41,687 nucleotides of DNA from a virus. Position 1 is the stretch's first letter; each line of letters begins with the position of its first letter. The notes beneath the pieces are model-generated. The model saw nothing but the letters and a program-made list of their open reading frames with translations. It did no database searches and had not been told where the DNA came from. The translations under genes and the position numbers were made by a program. The stretch covers positions 1-41,687 of IMG/VR virus record IMGVR_UViG_3300020125_000374; one strand, given 5' to 3'. Positions 1-41,687 of the stretch are shown one piece after another.

Positions 1-13
1 AATGCTGAATTAT
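1..13. repeat. Left copy of 13-bp terminal direct repeat (possible att core)
   Basis: The first 13 bases, AATGCTGAATTAT, are identical to the last 13 bases of the window. With the integrase gene close to the right end, the repeat fits attL/attR cores of a prophage. It could also be the overlap left when a circular assembly was linearised; the sequence alone does not decide. Confidence 0.6.
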
Positions 14-133
14 GCAGTAAAAGCGCCGGAAGCATTTGAATCTTCAGCTAAAGGGCGCTCCGCAGTTCCCCAGCCATAGCGTCCCATCTCAGCGCAAAAC
101 ACTGCCGCCGGGGAACAGCCTCCATCGAAAAGC

Positions 134-164
134 AAAAAGCCCCGGTCCCTCGCGGGGCCGGGGC
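134..164 (-). terminator. Rho-independent terminator ending the leftward late operon
   Basis: Read on the minus strand, a perfect 7-bp GC stem (positions 158-164 with 139-145) closes a 12-nt loop and is followed at once by five T residues (138-134). It lies just downstream of the last leftward gene. Positions 1-133 hold no gene that I can support. Confidence 0.85.
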
Positions 165-199
165 GATTGCCTTATTTTTATTAGCTACTCTTTTGAGCA

Positions 200-505
200 T
201 TAGGGCGGCGCTCGCGGCAGGCGACCGCAGCCGTCGACCAGCGCCTCGAGCTGCGGCGCATAGCCCCACAGCTTCTCGAGCTCGCTCCAGGCCGCGAGCG
301 TGCGCGGCCCTCGCTCCATGGCCATCAGCTCCTCGGGCGTGCGCAGCACAGGCCGAGGCGGCCGCCCGTCGAGCGGAATGCACGGCACCGGCACCTGGCG
401 GTCGACCGTCTCGGGCACGGTCGCCGTCGGCGACGTGCCACAACCACCCAGGAGCGGCGCCGCGGCGACGAGAACCGCGAGGAGGAGGTTAGATTTCGTC
501 ACCAC
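200..505 (-). CDS. Outer-membrane spanin-like lipoprotein (Rz1-like)
   Basis: This is a 101-residue protein with a lipoprotein signal: short charged start, hydrophobic core, and lipobox LLGGC with the acylated cysteine near residue 22. The mature part is proline-rich early on. It is the last gene of the lysis cassette; its GTG start overlaps the stop of the preceding membrane-anchored coiled-coil gene (TAGTG). This order is typical of an i-spanin/o-spanin pair that fuses inner and outer membranes at the end of lysis. The function rests on lipobox, size and position rather than on a specific sequence match. Confidence 0.6.
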   Translation of the reverse strand: MVTKSNLLLAVLVAAAPLLGGCGTSPTATVPETVDRQVPVPCIPLDGRPPRPVLRTPEELMAMERGPRTLAAWSELEKLWGYAPQLEALVDGCGRLPRAPP

Positions 506-933
506 TACGGCGCCGCTCCGGGTTTTCTGGAGGCCTCGATCGCTGCCCAGGCCTGGTCGCAGTTCGCCGGCGGCCGGGTGCGCAGCAGGTCCTCGATGCG
601 CAGCGACGCGGCCTCGTGCTGGCGCGCGGCGCCCTGCGCCGCCTCGAGCGCGCGGCGCGACGCGTCGAGCGCCGCCTGCGAGGCACTGACGGCGAGCTCG
701 ATCGAGCGCGTGCAGGTCTTCGCCGCCGCCACCAGGATCCCGACCTGATCGCGCGCCGCGGTCAGCTCGATCCTCACCTTGTCCGCCTGGTCGACCGCCT
801 GGAAGCGCCCAGCGCGCTCCCAGAGCGCCCAGCCGGCGAGGCCGAGGCAGAGCACCACCACGCCGAGCAGCGCGTACAGCGTGCCCTGGATGCGCGCCGG
901 CGAGGCGCCCACGAGGTCGAGGAGGATGCCCAT
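505..933 (-). CDS. Inner-membrane spanin-like protein (Rz-like)
   Basis: This protein has 142 residues. One N-terminal membrane helix at about residues 18-38 is followed by a long alanine-, glutamate- and arginine-rich stretch (about 45-125) that should form a periplasmic coiled coil. That is the architecture of an i-spanin, which pairs with the lipoprotein encoded immediately downstream. I chose the ATG at 933 because it precedes the membrane segment directly; the reading frame stays open much further upstream, but there it overlaps other genes. No Rz sequence signature is obvious, so the call rests on topology and on the neighbouring lipoprotein. Confidence 0.6.
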   Translation of the reverse strand: MGILLDLVGASPARIQGTLYALLGVVVLCLGLAGWALWERAGRFQAVDQADKVRIELTAARDQVGILVAAAKTCTRSIELAVSASQAALDASRRALEAAQGAARQHEAASLRIEDLLRTRPPANCDQAWAAIEASRKPGAAP

Positions 934-1436
934 CAGGTGCCCACGCGCTCGTCTGTGCCGTCCCAGACGAACTCGCCGTCGGCGCCGACCGGCCGGTGCA
1001 TGGAACAGCCGCAGCAGTAGGTTGAGCCGTAGAAGCCCGGCTCGCGCGCGTAGGTCTCGGCGAGCGGGCGGCTCATTGTGGTGAGCGTGCCGCAGCCCTT
1101 GCCGACGCTGTCGAGCTGCTTCTGCGTCCAGAACCTTCCGGTTGCCGATCCCTCGTGGCCCTCCGGGTACGGCTCGAACTTCACGAAGACGTGCTCGGGG
1201 GCGCTGAACTCGTTGAACCGCTGCTCCTCGGCGGTGAGGTCGCGGATCGGGAATTTCGGCCCGGCGATGCCGACATGCAGATAGCCGCGGCGCACCGGGC
1301 GCACGAAGCCCTTCGCGCGCTCCTCCTCGCTCAGCACCAGGTAGCACTTGTTCTGCGGCACCGGGCGATCGTCGGCGCCGTGGCCGAGGTCCTCGTGCTT
1401 GGGATCGGTGGTCAAGCCGTTCTCGCAGCCGCTCAT
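933..1436 (-). CDS. Conserved phage protein of unknown function
   Basis: This 167-residue soluble protein lies between the endolysin and the spanin-like genes. It has no signal peptide or membrane helix. Six cysteines are present, including a C-terminal cluster (CCGC). The C-terminal 20 residues form a hydrophilic tail containing GEFVWDGTDER. Its ATG overlaps the end of the preceding gene, which indicates translational coupling within the lysis operon. I do not recognise a functional domain, and position alone does not show a role in lysis. Confidence 0.75.
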   Translation of the reverse strand: MSGCENGLTTDPKHEDLGHGADDRPVPQNKCYLVLSEEERAKGFVRPVRRGYLHVGIAGPKFPIRDLTAEEQRFNEFSAPEHVFVKFEPYPEGHEGSATGRFWTQKQLDSVGKGCGTLTTMSRPLAETYAREPGFYGSTYCCGCSMHRPVGADGEFVWDGTDERVGT

Positions 1437-1675
1437 GATTTTTTCCCCAGCTCGAAAAAGAACGCTTTGGCGTGTTGGTCGACCGGCGCGATGCGGAACG
1501 ACAGCAGGTCCTGCCCCGTGTCGTCGACCTCGGCGATCGGGAACACCAGGTCGTCGCCATACTTCTCGCGCAGGCGCTTCATGCAGACGATGAGCAGCTG
1601 GTCGCGGAAGTTCTCCATCACGTCGGCGTGCAGCCCGGCGCCGGCGTCGCGCGCCAGATCGATTCCCTTGCCCAT
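1433..1675 (-). CDS. Small phage protein of unknown function
   Basis: The product has 80 residues and is mixed-charge and soluble, with a central amphipathic stretch (ENFRDQLLIVCMKRLREKYG) and a C-terminal beta-like part. It follows the M15 peptidase gene by ten bases and overlaps the next gene start by four. A purine-rich stretch (complement of 1679-1684) provides a ribosome-binding site before the ATG at 1675. No domain is recognised. Confidence 0.7.
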   Translation of the reverse strand: MGKGIDLARDAGAGLHADVMENFRDQLLIVCMKRLREKYGDDLVFPIAEVDDTGQDLLSFRIAPVDQHAKAFFFELGKKS

Positions 1676-1685
1676 GGTTTCCTCC

Positions 1686-2159
1686 CTACGCCAGAGTTAT
1701 GTCGAGCTCGCCCGGCAGCGGCCCGGTCAGCGACGGCGCTCGCGACGGCACGTAGCAGAAGCGCCCCGAGCCCGCGGCCACCGTCTGCACGTGCAGCCAG
1801 GTAGGCGTCCACTGCGGTCGCTCCATGCCCTCGACGCCGCAGGCCTTGAGCGTGTCCGGGTGCGCGAGCGCCCAGCGCGCGAGGCGCCGATCGGGCAGGT
1901 CCGCCAGGTCGCAGGCCTCGGCGGTGAGATGGCGCGAGTGCTGCCCGGCGTTCGACGTGGCGTCGTTCACCGCCGGCGGCCGCCAGCCGCTCGCCACGTG
2001 CACACCGGCGAGGTCGACGCCGTCCGCGGCCATGGCGGCGAGCACCGCATTCACCACGTCGACCGTGCGCGCCGCGTTGGCGCGGATCGCGTCGGTGCAG
2101 GCGTCGGCGTACTCGACGTCGCGGCCCTTCCAGTAGTCGGCGAGCGCGATCGCGTTCAT
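1686..2159 (-). CDS. M15-type peptidoglycan peptidase (endolysin)
   Basis: The 157-residue protein has the zinc-peptidase pattern of the M15 (VanY/D-Ala-D-Ala carboxypeptidase-like) family. It shows SGWRPPAVND, then SRHLTAEACDLAD, where the His and Asp should bind zinc, and a late WLHVQ supplying the third ligand. Such enzymes cleave peptide cross-links of the cell wall and serve as endolysins in many phages. The ATG at 2159 overlaps the preceding lipoprotein gene by four bases; a longer open frame upstream lies on top of other genes and is not used. There is no signal peptide, so export would depend on the holin encoded upstream. Confidence 0.85.
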   Translation of the reverse strand: MNAIALADYWKGRDVEYADACTDAIRANAARTVDVVNAVLAAMAADGVDLAGVHVASGWRPPAVNDATSNAGQHSRHLTAEACDLADLPDRRLARWALAHPDTLKACGVEGMERPQWTPTWLHVQTVAAGSGRFCYVPSRAPSLTGPLPGELDITLA

Positions 2160-2392
2160 GTCGGCGCGCCGGCGCTCTTGGGCGGATAGGCCCGGCAGGT
2201 GCCGGCGGCGAGGCCGTTGATCACCGCCGTCAGACGCCGCACGTTCTCGAGGTCGAGCACGATGAACTGCTCGCCCTGGGCGTCCTCGGCGACCTGGTAC
2301 TGATAGCGCTCGCAGTAGGGCAGCGGCTCGCTCGCGCAGCCGGAGGTCAATGCGGCGCCGGCGACCTGCGCCACGATCACGCGGAAGTCCAT
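2156..2392 (-). CDS. Small putative lipoprotein in the lysis cassette
   Basis: The product has 78 residues. A short hydrophobic N-terminus ends in LTSGC at about residue 19, a plausible lipobox, so it may be anchored to a membrane. The rest is hydrophilic, with two further cysteines. It sits between the holin candidate and the peptidase and overlaps the latter by four bases. It could be a lysis accessory protein. Because the hydrophobic core is short, lipidation is less certain than for the Rz1-like protein at 200-505. Confidence 0.55.
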   Translation of the reverse strand: MDFRVIVAQVAGAALTSGCASEPLPYCERYQYQVAEDAQGEQFIVLDLENVRRLTAVINGLAAGTCRAYPPKSAGAPT

Positions 2393-2403
2393 GGAAACCT
2401 CCC

Positions 2404-2631
2404 CTATTCCGGCGGCAGCGGCGACTGCTTGAGGTACGCGGCGAGGCCGACGAAGGAATTGACCAGCGCGGCCGCGATACCAAGCTTGATCAGCAGGCGC
2501 GGGTCCTGCAGGTTGAAATGTTCGGGCGAGATGCCGATCGAGGCGAAGCCGGTGAGCACGCCGCCCGCGGCGCCGCTGACGGCCGCGGCGATGAGCCCGC
2601 GCAGCCAGAGACGCATCTTCCCGGCCTTCAC
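2404..2631 (-). CDS. Putative holin
   Basis: This 75-residue protein has two likely membrane helices (about residues 10-30 and 46-66), a basic N-terminus (KAGKMRLWLR) and a short hydrophilic C-terminus. That is the usual form of a small class II holin. It lies directly upstream of the peptidase and spanin genes. A second start at Met6 (2616) is possible and could give a dual-start product. The call rests on topology and position; no specific holin family is recognised. Confidence 0.65.
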   Translation of the reverse strand: MKAGKMRLWLRGLIAAAVSGAAGGVLTGFASIGISPEHFNLQDPRLLIKLGIAAALVNSFVGLAAYLKQSPLPPE

Positions 2632-2966
2632 GATGCCCTGCCGCCGGCGAGCATGCGCGCCACTTCGACGCGCGTCGGCCGCTCGCCGAGCTCGCGCGTC
2701 AGCGCGAGGTGGATCTCGCGCAGGAGATCATTGGTATCGCCCATAGCCTTCATCAGCTGCTCGCGGTCCTGGCGCTGGTGGTCGAAGAGCTTCGCGATGT
2801 TGTCGCGCTGCCGGTTCATTTCCTCGAGGCTCGCCTTCCCCTCGAGCGCGGCGTAGGCGCCGTCAATGCGCTTGTGCGTATGGCGCCAGACACCGAAGAG
2901 CGCGCCGAACACCGCCGCGGTGCCGCCGGCGATGCGCGCCCAGAAGCTCACTTCATCCTCCAGCAT
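2628..2966 (-). CDS. Membrane-anchored coiled-coil protein
   Basis: The product has 112 residues. One hydrophobic segment (about 8-27) is followed by a long charged helical region rich in Glu, Arg, Gln and Met (about 30-95). The ATG at 2966 is used; the frame is open upstream but there overlaps the preceding gene with low-complexity arginine-serine sequence. The gene overlaps the holin candidate by four bases, so the two are probably translated together. It may assist lysis or membrane targeting, but no family is recognised. Confidence 0.65.
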   Translation of the reverse strand: MLEDEVSFWARIAGGTAAVFGALFGVWRHTHKRIDGAYAALEGKASLEEMNRQRDNIAKLFDHQRQDREQLMKAMGDTNDLLREIHLALTRELGERPTRVEVARMLAGGRAS

Positions 2967-3312
2967 GAGGCGCCTCCGGTGGCGGCGGGCTGAGCTCCTT
3001 CTCGCAGTGCTTCGGCTCGAGCACATGCGAGAGGGCCCAGCAGGTGACCTTGCACAGCACGCCGTCCGACTCGGCGCACTTCTTCGAGATGGTCTCGGTG
3101 CCGTCCCATCCCCAGCTGGCCGCGGCCGCGCAGTCGGTCGCGTGGAACTGGTTGGACGCGTAGCGCTTCCACTTCTCGATGCCGAACAGCTGGCCGAGCG
3201 GCGCGGCGAAGATCGACAGCACCAGGCCGCAGGTCTGCATCACGAGGAAGCCGACCCAGATCACGAGCACGACCACCAGCGCCGGCGGCACGAGGAACGG
3301 ACGCAGGTTCAT
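2953..3312 (-). CDS. Cysteine-rich membrane protein of unknown function
   Basis: The product has 119 residues. An N-terminal hydrophobic region (about 7-45) can form one or two membrane helices. It is followed by a hydrophilic part with five cysteines after residue 60 and a proline-rich tail (PPPPEAP). The gene lies between the tail fibre and the lysis genes and overlaps the next gene by 14 bases. The cysteines suggest an extracytoplasmic, disulphide-bonded domain. No family is recognised. Confidence 0.6.
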   Translation of the reverse strand: MNLRPFLVPPALVVVLVIWVGFLVMQTCGLVLSIFAAPLGQLFGIEKWKRYASNQFHATDCAAAASWGWDGTETISKKCAESDGVLCKVTCWALSHVLEPKHCEKELSPPPPEAPHAGG

Positions 3313-3336
3313 GGCGCGTTGCTTCCCTCCCTGTGG

Positions 3337-4326
3337 TTAAGACGTCTTGATGATCCAGTCGCAGATCACGGCGGGCGGCACGTTCTGCGCGCCGCCCGAG
3401 CCGGACACCGGGCTCGAGAACGGCCCGGGACCGGCGGTGTGCGAGGTGCCCGCCGGCGACAGGCCGATCGCCGTGTCCTGCCCGGAGATCGCGTTCGCGG
3501 TCTCGAGGTCGGTATTGCCGGCGGCGCCGTTGTTCTGCTGCCAGGTGAACGGGTGGGCGTGCGCCTGCGAGTTCTGATCGCCGCCGGCGCGGCCGGGCAC
3601 GTTGGCGAGGATCCCGGACACTGCGCTCGTCAGCCGGTTCGCCGCCGCGCCGCCCATGTCGTCGCGGCCGAAGAGCGCGCGGCCGCGATAGTCGGGCTTG
3701 TGGAAGGTAGTCGCGCCGTCGCCGTCGCCGTGCGGCGCGACCACGCCCGTGTGCACGCCGCTCTGCGTGCCGCTCGTGTTGATGCTGGTCCCGCCCGGCG
3801 TCGCGGCGAACTGGAAGGTGTTGGCGTCGACCACCTTGACGAAGTACTCCGTGCCGGCGCCCGGGCCGCCGTGCGTGCCGGCGGTGATGCCGGTCGGCAG
3901 CGCGCCGGTGGTGAAGAAGCGGATCGGCATGTTGCTGCGCAGGCCGTGGCTCGGCCAGGTGACCACCCCGGGCGAGGCGATCGAGATCGTCACCGTCGCC
4001 TGCGCGAGAAGGATCGCGAGGAGCGCGCCGAAGTTCGCGCGCAGGAGCGTATTGCCGTCGCACCAGTCCCAGGTGCCGCCGCCGCCCGAGGGCAGCACGA
4101 GCCCGGGCCATGGCAGGATCTGCGCGACGCTGCCGGCGATCGGCGCGCTGTTCAGGCCGTCGTGGTTGTGATCCTGGACCGCGTTTGCGAAGTAGCTCGC
4201 GCCGAGCCATTCCTTGAGGAAGATGTGGTTGTCGCGCAGCCCGGTCATCAGCACGGTATCGAGCGGGCTCGCCGGATCGACCGCGGTGTCGGCGATCGTG
4301 ACGAAGGCTTTCGAGATCGCGGTCAT
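3337..4326 (-). CDS. Tail fibre / tail collar domain protein
   Basis: The 329-residue protein has a phage tail-collar domain. A segment around residues 86-106 (WDWCDGNTLLRANFGALLAIL) is followed, after an inserted beta-rich region of about 100 residues, by the classic PDYRGRALFGRDDMGG at about 211-226 and a histidine-bearing tip (SQAHAHPF). Such proteins form the distal tail fibre or tip that touches the host. It is the last gene of the tail block. Notably it has no copy of the DGR variable repeat found elsewhere in this genome, so it does not appear to be the diversified adhesin. Confidence 0.85.
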   Translation of the reverse strand: MTAISKAFVTIADTAVDPASPLDTVLMTGLRDNHIFLKEWLGASYFANAVQDHNHDGLNSAPIAGSVAQILPWPGLVLPSGGGGTWDWCDGNTLLRANFGALLAILLAQATVTISIASPGVVTWPSHGLRSNMPIRFFTTGALPTGITAGTHGGPGAGTEYFVKVVDANTFQFAATPGGTSINTSGTQSGVHTGVVAPHGDGDGATTFHKPDYRGRALFGRDDMGGAAANRLTSAVSGILANVPGRAGGDQNSQAHAHPFTWQQNNGAAGNTDLETANAISGQDTAIGLSPAGTSHTAGPGPFSSPVSGSGGAQNVPPAVICDWIIKTS

Positions 4327-4327
4327 G

Positions 4328-4573
4328 TCATCCCTTCGTCGCGAGCATCAGCATCGGCCGGCGCACGGCCTCGCCGTAGCACTTGAGCGTGTAGCGCTTC
4401 GCGAACGACATGCGCGAGTCGGGGAAGCGGTCCTCGAGGCCGCCGAACTTCTCGCAGGCGGTGCAGCTCGCCACCGGCGCGAGCTCGAAGCCGACCAGCG
4501 GGCACTGCACGAACGCCGCCGCCGGGACCTCGATCTGCTCGTCGCTACGCGATGAGGTAGGCGCCTGATCCAT
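4328..4573 (-). CDS. Small cysteine-bearing phage protein next to the tail tip gene
   Basis: The product has 81 residues. The ATG at 4573 lies inside the 3' end of the preceding tail gene (29-base overlap). A central VQCPLVGF and CTACEKFGG give three clustered cysteines that might bind a metal. It is encoded directly before the tail fibre gene and ends two bases from its start, so it could be a fibre chaperone or tail assembly factor. No family is recognised. Confidence 0.6.
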   Translation of the reverse strand: MDQAPTSSRSDEQIEVPAAAFVQCPLVGFELAPVASCTACEKFGGLEDRFPDSRMSFAKRYTLKCYGEAVRRPMLMLATKG

Positions 4574-6617
4574 CGTTGAAGGTCCCGTTCGAGTTGCTGA
4601 TGAAGGCGAAAGCGCGCTGCGCGGTGCTCGCGACGTCGTAGTCGGGAAAGCCCGCCGGCGCGATGAACGCGAAGCGCTGGCCGAGATTCGTGCTGCGCGC
4701 ATCGATCTCGAGATGCGTCAGGCGATCGGCGCGCTTCACGACGCGCGCGAGGATGGTCGAGGGATTGCCGTTCTGGTCGACGCGCGCGCGCGAGGTGATC
4801 TGCCGCAGATCGCCGACGTTGACGTCGTCGCGCGGGTCGAGCTTGAAGGTGAGCTCGAGCGGCGCATCGCGCAGGCCGCCGAGGCGCCGCGCAGCCGTGG
4901 CGAGCGTGAAGTTGATGTTCGCCGACGACAGCCAGCGCGAGTAGCGCACGTTCGGCCGCACGTCGCCGTACTCGTTCACGCTCTCCGCGTCGGTGTCGAC
5001 GCGCAGCGCGCCGCGCGCGAAGTTCTTCGCCTCCGTGAGGTTGAGCGTCGCCGCGCGCAGGCCGTACCAGATCGCAAGGCGCGTCAGGCGGTCACTGTCG
5101 ACCACGTCGACGATCGTCTCGCCGCGGATCAGGCTGTCGTCGGTCAGCTCGACGATGGTGCTCGGCAGCTCGGGCATGTTCGCCTTGAAGCGCACCAGCT
5201 GCCCGACCGGATCCCACCAGGCGAGCATGTTCAGGTCGACGAGCAGGTCCTGCAGCAGGTCCGAGGCCTTGGTCGGCGAGGTGACGCAGGCGGTGATCGC
5301 CGCCGCCGTGCCGAACCATGTCGCGTCCTGGTCGGCGAGGCCGGCGCTGTCGATGTAGCCGGCGTCGACGCCGGAGCGCACGATGTCGGTGATGACCGCG
5401 GTAACGCTCGCGCCGTTGTAGGCGCGGCTGAGCTGTACCGCGCCGCCGGCGTTCTGGCTTGCGCGCGTCGTGCCGAACTGCGCGCGGAAGCTGCCGTCGG
5501 TCCACGAGAGCACGTCGCCCGCGCGCTTCGCGAAGCGGATCACCTCGTCACCGATGCGCACGTACTCGAGCGTGCCGGTGAGCGACGGATCCGGGTACTG
5601 CGCGCCCTTGCCGGCGTCGAGCGTAAGCGAGAGCGGCGCGACCTCGATGCTCGAGGTGACGTCGGGCGCGGTGGTCCATGCGACGCTCACGGTCGCGATG
5701 CGCGTGCTGCCGACGTAACCGGAAATTACCCGGCGCTGGCCGGCGCCGAGGCCCGCCAGGATGAACACCTCGGAGCCGACGTAAGTGCCGTCGACCTGCG
5801 ACGCGGCGACCGGCAACTGCACCGTGTTCGCGGTGCCCGCGAGCGCGAAGCCGGACACCGAGGCGCCGTCGAGCTGCAGGAGCAGCTTGCCGTCGGTCGC
5901 AAGCGGGATCTGCACGCGGTCGAGCTGGCGCACGACGTCCGCCAGCTCGACCGTGAACTGGCCGGCCTTGTCGGGGCCGGTGAGCGACTCGATCAGGTAG
6001 AGCTCAGTCTGGAACGTGTCCCAGGACCAGGGCGACTGCACGAAGCCGCGGCGCACGCGAGCGAAGCGCCCGGCCGCATTCTTGGTGCGCGCCGAGAGCC
6101 GCCGCCAGAACGTGCCGGCCGCCGGGCTAGCGCGCGAGGCGATGTACGGATCGGCCTCGGTGTCCGGGCACGGCTCGTCCGCCATGGTGATCACGGTATG
6201 CGAGCGCACGGCGAGGCCCTTCGCCGGGTCGATCTCGGTCGGCGCCATGGCGACCGACTTGATGTACGGGCGCATCGCCGCCTCGCCCGGAGGCAGCGGC
6301 ATGCCGCTCGAGCAGAAGCGCCAGGTGTAGATGCCGCGGTTGTAGTTCGGCTTGTCCTTGCAGGTGGCGAAAGTGTTGAAGCACTGCGTCCCGGTCGCCG
6401 TGCAGCGGCCGCCGCTCGCCGCGTCGCCGAACACGTTCTGGCACTTGTCGAGGTCGAGCTCGACGACCGCGGCGACCTGGCGCTCCTGCTTCGCCGCCGC
6501 GGTCGCCCTGGCGTTGGCGACGGTGGGCGCAGCGCTCGCGCCAGGCGCGACCAGGCTGCGCGGCCGGCCGGGCCCGCGCGGGCCGCGGCGGATCGGCCCG
6601 CGTGCGCTGCTCGCCAC
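4545..6617 (-). CDS. Tail tip / baseplate hub protein
   Basis: This large 690-residue protein lies downstream of two smaller tail genes and upstream of the fibre. Its N-terminus is basic and low in complexity (about 1-45). A cysteine-rich section follows (about 60-150, with CTATGTQCFNTFATC), and the remainder is beta-rich and typical of central tail-tip proteins that build the hub and contact the host. It starts at GTG 6617, with GGAGA seven to eleven bases upstream and the previous stop only four bases away. The hub role comes from size, position after the tape measure and composition; I do not match it to a named family. Confidence 0.7.
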   Translation of the reverse strand: MASSARGPIRRGPRGPGRPRSLVAPGASAAPTVANARATAAAKQERQVAAVVELDLDKCQNVFGDAASGGRCTATGTQCFNTFATCKDKPNYNRGIYTWRFCSSGMPLPPGEAAMRPYIKSVAMAPTEIDPAKGLAVRSHTVITMADEPCPDTEADPYIASRASPAAGTFWRRLSARTKNAAGRFARVRRGFVQSPWSWDTFQTELYLIESLTGPDKAGQFTVELADVVRQLDRVQIPLATDGKLLLQLDGASVSGFALAGTANTVQLPVAASQVDGTYVGSEVFILAGLGAGQRRVISGYVGSTRIATVSVAWTTAPDVTSSIEVAPLSLTLDAGKGAQYPDPSLTGTLEYVRIGDEVIRFAKRAGDVLSWTDGSFRAQFGTTRASQNAGGAVQLSRAYNGASVTAVITDIVRSGVDAGYIDSAGLADQDATWFGTAAAITACVTSPTKASDLLQDLLVDLNMLAWWDPVGQLVRFKANMPELPSTIVELTDDSLIRGETIVDVVDSDRLTRLAIWYGLRAATLNLTEAKNFARGALRVDTDAESVNEYGDVRPNVRYSRWLSSANINFTLATAARRLGGLRDAPLELTFKLDPRDDVNVGDLRQITSRARVDQNGNPSTILARVVKRADRLTHLEIDARSTNLGQRFAFIAPAGFPDYDVASTAQRAFAFISNSNGTFNDGSGAYLIA

Positions 6618-6620
6618 GCT

Positions 6621-7202
6621 CTAGTTCTCCGCCGTCAGCTCGTAATCGTGCAGCGTGATCGAGTTCGAGGCATTGGCGACCGACCAGGTGGCGAAGAGGT
6701 CGACGATCTGCGAGAGCGTCGAGTCGAAGCCCGTGCCGACCGCGGGCGCCGTGTCGGGCAGCACAATCGCGCCGACGCCGCCCGCGGCGACCGCCGCCGA
6801 GCCGACGAGCGCGCGCGAGGCCCAGCGCCCGACGCCGATCAGGTTCGCGGCCGTGCCCGAGCCGAGCGCGCGCTGCGCGAGCTTCACCCAGAGCTCCCAG
6901 CTCGCGTTCACCTGCGCGGTGGTGTTCAGGTTGATCGCGCCGCCGTTCCAGACGATCACCGTATTGCCGCCGGAATCCTTGAAGCGCACGTCGAAGGTGA
7001 GCGTGCCGGGCGTCGTCACGACCGTGCTGATGCGCCCCGACGCGTACAGCGAGAGCTTCTTCGGCAGGCGGTCGAAGAATCCCGGCAGCAGCGTCGCCTT
7101 TGCCGCAGTCGGCAGGAGCGAGGTCGGCGTGGTGGTGTTCGCGAGCGCCGCGCCGTCGGCGAAGGCCGCGGCGACCAGTTCTTTCCACGAGTAAGCGGAC
7201 AT
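6621..7202 (-). CDS. Tail protein, probable distal tail / tip component
   Basis: The 193-residue protein is beta-rich and soluble, with many Thr, Val, Ala and Gly. It lies between the galactose-binding-like tail protein and the tip/hub gene. The pattern TPGTLTFDVRFKDSGG with later alternating hydrophobics suggests a beta sandwich. The ATG at 7202 is ten bases after the preceding stop. It is most likely a minor virion protein of the tail tip; no named family is assigned. Confidence 0.65.
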   Translation of the reverse strand: MSAYSWKELVAAAFADGAALANTTTPTSLLPTAAKATLLPGFFDRLPKKLSLYASGRISTVVTTPGTLTFDVRFKDSGGNTVIVWNGGAINLNTTAQVNASWELWVKLAQRALGSGTAANLIGVGRWASRALVGSAAVAAGGVGAIVLPDTAPAVGTGFDSTLSQIVDLFATWSVANASNSITLHDYELTAEN

Positions 7203-7212
7203 GCCTTGCCTT

Positions 7213-7965
7213 TCAGGTGATGACGCCGGTGAAATGGACCTGCAGGTCGGCGACGCTGCCGGAGTAGTGCGGCACGGTCACGCCCATGCCGGACTTCACC
7301 AGCAGGATCTCCGACGGGAAGTTGTCGGTGTCCCAGCCGAAGGCGAAGGGCGCGCCGCGCAGGTTCGAGCGCCAGGCCGGCAGGAACGTGCCGCGCACCC
7401 ACGACCAGGCAACCTTCTCGAAGGTGAGGTCCTGGTCGTACTGCTCGAAATAAATCACGCGCCCGAGCGGCTGGCCGTTCTCGTTGTCGTTCTGCTGCCC
7501 GTTGATCGCGCGCGCGAGCGGATCGAAGCCCTGCGCCAAGCCGACCGGGAACTCGAGACGCGCGCCGATCGCGGCGATCGGAATGGTCGGCACCGTCACG
7601 CCGGTGAAGAGCAGGCGCCAATAGCGGAACGACGTCGACGCGAAGACGAGCAGATACGGATCGTTGGAGGCCGGCGTGCCGCTCGCCACCGTCACGTCGG
7701 AGGTAGCGAAGTTGTCGGTCGAGCCGTGCACCTCGAGCGAAGCCCCGACCGATTTCATGTTGTGGCCGAGGAGGAGCGCGTAGTCGGCGGCTTTCGCGGC
7801 GCCGCTGTCGACGGTCAGCGACGCCGGCAAAACGCCGGGCTTCCAGAACGTGTAAGGGCGCCAGTCGGCGACGTTCGCCGCGGCGAAGTTGCCGGCCGCG
7901 GTCGAGCTCGCGACCGGCGTCGTATCCGCGAAGCGGTTGTCATAGAAGAGCCGCGGGAAGGCCAT
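7213..7965 (-). CDS. Distal tail protein with galactose-binding-like fold
   Basis: The 250-residue protein has the feel of a discoidin/F5-8C-like beta sandwich. It has an N-terminal part with NVADWRPYTFWKPG followed by ADYALLLGHN, then FRYWRLLFTG, the usual core strands of that fold, then a second beta domain ending in LQVHFTGVIT. Proteins of this kind follow the tape measure gene in many siphoviruses and form the distal tail or carbohydrate-contacting modules. The fold call is based on these motifs; the exact role is inferred from position. Confidence 0.65.
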   Translation of the reverse strand: MAFPRLFYDNRFADTTPVASSTAAGNFAAANVADWRPYTFWKPGVLPASLTVDSGAAKAADYALLLGHNMKSVGASLEVHGSTDNFATSDVTVASGTPASNDPYLLVFASTSFRYWRLLFTGVTVPTIPIAAIGARLEFPVGLAQGFDPLARAINGQQNDNENGQPLGRVIYFEQYDQDLTFEKVAWSWVRGTFLPAWRSNLRGAPFAFGWDTDNFPSEILLVKSGMGVTVPHYSGSVADLQVHFTGVIT

Positions 7966-7969
7966 CGGC

Positions 7970-10144
7970 TCAGTTCACATCCTGGGTGATCGTGATATTC
8001 GCGCCGAAGCTGATCTCATCCTTGATCGAGGAGATCAGCTCGCGCACCTGCTCGGCGTCGAAGGTCTTGCCGACGAGCGTGATGTTGACGTCGGACGGCG
8101 TTGGACTCAGCGCGGCCGCCGGCGTCGCCGCGCCGGCGGCCGGCGGCTGCACCGGCATGCTGGTGATCGGATTCGCGTTGAACGTCGCGATCGCGGGCGA
8201 CGCCGAGCCGCCACCTTCGAAGCTTTGCGAGCGGATGGCCGCGACGTTCACGGCGGTCGCGGCCGCGGCGAGCGCGGCCATGGCGGCGCCGGCGATCGGG
8301 CCGCCGAAGCTCGCGCCGAACTTGTACGACGACTGCACGGCGGTGATGCCGTCGATGATCGCGTGGGCGATATTGGCCGCCTTCACGATCTCGAACATGG
8401 TCTTGTTGTGCTGCGCCGCCGTGCCGAGCATGTTCTGCACGAAGCCGACGTAGTACGCCGCCTGCACATTCCAGCTCTTGCCCTGCAGGTTGAGGCGGTC
8501 GAGCTCACCCTGGGCGACGACGTTACCGAGGGCCGCCTGGTGCTGCAGCTCGATCAGCTCGCGCTGCTTCGCGGCCTCGGCGGCGTCGACCAGGCCGTTC
8601 TGCTCGGCCTGCTCGATAATGTTCTGCTTCTCGATCAGATCCTGCCGCAGGCGCTGGACCTCGGTCATGGTCGACAGCTGGACCTGCGCCAGGCGCTTCG
8701 CGACTTCCTGCTTGTGCTCGATGTCGATCGCGTCGAGCCGCGCCTTGGCGATCGACGCAGACGCCTGCTGCGCCGCCTGCGCCTCCGCGATGCCGTTCTT
8801 CAGCTCCTGCTGCCGGCGCAGGTCGCCCTGTACCGTGGCGAGCCGCAGCTGCTCCTGCATCGAGGAGATCTGGATCGTGAGCAGCGTGTGCTGCGTGTCG
8901 CGCTCGATCTCGACCAGCTGCTTCTGGCCGATGGCGCCTTCGCGGTAGGCGATGTTGGCGAGCTCGTTCGCGTGCCGGATCTGCGCGGCGAAGCCGTCGG
9001 CGAAGCCCTTCAGCGCCTGCAGGCGCTCCTCATAATGCTGCTTGTCCTCCATCACCTGGCGCGCTGCGGCCGAGGCGTCGACCACCGCCTTGCCGAACAG
9101 CGGCAGGATGCGGTCGAGCTCGCGCTCAATCACGTCGCCGGCCGACGCCACCGATGTCCCGGTGTCGGCCCAGACGCGGTTGATGCGCTCGCCGGCGTCC
9201 GCCGCGCTCTTGCCGACGTCGTGCGTGCCCTCGTTGAACGCGGCGAGCGCCTGCTTGAAGTCGCCGGCGAGGAGCGGCACGATCACCGCGAGCGTGCCGC
9301 CGATCGTCTTGCCCACCAGCTCGAAGACCGCGACCACGCCCTGCGCCACCGAGGCCACGGCGCGCAGGCCGTCGCCGATCGACTGGCCGACCGCGACGAA
9401 GTCCTCGCCGGCCTTGGCCGAGTCGGAGAAGCCGCCCACCAGGAGCTTGAGCGTCGGCAGCATGCCCTCGCTCACCTGGCGGATGTTCTGGTCGAGCTGC
9501 AGGCGCAGGCGCTCGTATTCGTCCTTCAGCTCTTTCGCCCGGGCGATCTGCTCGTCGGTCATGGTGCTGTTCAGCTGGCCCTGCTCGACCAGCTGCGCCA
9601 TGAACGGCCGCAGCTCGGCGAAGCTCTTGCCGAGCAGCTGCTGCGAGATATAGGCCGCGGCGTTCTTGTCGGTCATGTTCACCAGCGCGGCTGCGACGTC
9701 GAGCATCACGTCGCTCGCCGCGCGCCCGTCCGCCGGGTCGATGCCGAGCGCGGCGAACAGGCTCTTCTTCTCCGGGTTGGCGAACTGCGCCTCGGTGAGC
9801 GAGCGGCCGAGACGGGCGATGCTGGTGGCCACCTGGTCGAGCGAGGTGCCGGCGAGCCGCGCAGGCTCCTCGAACGCCGAGAACGCGGCGCCGGTCGTGC
9901 CGGCGACGATGGCGAGCTCGCCCATGCGCGCCTGCGCCTCGATCGCGCCCGAGATCAGGTTCTCGAAGTAGCGCACCGAGAGCGTGACGCCGAGCGCCTC
10001 GAGCGCGCTCTTGGCGAAGTCGGAGGCCGATTTGACCTGGTCGGCCATGCCCTTCACCGCGTTCGCGCCCTGCTCGGTGCCCTGCACCAGGCGCGCGATC
10101 TGCGCCGCGAAATCGATCTCGTAGGTGACGTTGCCGCCGGCCAT
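7970..10144 (-). CDS. Tape measure protein
   Basis: The 724-residue protein is by far the longest tail gene. It is mostly helical, with a long charged, glutamine-rich coiled-coil section (about 370-540) and hydrophobic stretches (about 262-290 and 635-665) that suit insertion into the host membrane during DNA entry. It lies directly after the frameshifted tail chaperone pair, the standard place for a tape measure gene. Its length sets the tail length, so a short to medium tail is expected. Confidence 0.9.
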   Translation of the reverse strand: MAGGNVTYEIDFAAQIARLVQGTEQGANAVKGMADQVKSASDFAKSALEALGVTLSVRYFENLISGAIEAQARMGELAIVAGTTGAAFSAFEEPARLAGTSLDQVATSIARLGRSLTEAQFANPEKKSLFAALGIDPADGRAASDVMLDVAAALVNMTDKNAAAYISQQLLGKSFAELRPFMAQLVEQGQLNSTMTDEQIARAKELKDEYERLRLQLDQNIRQVSEGMLPTLKLLVGGFSDSAKAGEDFVAVGQSIGDGLRAVASVAQGVVAVFELVGKTIGGTLAVIVPLLAGDFKQALAAFNEGTHDVGKSAADAGERINRVWADTGTSVASAGDVIERELDRILPLFGKAVVDASAAARQVMEDKQHYEERLQALKGFADGFAAQIRHANELANIAYREGAIGQKQLVEIERDTQHTLLTIQISSMQEQLRLATVQGDLRRQQELKNGIAEAQAAQQASASIAKARLDAIDIEHKQEVAKRLAQVQLSTMTEVQRLRQDLIEKQNIIEQAEQNGLVDAAEAAKQRELIELQHQAALGNVVAQGELDRLNLQGKSWNVQAAYYVGFVQNMLGTAAQHNKTMFEIVKAANIAHAIIDGITAVQSSYKFGASFGGPIAGAAMAALAAAATAVNVAAIRSQSFEGGGSASPAIATFNANPITSMPVQPPAAGAATPAAALSPTPSDVNITLVGKTFDAEQVRELISSIKDEISFGANITITQDVN

Positions 10145-10145
10145 C

Positions 10146-10529
10146 TCAGTCCTCCGCCGCGATGCGCCGGAACTCGCGCAGCGCCGCCATCTCCATCACG
10201 CGCAGCCGCGCAAAGGCATCGTCGGGATCGAGGATGCAGCTGCGCCGCAGCACGACGTCGACGCCCTCGTAGCGCAGGCCGAGCGGCAGCGAGCGTGTGT
10301 GCTTGCCGTCGCTCACGACCTCGCGCAGCCATTGCGTCGTGCAGGCGAGGAACAGGTTGACCGCGTCCCAGTTCTCGGGCAGCACGCCGAAGTCGTCCTC
10401 CGCGGCGAGCTCGAGCATCCAGTCCGGCAGCTCGGCGCCTTGCACGCCGAGCGCGGCGAGGTCCTGCGCGACCGTGTCCACGGCCGGCCCTGGCGCGAGA
10501 TTGACCCACCAGGTCGCGGCCGCCTCTAG
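10146..10529 (-). CDS. Tail assembly chaperone, frameshift extension (gpT-like)
   Basis: This open frame has no convincing start of its own and begins inside the preceding chaperone gene. It is reached by a -1 ribosomal frameshift at 10535-10529, which adds 127 codons beginning LEAAATWWVNLAPG. The product is the long chaperone, equivalent to lambda gpGT; the T part recruits the major tail protein while the G part coats the tape measure. It ends one base before the tape measure start. The open frame does extend upstream to about 10610, but that part overlaps the first chaperone gene and is not thought to be used. Confidence 0.8.
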   Translation of the reverse strand, partial: LEAAATWWVNLAPGPAVDTVAQDLAALGVQGAELPDWMLELAAEDDFGVLPENWDAVNLFLACTTQWLREVVSDGKHTRSLPLGLRYEGVDVVLRRSCILDPDDAFARLRVMEMAALREFRRIAAED

Positions 10530-10876
10530 TTTTTTCTTGCCGCGCCTCCGCTCACCGAGTCGGTCCAGGCGACCACGATCGAGCGCGGCATGCCGGGATA
10601 CTGCTCGCACAGCTCGAGCACCGCGGCGACGCTGAACGCCCAGGGCGCCGCGTCGCCGTCGCGCTGCATGTCGTGCCAGCCGACCATGGTCTCCTCGACG
10701 AAGGCCTGGTTGCCGAGCTCGCCGATCGCCGAGCGCGCGATCAGCTCGTTCACCTTGGCGAGCGGCAGCGCCTTGAACTCGACGTCGAACTCCAGGTACT
10801 CGGGCTTGCCCGCACGCTGCGCCACTTCGTGGCGCACGCTCCAGCGGTAGGACTCGCGCTTCTTGATGGTCGGCAC
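10526..10876 (-). CDS. Tail assembly chaperone (gpG-like)
   Basis: The 116-residue protein follows the major tail protein gene and precedes the tape measure, where tail chaperones lie. It stops at TAG (10528-10526), immediately after the slippery sequence. Its last codons read AGA AAA AAC, the correct phase for a -1 shift. Most ribosomes should make this short form; a minority make the longer fusion with the T-like extension. The protein is helical and charged, as is usual for G-type chaperones. Confidence 0.8.
   Translation of the reverse strand: MPTIKKRESYRWSVRHEVAQRAGKPEYLEFDVEFKALPLAKVNELIARSAIGELGNQAFVEETMVGWHDMQRDGDAAPWAFSVAAVLELCEQYPGMPRSIVVAWTDSVSGGAARKN
10529..10535 (-). promoter_or_regulatory. 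Programmed -1 frameshift slippery site A AAA AAC
   Basis: The minus strand reads A AAA AAC in the zero-frame phase X XXY YYZ, one codon before the TAG stop of the short chaperone. After the shift, reading continues CTA GAG GCG into the T-like frame. This is the canonical arrangement for tail chaperone genes of lambda-like and HK97-like siphoviruses. Confidence 0.88.
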
Positions 10877-11824
10877 TCAGAGCACCGTCTCGGAGAACTC
10901 GTTGTTGCCGGCGCTCGTCGGATAGAGCTCGAGGCCCATCTTCAGCATCAGGATGCCGTTCTGGTTCTCGTACTGCGGGTCGGTGACGATCGCCGTCGCG
11001 CCGTCAAGCTGCCACTTGTTGCCGGCGACGGTGCCATGAATCAGCTGGATCGCGCCGGTGGTGGCGTTCTTCGCCGCGGTGTACCAGTCCTTGGCCGCCA
11101 TCGTGTCGGCCTGGATCGACACCGAGCCCGCGACCTTCGAGCGGTCGGTGATGCGCACCAGCTCGGCATTGTTCACCCAGTCCTTCCAGTCGACCGTATA
11201 GGCCGGGTCGTAGTCGAGCTTCTGCAGCACGGCGGTGAAGCCGAGCAGCGTGAAGGTTGGCGTGCTCACCTTGTTCTGCACCAGCGGCTTCGGCCAGGTG
11301 GCGCCGAAGGTGAGCGCCGGCAGCGCCGTGTCGGTCGGCGTGTTGTAGATGCCCTGGCCGCTCACCTTGTACATCGGCATCTGGCCGTGCGAGAACTCGA
11401 CCTTCGCATTGCCGCGGAAGCCGGTGATGATGTGGTTCACCGCGTCCTTGTTCACGTACAGCGTCGCCGACTCGAAGCCGCTCGAGATCGGCGCGTACAC
11501 CACGCTCACGCCGGCGTTCACCGTCTTCGAGCGGCCGCAGGCGCGCAGGATCGGGTCGTAGCCCGGCGCCGTGCCCGCGGCGCCGCCGCCGGCGATCGGC
11601 AGGTCGAAGTCGACCTTCACCGGCGTGCCGCCGATCGCGGGCACGTCGTCGCCGAAGAACGGGCGCACGGGCTTGCGGTCGTGGCGCACGTTCGCCATCG
11701 GCGTGAGCTTCAGGTTGTAGATGTACATCGCGTCCGTCGCGCCGGCGGGCGTCGGGTCGGTGCCGTAGGTGGTTTCGACCTTGGCGAGCATTGCGGAACG
11801 GCGATCGAGGCGGGTGGCGGCCAT
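10877..11824 (-). CDS. Major tail tube protein
   Basis: The 315-residue beta-rich protein lies between the tail terminator genes and the chaperone pair, the usual site for the major tail protein. It has the look of that family: a start like AMLAKVETTYGTDPTP, which is common in tail tube proteins, and long alternating strands with LPIAGGGAAGTAPGYDPILRA in the middle. It polymerises into the tail tube around the tape measure. The ATG at 11824 follows the previous stop by three bases. Confidence 0.82.
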   Translation of the reverse strand: MAATRLDRRSAMLAKVETTYGTDPTPAGATDAMYIYNLKLTPMANVRHDRKPVRPFFGDDVPAIGGTPVKVDFDLPIAGGGAAGTAPGYDPILRACGRSKTVNAGVSVVYAPISSGFESATLYVNKDAVNHIITGFRGNAKVEFSHGQMPMYKVSGQGIYNTPTDTALPALTFGATWPKPLVQNKVSTPTFTLLGFTAVLQKLDYDPAYTVDWKDWVNNAELVRITDRSKVAGSVSIQADTMAAKDWYTAAKNATTGAIQLIHGTVAGNKWQLDGATAIVTDPQYENQNGILMLKMGLELYPTSAGNNEFSETVL

Positions 11825-11827
11825 GGC

Positions 11828-12022
11828 TTACTCCTGGGAAGCGGGTTGGGCGGCCGCGGCGGCGGCCGGTGCAGACGTCTGGACGGGCGCGAGCTCGGGC
11901 GGCGACGGGCGCACGGCCACCTCGGGCGGCGCGGTGCGCACGACGCGCGTGCGCAGGCCGGTCTTCGAGTCGACGGTGTATTCGCCGCCCAGGCCGGCGG
12001 CGAACTCTTCTTGGGGCGTCAT
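11828..12022 (-). CDS. Small tail-region protein with Ala/Pro-rich tail
   Basis: The product has 64 residues. Its first half (TPQEEFAAGLGGEYTVDSK) is polar, and the second half is proline- and alanine-rich and probably unstructured. It starts at ATG 12022, overlapping the tail terminator gene by four bases. Such small genes between terminator and tube genes are common, but their role is unknown. The 3' part contains one copy of a dispersed 17-bp element (11869-11885). Confidence 0.6.
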   Translation of the reverse strand: MTPQEEFAAGLGGEYTVDSKTGLRTRVVRTAPPEVAVRPSPPELAPVQTSAPAAAAAAQPASQE

Positions 12023-12459
12023 GGCGTGGTCTCCAGGTGCTCGACGGTGTAGTCGCAGGTGAAGTAGAAACACTCGGCCTCGAAGGCGTAGCCCTCGGCC
12101 TGCGAGCCGACGTGGATGTCGTAGAGCGTCGTGCCGGCGAACGGGATCCCGGCCGGCTGGTTCGAGCCGAAGCGCTCGAGCGCGAGGCGGATCTGCTCGC
12201 CCAGCGCATCCGCGCCGTCGGCGGTCTTGTCGAGCGCGATGACCTGCACGGTCGCCTTGCAGAAGCCCGGGTCGCCGTAGGTGCCTTCCAGGCGCTCGGT
12301 CGACTGGAGCTTGTAGACGATGCTGGGATAGGTCGGGTTCTCCGGCGTCCACCACTTGAAGATGCGCGTGTTGGGATCGTCCGCGACCGCGCCGCCGATG
12401 AGCTGGTACACGCCCGCGACCTCCTGCAGGCGCGTCTTGATGATGTCGCCGGCGAGCAT
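12019..12459 (-). CDS. Tail terminator / tail completion protein (DUF3168-like)
   Basis: The 146-residue protein lies between the HK97 gp10-like protein and the tail tube gene. It begins with a helix (IIKTRLQEVAGVYQLIGG) and continues with strands around PSIVYKLQSTERL and KATVQVIALD, as in DUF3168 tail completion proteins. These form a ring that stops tail tube growth and joins head and tail. The family assignment is from motif feel and gene order. Confidence 0.72.
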   Translation of the reverse strand: MLAGDIIKTRLQEVAGVYQLIGGAVADDPNTRIFKWWTPENPTYPSIVYKLQSTERLEGTYGDPGFCKATVQVIALDKTADGADALGEQIRLALERFGSNQPAGIPFAGTTLYDIHVGSQAEGYAFEAECFYFTCDYTVEHLETTP

Positions 12460-12945
12460 CTAGGCTCCGTTGCCCTGGTCGGCGACCAGCTGCCGGGTGC
12501 GCGTGTCGGCGTAGTCGAAGGCCGCCTGCACCGCCTTGTCGCCGGCGCTGGCGTTCGCCTGGTCCAGGATCGGCTGCGCCTTCGCGCCCGGATGGCGCAC
12601 GACGCGCCGCACCAGGCCGCCGAAGCTGAGAAAGCCGCCCTGGCTGCGCGCGGCGATCTCGTGCGGCTTCGTGCCGCCGAGCACCATCGCCGCGTAGAAC
12701 ACGCCGCGCCGGCGGTTGCCGAGCTTCACGCCGGCGAGCGCCACGCCCTTGCGCACGCTCGTCGTGACGCGCAGCGTCCCGGCGAGCGCGCCGGTGACGC
12801 GCGGCACCAGCGGCGCGACCGCGTTCTTCATCACCACCGCGCCGGCGCGCACGGCGCCGCGCAGCACGTTCGCCTCGACCTTGGCCGGGAAGTCGCGCAG
12901 CTTCTGGACCTCCGCCTCGACGCCGGTGAGATAGTCGTCCGCCAT
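12460..12945 (-). CDS. HK97 gp10-like head-tail joining protein
   Basis: The 161-residue, strongly basic protein has an N-terminal helical part (residues 1-45) followed by APLVPRVTGALAGTLRV, the usual 'P-x-x-T-G-x-L' pattern of the HK97 gp10 family. Strands and the phrase FYAAMVLGGTKPHEI come next, also typical. It is encoded between the head closure protein and the tail terminator, in the normal order, and should act in head-tail joining. Confidence 0.8.
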   Translation of the reverse strand: MADDYLTGVEAEVQKLRDFPAKVEANVLRGAVRAGAVVMKNAVAPLVPRVTGALAGTLRVTTSVRKGVALAGVKLGNRRRGVFYAAMVLGGTKPHEIAARSQGGFLSFGGLVRRVVRHPGAKAQPILDQANASAGDKAVQAAFDYADTRTRQLVADQGNGA

Positions 12946-13268
12946 CAGGCCACCTTGCAGTCGGCTTCGACCTCGAGCCAGCGCCGGCGCCGCACTTCGG
13001 CGACGCTGCGGATGTTGTACACGCGCCCCTGGTAGACGATCTGCGCCGTGCGCGGCCGCACGTCGTCGCGAAAGCGGATGCGAAAGCGCAGGACGTCGAG
13101 CGCGACCAGCTGGTCCGCCGGCGCCGCGTAGTACTCGCGCCCCGACACCGGCTCGACGCGCGCCCAGGTCGGCACGTCGCCGCCGTAGGTGAGCGTCGGC
13201 TCGCCCGAGGCGGACTTGCCAGTCGTCGCGAACTGCAGCGTGATCTGGCGATCGAAGTTGACCGGCAC
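12945..13268 (-). CDS. Head closure protein (SPP1 gp16-like head-tail adaptor)
   Basis: The 107-residue protein has the small beta-barrel pattern of phage head-tail adaptors. It starts with FDRQITLQF, has YGGDVPTWARVEPVSGREYYAA in the centre (WA-x-V-x-P), and then YQGRVYNIRSV near the end. It plugs the connector after DNA packaging and provides the tail docking site. It overlaps the gp10-like gene by one base. Confidence 0.8.
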   Translation of the reverse strand: MPVNFDRQITLQFATTGKSASGEPTLTYGGDVPTWARVEPVSGREYYAAPADQLVALDVLRFRIRFRDDVRPRTAQIVYQGRVYNIRSVAEVRRRRWLEVEADCKVA

Positions 13269-13270
13269 GG

Positions 13271-13600
13271 CTAGAGCGCCGCGACCGGCAGGATGCCCTT
13301 CAGCTCGAGCCGCTTGCCCGCGGTGCTCGTGTCGACGGCCACCGTGAAGAGGTAGGAGCAGCCCGCCTTGCCCGACTGCACCGCCTGCAGCACGGTCTTG
13401 CCGGAGATCTGCGCCGAGCCCGAGAGCAGCAGCGAGGGCGACGGATCCGTGCCGAGGTTGCCGTCGACGCCGTAGGGCGCGACGCTCACGCTCACCACCG
13501 CCGAGAGCGACTCGTTGCCGATCAGGCCGGCCGTGAAGTCGAAGGTCAGCACGACCTTCTCCTCGGGGTACTTCGCGTCGAACGAGGCGGCGAGCGTCAT
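13271..13600 (-). CDS. Beta-rich virion protein of unknown function
   Basis: The 109-residue protein has alternating hydrophobic strands (VVLTFDFTAGLIG, VSVSVAPYGVDG) and a short conserved-looking end (AGKRLELKGILPV) that suggests an immunoglobulin-like sandwich. It lies just before the head closure gene and after the repeat protein gene. I would guess a decoration or fibre-related protein. No family is recognised. Confidence 0.6.
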   Translation of the reverse strand: MTLAASFDAKYPEEKVVLTFDFTAGLIGNESLSAVVSVSVAPYGVDGNLGTDPSPSLLLSGSAQISGKTVLQAVQSGKAGCSYLFTVAVDTSTAGKRLELKGILPVAAL

Positions 13601-13615
13601 CCGGTCCTCTCCTCG

Positions 13616-15187
13616 TCAGGGCAGCTTGACGGTGAAGTTGCGCGCGCGCATGGTCACCTCGCCGAAGCCGCGCGCGCTGATGCGCACGATGCGCCGGTCC
13701 CCCGTGAGCTGGCCGCCCTGCACGACGAGCGGCAGCTTCGCCGTGTAGCTGTGCGTCACCACGCCAGGCATCACCCGCACCTGGAGCTTCGGCAGGCGCG
13801 CCGTGTACGTGTGCGTCGCCGGCGCCGGCATCACCTTCGCCTGCAGCTGCGGCGTGCGCGCGGCGTAGCTGTGCATCACCTGCGCGGGCATCACCCGCTC
13901 CTGCACCTTCGGCAGCTGCGCGCTGTACGTGTGCGTCGCGAGGCCTGGCTGCAGCTTGGCCCGCACCTGCGGCACGCGTGCCGTGTACGTGTGCGTCGCG
14001 CTCGGCGGCACGACCGCCGATCCCGTGATCAGGTTCGGTACCTTGCCGCTGTATGTGTGGATCGCGGCCGCCGGCATCACCCGCGCCTGGACCTTCGGCA
14101 CCTGCGCCGTGTACGTGTGCAGCGCGGCCGCCGGCATCACCCGCGCCTGCACCTGCGGCGCGAGCGCGGTGTACGTGTGCGTCGCCTGCGGCGGCTTCAG
14201 CGAGCCGACGAACTTCGGCACCTGCGCGGTGTACGTGTGCGTCACCTGCGCCGGCATCACCCGCGCCTGCACCTGCGGCACGCGCGCCGTGTAGCTATGC
14301 GTCGCGACCGGCGTGCCGATCGTGACCGGCGTGAACCCGCTCGACGTTCTCGTGCCGATGAACTGCATGCGCCCGATCGGGCGCTCCAGCTTCACGAGCA
14401 GCGGCCAAAGCGTCGGCGGGATCGGCGGCACATACGGCGCTGGCGACGGCACAAAGTTGGAGCGCGGCAATGCTCGCTTGCCAATCTGGCCGATCGACAT
14501 GAGCAGCGGCGACTGCTTCGGCGCGTCGCGCTGCACAGCCGGGCCGCCCGGTGGCGCGTAGGCCGCAAAGACGACCGCGCCATCGTTCGCCGCCGTGGTG
14601 TAGCCGTTCCACGTGTATGTGTTGGAGCCGGCAGCTCCAACGTCAATGTTGGACTCTGCGGCCTTATAAACCCAAAAGCCTGCGGTGACGTGGTCCTGCG
14701 TAAAGCCAGTGTCCACGTTGGTGCTAAGCGGACCCGGATATCCAGCGAACGACGAGAAAACAGAGCAGTTCGCCGCCACGGTGGTAAGGGAAACACTCAT
14801 CGCGCCAAAGCTCACGTTGAAGGCGGACGAGTCGAAAACCGGCGTTCCACCTGCGTTCGTGATTTCGTACAACTGAATCGTGCAGTGCTGCGTCGCTGCA
14901 TCGAACGTCGCCGTTACCTGCGCAGCAGACGTGCTGCCGTTCGTCTTGCTATGAAGAGAGGCTACCGAGTGAACGCCGGTGCTTTTCGGACCAATGTCTT
15001 CGATGTAATTCCCGGCATTGACGTTGTCCGAGACCGTATGCGTCGTGACTTCGGCTTCCGACCCAACCGCAGCGACAATTTTGCTGCCATTGGTACATGC
15101 GGATGGAAACGTCTTTGAGACGGACGTGACGCCGCCCGAAGCCAGGGCGACCGCGGGAGTGGCCTGCGCGTAAGTGTTAGACGCCAT
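13616..15187 (-). CDS. Large repeat protein, putative virion fibre or decoration protein
   Basis: The 523-residue protein has three parts. Residues 1-215 are beta-rich and threonine/serine-rich. A proline-rich linker (about 222-265) contains PSPAPYVPPIPPTLWP. Residues 297-486 hold nine tandem repeats of about 20 residues with the pattern HTYTA-x-x-P-x-V-x-A-x-VMPA, then a short basic end. There is no signal or membrane segment. The gene sits in an unusual block between the connector and head closure genes, so it is probably a virion protein; the regular repeats suggest a beta-solenoid or shaft. Adjacent DNA encoding residues 1-215 looks less GC-rich than its neighbours, a possible sign of recent acquisition. 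Confidence 0.7.
   Translation of the reverse strand: MASNTYAQATPAVALASGGVTSVSKTFPSACTNGSKIVAAVGSEAEVTTHTVSDNVNAGNYIEDIGPKSTGVHSVASLHSKTNGSTSAAQVTATFDAATQHCTIQLYEITNAGGTPVFDSSAFNVSFGAMSVSLTTVAANCSVFSSFAGYPGPLSTNVDTGFTQDHVTAGFWVYKAAESNIDVGAAGSNTYTWNGYTTAANDGAVVFAAYAPPGGPAVQRDAPKQSPLLMSIGQIGKRALPRSNFVPSPAPYVPPIPPTLWPLLVKLERPIGRMQFIGTRTSSGFTPVTIGTPVATHSYTARVPQVQARVMPAQVTHTYTAQVPKFVGSLKPPQATHTYTALAPQVQARVMPAAALHTYTAQVPKVQARVMPAAAIHTYSGKVPNLITGSAVVPPSATHTYTARVPQVRAKLQPGLATHTYSAQLPKVQERVMPAQVMHSYAARTPQLQAKVMPAPATHTYTARLPKLQVRVMPGVVTHSYTAKLPLVVQGGQLTGDRRIVRISARGFGEVTMRARNFTVKLP
13739..14299 (-). repeat. Tandem 60-bp coding repeats (nine units)
   Basis: Units of 60 bp (one of 66 bp) encode H-[ST]-Y-[TSA]-[AG]-x-x-P-x-x-x-x-x-x-x-P-x-x-x repeats. 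The best-kept bases encode GTGCGTCATCAC-like strings on the plus strand together with the CGCCGTGTACGTGTG core. Divergence between units is moderate, so the array is old enough to have drifted but still allows recombination between units. Confidence 0.85.
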
Positions 15188-15566
15188 TCGAGAGGATCAG
15201 GCTCCCGCTCGTCACCAGATTCCCGCCGGTCAAAGTTAGAGTCCCGCGCACCATCCTGTTCGTATTCGTCGGGTCGCCAAGGTCGCTCGTCAGAACTGAC
15301 TGGTTCACCGGGTTCGGCTGGATCGGGGTAGGCGTCGGCGCTGGCCCGCCCTCGTACGTTGCGGCCGAGTCAGAGGCCCACGTCACACCGCCATCCAGCG
15401 AAATCTCGATGGAGATCGCGAGCTTCAGCGCAGGGTCTGTCCAGTTCGTGCGGTCGATCGTGATTGTGAATGACGTCGCGCCCAACGGCACCGAGCGCTG
15501 TGGAAGATTCGTCACGCCAGCGTGAAGCGTGCCGCTGAAAAATGGAATGGATTGCAGGACAGCCAT
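15177..15566 (-). CDS. Beta-rich virion protein of unknown function
   Basis: The 129-residue protein begins with IPFFSGTLHAGVTNLPQ and contains SIEISLDGGVTWASDS, a 'DGG-x-x-W' strand seen in beta-sandwich structural proteins. A Pro/Thr-rich stretch (GGPAPTPTPIQPNP) follows. It overlaps the start of the repeat-protein gene by 11 bases, so the two are probably translated together and may assemble together. No family is recognised. Confidence 0.6.
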   Translation of the reverse strand: MAVLQSIPFFSGTLHAGVTNLPQRSVPLGATSFTITIDRTNWTDPALKLAISIEISLDGGVTWASDSAATYEGGPAPTPTPIQPNPVNQSVLTSDLGDPTNTNRMVRGTLTLTGGNLVTSGSLILSNGV

Positions 15567-15812
15567 TTATTCATCCCTCCCTTTTCTTACCGTCCACCGC
15601 GCCGTGAGCGCATGCCACACGCCGCGCCAACCGCGCTGCTTCGGCCCTTCCGGCACCGACTCCTCGATCTCGACGTCCTTCAGGTCGTCGGCCACCAGGG
15701 CGTGGTGGATGCCCCTGATGTGGTGCGAGCGGCGCAACAGGAAATACTTGCGCTTCTTGACGAGGTACTGCCAAAGCGCCCAGCACCAGCACCAGCGCAG
15801 CGGGTTGAGCAC
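15567..15812 (-). CDS. Small basic protein of unknown function
   Basis: The product has 81 residues with a tryptophan-rich N-terminus (LRWCWCWALWQYL) and a basic middle and end. It is wedged between two virion genes with no gap at its end, and starts at GTG 15812. It may be a small membrane-associated or nucleic-acid-contacting protein. An alternative frame over the same bases is shorter and less convincing. Confidence is limited by its small size. Confidence 0.5.
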   Translation of the reverse strand: MLNPLRWCWCWALWQYLVKKRKYFLLRRSHHIRGIHHALVADDLKDVEIEESVPEGPKQRGWRGVWHALTARWTVRKGRDE

Positions 15813-15824
15813 GTCACGCGTGCT

Positions 15825-16544
15825 CTAGTTCAGCGCGATCACCTGCAGGTTGTGCACCTGCATCGTTTCCGCCGTCGAGCCGGAACGGTTGAACTGCAGC
15901 GACAGGATGTTCGCGGCGGTCAGGTCAACCGAGCCCGACGCTACTGGCGCGCTCGCCGGGATCATCCACACGGTCGCCGCCACCGCGCTGTTGAAGAGCG
16001 CGTAGCCGGTACCGAACAACGTGCCCGCGTTGCCGGTGGTGCGGCAGTGCACGTCGACCTCGCACATCCAGCTCAGGTTCGTCTGCGACGCGGTGAGGGC
16101 CGTCGCCGCGCTCGTCACGAGGCTCGTGCCGTTCGCGTCCGCGCCCGTGCCGTAGAACACGGCGAACTGACCGTTGCCTGGCGTCGCGGCGGTCGTGATC
16201 CGGCCGAAGGCGCGGACCCGCACCGCCTTGCCCGGGCGCGCGAAGTACTGCCCGCCGAGCACCGGGAAGTTGGAGGCGGGATACAGCGCCTTGTTGGTCG
16301 CGGCGAGCGTGACCGCCGCCACGTCCGCGTTGACGAACGGCTCGCGCAGGTCGTTGAAGAAGATGCCGTCCGCCATCTGCAGACGGTGCACCAGGCCGAG
16401 CTTGTCGAGCCAGTACTCGAGGCGCTCGCCCATGGTCTTCGGGCGCGCCTGGGTATGCGCGAAATGCTGCTGGGTGAGGATCTCGGCGAACAGCGCCTTG
16501 CGCTGCGCCTCGTTGTGTACGGAACTGCCGCGGCGGAAGAGCAT
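15825..16544 (-). CDS. Putative head or virion protein
   Basis: The 239-residue protein has an N-terminal helical part (about 10-60, with HNEAQRKALFAEILTQQHF) and a C-terminal beta sandwich (about 95-239, with alternating strands and VHNLQVIALN at the end). This resembles head fibre or decoration proteins with a small capsid-binding head. The ATG at 16544 has a good ribosome-binding site (CCAGGAGATCCCG upstream). No family is recognised. Confidence 0.6.
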   Translation of the reverse strand: MLFRRGSSVHNEAQRKALFAEILTQQHFAHTQARPKTMGERLEYWLDKLGLVHRLQMADGIFFNDLREPFVNADVAAVTLAATNKALYPASNFPVLGGQYFARPGKAVRVRAFGRITTAATPGNGQFAVFYGTGADANGTSLVTSAATALTASQTNLSWMCEVDVHCRTTGNAGTLFGTGYALFNSAVAATVWMIPASAPVASGSVDLTAANILSLQFNRSGSTAETMQVHNLQVIALN

Positions 16545-16558
16545 CGGGATCTCCTGGT

Positions 16559-17374
16559 TTAGGTGGTCGTCCACTGCGCGATACCGCTCACGTTCCACTG
16601 GATCGTGAGGTCGCCGGTGACATTGCCGACGTCGGCGTCCGCGGTGACCACGCTGAAGAGGCGCGAGGTCGACGCCGTGCCGGTCGAGCGGTAGACGGGG
16701 AACTTGCGCGCGTTCGAGAAGCCGCCGGCGGACTGCGTCCACACCACGTCGGCCGCGTCGAAGGTGACGGTGCCGGTCGAGCGCGTCACCGTCGGCGAGG
16801 TGAGCGTCGCGCCGCCGGCCGTGTAGTTCGTGCCCGTGACCTCGTTCGTGATATCGCTGAAGAAGGCGTGCGTGTCCTGGTTGACGGTGTAGGTGTTGGT
16901 GGCCGCGGCGGTCTTGATCGTGTCGGCTGTGAGGTTGAAAACCCCGTTCGTCGTGCCGTCCCATTGGCCCTTGATCGACGAGTAGTACATCAGGTGCGTC
17001 ACGGCGAAGAGGTAAGGCCCGTGGCTCGCGTCGGCGAGGAGCAGCACGACGACCGCGATCGCGAGGAGCGCGAGCATCGCCGCCACGGCGCCGGCCGCCG
17101 AGGCCTCGACCGGCACGTACTTCGCCGGCAGGTCCTGGCTCGACTCGACCCACATGCGCCCGACCGCGTCCTCCAGAATCCACTCGCCGAAGCGCAGCCC
17201 GAACTTGTGCTCCGGGCCGGCGTCGAGCAGGCCCTTGAACTCGCGCCGCTCGATGGGATAGCGCGTCACCTTGGCGTGGTCGCCGTCCTTCTCCCAGCGG
17301 ATCGCCTTCACCGGCTCGATGCCGTTCAGGCGATGGGTCGCCCCCGCGAAGAGGGCGGGCAGGTTGTTGTCCAT
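16559..17374 (-). CDS. Virion-region protein with an internal membrane segment
   Basis: The 271-residue protein has an N-terminal domain (about 1-85), a strong hydrophobic segment at about 92-113 (AAMLALLAIAVVVLLLADA), and a beta-rich C-terminal domain (about 130-271) similar in composition to the neighbouring virion proteins. A membrane helix in the middle of a protein from the head block is unusual; it may be a fusion of two older genes or a membrane-tethered morphogenesis factor. No family is recognised. Confidence 0.55.
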   Translation of the reverse strand: MDNNLPALFAGATHRLNGIEPVKAIRWEKDGDHAKVTRYPIERREFKGLLDAGPEHKFGLRFGEWILEDAVGRMWVESSQDLPAKYVPVEASAAGAVAAMLALLAIAVVVLLLADASHGPYLFAVTHLMYYSSIKGQWDGTTNGVFNLTADTIKTAAATNTYTVNQDTHAFFSDITNEVTGTNYTAGGATLTSPTVTRSTGTVTFDAADVVWTQSAGGFSNARKFPVYRSTGTASTSRLFSVVTADADVGNVTGDLTIQWNVSGIAQWTTT

Positions 17375-17386
17375 CGATTCTCCCTT

Positions 17387-17788
17387 TCAGTGAAGGTCGT
17401 TGCGGACGGGCGGGGGCACCCGGTGCATGAGCGTGGCCGGCGGCACGCGCACGATGATCTGGCGGATGGCCTTGAACCGGAAACCGCCCTGGGCGACGAG
17501 CGCCCCGACCTCGTGCTCGGGGTTCGTGAATGCCCGGCCCTGGGTGGCGAACTCGATCCGGTAATCCGGGATCTCCTCGCCCTCGGCGAGCGGCTGGAAG
17601 AGCTCGCTCGCGGCGATGTACTCCTTGCCGCGACCAGACTCGTGATCCACGGTGTCGAGGATCACGCACAGGCCGAAGAGCGCATGCAGCATCGCGCGCT
17701 CGTCGCCGCTGGTCAGCACCTCGTGCAGGATCTTGAACTTGCCGACTCGGTTCGAGTCCGGGTAACTGATCTCTTTCTTCGTGTCCAT
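17387..17788 (-). CDS. Phage protein of unknown function in the head block
   Basis: The 133-residue protein starts MDTKKEISYPDSNRVGKFKI and has a helical beginning followed by strands (DYRIEFATQGRAF and FKAIRQIIVRVPP). A purine-rich stretch precedes the ATG at 17788. It lies directly after the connector gene. It could be a scaffold or assembly factor; I do not recognise a family. Confidence 0.6.
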   Translation of the reverse strand: MDTKKEISYPDSNRVGKFKILHEVLTSGDERAMLHALFGLCVILDTVDHESGRGKEYIAASELFQPLAEGEEIPDYRIEFATQGRAFTNPEHEVGALVAQGGFRFKAIRQIIVRVPPATLMHRVPPPVRNDLH

Positions 17789-17796
17789 CGGGTCCC

Positions 17797-18699
17797 TCAG
17801 TAAAGGACGATGCGGTATGGGTCGAGCAGGCCGTCCATGAAGTCGGCGGGCAGCTCGACCTGGGTGATGCGGGTGTCGACCGAGACGCTCTCGCGGTTCT
17901 CGTAGAGCGAGCCGATCGCGAGCAGCATCCAGGCGCGCAGCGCGCCCGGGATCTCGCCGATGAAGCTGCGGCCCGTGCCCGCGTTCGTGATGTCGATGAG
18001 CGCGCCGCCCGAGCTCGCGGCGAGCGTGTAGAGATCCGTGCCGGCGACGCTGCGCACGAAGAAGTTCGTGTACGCCGAGAGTCCGCCAGGCAGCGCGCCG
18101 TCCGCGGCGCTGACCTCGTCGCGGTTCGAGAGGCGCAGCGCGTCCGCCACGGCAAGGGTCTTCCAGCCAGGCACGCTGATCGTGTCCGCGGCCGGATCCG
18201 CGACCAGCGGCGCCGCGTGGCCGGCATCGAAGGTCACGGTCACGGCGCCGATCTGCGGCATCACGTTCGGCGGCCAGACCTTGCCGAAGGGCGGTGTGAT
18301 GCGCGCCGGGTTCGAGCTCAGGTCGACCACGTAGTCGTTCGCCTGGCCGGCGGTGAGCGTCTGCACGGTGCCGCCCATGTCCAGGTAGGTGATCGAGACC
18401 ACCTGCAGCACCGGGCCGCGCGGGATCACGATCGCGTTCGGCGGCAGCCCGTAGGTCTTGCCCCAGGGGACGTAAGACGCGCCGCCGTGCTCGGCCAGGC
18501 CGGGGAAGCTGTCGAGCACGAGCTTCCAGCGCGACGCGACGAGCTGGTTCTGCGTGCGCGTCTCGCAGGATGCGCGCGCCGCCGTGATCAGGCCGAGGAC
18601 GAGCGCGTCCTCGTCCGAGACGACCACGCGCAGGTGACGCTTCGCCTCAGCGAGCGAGAGCGGCTCGGCGGTCGGCGCGGTGATCTGCTGCAGCGGCAC
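17797..18699 (-). CDS. Head-tail connector protein (phiE125 gp8-like)
   Basis: The 300-residue protein begins with the connector pattern EPLSLAEAKRHLRVVVSDEDALVLGLITAAR, typical of the phiE125 gp8 / HK97 gp6 adaptor family, where a short helical start precedes an antiparallel bundle. At about 300 residues it is longer than the simple adaptors; a beta-rich part (about 70-240) is inserted before the final helices (PGALRAWMLLAIGSLYENRES). It should sit under the portal and connect to the closure protein. Confidence 0.75.
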   Translation of the reverse strand: MPLQQITAPTAEPLSLAEAKRHLRVVVSDEDALVLGLITAARASCETRTQNQLVASRWKLVLDSFPGLAEHGGASYVPWGKTYGLPPNAIVIPRGPVLQVVSITYLDMGGTVQTLTAGQANDYVVDLSSNPARITPPFGKVWPPNVMPQIGAVTVTFDAGHAAPLVADPAADTISVPGWKTLAVADALRLSNRDEVSAADGALPGGLSAYTNFFVRSVAGTDLYTLAASSGGALIDITNAGTGRSFIGEIPGALRAWMLLAIGSLYENRESVSVDTRITQVELPADFMDGLLDPYRIVLY

Positions 18700-18722
18700 G
18701 GGTCAGCCCCCGATCAGCCCGT

Positions 18723-19013
18723 TTAGATGCCCGAGCCTTCTGCGTTCTGCGTGCCGGCGTCGCCGCCGCGCGCGGCCGCGGCTTCGGCGGTGGCGCTCGA
18801 GCCGCGCTCGGCGGCGAGCGCGGTCACGGCGGCCTCTGTCTCGGCGGCCGCCTGCTCGGCCGGCATGTCGACCTGCACTTCCTCGGCGCTGCCCGCGAGC
18901 ACGCAGCTCTGCGTCTGCGCGGTCACCGGGTAGTGCTTGCCCGCGGCGTACTTCACTTCGCCGCGGTCGTAGAAGTTGACGTTGAACAGGATGCGGGTGA
19001 CTTTCTTGGCCAT
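18723..19013 (-). CDS. Small phage protein with Ala/Glu-rich tail
   Basis: The product has 96 residues. The N-terminal 45 residues are basic and beta-like (TRILFNVNFYDRGEVKYAAG), and the rest is rich in Ala, Glu and Gly and probably unstructured. Similar small proteins sit between the capsid and connector genes in many related phages. A long hairpin lies just upstream at 19022-19089 and may reduce its expression relative to the capsid genes. Confidence 0.6.
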   Translation of the reverse strand: MAKKVTRILFNVNFYDRGEVKYAAGKHYPVTAQTQSCVLAGSAEEVQVDMPAEQAAAETEAAVTALAAERGSSATAEAAAARGGDAGTQNAEGSGI

Positions 19014-19021
19014 GAGGGCCC

Positions 19022-19089
19022 TCCTTTTTCCAAGCCCTCGCTGCGTTTAAACGAGGGCTTGGAAAAAGGAAGCCGGCGCGAACGCCGGC
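19022..19089 (-). terminator. Paired stem-loops between capsid-region genes (terminator or processing site)
   Basis: A perfect 19-bp inverted repeat (19022-19040 with 19052-19070, 11-nt loop) is preceded on the minus strand by a second 7-bp stem with a CGAA loop (19072-19089). The ends of the long stem are A5/T5 rich, so RNA from either strand would form a hairpin with a U run inside its arm. It may terminate part of the transcripts after the capsid genes or mark an RNase III cut. Confidence 0.65.
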
Positions 19090-19128
19090 GTCCTCGAAGG
19101 AACAACGACTGAGGGAGAGTTCTTCTTG

Positions 19129-19602
19129 TTACGGAACGATCTGGACGACGTTCGCGCTGCCCAGGTTGATCGCCGGGTTGGCGGCTGCGTCCTTCGGCGG
19201 CGCATAACGCGCGACGCCGCCTTGCAGGGCCGCGCCCACCAGGCTCGCCGCCGCGCCGACGGTGAGCGAGCCGCGCACCCAGCTGAAGCCGTTCGTGGTG
19301 TCGAGCTCGTCATCGCGCAGGTCGACCATGGCGATCTTGTTGTCGCCGGTGGCCTTGACGATCTGCGTGATCGCCTTGTTGGCGACGTCTTTCGCGCCGG
19401 TGCCGCTGCTGTCCTGCGCCTGCTGCAGCTTGAAGTCCACCGTCGCCGCGGCGCCGAGGACGCCGGTGATGACCGTGGCGAGCATCCGCTCGAAGTTCGC
19501 CGCGCTGACCCAGGTGGTGTTGACGGTGCCGACGCCCTGGCTGACGGGGTTGATGACGTCCAAGACAGCCAGTTGCTCGGACATGCGTGCGTTGGGTTGC
19601 AT
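19129..19602 (-). CDS. Putative head protein downstream of the capsid gene
   Basis: The 157-residue soluble protein sits directly after the major capsid gene. Motifs such as QGVGTVNTTWVSAANFERM and a polar centre (SSGTGAKDVANKAITQIVKA) resemble small decoration or head completion proteins of this region. Start is taken at ATG 19602; Met7 (19584) is also possible. A virion role is inferred from position only. Confidence 0.6.
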   Translation of the reverse strand: MQPNARMSEQLAVLDVINPVSQGVGTVNTTWVSAANFERMLATVITGVLGAAATVDFKLQQAQDSSGTGAKDVANKAITQIVKATGDNKIAMVDLRDDELDTTNGFSWVRGSLTVGAAASLVGAALQGGVARYAPPKDAAANPAINLGSANVVQIVP

Positions 19603-19687
19603 TCCTGTGCTTCCTTCTAGACGGCCGGATGCCGCGGCGCCTGCACGAGCGCGCCGCGGCTAGCGGCCTGCGATTGCGGTGACCGAC

Positions 19688-21163
19688 TCAGCGGGCGCCG
19701 AGCTGGACGAAGGGCGAGAGGTTGTTCGAGCCGTTGAACGGCGCGATCGGGTTGACGATCTTCGGCTGCGCGTCGACCCTGAACGTGGTGCGGAAGGCCG
19801 TGGCGTCGGCGTCGAAGTAGATGTGCATCGACGTCGCCGTCTGCAGCCCCGCCGCCTTCTGGATCGAGCGCACATACTGCGGATCGAGCAGCAGGACGTC
19901 GCCCTGGTTGGTGAAGCTCTTCGCGTGCTGCGACACCATGATCGGCCGGCCCGACAGCGTGCCGTAGGGCGTGGTCTGCACGCCGGCGCTGATCGGCATG
20001 TAGATCGGGTAGTTGCCGAGGGTCAGGGTGTACAGCGCCGGGATAACGTCGTTGTTGATCAGCCAGGTCGCACGGCCGTAGGAGCCCGCCGGCAGGCGCG
20101 CGATCATCTTCGCGATGTTCAGCGCCTGCAGGGTGAGCGTCGCCTGCCCCGATTCCTTGGCCACCGTGACCACGGCGTTGCCGTTGAACGCGCCGAGCGG
20201 CTGGCCCGAGCCGGAGCCGAACAGGATCGCCTCGTTCGTCTTCCAGCGGATCGAGTCGCCCACCTTCTTCGGCAGATAGCTCGAGAGCGCGCTGGTGTCG
20301 TCGAGCAGCTCGTCGGTGAGCGGCACGAGCGCCATCAGCTTGTAGAGGCGCAGCGTGGTGTTGCTGACCTTCGGCTTGGTCTGGTTCGCCGCGACCGCCT
20401 CCTGCTGCCAGAAGGCGCGGATGCCGTCCGTGCCCCAAGGCGTGGTCTCGTCTTTCGGGAAGACCATGCTGTTGCCCGACACCGTCGTGCCGTCGGTCAG
20501 CGGCAGGAGCGAGTCCTCGCCGAGCGAGTGCGTGAAGATCTCGGTCGCGAAATCGGGCGGCACCGCGAAGCCGCCGTCCGCGCCCTGGCCTTCGCTGCCG
20601 AAGGTGGTCGGCGCCGCGGCCTGCGGGCCCTTGCCGGTGTGCAGCTCGCCGGCCATGGCGTAGCCGACGCCCTGGAAGCCGGGACGTTGGCGCACCGCCT
20701 GGGCGAAGTGACCGAACGAGGCGAAGCCGCGCTTCGGATCGTCCTCGGCGTTCTCGTGCACGAGGATCGTGCCGGCCGGCTGCTGGCGCTCGCCGGCGGC
20801 GCTGTTCAGCGCCGCTTCTTCGGCCAGGAGCTCGGCCTCGCGGCCGATGGCATTGTTCGCCGCCTGCAGCTGCTTCTTCATGGCCTCGAAGGATTTCTGC
20901 TCCTCATCGGCGAGATCGCGGCCTTCGGCGTCGGCCTTGTCCGTGATGGCGCGCATGTCCTCGACCAGCTTGGTCTTCTTCGCCTGCAGGTCGCGGATCT
21001 TCTTCGACGTCATCGGCAGGACGAGCGGCGCGGGGCAGAGCAGCAACGGGGTGGCGCCCAGGGCCACCGCGGCGATCGCCGCCTGGGCCTCGGGGACTGC
21101 CATGGCGACGACGGCGATCGCCAGGGCGACCGCGGCCATCGCGAAGAGATGCTTCTTCGTCAT
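19688..21163 (-). CDS. HK97-family major capsid protein
   Basis: The 491-residue protein is of the HK97 capsid type. A charged coiled-coil delta/scaffold region (about 51-120, starting TSKKIRDLQAKKTKLVEDM) is followed by the main domain with DGGFAVPPDFATEIF, SGSGQPLGAFNG and PIMVSQHA, as in this family. Unusually, 50 residues precede the delta region and hold two hydrophobic segments (about 6-24 and 28-49) that look like a signal or membrane anchor. The full start at 21163 has a good ribosome-binding site (GAAGGAAACG); the internal Met51 (21013) does not. The S49 protease encoded upstream should remove the N-terminal part during maturation. Confidence 0.88.
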   Translation of the reverse strand: MTKKHLFAMAAVALAIAVVAMAVPEAQAAIAAVALGATPLLLCPAPLVLPMTSKKIRDLQAKKTKLVEDMRAITDKADAEGRDLADEEQKSFEAMKKQLQAANNAIGREAELLAEEAALNSAAGERQQPAGTILVHENAEDDPKRGFASFGHFAQAVRQRPGFQGVGYAMAGELHTGKGPQAAAPTTFGSEGQGADGGFAVPPDFATEIFTHSLGEDSLLPLTDGTTVSGNSMVFPKDETTPWGTDGIRAFWQQEAVAANQTKPKVSNTTLRLYKLMALVPLTDELLDDTSALSSYLPKKVGDSIRWKTNEAILFGSGSGQPLGAFNGNAVVTVAKESGQATLTLQALNIAKMIARLPAGSYGRATWLINNDVIPALYTLTLGNYPIYMPISAGVQTTPYGTLSGRPIMVSQHAKSFTNQGDVLLLDPQYVRSIQKAAGLQTATSMHIYFDADATAFRTTFRVDAQPKIVNPIAPFNGSNNLSPFVQLGAR

Positions 21164-21222
21164 GGTTTCGTTTCCTTCGGGTTGTTTAAACGAGGTTGCA
21201 CCGCCGGCCGTCGGGCCGTCGC

Positions 21223-21249
21223 GGCGCCGGGCTCATCGGAGCCGGCGCC
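21223..21249 (-). other. GC-rich hairpin between protease and capsid genes
   Basis: The 100-base gap between the two genes contains an imperfect stem (21223-21234 with 21239-21249, one bulged G, ATCG loop) without a U tract. It may stabilise the capsid mRNA end. The same gap holds GTTTAAACGAGG, a string also found in the loop of the 19022-19070 hairpin. Confidence 0.35.
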
Positions 21250-21263
21250 GATCGAGCTGGTGC

Positions 21264-22190
21264 TCAGCTCAGAATGTCGAGAGCGCTTTTCGCTTTCGCC
21301 AGGCTCGAGCGGCCTGACGCGCGGCTCTGCTTGAGGTCGCGGCTCATCTTGCGCAGGACGTCGTCGTAGGTCGCGACGCCGTCGACCATCTTCTCGGCGA
21401 GCGCGTCGGCGGCGCCCAGAATACGGCCCTGCCCCATGCCGTCGCGCACGCTGTCGATGGAGACGCCGCGGCCACGCTTCACACTGTTGGCGAAGGCGTC
21501 GTAGTACTCGTCGACCCGCTTCTGCATGAAGGCCCTGGCCTGGTCGTCGAGCGGGCCGTAGGGATGGCCCTCGGTCTTGAACTTTCCGGCCGAGACGAGC
21601 GTCGTTTTGATGCCGCGCTCCTCGAGAAATTTGGAATAGTCATCGTGCGCGCTCCACACGCCGATCGAGCCGACCTCGCCGCCCGGCGTGACGTAGAGCT
21701 CGCTGCATGCGGTGCCGATCCAGTAGGCGGCCGAGGCCGCCAGGCTGTTGGCGATGCCGACGATCGGCTTCTTCGCGCGCGACGCGAGGATCTCGTCGGC
21801 GAGCTCGGCCACGCCGTAGACGCTGCCGCCCGGCGAGTCGATGTCGATGAGGATCGCGCCAACCGTGTCGTCGGCGAGCACGTCGCGGAAGGTCTGGCTG
21901 AAGAGCTGCGTCGAGCAGCTGCCCGGGCCCGAGATGTCGTCGACCATGTTGCCGCGCTGGCTGATCACGCCGTAGAGCGGCAGCACCGCGATCGCGCCGC
22001 CGCCGGTGCGCGCGGCCGCCTGGCGGCGCGCGGCGCGGACCTCGCGGCTCTCGCCGATCTCGGCCTCCTCCATCGCGCGCGGCAGGCCGTGCGCCCAGCG
22101 CCCCATGACGCCGACGAAGGCGAGCAGGCGCTCGTGCTGCAGCGCCCAGGGCGTGGTGAGGAACTCGGCGATCAGCAGTTCGCGGCGCAT
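21264..22190 (-). CDS. Head maturation protease, S49 (SppA-like) family
   Basis: The 308-residue protein has the S49 fold signature: LIDIDSPGGSVYG at about 114-126 and NSLAASAAYWIGTACSELY at about 148-166, with Ser153 the likely nucleophile, then GSIGVWSAHDDYSK, where Lys187 may be the general base. Such enzymes cut scaffold and capsid N-termini in the prohead. The ATG at 22190 overlaps the portal stop (ATGA). A much longer open frame upstream lies across the portal gene and is a shadow. Confidence 0.88.
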   Translation of the reverse strand: MRRELLIAEFLTTPWALQHERLLAFVGVMGRWAHGLPRAMEEAEIGESREVRAARRQAAARTGGGAIAVLPLYGVISQRGNMVDDISGPGSCSTQLFSQTFRDVLADDTVGAILIDIDSPGGSVYGVAELADEILASRAKKPIVGIANSLAASAAYWIGTACSELYVTPGGEVGSIGVWSAHDDYSKFLEERGIKTTLVSAGKFKTEGHPYGPLDDQARAFMQKRVDEYYDAFANSVKRGRGVSIDSVRDGMGQGRILGAADALAEKMVDGVATYDDVLRKMSRDLKQSRASGRSSLAKAKSALDILS

Positions 22191-23764
22191 CAAATACCCC
22201 CTTGTGCAGACGTCTGGACGCGCGCGGCGAGCTCGCCGGCGGCGGTCGTTTCCCAGGCCTCGAGCAGGTCGAGGACCTCGTTCCGGCGCGCCCGCAGCAG
22301 CTCGTCGCGCTGCCGCTCGCACCAGGCCGCCGCGGTCTCTACCGCGCACAGCATGCTGGCCGCGACGTGGTCGACGTGGTCGACGTAGAAGTCGTGGACG
22401 AACGCGGCCCAGCTGTCGTCGTGTCTGGCGAAGGCCTTGCGCAAGGTCACGACCTCTTTGCGCACCACGCGCGTGGCGACGCTCAGCTCGAGCGCGCTCA
22501 GGCGCGCCTGGTCTTCGTCGTCCGCCGGCGCCGGCGGCCGCTTCGCCGGCGTTTTGTCCTTGGGCTTGGGCTCGTCGCCCGGCGTGGTCATGTTGAGCGG
22601 CTGCAGCGGCTCGTCGAGGCCTTCCAGCGGATTCAGGCCTTCCTGCTCGCGCGCCTCGTTGCGCGTGAGCCAGCCGCCATTGATGCCCTGCTGGTAGTAC
22701 TCGCCGCGCGACACCATGTCGCCGCGCGCCAGGTTGTCCATGTCGTATTCGAGCTCGAGCCCCGCCGCGTTGTCGGCCTCGCCGAGCAGCTGGTCCTCGA
22801 TCGAGGCCTCGAAGCGCTCGGCCCAGGCCGTCATCGTGAACTTGATGAACTCGAGCGAGAGGTGCTCGACGTTGTTGTCGGTCGCGCGATCGAGCGCGAA
22901 CGCGAGATGCGGCGGCACGTCGAACCAGCGGCAAATGTCGGGGACCTTGGCGTTCTTCGCCTCGAGGAACTGGGCGTCGCGGTTGTTCATGCCGAGCTCG
23001 TGGTACTTCATGCCGCTCTCGAGCACGGCGGTTTTGCCGCGATTCGCGCCGGCCTGCGCCTGCTGCCACGACTCGCGAAACGCGTCGCGCGCCGTCTTGT
23101 CCTTGAAGTTCGCCGGATATTCGATCCAGCCGCCGCTCGGGCGCGCGTCGTTGGCGAAGAAGCGCGAGCTGTAGCCCTGCTGCGCGAGGCCCTCGCCGAT
23201 CGACTCGCGCGCGCACTCGATCACGTTCATGCCGGTAATGCCGTTGCCGGAGAATCCGGCGATCTTGAAGACCAGGCTCGGCGGCAGGACCTCGTCCTCG
23301 GCGTTCTGGTGCTTGATGCGGTAGCGATAGACGCCGTTCGACAGCATCTCGACCTGCGTGCGGTCGGGGTGCAGCGGCTGCAGCTCGGCGATCCCGCCGC
23401 GCCCGTCGGTAATGATGCGGTTGTAGCCCGTGCCGCGCAGGGCGATGTGGCCGACCATCATCTCGTGCCACTCGAAGCCGTTCTGCCAGCGGTTCGGTTT
23501 GCGCAGCAGCCGCCACAGCCAATGGTCGGTGATGTCCTGCCGGCCGCGGCCGTCCGCGGTCGGCTTGTACAGGCAGCGCGGCAGCGACGCCATCGTGCCG
23601 GCGAGCACGCGCACGCAGCGGAACACGGTCGACAGGCGCATCGCGCCGTCGGGCGAGACGCGTTGACCGGACGCGGTGCGCACGGTCACCGGCTCGAACC
23701 AGAAATCGCCCCAGGGCGAGCGATCGTCGACGCCGCCCTCGGCGCGGATCCGCGTGACGAACAT
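22190..23764 (-). CDS. HK97-family portal protein
   Basis: The 524-residue protein is a clear HK97-type portal. It shows STVFRCVRVLAGTMASLP near the start, WLWRLLRKPNRWQNGFEWHE, and later SLEFIKFTMTAWAERFEASI and NPLEGLDEPLQPLN. It forms the ring at one head vertex through which DNA is packaged. The C-terminal portion (about 400-520) is charged and helical. The last 30 bases contain a copy of a dispersed 17-bp element (22204-22220). It overlaps the next small membrane-protein gene by one base. Confidence 0.92.
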   Translation of the reverse strand: MFVTRIRAEGGVDDRSPWGDFWFEPVTVRTASGQRVSPDGAMRLSTVFRCVRVLAGTMASLPRCLYKPTADGRGRQDITDHWLWRLLRKPNRWQNGFEWHEMMVGHIALRGTGYNRIITDGRGGIAELQPLHPDRTQVEMLSNGVYRYRIKHQNAEDEVLPPSLVFKIAGFSGNGITGMNVIECARESIGEGLAQQGYSSRFFANDARPSGGWIEYPANFKDKTARDAFRESWQQAQAGANRGKTAVLESGMKYHELGMNNRDAQFLEAKNAKVPDICRWFDVPPHLAFALDRATDNNVEHLSLEFIKFTMTAWAERFEASIEDQLLGEADNAAGLELEYDMDNLARGDMVSRGEYYQQGINGGWLTRNEAREQEGLNPLEGLDEPLQPLNMTTPGDEPKPKDKTPAKRPPAPADDEDQARLSALELSVATRVVRKEVVTLRKAFARHDDSWAAFVHDFYVDHVDHVAASMLCAVETAAAWCERQRDELLRARRNEVLDLLEAWETTAAGELAARVQTSAQGGI

Positions 23765-23961
23765 CAGGCGGCGCTGGTCTTGTCGTCGTTCTTCGGCGCC
23801 GCCTGGTCATACAGACCGAAGCGGATGGCGATCGCGAGCGTGAGCACGATAAGCGCCAGGCCGCCGATCATCAGGCCGAGCTCGGGACGGTACAGCACGC
23901 CGCCGAGCGTGAGCAGGAACCAGCCGGCCAGGAGGCACGCGTTGAAAATCTTCGCATTCAT
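23764..23961 (-). CDS. Small two-helix membrane protein between terminase and portal
   Basis: The product has 65 residues with two hydrophobic helices (about 8-24 and 29-49) and a charged C-terminus (PKNDDKTSAA). It overlaps the terminase end by four bases and the portal start by one base. A small membrane protein at this place is found in several related phages but has no known role. The frame opens further upstream, but only on top of the terminase gene. Confidence 0.6.
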   Translation of the reverse strand: MNAKIFNACLLAGWFLLTLGGVLYRPELGLMIGGLALIVLTLAIAIRFGLYDQAAPKNDDKTSAA

Positions 23962-25703
23962 ACGACGAGCACCTCCGTAGGCGGCAGGGCTTCGATCGGC
24001 TGCACCATCCAGCGGCCGAGGCCCATGATCAGCGCGATCGCCGGGTCGATCTTCTTCGCCGCATCGTCCTTGCGCGGGAAGATGTTGTCTTTCGCGTCGC
24101 GGTGACACACGACGTTGGCAATCGCCCAGGCGAGCACCGGGTCGCCGTTGTGGTGAAAGCGCCGGCCGGCCACGAGCTCCTCGAGTTCCTTCATGGCCAT
24201 CGAGAAGGGCACCGTGCGCGGCGGGTACTCGATCGCGGGGATCGCTTCGGCGACGAGCTCGATCGAGAACTGGGTCAGCTGCGCCGGATCGAACGGGACC
24301 TCGAAGAGCTCATAGCGCGTGCGATCGGCGAGCAACTCCTCGCGGACGGCCTCGATGTCGAGCACGTTGCCGGGCGTCGTGCGGATCCAGCCGTCGTGCG
24401 CCCAGGCGGCCAGGTGCTGATTGCCCTCCTGGCGCGTGTTTTCCTCGTTCGTGTAGTAGCGGCCGAAGGCGTAATAGTGAACGCCATCCTCGAGACGCCG
24501 GCGGAACAGCTTGATCTTCGCGAAGAGGTCCTTCTTGAAGGCCGCATCGAGCGCCGCGATGCAGCGCGCGCCGGCGAAGGCCTCTTCTTTCAGCGTGGCA
24601 TCGCCGCACGCGTCCCACTGCATCATGTTCATCCAGGCGGTGTCGGCGTTCACCCACACGTTCAGGCGCTTGGTGAGGAACTCGTTCAGCGCCTGCGCCT
24701 GGACCTTCGCGACCGTGGCCATGCGGCGCAGGTCCTCGGGATCGACCGAGATGCCGTAAAGCGGGTTTGCCTTGCGCCACGTCGCCTCGGCGAAATAGTC
24801 GTCGCCCTCGTCGATCGTGTAGATGATTCCCCAGAAGCTTTCGTCCTCGGCGACCTCGCCCTTCACGTCATAGCCAAGGCCGTCGTGGCGCTTCAGCACG
24901 GCATTGAGGATCTTGGTCAGGTACGTGCGCACGTCGAAGCACACGCCGGCGCGGTTCGATCCGGCCGTCGTGATGCTCCACAGCAGCGACTGAGCGCGCG
25001 AGCCGCGGCCGCTGTCGAGCACGTCGTACACGGCGCGCGTCTTGTGCGCGTGCAGCTCGTCGATCGCGGCGAAGCTCACGTTCAGGCCATCCAGGCTGTC
25101 GGCGTCCGCGGCCAGCGGCTTGAAGATCGACGCGGTCTCGCGGACGGATATCGCCTTGCGGTAGGTCTGCACGCCGAACCGCGCGCGAAACTCCGGCTCG
25201 AGGCGCGTCATCTGCGCCCCGATGTCGAACACGATGCGCGCCTGCTCTTCTTTCGTCGCCGCGGAGTAGACCTCGGCGCCGATCTCGCCGTCCGCGGTGA
25301 GCGCGTACAGGCAGAGCGGTGCGAGCTTCGTCGTCTTCGCGTTCTTCCGCGGCACTTCTTCGTACACCGTGCGAAAGCGGCGCGTGCCGTTGCTCTTGTG
25401 CACCCAGCCGAACACGCACGCGATCGAGAACTTCTGCGCCGGCACCAGGCTGATGTGTTCGCCAGCGCTCCAGCCGGTGCCGTCCTTCACGTGCGGCAGC
25501 AGCTCGATGAAGCGAATCGCGCGGTCAGCCAGCTCGGCGCGCCACTCGAACGGCCACGCCGGGTCGGTCTTCCAGCGCTCGAGATCGTCCAACTGGCGGC
25601 GCGCCGCCGCCTTCACCCACTTGCAGGCCGGGATAAGCCCGCTAAGTACGTCCTCGGCGTATTGAAGCGCCTCGGCGGCGTGATCTACTTGAACTGTCCC
25701 CAT
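23958..25703 (-). CDS. Terminase large subunit (HK97 type)
   Basis: The 581-residue protein carries the packaging motor ATPase and nuclease. YEEVPRKNAKTTKLA at about 114-127 is the Walker A region, and VSFAAIDELHAH at about 209-220 is Walker B with the catalytic Glu. Acidic residues in the C-terminal half (including ALDAAFKKDL) fit the RNase H-like nuclease, and the end has GDPVLAWAIANVV, common in this family. It follows the small subunit with an 18-base overlap. A cos-type packaging mechanism is likely from the family and the nearby HNH gene. Confidence 0.93.
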   Translation of the reverse strand: MGTVQVDHAAEALQYAEDVLSGLIPACKWVKAAARRQLDDLERWKTDPAWPFEWRAELADRAIRFIELLPHVKDGTGWSAGEHISLVPAQKFSIACVFGWVHKSNGTRRFRTVYEEVPRKNAKTTKLAPLCLYALTADGEIGAEVYSAATKEEQARIVFDIGAQMTRLEPEFRARFGVQTYRKAISVRETASIFKPLAADADSLDGLNVSFAAIDELHAHKTRAVYDVLDSGRGSRAQSLLWSITTAGSNRAGVCFDVRTYLTKILNAVLKRHDGLGYDVKGEVAEDESFWGIIYTIDEGDDYFAEATWRKANPLYGISVDPEDLRRMATVAKVQAQALNEFLTKRLNVWVNADTAWMNMMQWDACGDATLKEEAFAGARCIAALDAAFKKDLFAKIKLFRRRLEDGVHYYAFGRYYTNEENTRQEGNQHLAAWAHDGWIRTTPGNVLDIEAVREELLADRTRYELFEVPFDPAQLTQFSIELVAEAIPAIEYPPRTVPFSMAMKELEELVAGRRFHHNGDPVLAWAIANVVCHRDAKDNIFPRKDDAAKKIDPAIALIMGLGRWMVQPIEALPPTEVLVV

Positions 25704-26272
25704 CCGCCCGCCTCCGGCTTCGGCTCGACGCCTGGCAGCGTCGGCTGATGTCCAGACGCGGGGTCGCTCGGCGTCACGCGCGAGCGCGCCGCCGGCGACA
25801 TGCCGAACTCGTTCAGGTACCGCGACAGCATCTCGAGCGCGCGGTTACGGATCTGCAGCGGCACGGACATCTGCTTGTAGCCAGACGGCGTGTCCCACAC
25901 GCGGCCGCGCTCGCCGGTCTTGTCGGCATCAGGGTAGCGCGCGCCCTTCGTGCCCTTCGCCTTCGGCGTGCCGTTGTTCAGCTCCTGGATGCGACGCTCC
26001 GCCCATACGAAGTCGCCCCAGGCAACGCAGTAGCCGGCGAGCGCGGCGCGGTCGATCTGGCTGATGAGCCCGAGCTTTGCCAGGTGCGGCGCGATGCGGT
26101 TCCACTCGGCGCGCGCGTCCCTGCCGAGCTCGAGCGGCGCGTCGGGGATCTCGACCGGCGGACGGACGGCTTCGTCCAGGAGCGCGGCGAGCTTGCCCTT
26201 GCCAAATTTGCTCGCATCGCCATGCAGCACGTGCAGCTGCGCCGGCATCGGCTTCGGTCCGCGCTCACCCAT
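25685..26272 (-). CDS. Terminase small subunit (P27 family)
   Basis: The 195-residue protein begins MGERGPKPMPAQLHVLHGDA, matching the P27-type 'G-x-R-G-P-x-P-x-P' start. Helical repeats follow, and a proline-rich tail (PTLPGVEPKPEAGG). It recognises the packaging site and recruits the large subunit. The ATG at 26272 is placed by that family start; an open extension upstream overlaps the HNH-AP2 gene and lacks the family pattern. Confidence 0.88.
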   Translation of the reverse strand: MGERGPKPMPAQLHVLHGDASKFGKGKLAALLDEAVRPPVEIPDAPLELGRDARAEWNRIAPHLAKLGLISQIDRAALAGYCVAWGDFVWAERRIQELNNGTPKAKGTKGARYPDADKTGERGRVWDTPSGYKQMSVPLQIRNRALEMLSRYLNEFGMSPAARSRVTPSDPASGHQPTLPGVEPKPEAGGWGQFK

Positions 26273-26747
26273 GGGACAACGCCTCCTCGCTATAGGGCAT
26301 GTGTTCACGGCGGAACTTCGCTGCGATGGCCGCGGCTTCCTCCGGAGTGTCGTAATACCCGAGGCGATACTTCTTGCCGTGAACGCACGCATGAGCCATA
26401 AAGCGCCCCGTGTCCTTGCGGTAGAAGACCCCGCGGATCCCGGTCACATTGCACCGATAAGCGTTCTTGTTCTGAGCGTTCTCCGCGTTGCTTAGCAGCC
26501 TGAGGTTCGCGAAGCGGTTGTCGAGCTTGTCTCGGTTGATGTGGTCCCAGGCATGGCCAACCGGCGGTCTGCCCATCAACGCGTGCGTGAGGTGAATTCG
26601 TTTCTCGCTATAGCGGATCACGTACCCACGGCCATCTAGCCGCCAGCGCAGTTTCGCCAGATCGGCGTGCTGGGGGTCAACGAGCGCCGGTCGCGGAGAG
26701 TTCCAGAGCTGGAGCTCGACATACCCCACTCCCTGAGATACCCCCAT
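26265..26747 (-). CDS. HNH homing-type endonuclease with AP2 domain
   Basis: The product has 160 residues. The central part has the HNH_3 pattern (HAWDHINRDKLDNRFANLRL, then NAENAQNK), and the C-terminal part is an AP2-type DNA-binding domain (GIRGVFYRKDTGRFMAH, YDTPEEAAAIAAK). This is the usual form of free-standing phage homing endonucleases. It lies between the packaging HNH gene and small terminase, overlapping the latter by eight bases. The ATG at 26747 has a good GGAGG site. Its presence beside terminase suggests an inserted selfish gene. Confidence 0.85.
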   Translation of the reverse strand: MGVSQGVGYVELQLWNSPRPALVDPQHADLAKLRWRLDGRGYVIRYSEKRIHLTHALMGRPPVGHAWDHINRDKLDNRFANLRLLSNAENAQNKNAYRCNVTGIRGVFYRKDTGRFMAHACVHGKKYRLGYYDTPEEAAAIAAKFRREHMPYSEEALSHG

Positions 26748-26788
26748 AACGAAACCTCCGGTCGAAAAAATTTGGGCAGCTATGCGGT

Positions 26789-27217
26789 CTAGCCGCGCAC
26801 GGTTCCAAGGAATGGACCCCCCCTGGGGTGGCCGAAGCCACCGTCCTCGCTCGCTGTCTTGGCGGAGTGGCACGAGTGGCACAGCGACTGATGATTGCTC
26901 GAGGACCAGAACAGCTGCTTGTCCTCACCCGCACGCACGATGTGATCGATGTCCGTCGCCGCTGTCACGCGGCCGAGGCGCACGCACTCGCTGTGCTCAC
27001 CACTGCTGCCATGCTCACGATCACCGCAGAGCGGATGACGTCTTAGCCAATGACCGCGGTATGCCTGCCAGCGTGAGCCGTAGCCGCGCTTCGTTGATGA
27101 CTCGCGCCTAGCGTCGACCTCGCGCTGTCTAGCGCGCTGGTGCTGCTCGCAATGTCCAGACACGACGAGCTTTCCGCAGCCTGGATGCGGGCACGGTCGC
27201 AGCGCTGCGGTGGGCAT
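26789..27217 (-). CDS. HNH endonuclease of the packaging type
   Basis: The 142-residue protein has two cysteine pairs that can bind zinc (CPHPGC near the start and CHSC near the end) and the HNH core DIDHIVRAG...WSSSNHQSLCHSCHSAK. In HK97-like phages such an HNH protein, encoded next to the terminase genes, stimulates the large subunit's cos cleavage. The gene order HNH, small terminase, large terminase, portal is standard, except for the HNH-AP2 gene inserted here. Confidence 0.85.
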   Translation of the reverse strand: MPTAALRPCPHPGCGKLVVSGHCEQHQRARQREVDARRESSTKRGYGSRWQAYRGHWLRRHPLCGDREHGSSGEHSECVRLGRVTAATDIDHIVRAGEDKQLFWSSSNHQSLCHSCHSAKTASEDGGFGHPRGGPFLGTVRG

Positions 27218-27226
27218 TTAAAGCAC

Positions 27227-27251
27227 GAAGGCCCGGGGTCGCCGGGCCTTC
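27227..27251 (-). terminator. Hairpin, possible terminator before the packaging operon
   Basis: A perfect 10-bp stem (27227-27236 with 27242-27251) with a 5-nt loop lies in the 95-base gap between the cysteine-cluster HTH gene and the HNH gene. On the minus strand it is followed by GTGCTTTAAA, a weak U tract. It may be a leaky terminator that the late regulator overcomes, or part of a packaging-site structure. Confidence 0.5.
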
Positions 27252-27312
27252 AGGGGATACTTCGGGAAATTTATCGAAGTGGACGCGATTTTCGACATGA
27301 ATTGTCGGTTTG

Positions 27313-27936
27313 TCAACTGGCAACGATTCCGGCCTTCTTCAGCCGGTCGTCCAGTTCGTACATCGCAGGGCGTTCCTCGCCTCGCAAATGCTCGACCACG
27401 CGCTTGTTTAGCTCGCTCACCGTAGCCCGGTGCACGCCCAGCCGATCGGCGAGCTCGACGAAGCTCTCGCGCAAGCCGAAGTAGCGGCCGACGACGGCAA
27501 GGCGCAGGCGATAGTGCGAGATGTTGCCGGTGAGACCGGCGCCCAGGACATAGTCCGTGAGCCAGTGGATGGCGTCGCTCCAGTCGCTCGTCGGTCGAAC
27601 GCCGGAGCAGCAGGCGGCGCGACAGGTGCATGGCTTGCTCTGCGGCGCAAACCGGCCGGTGACGATCTCGCGCCGCACGCGCGTGAGCTGGCTCAGTTCG
27701 AGCAGGATCATGCCGGCCTGCGCCGCACCGTCCAGGCCGGCGAGGCCTTTGCCTGGTGCGCTCGGTGGCAGTGCCTTGGCGAGGAAACCCTTCTTCAGCG
27801 TGCCGTGCGAGAAGTTGAAGGCGAACATCAGCGCGGAGTGTGCAGACGTGAAGATCGGAGGTTCCTGCATCGCCGCCGGGGACGGCGGGCTTTCCGGGGG
27901 CGTTTTCCCTCTGATCTCACTTTTTAGCGCTTGCAT
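27313..27936 (-). CDS. HTH regulator with cysteine cluster, candidate late-gene regulator
   Basis: The 207-residue protein has a central KPCTCRAACCSG cluster (four cysteines, possibly metal-binding) followed by DWSDAIHWLTDYVLG, and a C-terminal helix-turn-helix (ESFVELADRLGVHRATVSELNKRVVEHL). The ATG at 27936 is chosen for its site GAGAGGAAAAGAAG; the longer frame upstream crosses the intergenic region. It is encoded after the primase gene and right before the packaging genes, the place of late antitermination or activator genes in lambdoid phages. The late role is inference from position and the HTH. Confidence 0.65.
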   Translation of the reverse strand: MQALKSEIRGKTPPESPPSPAAMQEPPIFTSAHSALMFAFNFSHGTLKKGFLAKALPPSAPGKGLAGLDGAAQAGMILLELSQLTRVRREIVTGRFAPQSKPCTCRAACCSGVRPTSDWSDAIHWLTDYVLGAGLTGNISHYRLRLAVVGRYFGLRESFVELADRLGVHRATVSELNKRVVEHLRGEERPAMYELDDRLKKAGIVAS

Positions 27937-28086
27937 CTTCTTTTCCTCTCTTTTCTTTTGCGATCTTTCCGCGTGTGATAAGAAAATAAGCCCGCTATCC
28001 CCGTGATCCCCGCACACATCGGTGCCCAGTGCCGACGAAAAAGCGGCAGGACATCGTCCAGACGCGTGCGGGCTCAATGCCTTAGC
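27937..28086 (-). other. Intergenic leader with AT-rich segment
   Basis: These 150 bases separate the primase stop from the HTH regulator start. The part at about 27940-28000 is markedly AT-richer than its surroundings (for example the complement of AAGAAAATAAG) and could hold a promoter, but I see no good -35/-10 pair. A weak copy of the dispersed GTCCAGACG element is at 28056-28069. Confidence 0.35.
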
Positions 28087-30573
28087 TCATTTGATGGCCT
28101 CCACTTTCCACAGCAGCGTGTGATCCTTCTCGCCAGCACGCACGATGCGCTTGCCGTCGGCGATGCGGTCGGCGTGCTTGCGCAACCAGCTCGAAAGGCG
28201 GCGGGCGTTCAGGGTCCCGTCGCGATCCCGGCAGATCTCGAGGAGCACGAGGTTGAGTGAATCGTTCGACTTGGCGCGATCGATTGCCTCGGTCGCCGTG
28301 TAGCCTTCGTTTCCGTAGACCGCCTCCCAGGCGGCGATGACGCGCACGAGCTCGACGCGCTCGGGGTCTTCCTTGGCCAGGTCGGCGAGCGACTCGCAGG
28401 GATCGTGACAACCGAGCCAGATCAGCGGCGCGCGCACCATGTCCGACCAGCGCTCGAAACGGCCCCACGTCTGACACTGGTCGAGCGGCTTCTGCGCGGT
28501 CGAGATGAACGCTCGCAGGATCGTAAGACCGGCGGCGACCAGGCGCGGCCGGTGCTGCGTCATCCATTCCCGCAGCTCGACGTCGAATTGCCTCTGCTCG
28601 GGGTGCTCGACCTTCGGGTCCAGCCGGCACAATAGGGCGCGGGTGCGCAGGTCGCCGGCGATCACCAGCTGATTGCCCGTGGCGACAAAAAGCGTCGTCG
28701 TCGGCACGCTCATCATTTCAGTGCGACCGAGCACGCGCTGCCGATACGCCTCGCTGGTGAGCACGGCGCAAAGCGTGTCGCCCTCGAGCGGGCGCTCGAC
28801 GTTGTCGATCAGCACGACCTGGTCGCCCTCGGCCAGGATCGCGAGCATCGTCTTCGTCGCCTCCTCGTCCGTGTCGGCGTACTTCATCGCCGGCGCCGAG
28901 ACGCCGGTCGCGAGGATCCCCATGCAGTCGGCGAGCAGCGTCTTGCCGCTGCCCATGACGGGCGCAGTGATCCCGCCCAAAGGTGCAGATGGCAGGCTTC
29001 GCCGCACCAGCGCGGTCAGCGCGAGCGCGAGCGCGACCGATCGGTCGACCTCACGCTCGAACGGGAACGACTTGAAGGCCTCGGCGAAGATCTTGAGCGC
29101 GGCATCAGCGTCGTCGCGCGTCGGCGAGTCGGGAATTGTCGGGAACTCGATGCCGCACGGGTCGTACCAGCTTTGCGTGTCGACGTCGTAGCCCGGCTTC
29201 TGCAGCACGGTGCCGTCGGGTCGCAGGGTTGGCGAACTGATTGCCGACCACAGCCGCGGCAGCTGCCAGTGACCGCGCCGCGAGATATACGTCTCGGCGA
29301 CCTTGTCGGGCGCGTTGCATGCGACCCACGAGCCGGCCGGGCCGTCGGGATCGTCTGGATTTTTTGCCTTCGCGTTCCACTTCTGCCAGATTGCCGCGCG
29401 TGTAAACGCGTCGGTCAGATATGGCGCGTCGACCGTGAGCAGGCCGAGCGAGCCGGGCGGCCGGCGCTTGTAGTGGCGCACGCTCGGCGTATCGCGCCGC
29501 ACGACGCGCACGAGAAAGCCGGCGCGCTGATAAATGCGCAGCCCCGACTTGATCAGCGCGTCCTCGGCCGCCTCGACGATCTGTGGCAGCTCGCCCTGGA
29601 TCCACTTGATCACAGGCCGATCATCTTCCGCACCATTCCCTGCAGGTGGCTCGGCCCCGCCTGTCCCGCCAATCGGAGGCTCAGCCGGCGGTTGGCGCTT
29701 ATCAGGTTTCGGGGCGCGGGGCTTCTGTGATCGCGGCGCCATCCATCCCGCGCGCTTCGCGAGCTCGAAGATCGTGCCGGCCGAGATGTCCTTCGGCTCG
29801 AAGGTGGTCCAGCGCCTGGCGATTTCGTCGCCGCCGGGATACTTGGCGCTGCGCATCGACCAGCGGTCCCAGAGGGCCATGCCGAGCTCGCCATAGGTCG
29901 CCTTGAGCGCCATGCCGATCTCGATCCACTGGTTGTATTCGTCGGCGGCGATGTAGGCGAGCGCGCTCTCGACACGCACGAGCTCGTCGGTCATCGAGAG
30001 CGATGCAGGTGCGGCCTTCACGCCCTCCCCGCGCTTCTTCGTGCCGCGCACGGTCGCGCGCAGACGCTTGAGCGTCTTCCCGTCGATCGGCGCGACCTCG
30101 AGCGGAGTGCCGCTATAGTGCGCGCCGGTCCAGGTGAAGAACTGGCGACCGCAGAACACTTCGACGCCGACCGCGTTGTTCTTGAAGGTCTCGCTTTCGC
30201 CGGCAACGAAGATGTGCACGCCTTTTTTCGACGGCGAGTACTCCGTATAGGAATTGCAGGCGGCGATGATGTTGCTCGCGCGCTCGCTGACCTCGCCCGT
30301 GTCGAGATCGATCACGCTGTCGAGGTCGATGCCGATCAGCCCATCGCCAGGCAGGAATGCGAAGCCGGTCCCGCTATACCCGCCGCGATCGCACGCCAGT
30401 TGCGCGTCCGTGTGCCTCACGAGCTCCGCGCGATCGGCCTCGGATCCCTGGTCGCCGTGGCGGCGCTTGCCGCTCGCGTAATACGGAACCTTGCGCGGCT
30501 TTTTGTCCCCGGGATGGCGCTCGAGCTTCCAGACGAGCCATTGCTTTTTCTCCAGGAGCGCGTTGGGGACCAT
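28087..30573 (-). CDS. Primase-helicase (AEP primase/polymerase with PriCT and helicase domains)
   Basis: The 828-residue protein has an archaeo-eukaryotic primase/polymerase domain at the start (IGIDLD at 80-85 with the metal-binding acids and SPSKKGVHIFV with His120), a PriCT-2-like domain (WIEIGMALKATYGELGMALW at about 216-235, ending near 280), a linker rich in Pro and Gly (281-318), and a helicase-type ATPase (Walker A APVMGSGKTLLAD with GSGKT at 541-545; Walker B VVLIDNVERP). Such proteins prime and unwind the phage origin. It is the only large replication gene present. A dedicated DNA polymerase is absent, so the host enzyme is probably used. Confidence 0.85.
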   Translation of the reverse strand: MVPNALLEKKQWLVWKLERHPGDKKPRKVPYYASGKRRHGDQGSEADRAELVRHTDAQLACDRGGYSGTGFAFLPGDGLIGIDLDSVIDLDTGEVSERASNIIAACNSYTEYSPSKKGVHIFVAGESETFKNNAVGVEVFCGRQFFTWTGAHYSGTPLEVAPIDGKTLKRLRATVRGTKKRGEGVKAAPASLSMTDELVRVESALAYIAADEYNQWIEIGMALKATYGELGMALWDRWSMRSAKYPGGDEIARRWTTFEPKDISAGTIFELAKRAGWMAPRSQKPRAPKPDKRQPPAEPPIGGTGGAEPPAGNGAEDDRPVIKWIQGELPQIVEAAEDALIKSGLRIYQRAGFLVRVVRRDTPSVRHYKRRPPGSLGLLTVDAPYLTDAFTRAAIWQKWNAKAKNPDDPDGPAGSWVACNAPDKVAETYISRRGHWQLPRLWSAISSPTLRPDGTVLQKPGYDVDTQSWYDPCGIEFPTIPDSPTRDDADAALKIFAEAFKSFPFEREVDRSVALALALTALVRRSLPSAPLGGITAPVMGSGKTLLADCMGILATGVSAPAMKYADTDEEATKTMLAILAEGDQVVLIDNVERPLEGDTLCAVLTSEAYRQRVLGRTEMMSVPTTTLFVATGNQLVIAGDLRTRALLCRLDPKVEHPEQRQFDVELREWMTQHRPRLVAAGLTILRAFISTAQKPLDQCQTWGRFERWSDMVRAPLIWLGCHDPCESLADLAKEDPERVELVRVIAAWEAVYGNEGYTATEAIDRAKSNDSLNLVLLEICRDRDGTLNARRLSSWLRKHADRIADGKRIVRAGEKDHTLLWKVEAIK

Positions 30574-30577
30574 CCGA

Positions 30578-30820
30578 TCACGGCTTCCCGCGGTAGACCG
30601 GCCAGCTGCCCGGCGTCCCCGGGGCGGCGCCGTCGTAGGAGGCCCAGGGCTTGATCGCCGCCGGCCGCACCAGGTAGAGCTGATCGCGGTGCATGACGAA
30701 GCGCGTCTTCGTGTGCACGTCCTCGAGCAGGCGCGCGCCGTTAGGACGGATCTCGAGGCAGATCGCCGTGCGCCCCTCCGGAGTGCGGACCAGATCGTCG
30801 GGCTTTATCGTTGTTTGCAC
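30578..30820 (-). CDS. Small protein of unknown function before the primase gene
   Basis: The 80-residue protein has DDLVRTPEGRTAICLEIRPN and TKTRFVMHRDQLYLV, strands that resemble a small SH3-like or KOW-like barrel. It is co-transcribed with the primase gene, whose start is only four bases after its stop. No family is recognised. Confidence 0.6.
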   Translation of the reverse strand: MQTTIKPDDLVRTPEGRTAICLEIRPNGARLLEDVHTKTRFVMHRDQLYLVRPAAIKPWASYDGAAPGTPGSWPVYRGKP

Positions 30821-30838
30821 TTCGCCCTGATTCGGGAG

Positions 30839-31210
30839 CTATGGGCCGGTTCGACTTCCGACAATGGCGCGCGCGAGGTCGAGCGCGTTCTCCTCTTCTC
30901 GCATGCGCCTGAAGCGTTCGATGGTCAGCGAGATCGCGCGGTTGCCGACGATCCACTCGAAGGCGTTCAGCTTGTGCGGCGGCAGATACTTGCGGCCGTT
31001 CAGGATGTTCGCGAGATGCGGCGCCCTGATGCCGACATGGTCGGCGGCCGAGCGCTGCGTCATCGACCGCACGCGCCGGTGATGCCACGCCCAGGTGATC
31101 GCCGCCTTCACTGCCTGCTCCTCGTCGTCACCGAACGATGCGAGCACGTCAGAGCGCACTAAATCGGGCGCTTTGAGCAGAGAAAGCAGTTTCAATTCAG
31201 ATTGATGCAC
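30839..31210 (-). CDS. HTH regulator (XRE-like), early left operon
   Basis: The 123-residue protein has a helix-turn-helix-like centre (MTQRSAADHVGIRAPHLANILNGRKYLPPHKLN at about 50-82), preceded by a helical part and followed by a charged helix (ERFRRMREEENALDLARAI). It lies just downstream of the Cro-like gene. Three TTACA[CG]GTCGC repeats are directly upstream of its ATG and could be its own binding sites. It may act as a CII-like or replication regulator; the class is not fixed. Confidence 0.68.
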   Translation of the reverse strand: MHQSELKLLSLLKAPDLVRSDVLASFGDDEEQAVKAAITWAWHHRRVRSMTQRSAADHVGIRAPHLANILNGRKYLPPHKLNAFEWIVGNRAISLTIERFRRMREEENALDLARAIVGSRTGP

Positions 31211-31212
31211 GA

Positions 31213-31255
31213 TTACACGTCGCCTTGAAAATTACAGGTCGCGTTACACGTCGCC
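31213..31255. repeat. Three direct repeats TTACA[C/G]GTCGC[C/G] upstream of the XRE-like gene
   Basis: Copies start at 31213, 31232 and 31244. The first and third are identical (TTACACGTCGCC) and the middle one has two changes. They lie 3-45 bases upstream of the ATG at 31210. Direct repeats at this place suit a regulator-binding site or iteron. Confidence 0.65.
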
Positions 31256-31307
31256 CTGTCGCCAAAAAAACACACAATGGCCGCTATGCGTTCTTCGGCT
31301 CTTGAGC

Positions 31308-31553
31308 TCACGCCGAGAGCTCCAGCTGCTGGGGCTCGGCCGGCGGATAGAGATCTGGCCGCAGGTCGCTCCGCGTGACGCGCGGCGCGCCGGTCGCAGC
31401 GTCGACGGTGGCGCGCTCGAGATCAAGCACACGCTCGGCGGGCACGCCGCGGCGCTTCCAGTTCGCCACCACCTGCGGCTTGACATTGATCGCGCGCGCA
31501 AGCGCCGACAGGCCGCCGGCCAATTCGATCGCCTTGAGAAGCGCATTGCTCAC
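31308..31553 (-). CDS. Cro/YdaS-like transcriptional regulator
   Basis: The 81-residue protein matches the YdaS/Cro pattern: KAIELAGGLSALARAINVKPQVVANWKRRGVPAERVLDLERAT, where the helix-turn-helix spans about residues 14-36, then SDLRPDLYP, typical of the family. It is divergent from the CI-like repressor gene and is the first gene of the leftward operon. The GTG at 31553 lies only about six bases after the -10 of the P1 promoter, so its mRNA may have no leader. It should bind the operators at 31562-31578 and 32491-32507. Confidence 0.8.
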   Translation of the reverse strand: MSNALLKAIELAGGLSALARAINVKPQVVANWKRRGVPAERVLDLERATVDAATGAPRVTRSDLRPDLYPPAEPQQLELSA

Positions 31554-31558
31554 GCCGC

Positions 31559-31589
31559 ATTCTAAACACGGCGTTTAGGCCTTCGTCAA
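31559..31589 (-). promoter_or_regulatory. Promoter P1 (leftward early promoter)
   Basis: On the minus strand, TTGACG (31589-31584) is followed after 19 bases by TAGAAT (31564-31559); TTTAGA at 17-base spacing overlaps it. An operator palindrome fills the spacer. Over 36 bases it matches promoter P2 at 32480 at 28 positions. Confidence 0.7.
31562..31578. promoter_or_regulatory. Operator O1 (CTAAAC-N5-GTTTAG)
   Basis: The palindrome CTAAACACGGCGTTTAG has perfect 6-bp arms with a 5-base centre. The core TAAACACGGCGTTTA matches the second operator at 13 of 15 positions. It lies between -35 and -10 of P1, so a bound repressor would block transcription of the Cro-like operon. Confidence 0.72.
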
Positions 31590-31636
31590 CATCGCGTGAA
31601 ACAGAAGTCAGTGACGCTGGCCTACACTTTTTGTGT

Positions 31637-32125
31637 ATGCCTAGATCAATAAAAGAGATTCCGGCGGCGCCGATGCTGAACCGCCTGAGAAAGCAGAAGA
31701 TCACGCCGGCCGCGTTCGCCAAGAAGATCGGCGAAAGCGATCAGTCGCTGTCCAACTGGCGCCGGCGCGGCATCCCGCCGGCCAAGGTCGGGCGCATCGC
31801 CGCCGAGCTCGGCATGACCTACGAGCAGTACATGCGCGAGGCCGGTCAGCCCCTGAGCGTTGCGAACCAGGAGAGCGCGCAATACAGTATCGGGCGCGAC
31901 GCCCTGCTCGACGACTATGACCACCTGCCGCCCTGGCTGCAGGAGCACATCGCCCGCAAGACGCGCGAGCTGCGCGAATACGCCGACGCCCTGCCCCTGT
32001 TCCTGCGCGAAAGCATGAGCGCGCCGCCGACCGACCCAGAGGCCTACCGACTCTGGGAACGCAACATGGAAGCCGACCGGCTGCGCATCACGCGGCAGGC
32101 CACCACCAAGGGAGCCAAGACATGA
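31637..32125 (+). CDS. CI-like repressor (HTH, no peptidase domain)
   Basis: The 162-residue protein has an N-terminal helix-turn-helix (LNRLRKQKITPAAFAKKIGESDQSLSNWRRRGIPPAKVGRI, split here by function at about 14-45) and a helical, charged C-terminal half (PPWLQEHIARKTRELREYADAL). It lacks the S24 self-cleavage domain, so induction would not go through RecA-type cleavage in cis. It is divergent from the Cro-like gene. Start ATG 31637 has no ribosome-binding site and lies eight bases after a TACACT -10-like box, so a leaderless mRNA is possible; ATG 31673 is an alternative start. Confidence 0.75.
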   Translation: MPRSIKEIPAAPMLNRLRKQKITPAAFAKKIGESDQSLSNWRRRGIPPAKVGRIAAELGMTYEQYMREAGQPLSVANQESAQYSIGRDALLDDYDHLPPWLQEHIARKTRELREYADALPLFLRESMSAPPTDPEAYRLWERNMEADRLRITRQATTKGAKT

Positions 32126-32454
32126 GCATCGCCTCGATCTTCATCCTCCTCGTCGCCTTCGCCATCATCGCCCTGCCCGTGATGATCGTCGCCAGCTGGT
32201 TCAGGACGGGGCCCGTCCTCTTCTGCGCCGATTGCGGCACCGAAGGCAAGGCCAAGCTGCAGGCGCAGGGCTCGTTCCTCGTCGAGGTGTTCCTCTGGCT
32301 GATGCTGATCGTGCCCGGCTTGATCTATTCGCTCTGGCGCATGTCGTCGAAACGCAAGATCTGCCCCCGCTGTGAGAGCCAGCACCTGATCCCGGCCGAT
32401 TCCCCCATGGCGAGGAAGCTGCGCGCCGATCTGGCGCCAAAAATCGCCGCCTGA
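32122..32454 (+). CDS. Zinc-ribbon membrane protein coupled to the repressor gene
   Basis: The 110-residue protein has two membrane helices (about 4-27 and 52-73) and two CxxC pairs (CADC at about 35-38 and CPRC at about 81-84) that may bind zinc on one face of the membrane. Its ATG overlaps the repressor stop (ATGA), so it should be made in the lysogen. Prophage membrane proteins expressed with the repressor often exclude superinfecting phages; that role is inference. I do not recognise a precise family. Confidence 0.65.
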   Translation: MSIASIFILLVAFAIIALPVMIVASWFRTGPVLFCADCGTEGKAKLQAQGSFLVEVFLWLMLIVPGLIYSLWRMSSKRKICPRCESQHLIPADSPMARKLRADLAPKIAA

Positions 32455-32479
32455 TTCATCGGCAAAAGTTCACATCCTG

Positions 32480-32510
32480 TTGACAACCGAGTAAACACTG
32501 TGTTTAGAAT
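32480..32510 (+). promoter_or_regulatory. Promoter P2 (rightward operon promoter)
   Basis: TTGACA (32480-32485) is followed by TAGAAT (32505-32510) at 19-base spacing, with TTTAGA at 17-base spacing overlapping. The spacer contains operator O2. It lies before the long rightward operon that includes the methyltransferase, the DGR and the integrase. Confidence 0.75.
32491..32507. promoter_or_regulatory. Operator O2 (TAAACAC-T-GTGTTTA)
   Basis: The 15-base core TAAACACTGTGTTTA (32492-32506) is a perfect palindrome with a single central base, matching O1 in the repressor region. The repressor or Cro-like protein should bind here and control P2. Confidence 0.75.
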
Positions 32511-32542
32511 GCGCCCCGTTGGCATCGCCATAGGGGGCGCAG

Positions 32543-32878
32543 GTGGCACGCAAGGGCAGGGGAGCACGGCGGGGCACTGACCCCGTCTACGCGGCCGAAC
32601 ACGACGCCCTGCCGCGCGTCGTGGCGCTGAAGGGCGGTCACACCGCCATCGTCTTCGCCGGCGGCCGCAAGTGGCTGCACGCCGTGGCGATGGACCAGCC
32701 GATCGGCATCGTCACGCTGCCGATCGCGAACGACTTCGACACGCTCGAGCTCAAGGGCAAGCCCTATCCGGTGCGCCGAGCGGCGCGCATTTATCTCCGC
32801 TCACCCATCGTCAAAACCGAGCGCGCGAAGCGCGTCCTGCGCGCGCTCGCGAAGGGCACGACCGAGGTCCTCGCATGA
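32543..32878 (+). CDS. First gene of the rightward operon, unknown function
   Basis: The 111-residue protein starts at GTG 32543 with AGGGGGC upstream. It has a basic start (ARKGRGARR), a beta-rich centre (TAIVFAGGRKWLHAVAMDQPIGIVTLPIAN) and a basic helical end (TERAKRVLRALAKGTTEVL). It is the first gene under P2. No family is recognised. A part of this gene is repeated downstream at 32889-32926. Confidence 0.6.
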   Translation: MARKGRGARRGTDPVYAAEHDALPRVVALKGGHTAIVFAGGRKWLHAVAMDQPIGIVTLPIANDFDTLELKGKPYPVRRAARIYLRSPIVKTERAKRVLRALAKGTTEVLA

Positions 32879-32888
32879 AGACCTTGGG

Positions 32889-32926
32889 CCAGCCGATCGG
32901 CATCGCTGCCGATCGTCAACGACTTC
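32889..32926 (+). repeat. Partial repeat of the first rightward gene
   Basis: CCAGCCGATCGGCATCG here is identical to 32695-32711, and the next 20 or so bases match 32716-32736 with two changes after a short gap. It lies between the first rightward gene and the lipoprotein gene and seems to be a remnant of local duplication. Confidence 0.6.
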
Positions 32927-32949
32927 TTCGTCAACCACAGGAGAGAAAC

Positions 32950-33153
32950 ATGAAACGCATTCTCTGCGCGCTGTTCGCGCTCGTCCTCGTCGTGCTCGCC
33001 GGCTGCGCCATCACGCCGGACGAGAAGGTGGTTTGCCCGGGCACCGGCGGTGAGGACTCGACGTTCCGCTGGCACATGAGCTGCGGCCAGCCGGGCATCG
33101 CCGACTTGAGCGAACCGCGCGTGCTCGCGCGCAGCTGCTCGGCCGGCTGCTAA
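32950..33153 (+). CDS. Small lipoprotein
   Basis: The 67-residue protein has a clear lipoprotein signal (KRILCALFALVLVVLAGC, cysteine at residue 19) and a short mature part with five further cysteines ending RSCSAGC. The ATG at 32950 has a strong AGGAGAGAAAC site. The frame is also open from ATG 32875, but the signal peptide fixes the start. It may modify the lysogen's envelope; no family is recognised. Confidence 0.68.
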   Translation: MKRILCALFALVLVVLAGCAITPDEKVVCPGTGGEDSTFRWHMSCGQPGIADLSEPRVLARSCSAGC

Positions 33154-33157
33154 GGCC

Positions 33158-33436
33158 GTGACCATCCGCAGCGGCCTGCGCTACGCCTTCGTCGCACTCT
33201 TGACGCTCTTCGCGCTCGCCTGGGTGATCGACATCGCGCCGCGCCTGCCGCTGTGGCTGAAGCCCGGCGGCCTCTCGAACGTCCACACGTCTGTACCCGG
33301 GCTGAACTGCCCGGCGCCGAGCCCGCTGCAGCAGCTGCACATCGTCGTGCATGACACCGGCACCGAGCTCGTCGGCTACTGCCTCTACATCACCGCACGC
33401 GGCGAGTACACGCGCCGCACCGTGGACTTCCGTTGA
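33158..33436 (+). CDS. Small membrane-anchored protein of unknown function
   Basis: The 92-residue protein starts at GTG 33158, five bases after the lipoprotein stop. One hydrophobic helix (about 9-24) suggests an uncleaved anchor, followed by an extracytoplasmic domain with two cysteines. The middle (NVHTSVPG) contains a copy of the dispersed element (33281-33296). No family is recognised. Confidence 0.58.
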   Translation: MTIRSGLRYAFVALLTLFALAWVIDIAPRLPLWLKPGGLSNVHTSVPGLNCPAPSPLQQLHIVVHDTGTELVGYCLYITARGEYTRRTVDFR

Positions 33437-33447
33437 GGCGCCGCCCC

Positions 33448-33711
33448 GTGGACGAGCTCCTCAAGATCCGCCACGCGATCCTCGGCAAAAGCGAAATGCT
33501 CGACATCGAGCGCGCCGAGATGGTGCGGCAAGAACGCGATCGCACGCGCGTCATGCTCGGCGCGCACGGCCTGGCCACCGCGAGCTTCGCCACCGGGCGC
33601 GACCCGAAGTGCCAGAACTACCTGGAGTTCCAGCGCATGGCCGACCGCATGCGCGCCGGCGGCTACCACGCCCATCGCCGCCGCACCGGGCACGACGCGG
33701 TGGACAAATGA
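33448..33711 (+). CDS. Small helical protein of unknown function
   Basis: The product has 87 residues and is charged and mostly helical (ERAEMVRQERDRTRVMLGAHG). The GTG at 33448 is preferred; a TTG at 33433 overlaps the previous stop and would add five residues. The end overlaps the next gene start by four bases (ATGA). No family is recognised. Confidence 0.58.
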   Translation: MDELLKIRHAILGKSEMLDIERAEMVRQERDRTRVMLGAHGLATASFATGRDPKCQNYLEFQRMADRMRAGGYHAHRRRTGHDAVDK

Positions 33712-34046
33712 ACTCGCGCACCGCGCCCCCGCCAGTCGGCGCGCTCGCCGACGCGCTCGATCCCTGGACGCATCAGCGCGCCTGGTGGGGCGGCTACTCG
33801 CTCCTGCGCATCATCGACCTCGACGCCGGCACGGACGAGTTCGTCGTGCTGCGCCCGAAAGGCCTCGCCGACTTCCGCGACCTCGAGTGGAACGGCCGCA
33901 CGCTGATCCTGCCCGAGCGCGCGCGCACGCTCTACGAGACGGCCGAGATCCTCGGCCGCGCCGACGAGCGCTACCGCGCAGCGCCGCCCAATCCAAAAAC
34001 AACGCGCCTCAGCGCGGTCGACCGTGAACGAGCGCTCCGAAGCTGA
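33708..34046 (+). CDS. Phage protein of unknown function
   Basis: The 112-residue protein is soluble with a mixed fold; FVVLRPKGLADFRDLEWNGR and the following strands and helix look folded rather than random. It overlaps both neighbours (ATGA at the start, 23 bases at the end), consistent with a tightly packed accessory operon. No family is recognised. Confidence 0.6.
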   Translation: MNSRTAPPPVGALADALDPWTHQRAWWGGYSLLRIIDLDAGTDEFVVLRPKGLADFRDLEWNGRTLILPERARTLYETAEILGRADERYRAAPPNPKTTRLSAVDRERALRS

Positions 34047-34269
34047 CCCGCTCGCCGATGCCCACGCACTTGCCAAAGCGCACCGCCTTTTCATCGTCGA
34101 GCGGCACGACCGCGTCTACGACCGCGAGGCGTGCCGCTACGTTCAGTTCACCATCTGGATCGTCTATCGCCGCGCGGCCGCCGGCTGCGACCGCGGCGTG
34201 CGCCTCGGCAAGCGGCGCAATCCGGCCGCGCTCCTCCGCTTCATTCGCCAGCTCGTCCCGGCGGCCTGA
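34024..34269 (+). CDS. Small protein of unknown function
   Basis: The 81-residue protein starts at GTG 34024 inside the previous gene. It is beta-helical in outlook (FIVERHDRVYDREACRYVQFTI), basic, with two cysteines. No family is recognised. Confidence 0.55.
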   Translation: MNERSEADPLADAHALAKAHRLFIVERHDRVYDREACRYVQFTIWIVYRRAAAGCDRGVRLGKRRNPAALLRFIRQLVPAA

Positions 34270-34270
34270 C

Positions 34271-34417
34271 GTGCGCCGGTTCTTTCTTCGCCTCCTCGCG
34301 TGCCTGCGCCATCGGCGCGCGCGCTACGGCTCGAGCCCCGCGCGCGGCCTCGGCGGCTGGACGAGCCGCGCCGACGCCGAGGGCAACGTCCAGGTCCTGC
34401 CCGGGCGCCGCCGGTGA
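34271..34417 (+). CDS. Very small basic protein
   Basis: The 48-residue product starts at GTG 34271, one base after the previous stop, and overlaps the next gene by four bases. It is arginine-rich with one hydrophobic start (RRFFLRLLACLRH). Support comes only from tight packing between two genes and the lack of any other use for these bases. Confidence 0.42.
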   Translation: MRRFFLRLLACLRHRRARYGSSPARGLGGWTSRADAEGNVQVLPGRRR

Positions 34418-34800
34418 AATACACGCTCCTCATCTTCGCCGCCACCTGGATCTCGGTGTTCACGCTCGGCCTGCAGAGCCTGAACGTCAACCAGGGTCAC
34501 TACCTCGCTGCCGCCGTCACCAGCTTCTTCATCGGCACCGGCCATATCCTGCTTTACAAGTTCATGCCGGGCGCCGACCTGGTCGAGCTCGCCGCCTACT
34601 ACCTCGGCGGCATCACCGGCATCACCGCCTCGATCTGGTTCCACAAGCGCGCGAAGGTCTGGCTCGCCGCCTGGCGCGCGCGACGCGGCGCGACGCAGCG
34701 ACCGCCGAAAGCACCACCGCCGCAGCCGCATCGGCGGCTGCCTGACGAGCACTGCGACGTCGCTCACTGCGGCGCGATCAAACCAAACGACACCCACTAA
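34414..34800 (+). CDS. Small membrane protein of unknown function
   Basis: The 128-residue protein starts at GTG 34414. About three hydrophobic segments (about 4-18, 28-48 and 57-74) are followed by a basic, proline-rich tail. It may be an inner-membrane protein; no family is recognised. Confidence 0.58.
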   Translation: MKYTLLIFAATWISVFTLGLQSLNVNQGHYLAAAVTSFFIGTGHILLYKFMPGADLVELAAYYLGGITGITASIWFHKRAKVWLAAWRARRGATQRPPKAPPPQPHRRLPDEHCDVAHCGAIKPNDTH

Positions 34801-34814
34801 GAGGGAGAACAACA

Positions 34815-35261
34815 ATGCAAGACCAGATCCTCGCCGCATTGAAGAAGCGGGGCGCCCCCATGAAGCCGGGCGATCTCGCAGCCGCGCTCGACGTCACGAC
34901 CAAGACCCTCCGCACCCATATCGCGCCGCTCCTCGAGGAGGGCGCCGTCAAGGCCGCCGGCAAGACCGCCGGCCGCTTCTACGGCCTGCCCGACATGGCG
35001 TTCGCTGCCGCCGAGTCTGCCCCCCCCCAGCTGCGCAAGCCGAAGAAGCACGCGGCCAAGGGCAAGCACAAGGCCAAGCGCCGCGCGAAAGCCCAGCGCG
35101 CAAGCGCGCGCCCCGCCGCGGCGCCGGCGCAGGCCGAGCGCTTCCTCGCCACCGTTGACGTGAACTGCAACCTCGTGATCGTGACCGGCGCCATCCACGT
35201 CTTCACCGAGGAGCAGACCGAGCAGATCGCGACGCTCCTCTTCAATCACTGGAAGGAATGA
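34815..35261 (+). CDS. Winged-helix DNA-binding protein
   Basis: The 148-residue protein has an N-terminal winged helix (ILAALKKRGAPMKPGDLAAALDVTTKTLRTHIAPLLEEGAV, about 5-45), a lysine/arginine-rich linker (about 73-97), and a C-terminal beta-helical part (FLATVDVNCNLVIVTGAIHVF). AGGGAGAAC precedes the ATG. A run of nine C bases (35020-35028) lies in the linker and might slip. It could regulate the accessory operon. Confidence 0.65.
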   Translation: MQDQILAALKKRGAPMKPGDLAAALDVTTKTLRTHIAPLLEEGAVKAAGKTAGRFYGLPDMAFAAAESAPPQLRKPKKHAAKGKHKAKRRAKAQRASARPAAAPAQAERFLATVDVNCNLVIVTGAIHVFTEEQTEQIATLLFNHWKE

Positions 35262-35274
35262 CTTCGGCAAGCCG

Positions 35275-36306
35275 ATGGTGCGCGGTGCCTATTACAACGA
35301 AATCGACCGGTACTGCGCCCAGTGGCTTCGCAACCTTATCTCCGCGGGACACATAGCGGCAGGCGACGTAGATGAAAGAGACATCAGACTTGTTCAACCC
35401 GCCGATCTTGTCGGATATGCCCAGTGCCACTTCTTCGCAGGAATCGGCGTCTGGAGCGAAGCGCTCCGGCTCGCGGGATGGCCGGACGATCAGCCAGTCT
35501 GGACCGGAAGCTGCCCCTGCCAGCCGTTCAGCACCAGCGGGCGGCGCAAAGGGCATGAGGACGAGCGCCACCTATGGCCGGCTTGGTTCGGGCTCATCCG
35601 CGAGTCGCTCCCTGTCGTGTGCTTTGGCGAGCAGGTTGCAGACGGTGACGGAGAAGCTTGGCTCGACCATGTGGGAGCAGACCTGGAAGGCCTCGCGTAC
35701 ACCATCGGGGCGGTATCTGCCGCGGCATGTGGTTTCGGTGCGCCGCACGAGCGCCTCCGACTTTTCTTCGTGGCCGACACCAGCGAATCACGAGTTCGAG
35801 ATCAGGGATGTGGATCGGATGCTGGCGAGGAGAGCCGAGGTGAAGAGCAAGGGCATCAACGGCAATGGCTTCGGCATGACGTTGGGGATGGCGACCATGG
35901 CATGGCTGAGCTCATGGCCAACACCTCAAGCGCACGATGCGACAGGGGCCAGGACGCCGGAGCAGCCAGGGGAAGCGAACCTCAACGAGAAGGCGCTGCT
36001 CTCGACCTGGGCGACGCCGACCGCCAGGGACTACAAGTCGGACCGAGGGCAAAAAACGGACGCCGAACAATACGGGGAGAAAGGACTCCCGCTGCCCCGC
36101 CAGGCGCTGTTGGCGGATTCTGGTCAAACGCGCAGCTTGTTTATTGCGCGGACGAGCGGTGGCGGGCAGTTGAACCCGGCACATTCCCGCTGGCTCATGG
36201 GGCTCCCTCCAGAGTGGGACGCCTGCGCGCCTATGGCAACGCGATCGTCGCGCCGGCCGCCGCTGAGTTCATCCGAGCCTACATCGACACCAGGAAGGCA
36301 GCATGA
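35275..36306 (+). CDS. C5 DNA cytosine methyltransferase
   Basis: The 343-residue protein has the C5 methyltransferase motifs: CHFFAGIGVWSEALRLAGW (motif I, binds AdoMet), TGSCPCQPFSTSGRRKG (motif IV, catalytic Cys82), GAPHERLRLFFVA (motif VIII region) and GRLRAYGNAIVAPAAAEFI (motif X). The part between motifs VIII and X is the short target-recognition part. Methylating phage DNA would protect it from host restriction. A second gene is overprinted on nearly its whole length in the +1 frame. Confidence 0.85.
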   Translation: MVRGAYYNEIDRYCAQWLRNLISAGHIAAGDVDERDIRLVQPADLVGYAQCHFFAGIGVWSEALRLAGWPDDQPVWTGSCPCQPFSTSGRRKGHEDERHLWPAWFGLIRESLPVVCFGEQVADGDGEAWLDHVGADLEGLAYTIGAVSAAACGFGAPHERLRLFFVADTSESRVRDQGCGSDAGEESRGEEQGHQRQWLRHDVGDGDHGMAELMANTSSARCDRGQDAGAARGSEPQREGAALDLGDADRQGLQVGPRAKNGRRTIRGERTPAAPPGAVGGFWSNAQLVYCADERWRAVEPGTFPLAHGAPSRVGRLRAYGNAIVAPAAAEFIRAYIDTRKAA

Positions 36307-36316
36307 CAAAGAGTAG
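35372..36316 (+). CDS. Overprinted gene inside the methyltransferase gene
   Basis: The 314-residue protein is encoded in another frame over the methyltransferase. It starts MKETSDLFNPPILSDMPSAT, is serine-rich at first, has TWKASRTPSGRYLPRHVVSV, two SWPTP-x-A-x-D-like motifs (about 137 and 180) and ends with GGGQLNPAHSRWLMGLPPEW. I recognise this protein pattern from other phage genomes where it also lies over a methyltransferase gene, so it is probably real. Its function is unknown. Confidence 0.65.
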   Translation: MKETSDLFNPPILSDMPSATSSQESASGAKRSGSRDGRTISQSGPEAAPASRSAPAGGAKGMRTSATYGRLGSGSSASRSLSCALASRLQTVTEKLGSTMWEQTWKASRTPSGRYLPRHVVSVRRTSASDFSSWPTPANHEFEIRDVDRMLARRAEVKSKGINGNGFGMTLGMATMAWLSSWPTPQAHDATGARTPEQPGEANLNEKALLSTWATPTARDYKSDRGQKTDAEQYGEKGLPLPRQALLADSGQTRSLFIARTSGGGQLNPAHSRWLMGLPPEWDACAPMATRSSRRPPLSSSEPTSTPGRQHDKE

Positions 36317-36596
36317 CGATTCCACAACGGACAAGGTCGCCCACGTCACGCGCGCCGGCCAGACGCGAGAGCACACCTGCCACTGGCCAGGCTGCACGCT
36401 GCAGGTGCCGCCGGCGCTGTGGGGATGCAGGCCGCACTGGTACCGGCTGCCGCAAGCACTACGCAGCCGGATCTGGCGCAGCTATCGCATCGGCCAGGAA
36501 CGTGACGGCCGCCCATCGCGCGGATACCTCGAGGTCGCCCAACAAATCCAGCAGTGGATCCACGACAACTACTTCACCAACGAAAGGCTTCCATGA
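36303..36596 (+). CDS. Phage protein with Cys/His cluster
   Basis: The 97-residue protein has HTCHWPGCTLQVPPALWGCRPHW, where Cys and His residues could bind zinc, then LPQALRSRIWRSYRIGQE. The pattern is common in phage accessory regions. It overlaps the first DGR target gene (ATGA) and the previous genes, so it is part of the same operon. Its function is unknown. Confidence 0.65.
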   Translation: MTKSSDSTTDKVAHVTRAGQTREHTCHWPGCTLQVPPALWGCRPHWYRLPQALRSRIWRSYRIGQERDGRPSRGYLEVAQQIQQWIHDNYFTNERLP

Positions 36597-37012
36597 CCAC
36601 CGCCACCGCGCGCCGCACCAAGAAGACCGCCACCGCAGCCGCCGCCTCCACCGCTGCAGGGCTCCCGCTCCCCGCGCTCCTGAAGGGCGAGATCTACATC
36701 GGCGCCATCATCGGGCCAGACGGCCGCGGCGAGCACGTGATCCTGCTGCCCGGCGACCAGGAGGAGATCACCTGGAAAGACGCCTTGGCCTGGGCGAAGA
36801 AGCAGGGCGGCGACCTGCCGAACCGCGTCGAGCAGGCGCTGCTCTTCGCGCACCACAAGAAGGAGTTCACCAAGAACGCGTACTGGTCGAACACGCAGGG
36901 CGCCGACGACGAGCGCTATGCCTGGTGTCAGGGCTTCTACTGGGGCGATCAGGGCTTCTACTACAAGGACTACACGCTCAGGGCTCGCGCGGTCCGCAGA
37001 GTGCCCGTTTAA
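36593..37012 (+). CDS. DGR target protein 1 (C-type-lectin-like, DUF1566-like)
   Basis: The 139-residue protein has a low-complexity N-terminus rich in Thr, Ala and Lys (1-23), then a C-type-lectin-like domain (about 30-139) with ILLPGDQEEITWKDALAWA, GGDLPNRVEQALLF and YWSNTQ, as in DUF1566-like DGR targets. The variable repeat VR1 covers codons 102-136, almost to the stop, as in classic DGRs. The ATG at 36593 overlaps the previous stop. The domain should display a variable ligand-binding face; its target is unknown. Confidence 0.88.
   Translation: MTTATARRTKKTATAAAASTAAGLPLPALLKGEIYIGAIIGPDGRGEHVILLPGDQEEITWKDALAWAKKQGGDLPNRVEQALLFAHHKKEFTKNAYWSNTQGADDERYAWCQGFYWGDQGFYYKDYTLRARAVRRVPV
36896..36999 (+). 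repeat. DGR variable repeat VR1
   Basis: The 104-bp repeat matches the template repeat at 38173-38276 with 14 differences. Thirteen of them fall on template adenines (A to G, or A to T), one is C to T. Changed codons are 2, 11, 13, 15, 18, 20, 21, 23 and 26 of the repeat. The last 26 bases are identical to the template. Confidence 0.95.
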
Positions 37013-37038
37013 CCATTCCAAGCCGGAGGCTTTCAAAA

Positions 37039-37548
37039 ATGAAAATTCTCGACCTCTCCCCCGAGCAGCTCGCGCAAGAAGTGACGCTCGTGCTGCCGCT
37101 CTCAGCCGTGCTGCGCCTCGGCGAAAGCGAACGAGCACTGCGCACCGAGGCGCTCGCCACCGCGACCGGCGCGCGTGTGGCCTTCCACGAGGACTTCGCG
37201 CCCGAGATCGGCGCCGAATGGCTGGGCGGCAAGTTCGCCGGCCTCTCGTTGCATGAAGGCAAGCCGGTCGCGCTCATCCTGCTCCCCGGCGAGCGCGATG
37301 ACATCACCTGGAAGGACGCGCTCGCGTGGGCCGAGGAGCAGGGCGGCGTGCTGCCCTCGCGCATCGACCAGCTGGTGCTCCTGCAAAACCTGAAGCCCGA
37401 GTTCAAGCAGGAGGCCTATTGGTCCTGCGAGCAGAACGCCGACGACGAGCGCTATGCCTGGTACCAGTACTTCTCCTGGGGCCCTCAGAGCTACTGCGGC
37501 AAGGACAACACGCTCAGGGCTCGCGCGGTCCGCAGAGTGACCATTTGA
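37039..37548 (+). CDS. DGR target protein 2 (C-type-lectin-like, DUF1566-like)
   Basis: The 169-residue protein has an N-terminal domain of about 75 residues not found in target 1, then a C-type-lectin-like domain that is clearly paralogous (ILLPGERDDITWKDALAWA, GGVLPSRIDQLVLL, YWSCEQ). VR2 covers codons 132-166. The ATG at 37039 has GCCGGAGG nine to sixteen bases upstream. The two targets share the C-terminal fold but differ in the N-terminal part, so they may be displayed in different places. Confidence 0.88.
   Translation: MKILDLSPEQLAQEVTLVLPLSAVLRLGESERALRTEALATATGARVAFHEDFAPEIGAEWLGGKFAGLSLHEGKPVALILLPGERDDITWKDALAWAEEQGGVLPSRIDQLVLLQNLKPEFKQEAYWSCEQNADDERYAWYQYFSWGPQSYCGKDNTLRARAVRRVTI
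37432..37535 (+). repeat. DGR variable repeat VR2
   Basis: The 104-bp repeat differs from the template at ten positions, all of them template adenines. Changed codons are 13, 15, 18, 20, 21, 22 and 23. The end of the repeat is identical to VR1 and the template, and VR1 and VR2 stay alike for about 20 more bases beyond the repeat. Confidence 0.95.
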
Positions 37549-37554
37549 CCATTC

Positions 37555-37971
37555 ATGGCTGATCTCTTCGATCAACCCGGCGCCGCGCCAGCGGCGCCGG
37601 CCGCGCGCAAGCCCCTCTCGCTGCATAGCGATACGGACATCTACCGCGCCGTCACCGAGCTCGCGAAGTTCGTCACGGCCGCGGCCGCGCACATGCGCCG
37701 CGACGTGAAGCCGCTGCTCGGCAAGATGCTGATCGACGAGACGGTGTGGATGAGCGTGCTCATCCTGCGCGCCAACAAGGCGCGCGCCGCCGCCAAGCTG
37801 CCGCACCTCGAGGAGATCCTGGAGCAGACCGAGCTCGTGCAGGTGACGCTGCGCCTCGCGCGCGAGTGCCGCTACCTGCCGAACAAGGTGTTCGAGGCCT
37901 CCGTGCCGCTCACCGCGTCCGTGGCCCGCCAGGCCACGGCGCTCAGGAATCATTTTGTCGCCGCACCGTAG
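37555..37971 (+). CDS. avd: DGR accessory protein (Avd-like four-helix bundle)
   Basis: The 138-residue protein has a short Pro/Ala start, then helices with DIYRAVTELAKFVTAAAAHMRR, LLGKMLIDETVWMSVLILRAN, LPHLEEILEQTELVQVTLRLA and YLPNKVFEASVPLTASVARQ. This matches the Avd-type four-helix bundle that binds the reverse transcriptase and is needed for cDNA synthesis. It begins six bases after target 2 and lies just before the template repeat, in the order target-avd-TR-RT of the Bordetella phage DGR. Confidence 0.82.
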   Translation: MADLFDQPGAAPAAPAARKPLSLHSDTDIYRAVTELAKFVTAAAAHMRRDVKPLLGKMLIDETVWMSVLILRANKARAAAKLPHLEEILEQTELVQVTLRLARECRYLPNKVFEASVPLTASVARQATALRNHFVAAP

Positions 37972-38172
37972 TCGCCTGTTGCGCGAGCGTCACGGCGCTC
38001 GCGCCCGAGCATCGATCTCTCTGGTCGCGCCGCTGGCCAGCACCCTGGCCACCGACACGCGCACAACGGATACGGCCGGCCCCGCCGGCGCGTCCGGCGC
38101 AGTCGACGCGCTGAACGACCTGCCGCTCTTTGCAGGCCCTCGGCACGCCGATGTGGCAGCCGCGATCGACCG

Positions 38173-38276
38173 CAGAACGCCGACGACGAGCGCTATGCCT
38201 GGTACCAGAACTTCAACTGGGGCAATCAGAACAACTACAACAAGGACAACACGCTCAGGGCTCGCGCGGTCCGCAG
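38173..38276 (+). repeat. DGR template repeat TR
   Basis: The 104-bp template holds 31 adenines, many in AAC or AAT codons in the target frame (codons 2, 13, 15, 18, 20, 21, 23 and 26). These are the positions that vary in VR1 and VR2. It lies between avd and the reverse-transcriptase domain. The 3' end (26 bases, GC-rich) is identical in TR, VR1 and VR2 and should act with its flank as the initiation site for mutagenic homing. Confidence 0.95.
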
Positions 38277-39376
38277 GGGGAAGCGGGGCGGACTTTTCTT
38301 CCGGCGAGCTCGTCGAGGCCTGGCTCGACTGCCGCCGCCACAAGCGCACCACGCCGGCCGCGCTCGCCTTCGAGGCCGACCAGGAGGAGGAGCTCACGCG
38401 CCTCGCCGAGGAGCTGGCCGAGGGCAGCTACCGGCCAGGGCCGTCGATCTGCTTCGTCATCGAGCGCCCCAAGCTGCGCGAGGTGTGGGCGGCCGCCTTC
38501 CGCGATCGCGTGGTCCACCATCTCCTCTACAACCGCGTCGGCCCGCGCTTCGAGCGCGCCTTCATCGCCGACAGCTGCGCCTGCATCGCGGGGCGCGGCA
38601 CGCTCTACGCCGCGCGGCGCCTCGAGGCCAAGGTGCGCGCCGTCAGCGCCAACTGGACGCGCCCGGCGCACTACCTCAAGTGCGACATCGCGAACTTCTT
38701 CGTCTCGATCGACAAGCGCATCCTCGCCCGCCTGCTCGAGCGCCGGATCCGCGAGCCCTGGTGGGGCGCGCTCGCCGAGACCATCGTCTTTCACGATCCG
38801 CGCGAAGGCGTCGACGTGCGCGGCCCGCGCGATCGCCTGGCGCTCATCCCGCCGCACAAGAGCCTCTTCCGCCAGGACGGCGACCACGGCCTGCCGATCG
38901 GCAACCTGTCCTCGCAGTTCTTCGCCAACGTCGTCCTCGACGTGCTCGACCAGTTCGTCAAGCACCGCCTGCGCGCACGCCACTATGTGCGCTACGTCGA
39001 CGACTTCATCCTGCTGCACGAGTCGCCCCGGCAGCTGAACGCCTGGCGCGCCGCGATCGAGGAACACCTCGCGGCCGAGCTCGCGCTCCAGCTTAACCCC
39101 GCCAAGACCATCCTGCAGCCCGTCGCGCGCGGCATCGACTTCGTCGGCCAGGTCATCGCGCACCACCGCCGCACCATCCGCCGGCGGACGTTCAATGAGG
39201 CGCTGAGCCGAGTCGCAGCCGTACCGGCCGACGAGCTCGAGCAGACGGCGAACAGCTACTTCGGTCTGCTGCGCCAGGCGACGCACAGCCAGCGCGATCG
39301 CGCGCGCCTCGGGCGGCTGCTGCGCCGGCGCGGGCTCACGGTCAATCACGGCCTCACGAAGGCATATCAGTGCTGA
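38195..39376 (+). CDS. DGR reverse transcriptase
   Basis: The 393-residue form has all the main motifs: LKCDIANFFVSID (catalytic Asp at about 164), LPIGNLSSQFFANVVLD at about 233-249 carrying the DGR-type [IVL]GxxxSQ in place of the retroviral QGxxxSP, and HYVRYVDDFILLHE with YVDD at about 267-270. The start is uncertain. The only ATG before the enzyme domain (38195) lies inside the template repeat; the frame is open back to TTG 37955, which overlaps the avd end and has CAGGAA upstream. No usual start codon lies between TR and the domain. The stop overlaps the next gene. Confidence 0.93.
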   Translation: MPGTRTSTGAIRTTTTRTTRSGLARSAGGSGADFSSGELVEAWLDCRRHKRTTPAALAFEADQEEELTRLAEELAEGSYRPGPSICFVIERPKLREVWAAAFRDRVVHHLLYNRVGPRFERAFIADSCACIAGRGTLYAARRLEAKVRAVSANWTRPAHYLKCDIANFFVSIDKRILARLLERRIREPWWGALAETIVFHDPREGVDVRGPRDRLALIPPHKSLFRQDGDHGLPIGNLSSQFFANVVLDVLDQFVKHRLRARHYVRYVDDFILLHESPRQLNAWRAAIEEHLAAELALQLNPAKTILQPVARGIDFVGQVIAHHRRTIRRRTFNEALSRVAAVPADELEQTANSYFGLLRQATHSQRDRARLGRLLRRRGLTVNHGLTKAYQC

Positions 39377-39717
39377 CCGACTGGCAGCTCGAGCAGCTCG
39401 CCGGCGAGGCCATCGGCCTCAAGCTCTCGGGCGCCGAAAACCGTGACGCCTTTCTCTGGATCGAGGCCGAAGCGTGCGAGCCGTGGACCCCGCTCGTGTC
39501 TGACGAGCAGGCGATGCGCCTCGTAAAGCAGCTGCGCCTGCATATCGACCAGCGGCCCAACCAGATCAGCGTGCAGGACCCAGACTTCGAGGTCCTGGTC
39601 TACGCGGATTTTGACCGCGGCGACCTTGCGCTTAATCACGCGATCGTCAAGTGCGCCGCCATCATGGCGCGCAGGAAGGCACAGCAGCCCGTCCGGACGT
39701 CGGCACCGCCTCCCTGA
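39370..39717 (+). CDS. Phage protein of unknown function after the DGR
   Basis: The 115-residue protein starts at GTG 39370, overlapping the reverse transcriptase stop. It is mixed alpha/beta and polar ([22 protein letters not shown], and then the strands of [10 protein letters not shown]). It ends with RTSAPPP, encoded by a degenerate copy of the dispersed element (39691-39706). No family is recognised, and nothing shows that it belongs to the DGR. Confidence 0.58.
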
Positions 39718-39908
39718 TGAATTGCCCCATCTGCAACGGCGCGGAGAGCGCAGTGCTGGAGGTGCGCGACGGTCGGCGCCGCCGCGAGTGCACCATGTGC
39801 CACCACCGCTTCACGACCTACGAGGTGCCGGCGGAGCGCCTGGAGAAGCTCGAGCGCCTCGAGCAGCACGCGGCGGCGATCGCGCATGAGATGGAGGACA
39901 GTGCGTGA
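39717..39908 (+). CDS. NrdR-like zinc ribbon protein
   Basis: The 63-residue protein is like the N-terminal zinc ribbon of the NrdR repressor: [35 protein letters not shown], with two CxxC pairs. The ATP-cone domain of NrdR is absent, so it is not a full repressor. Its ATG overlaps the preceding stop (TGATG). A DNA-binding role is likely but its target is unknown. Confidence 0.75.
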
Positions 39909-39940
39909 GCGCTGTACGATGCGCAGCGAGGAGGCCGCGC

Positions 39941-41101
39941 ATGCAACGACGGCAACGCCCGGCGGGCGTGATCGAGAGGAAGGGCCGCTGGTACTACCGG
40001 CCGACGAGCGAACGCGAGCGGCTCGAACGCCGGCAGAAGGGCTTGCCGGAGACGATCCCGCTTGGCGCGGCCGAGAGCGTCGAGGCACGCATGAGGTGGG
40101 CCGAGCTCACCGGGCGGCGCGAGCCTGTGGCGGGTGGCCACGGCACCGTCGAAGAGCTCATCCGCCTGTGGCTCGCGCCTGGCGCGAACGGCAAGCCAGC
40201 CGCCCTGGTCGTGAAAGAAAACGGCAGGCGGCGCGCCGAGAGCACGGTGCGGCAATACCGCTGGATTGCCGAGAAGGTGCTGCTGCCACGCTTCGGTCGC
40301 ATGCGCTACGGCAAGACGGCGATCGAGGCCTCGCGCGGCGCCGCGATCGGCACCGTCGACGTGCAGGCCTACATTGCCGAGATCGGCACCACCACGGCGA
40401 ACGTGGGGACCGCCTGCCTCTCATCAATCTTCATGTGGGCGAAGCGCACCGGCAGGACCACCTACAACCCATGCGACGGCGTGGCGAAGATAATGCAAGA
40501 GGGCCGCGGCCGCGAGCCGCTCGCCTGGGAGGTGGAGAGCCTTGGCGCCATGGCCGAGGCGCTCGGCCGCCGACGCCTCGCGCTGATGATCGACTTCGAG
40601 TCGATCTCGGGCTGGAGCGCTTGCGACATTCTCGGTCTGCAGCGGCGCCAGTTCACACACGAGGGCATCCGCATGGCGCGGCAGAAGACCGGCCAACGCA
40701 TGCTCCTGCAATGGAGCGATGACCTGAAGCGCATCGTCGGCGAGGCGCTCGAGCTGCCCGGCGCGCGGCGCGCCGGCGTCTTTCCGCTGTCGCACGTCTT
40801 CGCGAGCCGCAGCGGCAAGCGCGTGAGCGGTTCGACCTTCTGGGCGGAGTTCCGCCGCCTGGTCGAACGCGTGAACGCCACGCTCGCCGCCGGCGTCGTC
40901 GACCCGCATACGCTCGAGGCGCACGAGCGCATTGCCATCGAGGACCTCGGCTTCCACGATCTGCGCTCCAAGGCGGGCGATGACGCCCGTGACGCCGGCA
41001 TCGACATGCACGAGTTCCTGGGCAACACGGCGGCGGTGGCGAATCGTCACTATGCGCGGCGTGAACGCAAGGTCGTGCCTCTGCCCCTCAAGCGCTCGTG
41101 A
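39941..41101 (+). CDS. int: Tyrosine recombinase (integrase) with altered catalytic residues
   Basis: The 386-residue protein has an N-terminal arm-binding-type part (GVIERKGRWYYRPT, GLPETIPLG), a core-binding helical domain (about 66-185) and a catalytic domain with KTG (Lys249), HDLR (His339, Arg342) and a terminal RHYARRE (Tyr371). Where the first catalytic Arg is expected (G-x-R-x-x-D) it has GWSACD with Ser226, and the usual LGH is LGN (Asn362). Start ATG 39941 has a strong GAGGAGG site; a GTG at 39905 is less likely. The gene is close to the right end repeat, as expected for int beside attP. Confidence 0.85.
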   Translation: MQRRQRPAGVIERKGRWYYRPTSERERLERRQKGLPETIPLGAAESVEARMRWAELTGRREPVAGGHGTVEELIRLWLAPGANGKPAALVVKENGRRRAESTVRQYRWIAEKVLLPRFGRMRYGKTAIEASRGAAIGTVDVQAYIAEIGTTTANVGTACLSSIFMWAKRTGRTTYNPCDGVAKIMQEGRGREPLAWEVESLGAMAEALGRRRLALMIDFESISGWSACDILGLQRRQFTHEGIRMARQKTGQRMLLQWSDDLKRIVGEALELPGARRAGVFPLSHVFASRSGKRVSGSTFWAEFRRLVERVNATLAAGVVDPHTLEAHERIAIEDLGFHDLRSKAGDDARDAGIDMHEFLGNTAAVANRHYARRERKVVPLPLKRS

Positions 41102-41661
41102 AGAACGGCTTCGTGTACTTCCTGCAGCAGGATGTCACGAACGCCGTAAAGATCGGTTACACGGCGACGGTACGCGGCGTCCAGCAGCGGCTGAACGACC
41201 TGCAGGTCGGCTCGCCGTACAAGGTGCGCGCGCTCTGCCACACGCCGGGCGACCGCCTCGTCGAGCGCGAGCTGCATGAGTACTTCAAGTCGCACCGTCT
41301 GGCCGGCGAATGGTTTTCACCGTGCGACGAGCTCATGACATTCATCGCCAAGCTCGTCGAACAGCGCGGCGCGGATCCGCTGCTGATCGTTCTCGCCGGC
41401 CATCTGCGCCGCCGGCGTCCGCGAGGTGTCATCGAAAGGAAGGGGCGGTGGTATTACCGGCCGACGAAGCAACTCCAGCGCGCGCGGCGCGCGGCCCAAG
41501 GGCTGCCGGAGACGATTCCATTGGGCCCTGCAGACAGCGCCGAGGCCTGTCGGATGTGGATCGCCGTGCGCACCGGCAGAGGCGCTCAGGCCGCCGCCGG
41601 GAAACAGTGTTACCCAGTTTCCCGAACCGAAGAAAATACGGTTGCAACCTCAAAGACTTAG
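41098..41661 (+). CDS. GIY-YIG (T5orf172/MUG113-like) protein fused to integrase-like arm domain
   Basis: The 187-residue protein has an N-terminal T5orf172/GIY-YIG-type domain (FVYFLQQDVTNAVKIGYT, RLNDLQVGSPYKVRAL, ERELHEYFKSHRLAGEWF; residues 5-75), then a C-terminal part (105-161) that copies the N-terminus of the integrase, with GVIERKGRWYYRPT and GLPETIPLG identical. The start GTG 41098 overlaps the integrase stop. The fusion may make a nuclease or DNA-binding protein that recognises the integrase arm sites. Whether the domain cleaves DNA is open. Confidence 0.78.
   Translation: MKNGFVYFLQQDVTNAVKIGYTATVRGVQQRLNDLQVGSPYKVRALCHTPGDRLVERELHEYFKSHRLAGEWFSPCDELMTFIAKLVEQRGADPLLIVLAGHLRRRRPRGVIERKGRWYYRPTKQLQRARRAAQGLPETIPLGPADSAEACRMWIAVRTGRGAQAAAGKQCYPVSRTEENTVATSKT
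41410..41580 (+). repeat. Diverged duplicate of the integrase 5' end
   Basis: These bases encode residues 105-161 of the GIY-YIG protein and match int codons 4-60 (39950-40120). Two blocks, of 14 and 9 residues, are identical; codons differ, so the duplication is not recent or came from a related phage. Confidence 0.85.
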
Positions 41662-41676
41662 AGCCGCGCTCTCTAA
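41658..41676. other. Inverted repeat TTAGAG-N7-CTCTAA at the right end
   Basis: Six-base arms (41658-41663 and 41671-41676) with a 7-base centre lie across the stop of the last gene and touch the terminal repeat. It could be part of an attachment site or a weak hairpin. Confidence 0.45.
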
Positions 41677-41687
41677 TGCTGAATTAT
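41675..41687. repeat. Right copy of 13-bp terminal direct repeat (possible att core)
   Basis: AATGCTGAATTAT is the same as positions 1-13. It lies 13 bases after the last gene and about 570 bases after the integrase gene, as expected for an attachment core next to int. Confidence 0.6.

Follow-up and report, generated by a model that had tools for sequence, protein, structure and literature searches.

One template serving two target genes, and a structured RNA lying between avd and that template, characterise this viral locus. The window analysed was the whole 41,687-nt IMG/VR record IMGVR_UViG_3300020125_000374. By every sequence test available, its cassette is a genuine diversity-generating retroelement (DGR), as judged from adenine-restricted differences between the template repeat (TR) and variable repeats (VRs), a DGR-type reverse transcriptase (RT), an Avd protein and targets of C-type-lectin fold. 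A DGR is a known kind of system, and two targets per template are a known arrangement. The reading that we favour, and hold to be very probable, is of a complete phage DGR whose single TR serves to diversify two C-type-lectin-like paralogues and which belongs to a subtype organised around the RT-15 RNA. The features are as follows.

36593–37012, plus strand: target 1, 139 aa, C-type-lectin-like (Lcl_C/DUF1566-like)
36896–36999, plus strand: VR1, 14 substitutions relative to the TR, 13 of them at A
37005–37020, plus strand: two 8-bp iterons after VR1, CCGTTTAA CCATTCCA, with the target 1 stop TAA inside; proposed target-site element
37039–37548, plus strand: target 2, 169 aa, C-type-lectin-like ORF
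37432–37535, plus strand: VR2, 10 substitutions relative to the TR, all at A
37541–37556, plus strand: two 8-bp iterons after VR2, CCATTTGA CCATTCAT, with the target 2 stop and the avd start codon inside
37555–37971, plus strand: avd (accessory variability determinant), 138 aa; PHROG 3206 'Avd protein of DGR', E = 7e-14
37955–39376, plus strand: RT open frame, with the RT domain from about 38300; PHROG 1423, E = 1e-112
37970–38172, plus strand: RT-15 (Rfam RF03018), a structured RNA and putative 5' scaffold for the template RNA
38016–38023, plus strand: proposed TR-closing helix, 5' strand, UCUCUCUG
38057–38059, plus strand: site of the conserved RT start codon within RT-15, which most relatives have as AUG and the window as ACG
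38173–38276, plus strand: TR, 104 bp, 31 A in 104 nt
38274–38281, plus strand: proposed TR-closing helix, 3' strand, CAGGGGGA, straddling the TR 3' boundary

Components, targets and activity of the lineage

On recount, the repeat coordinates given in the initial annotation were exact, as was its placing of 23 of 24 substitutions on template adenines. The hypergeometric probability of this bias is 1.9e-7 for VR1 (13 of 14) and 1.7e-6 for VR2 (10 of 10), and the sole non-A change, C>T at 36928 in VR1, adjoins a mutated A. No VR or TR copies beyond these three were found in the 41,687-nt record. All four ORFs of the cassette are intact. The Avd protein and the RT, the latter with its LPIGNLSSQ and YVDD motifs, had been named from the letters alone, and both assignments were borne out by matches to PHROG 3206, PHROG 1423 and Pfam RVT_1. 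The avd product also matched NCBIfam DivGenRetAVD, below cut-off (E = 2e-4), and the best solved-structure match of the RT was 8ub7, 'Reverse transcriptase' (E = 4e-34; next match 5e-8). By LPIGNLSSQ, 8ub7 and PHROG 1423, the RT is of DGR type.

For target 2, an AlphaFold model (pLDDT 91.4) supported a lectin-like character; its top Foldseek match was the C-terminal domain of Legionella Lcl (8q4e, E = 7e-6), and C-type lectins were also matched. Target 1 matched Pfam PF07603 (Lcl_C) at E = 4e-6, below cut-off, and aligned with target 2 at 49% identity. VR1 and VR2 lie at the 3' ends of these lectin-fold genes, the fold being assigned by model for target 2 and by alignment for target 1. That one template serves two separate proteins, as originally claimed, also held: the targets are paralogues of long standing, and their nearest relatives differ, that of target 1 being target 1 of locus L004. 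Strict one-to-one orthology of the two targets across the family was rejected (13 tree changes against a minimum of 2), the assignments on the tree still being more clustered than by chance.

It is unlikely that the targets are receptor-binding tail proteins of the phage, like Mtd in BPP-1. They share a fold class with other DGR targets, and receptor-binding proteins make up most of the studied phage DGR targets, but both proteins are small and carry no recognised virion domain. Whereas the tail fibre genes occupy 3.3–6.6 kb on the minus strand, the cassette is encoded by the plus strand, close to the integrase; its neighbours in annotated isolates are genes for recombination, methylase, repressor or integrase functions. 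Genomic position argues against a virion role, with which it is nevertheless still compatible.

Relatives were collected at 27 viral, 3 genome and 9 phage loci; plasmid relatives were found only below 60% identity. Nearly all relatives carry a TR with two or three A-biased VRs, and of the 32 loci where VRs were detected, 27 had two or more targets per template. In three close-relative pairs the TRs show 0–1 differences; all seven of their VR pairs differ, and 96 of 98 differences fall at TR adenines. Because every VR has diverged within these pairs, nearly always at template A, while the TRs are almost the same, sequence comparison supports activity of the DGR lineage. The earlier proposal that the cassette is active or was recently so can thus be upheld for the lineage rather than for the window copy, which may itself still be active.

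RT-15, a proposed closing helix and the RT reading frame

The gap between avd and the TR is filled by RT-15, which ends at the TR and scored 104.2 bits in the window against a gathering score of 82 (E = 1.6e-24). The relatives also exceeded this cut-off, and in nearly all of them the RT-15 end and the TR start lie no more than a few nucleotides apart. The Rfam entry gives just 'Gene; sRNA', and RT-15 was not named, with DGRs or otherwise, in the literature searched, the original RT-15 description lying outside it. A 2017 paper in NAR reportedly introduced these RNAs. A second set of loci, for which the RNA was the sole selection criterion across 399 genomes, repeated the linkage of RT-15, RT, TR and VR, the open frame, the closing helix and the iterons. 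The RT-15 RNA had been overlooked in the first reading of the window, as had the overlap of the TR with the RT reading frame and the presence of at least two targets as a family rule.

A covarying helix is proposed to join RT-15 to the TR 3' boundary. All 8 of its 8 pairs are standard in the window. Across the family, covariation was 0.310 against 0.131 in shuffles (0/500), and 33 double changes were counted against 12, both with shuffles that ignore kinship; 81.5% of the helix was paired, as against 31–51% when it was slid. Thermodynamic folding was equivocal as proof of this helix: free-energy calculations gave it a median probability of only about 0.2 (0.21 in the window), keeping the TR single-stranded raised the window value to 0.84, and the window RNA as a whole folded no better than shuffles.

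The RT reading frame is open through the TR into RT-15, and the pattern of stops and indels suggests that translation includes the TR, as an extension at the RT N terminus. From the RT-15 AUG position to the TR, a single stop interrupts 1250 codons of this frame, whereas the other frames hold 60 and 53. Indels in the frame across the TR and RT-15 come nearly always in threes, and the RT domain lies at 16 different distances from the RT-15 AUG position, divisible by three in 30 of 32 loci. The AUG and an upstream AGG-type ribosome-binding site co-occur in relatives (Fisher p = 0.003), and the annotation of phage Magia puts the RT start at the RT-15 AUG position. In the window the AUG reads ACG and a ribosome-binding site is not evident at that position, so the RT start of this copy can be given only as in-frame candidates, namely ATG 38195 (in the TR), GTG 38153, TTG 37979 and TTG 37955; no ATG, GTG or TTG lies between the TR end and the RT domain of the window. 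The frame is broken upstream of the TR in L036, L038, L049, L051 and L061, L065 has a stop in the TR frame, and in L026 the RT starts at the TR end; such exceptions imply that reading through the TR is not indispensable.

Behind the VRs of the family there is an 8-bp periodicity, with a lag-8 match of 0.431 against 0.261 in shuffles that ignore kinship (maximum 0.287); the value at the TR flank was 0.211. The second set gave 0.425 against 0.263 after its VRs. The window has just two iterons behind each VR. A BPP-1-type hairpin after the VRs was rejected as a family rule: hairpins are clear in a minority of relatives, which as a group stand above chance, and the window has 5-bp stems only.

Proposed working and alternatives

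We propose that avd, RT-15, TR and RT would be read from a single transcript, with RT-15 folding just 5' of the TR. A conserved unpaired stretch of RT-15 would pair with the TR 3' boundary in a helix of 8–10 bp, leaving the TR as a loop between two helices, and RT with Avd would copy the TR between these boundaries, misreading adenines. The cDNA would then replace VR1 or VR2, the choice perhaps being made through the shared 3' end of TR and VR together with the 8-bp iterons. The same RNA may act as the RT messenger, translated from within RT-15 or, in some members, from within the TR; translation would pass through the TR in a different frame from the targets and add a Thr-rich N-terminal stretch of the TRTSTTATRTTTT type, and translation and templating may compete on one RNA. 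Whether RT-15 DGRs form a distinct mechanistic subtype we regard as evenly balanced. Such a subtype would have its scaffold RNA 5' rather than 3' of the template, a template lying between two helices and forming part of the RT coding sequence, one RNA as both messenger and template, and 8-bp iterons, not a hairpin, marking the target sites.

It is improbable that the DGR is an ordinary BPP-1-like one, with a TR that simply happens to lie close upstream of the RT, RT-15 as an unrelated element regulating the RT gene, and a frame left open by high G+C. The G+C of the window is indeed about 0.7, but loci of about 52–60% GC show the same open frame, many stops interrupt the other frames, and length changes come in threes. 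In the available text of PMC3521204, a TR upstream of the RT is the commonest DGR layout, and TR overlap with an annotated RT ORF is already described, without a mechanism; against this, RT-15 ends at the TR and would pair with its far end, and the window has RT-15 alone, in place of the 3' spacer RNA of BPP-1 (RF03022). That the DGR is decayed, its TR and VRs fossils and its RT without a usable start, is very improbable: the RT-15 AUG is replaced by ACG and the window copy has no close relative to show recent change of its VRs, but alternative in-frame RT starts exist, the four ORFs are intact, and VR1 and VR2 differ from the TR almost only at A, without a build-up of other substitutions.

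If RT-15 DGRs are a natural subtype, they would reveal which features of the BPP-1 model apply generally, provide a function for the orphan Rfam RNA RT-15 and represent a compact multi-target system, with members in cultivable Burkholderia, Pseudomonas and Shewanella phages. A further question is the function of two variable lectin-like proteins encoded on the integrase side of a temperate phage genome.

Comparison with known systems

The DGR mechanism is known largely from Bordetella phage BPP-1. Its cassette (mtd-avd-TR-brt) shares with the window the order target(s)-avd-TR-RT, the adenine bias, related RT and Avd proteins and a lectin-fold target. In BPP-1, however, the TR directly adjoins avd and is separated from brt by a 144-nt spacer carrying Rfam RF03022, a hairpin follows the VR, and the annotated cassette has one target, whereas in the window RT-15 lies between avd and TR, the TR overlaps the RT frame with no spacer, 8-bp iterons follow the VRs, and there are two targets. 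No match to the RF03022 spacer RNA was found anywhere in the window. A BPP-1-like spacer RNA hidden in the RT 5' coding sequence was also rejected: synonymous conservation there is ordinary, and the lack of suppressed synonymous variation indicates no hidden 3' scaffold at that end.

Several VRs in paralogous ORFs are reported for about one seventh of DGRs in the available text of the DiGReF survey (PMC3521204), where TR and RT RNAs are taken as separately transcribed and where, in structural group 3, the TR overlaps the RT ORF as in the window; that text, unlike the present analysis, uses no RNA element or frame test. Target 2 shares its fold with the Legionella Lcl C-terminal domain (8q4e) at 20% identity, and the 8q4e record does not present Lcl as a DGR target. 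Burkholderia phage Magia and Shewanella phage vB_Sb_QDWS have RTs 63.5–65% identical to that of the window and share RT-15, the TR and two VRs, with their cassettes also in the recombination/integrase region. The first target of Magia is annotated 'potential DGR target', and the second target in both phages is annotated as hypothetical. Both phages keep the RT-15 AUG, where the window has ACG.

Repeats and proteins of the cassette and activity in its lineage

The diversity-generating retroelement (DGR), with one template repeat (TR) and two variable repeats (VRs), has the following elements.

36593-37012, plus strand: target 1
36896-36999: VR1, within target 1
37005-37020: 8-bp iterons
37039-37548, plus strand: target 2
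37432-37535: VR2, within target 2
37541-37556: 8-bp iterons
37555-37971, plus strand: avd
37970-38172: RT-15 RNA (Rfam RF03018)
38173-38276: TR
to 39376: reverse transcriptase (RT) frame

The repeat positions and substitution counts of the initial annotation proved correct. VR1 differs from the TR by 14 substitutions, 13 of them at template adenines (p = 1.9e-7), and all 10 VR2 substitutions fall on adenines (p = 1.7e-6), given 31 A in the 104 nt of the TR. No additional TR or VR copies were found in the whole 41.7-kb record. The proteins were likewise as annotated: Avd by PHROG profile match, the targets by an Lcl_C/C-type lectin fold, and the RT by its match to the RT in entry 8ub7 (the DGR RT complex of Bordetella phage BPP-1), its best solved relative and far ahead of the next. 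The cassette is beyond reasonable doubt a DGR and, as such, an already known kind of system.

An RT search returned 27 viral-contig loci, 3 bacterial-genome loci and 9 isolated-phage records, with RTs roughly 57–75% identical to that of the window, plus a few more distant members. When these loci were scanned automatically for adenine-biased repeats, all except two showed a TR immediately ahead of the RT domain. Two or three VRs were present in 27 of the 32 loci counted (truncated contigs explain some single-VR cases), and two targets per template are therefore the habit of this lineage; the DiGReF survey gives several VRs in about one seventh of DGRs overall (PMC3521204). Judged by sequence, the two targets are paralogues of long standing. 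In the window, target 1 clusters with its counterpart in relative L004 and target 2 with its counterpart in relative L005, both with support; across the family, cassette position is an imperfect label for target type.

For activity, VRs were compared within three pairs of close relatives (L016/L017, L015/L024 and L034/L035). The TRs differ at 0, 0 and 1 positions, whereas the seven VR pairs carry 98 differences, 96 of them on TR adenines (11 + 12 + 16 + 12 + 17 and so on). As read from these alignments, all VRs in these cassettes have been rewritten since each pair split. The earlier description of the cassette as active or recently so is thus supported for the lineage; the window has no comparably close relative, so for its own copy the case for activity is made by intact genes and by the scarcity of substitutions away from template adenines. 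The L034/L035 cassettes (Shewanella phage QDWS and Burkholderia phage Magia) are 88% identical over about 2.6 kb, and these phages are recorded from different host orders. The Hujiaoplasma phage zrk29-1 record, equal to QDWS in length and RT match, is perhaps QDWS under another host name.

RT-15 and the RT reading frame

The stretch between avd and the TR matches RT-15 at 104 bits (cut-off 82). RT-15 is similarly placed in the scanned relatives, the distant L027 and L028 excepted. Nearly always its 3' end is no more than a few nt from where the TR starts; in L007 and L031 the offset is 18 nt. An independent search with RT-15 alone, covering 399 genomes from a single bacterial family, gave 27 matches above cut-off in 26 genomes. 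All adjoin a full or nearly full DGR RT except one (L044), which adjoins an RT fragment; the sole sub-threshold match has no RT. In this second set, too, the TR starts where RT-15 ends, and two or more adenine-biased VRs are present at most loci. RT-15 appears to be the template-RNA scaffold of this DGR lineage. No paper linking RT-15 to DGRs was found in the mainly open-access literature that was searched.

In the window and in most relatives, no ATG, GTG or TTG lies after the TR and ahead of the RT domain. Unless an unusual codon initiates translation, the RT therefore has to begin within the TR or before it. Between a conserved AUG position in RT-15 and the TR, the RT frame of 32 loci is interrupted by 1 stop in 1250 codons, where the two other frames have 60 and 53; between the TR end and the RT domain it has none, against 15 and 2. 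Within the TR itself, stops are too rare in all frames to say much. Although 16 different lengths separate that AUG position from the RT domain, 30 of 32 loci have a multiple of three. The AUG is paired with an AGG-type site 8–11 nt upstream, the two tend to be lost together (Fisher p 0.003), and the Magia annotators placed the RT start at this AUG. The second set has 3 stops in the RT frame against 38 and 51. There are exceptions: in L036, L049, L051 and L061 a stop or shift lies upstream, though the TR itself offers an ATG; L038 has one beyond the TR, L065 a stop codon at the TR end, and L026 an RT start there. Most probably, RT translation begins within RT-15 and proceeds across the TR, some members using a later start; the window has ACG at the AUG position.

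Predicted closing helix and iterons

Among the conserved stretches of RT-15 that are left unpaired, the longest (consensus UUUCAAUCUG) is complementary to the 3' boundary of the TR, CAGAUnGAA. Pairing is possible in 81.5% of cells across the family, falling to 31–51% if the partner strand is displaced by 1–3 columns, and in the window all 8 core pairs can form. Both sides have changed in 33 cells (12.0 expected from shuffles); the covariation score is 0.310 against 0.131 shuffled, reached in none of 500 shuffles, and none so high was seen in 20,000 independent permutations. The second set agrees (149 against a mean of 141 and a maximum of 148), the margin being small because its loci are closely related. 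As the shuffles leave relatedness among loci in place and free-energy folding was equivocal, the closing helix is a well-supported prediction rather than a demonstrated structure. The TR would then be a loop between the RT-15 core and the closing helix, so that a helix would define each end of the segment that is copied.

In the window and its relatives, AT-rich 8-bp units (NCATTYAN type) follow one another 3' of the VRs, but not of the TR; the first unit usually holds the target's stop codon. Lag-8 self-match is 0.431 after VRs but 0.211 after the TR; shuffles give 0.261, with 0.287 the highest of 300. The second set gives 0.425 against 0.263. BPP-1 has a hairpin at this place, needed for homing (PMC3240598), and post-VR hairpins are present in a minority of the RT-15 family. 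This placement, after VRs and not after the TR, makes the iterons a candidate target-site mark; alternatively, they may act in translation or termination.

Genomic surroundings and comparison with BPP-1

Both targets are short, no recognised virion domain was found in either, and they lie on the plus strand near the integrase, while the minus strand carries the terminase, portal, capsid, tape measure and tail fibre genes. In annotated relatives, too, the cassette sits among recombination, methylase, repressor or integrase genes. A tail-recognition role like that of Mtd, the BPP-1 target, is therefore not assured. A probable phage DNA methyltransferase (35372-36316; PHROG 1008, E = 5e-29) adjoins the window cassette, and methylases also adjoin those of QDWS, Cruim01 and Haboob. 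Downstream lie a small ORF (39651-39908) whose product has a zinc ribbon like that of NrdR (PF22811, E = 1e-10) but not the length of a complete NrdR; the integrase (39905-41101); and an ORF (41098-41661) with a T5orf172/MUG113 (GIY-YIG-like) N terminus. The C-terminal part of this last ORF (GVIERKGRWYYRPT...GLPETIPLGPADSAEA) resembles the integrase N terminus, so the 5' end of the integrase gene appears to have been partly duplicated. Five relatives (L011, L025, L030, L031 and L033) have tRNA genes downstream of the cassette, consistent with integration at such genes.

The window DGR belongs to a variant subtype, defined here by RT-15, the TR within the RT frame, the predicted closing helix and the iterons. 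Its gap from TR to RT domain is about 20 nt and no unusual synonymous-site conservation was found at the RT 5' end, so it lacks a spacer of the BPP-1 type, which folds, recruits RT–Avd and primes cDNA synthesis (PMC12875486). The TR of BPP-1 directly adjoins avd, and the 144 nt that separate it from brt are occupied by another Rfam RNA (RF03022, Phage_DGR); in the window, by contrast, RT-15 stands between avd and the TR.
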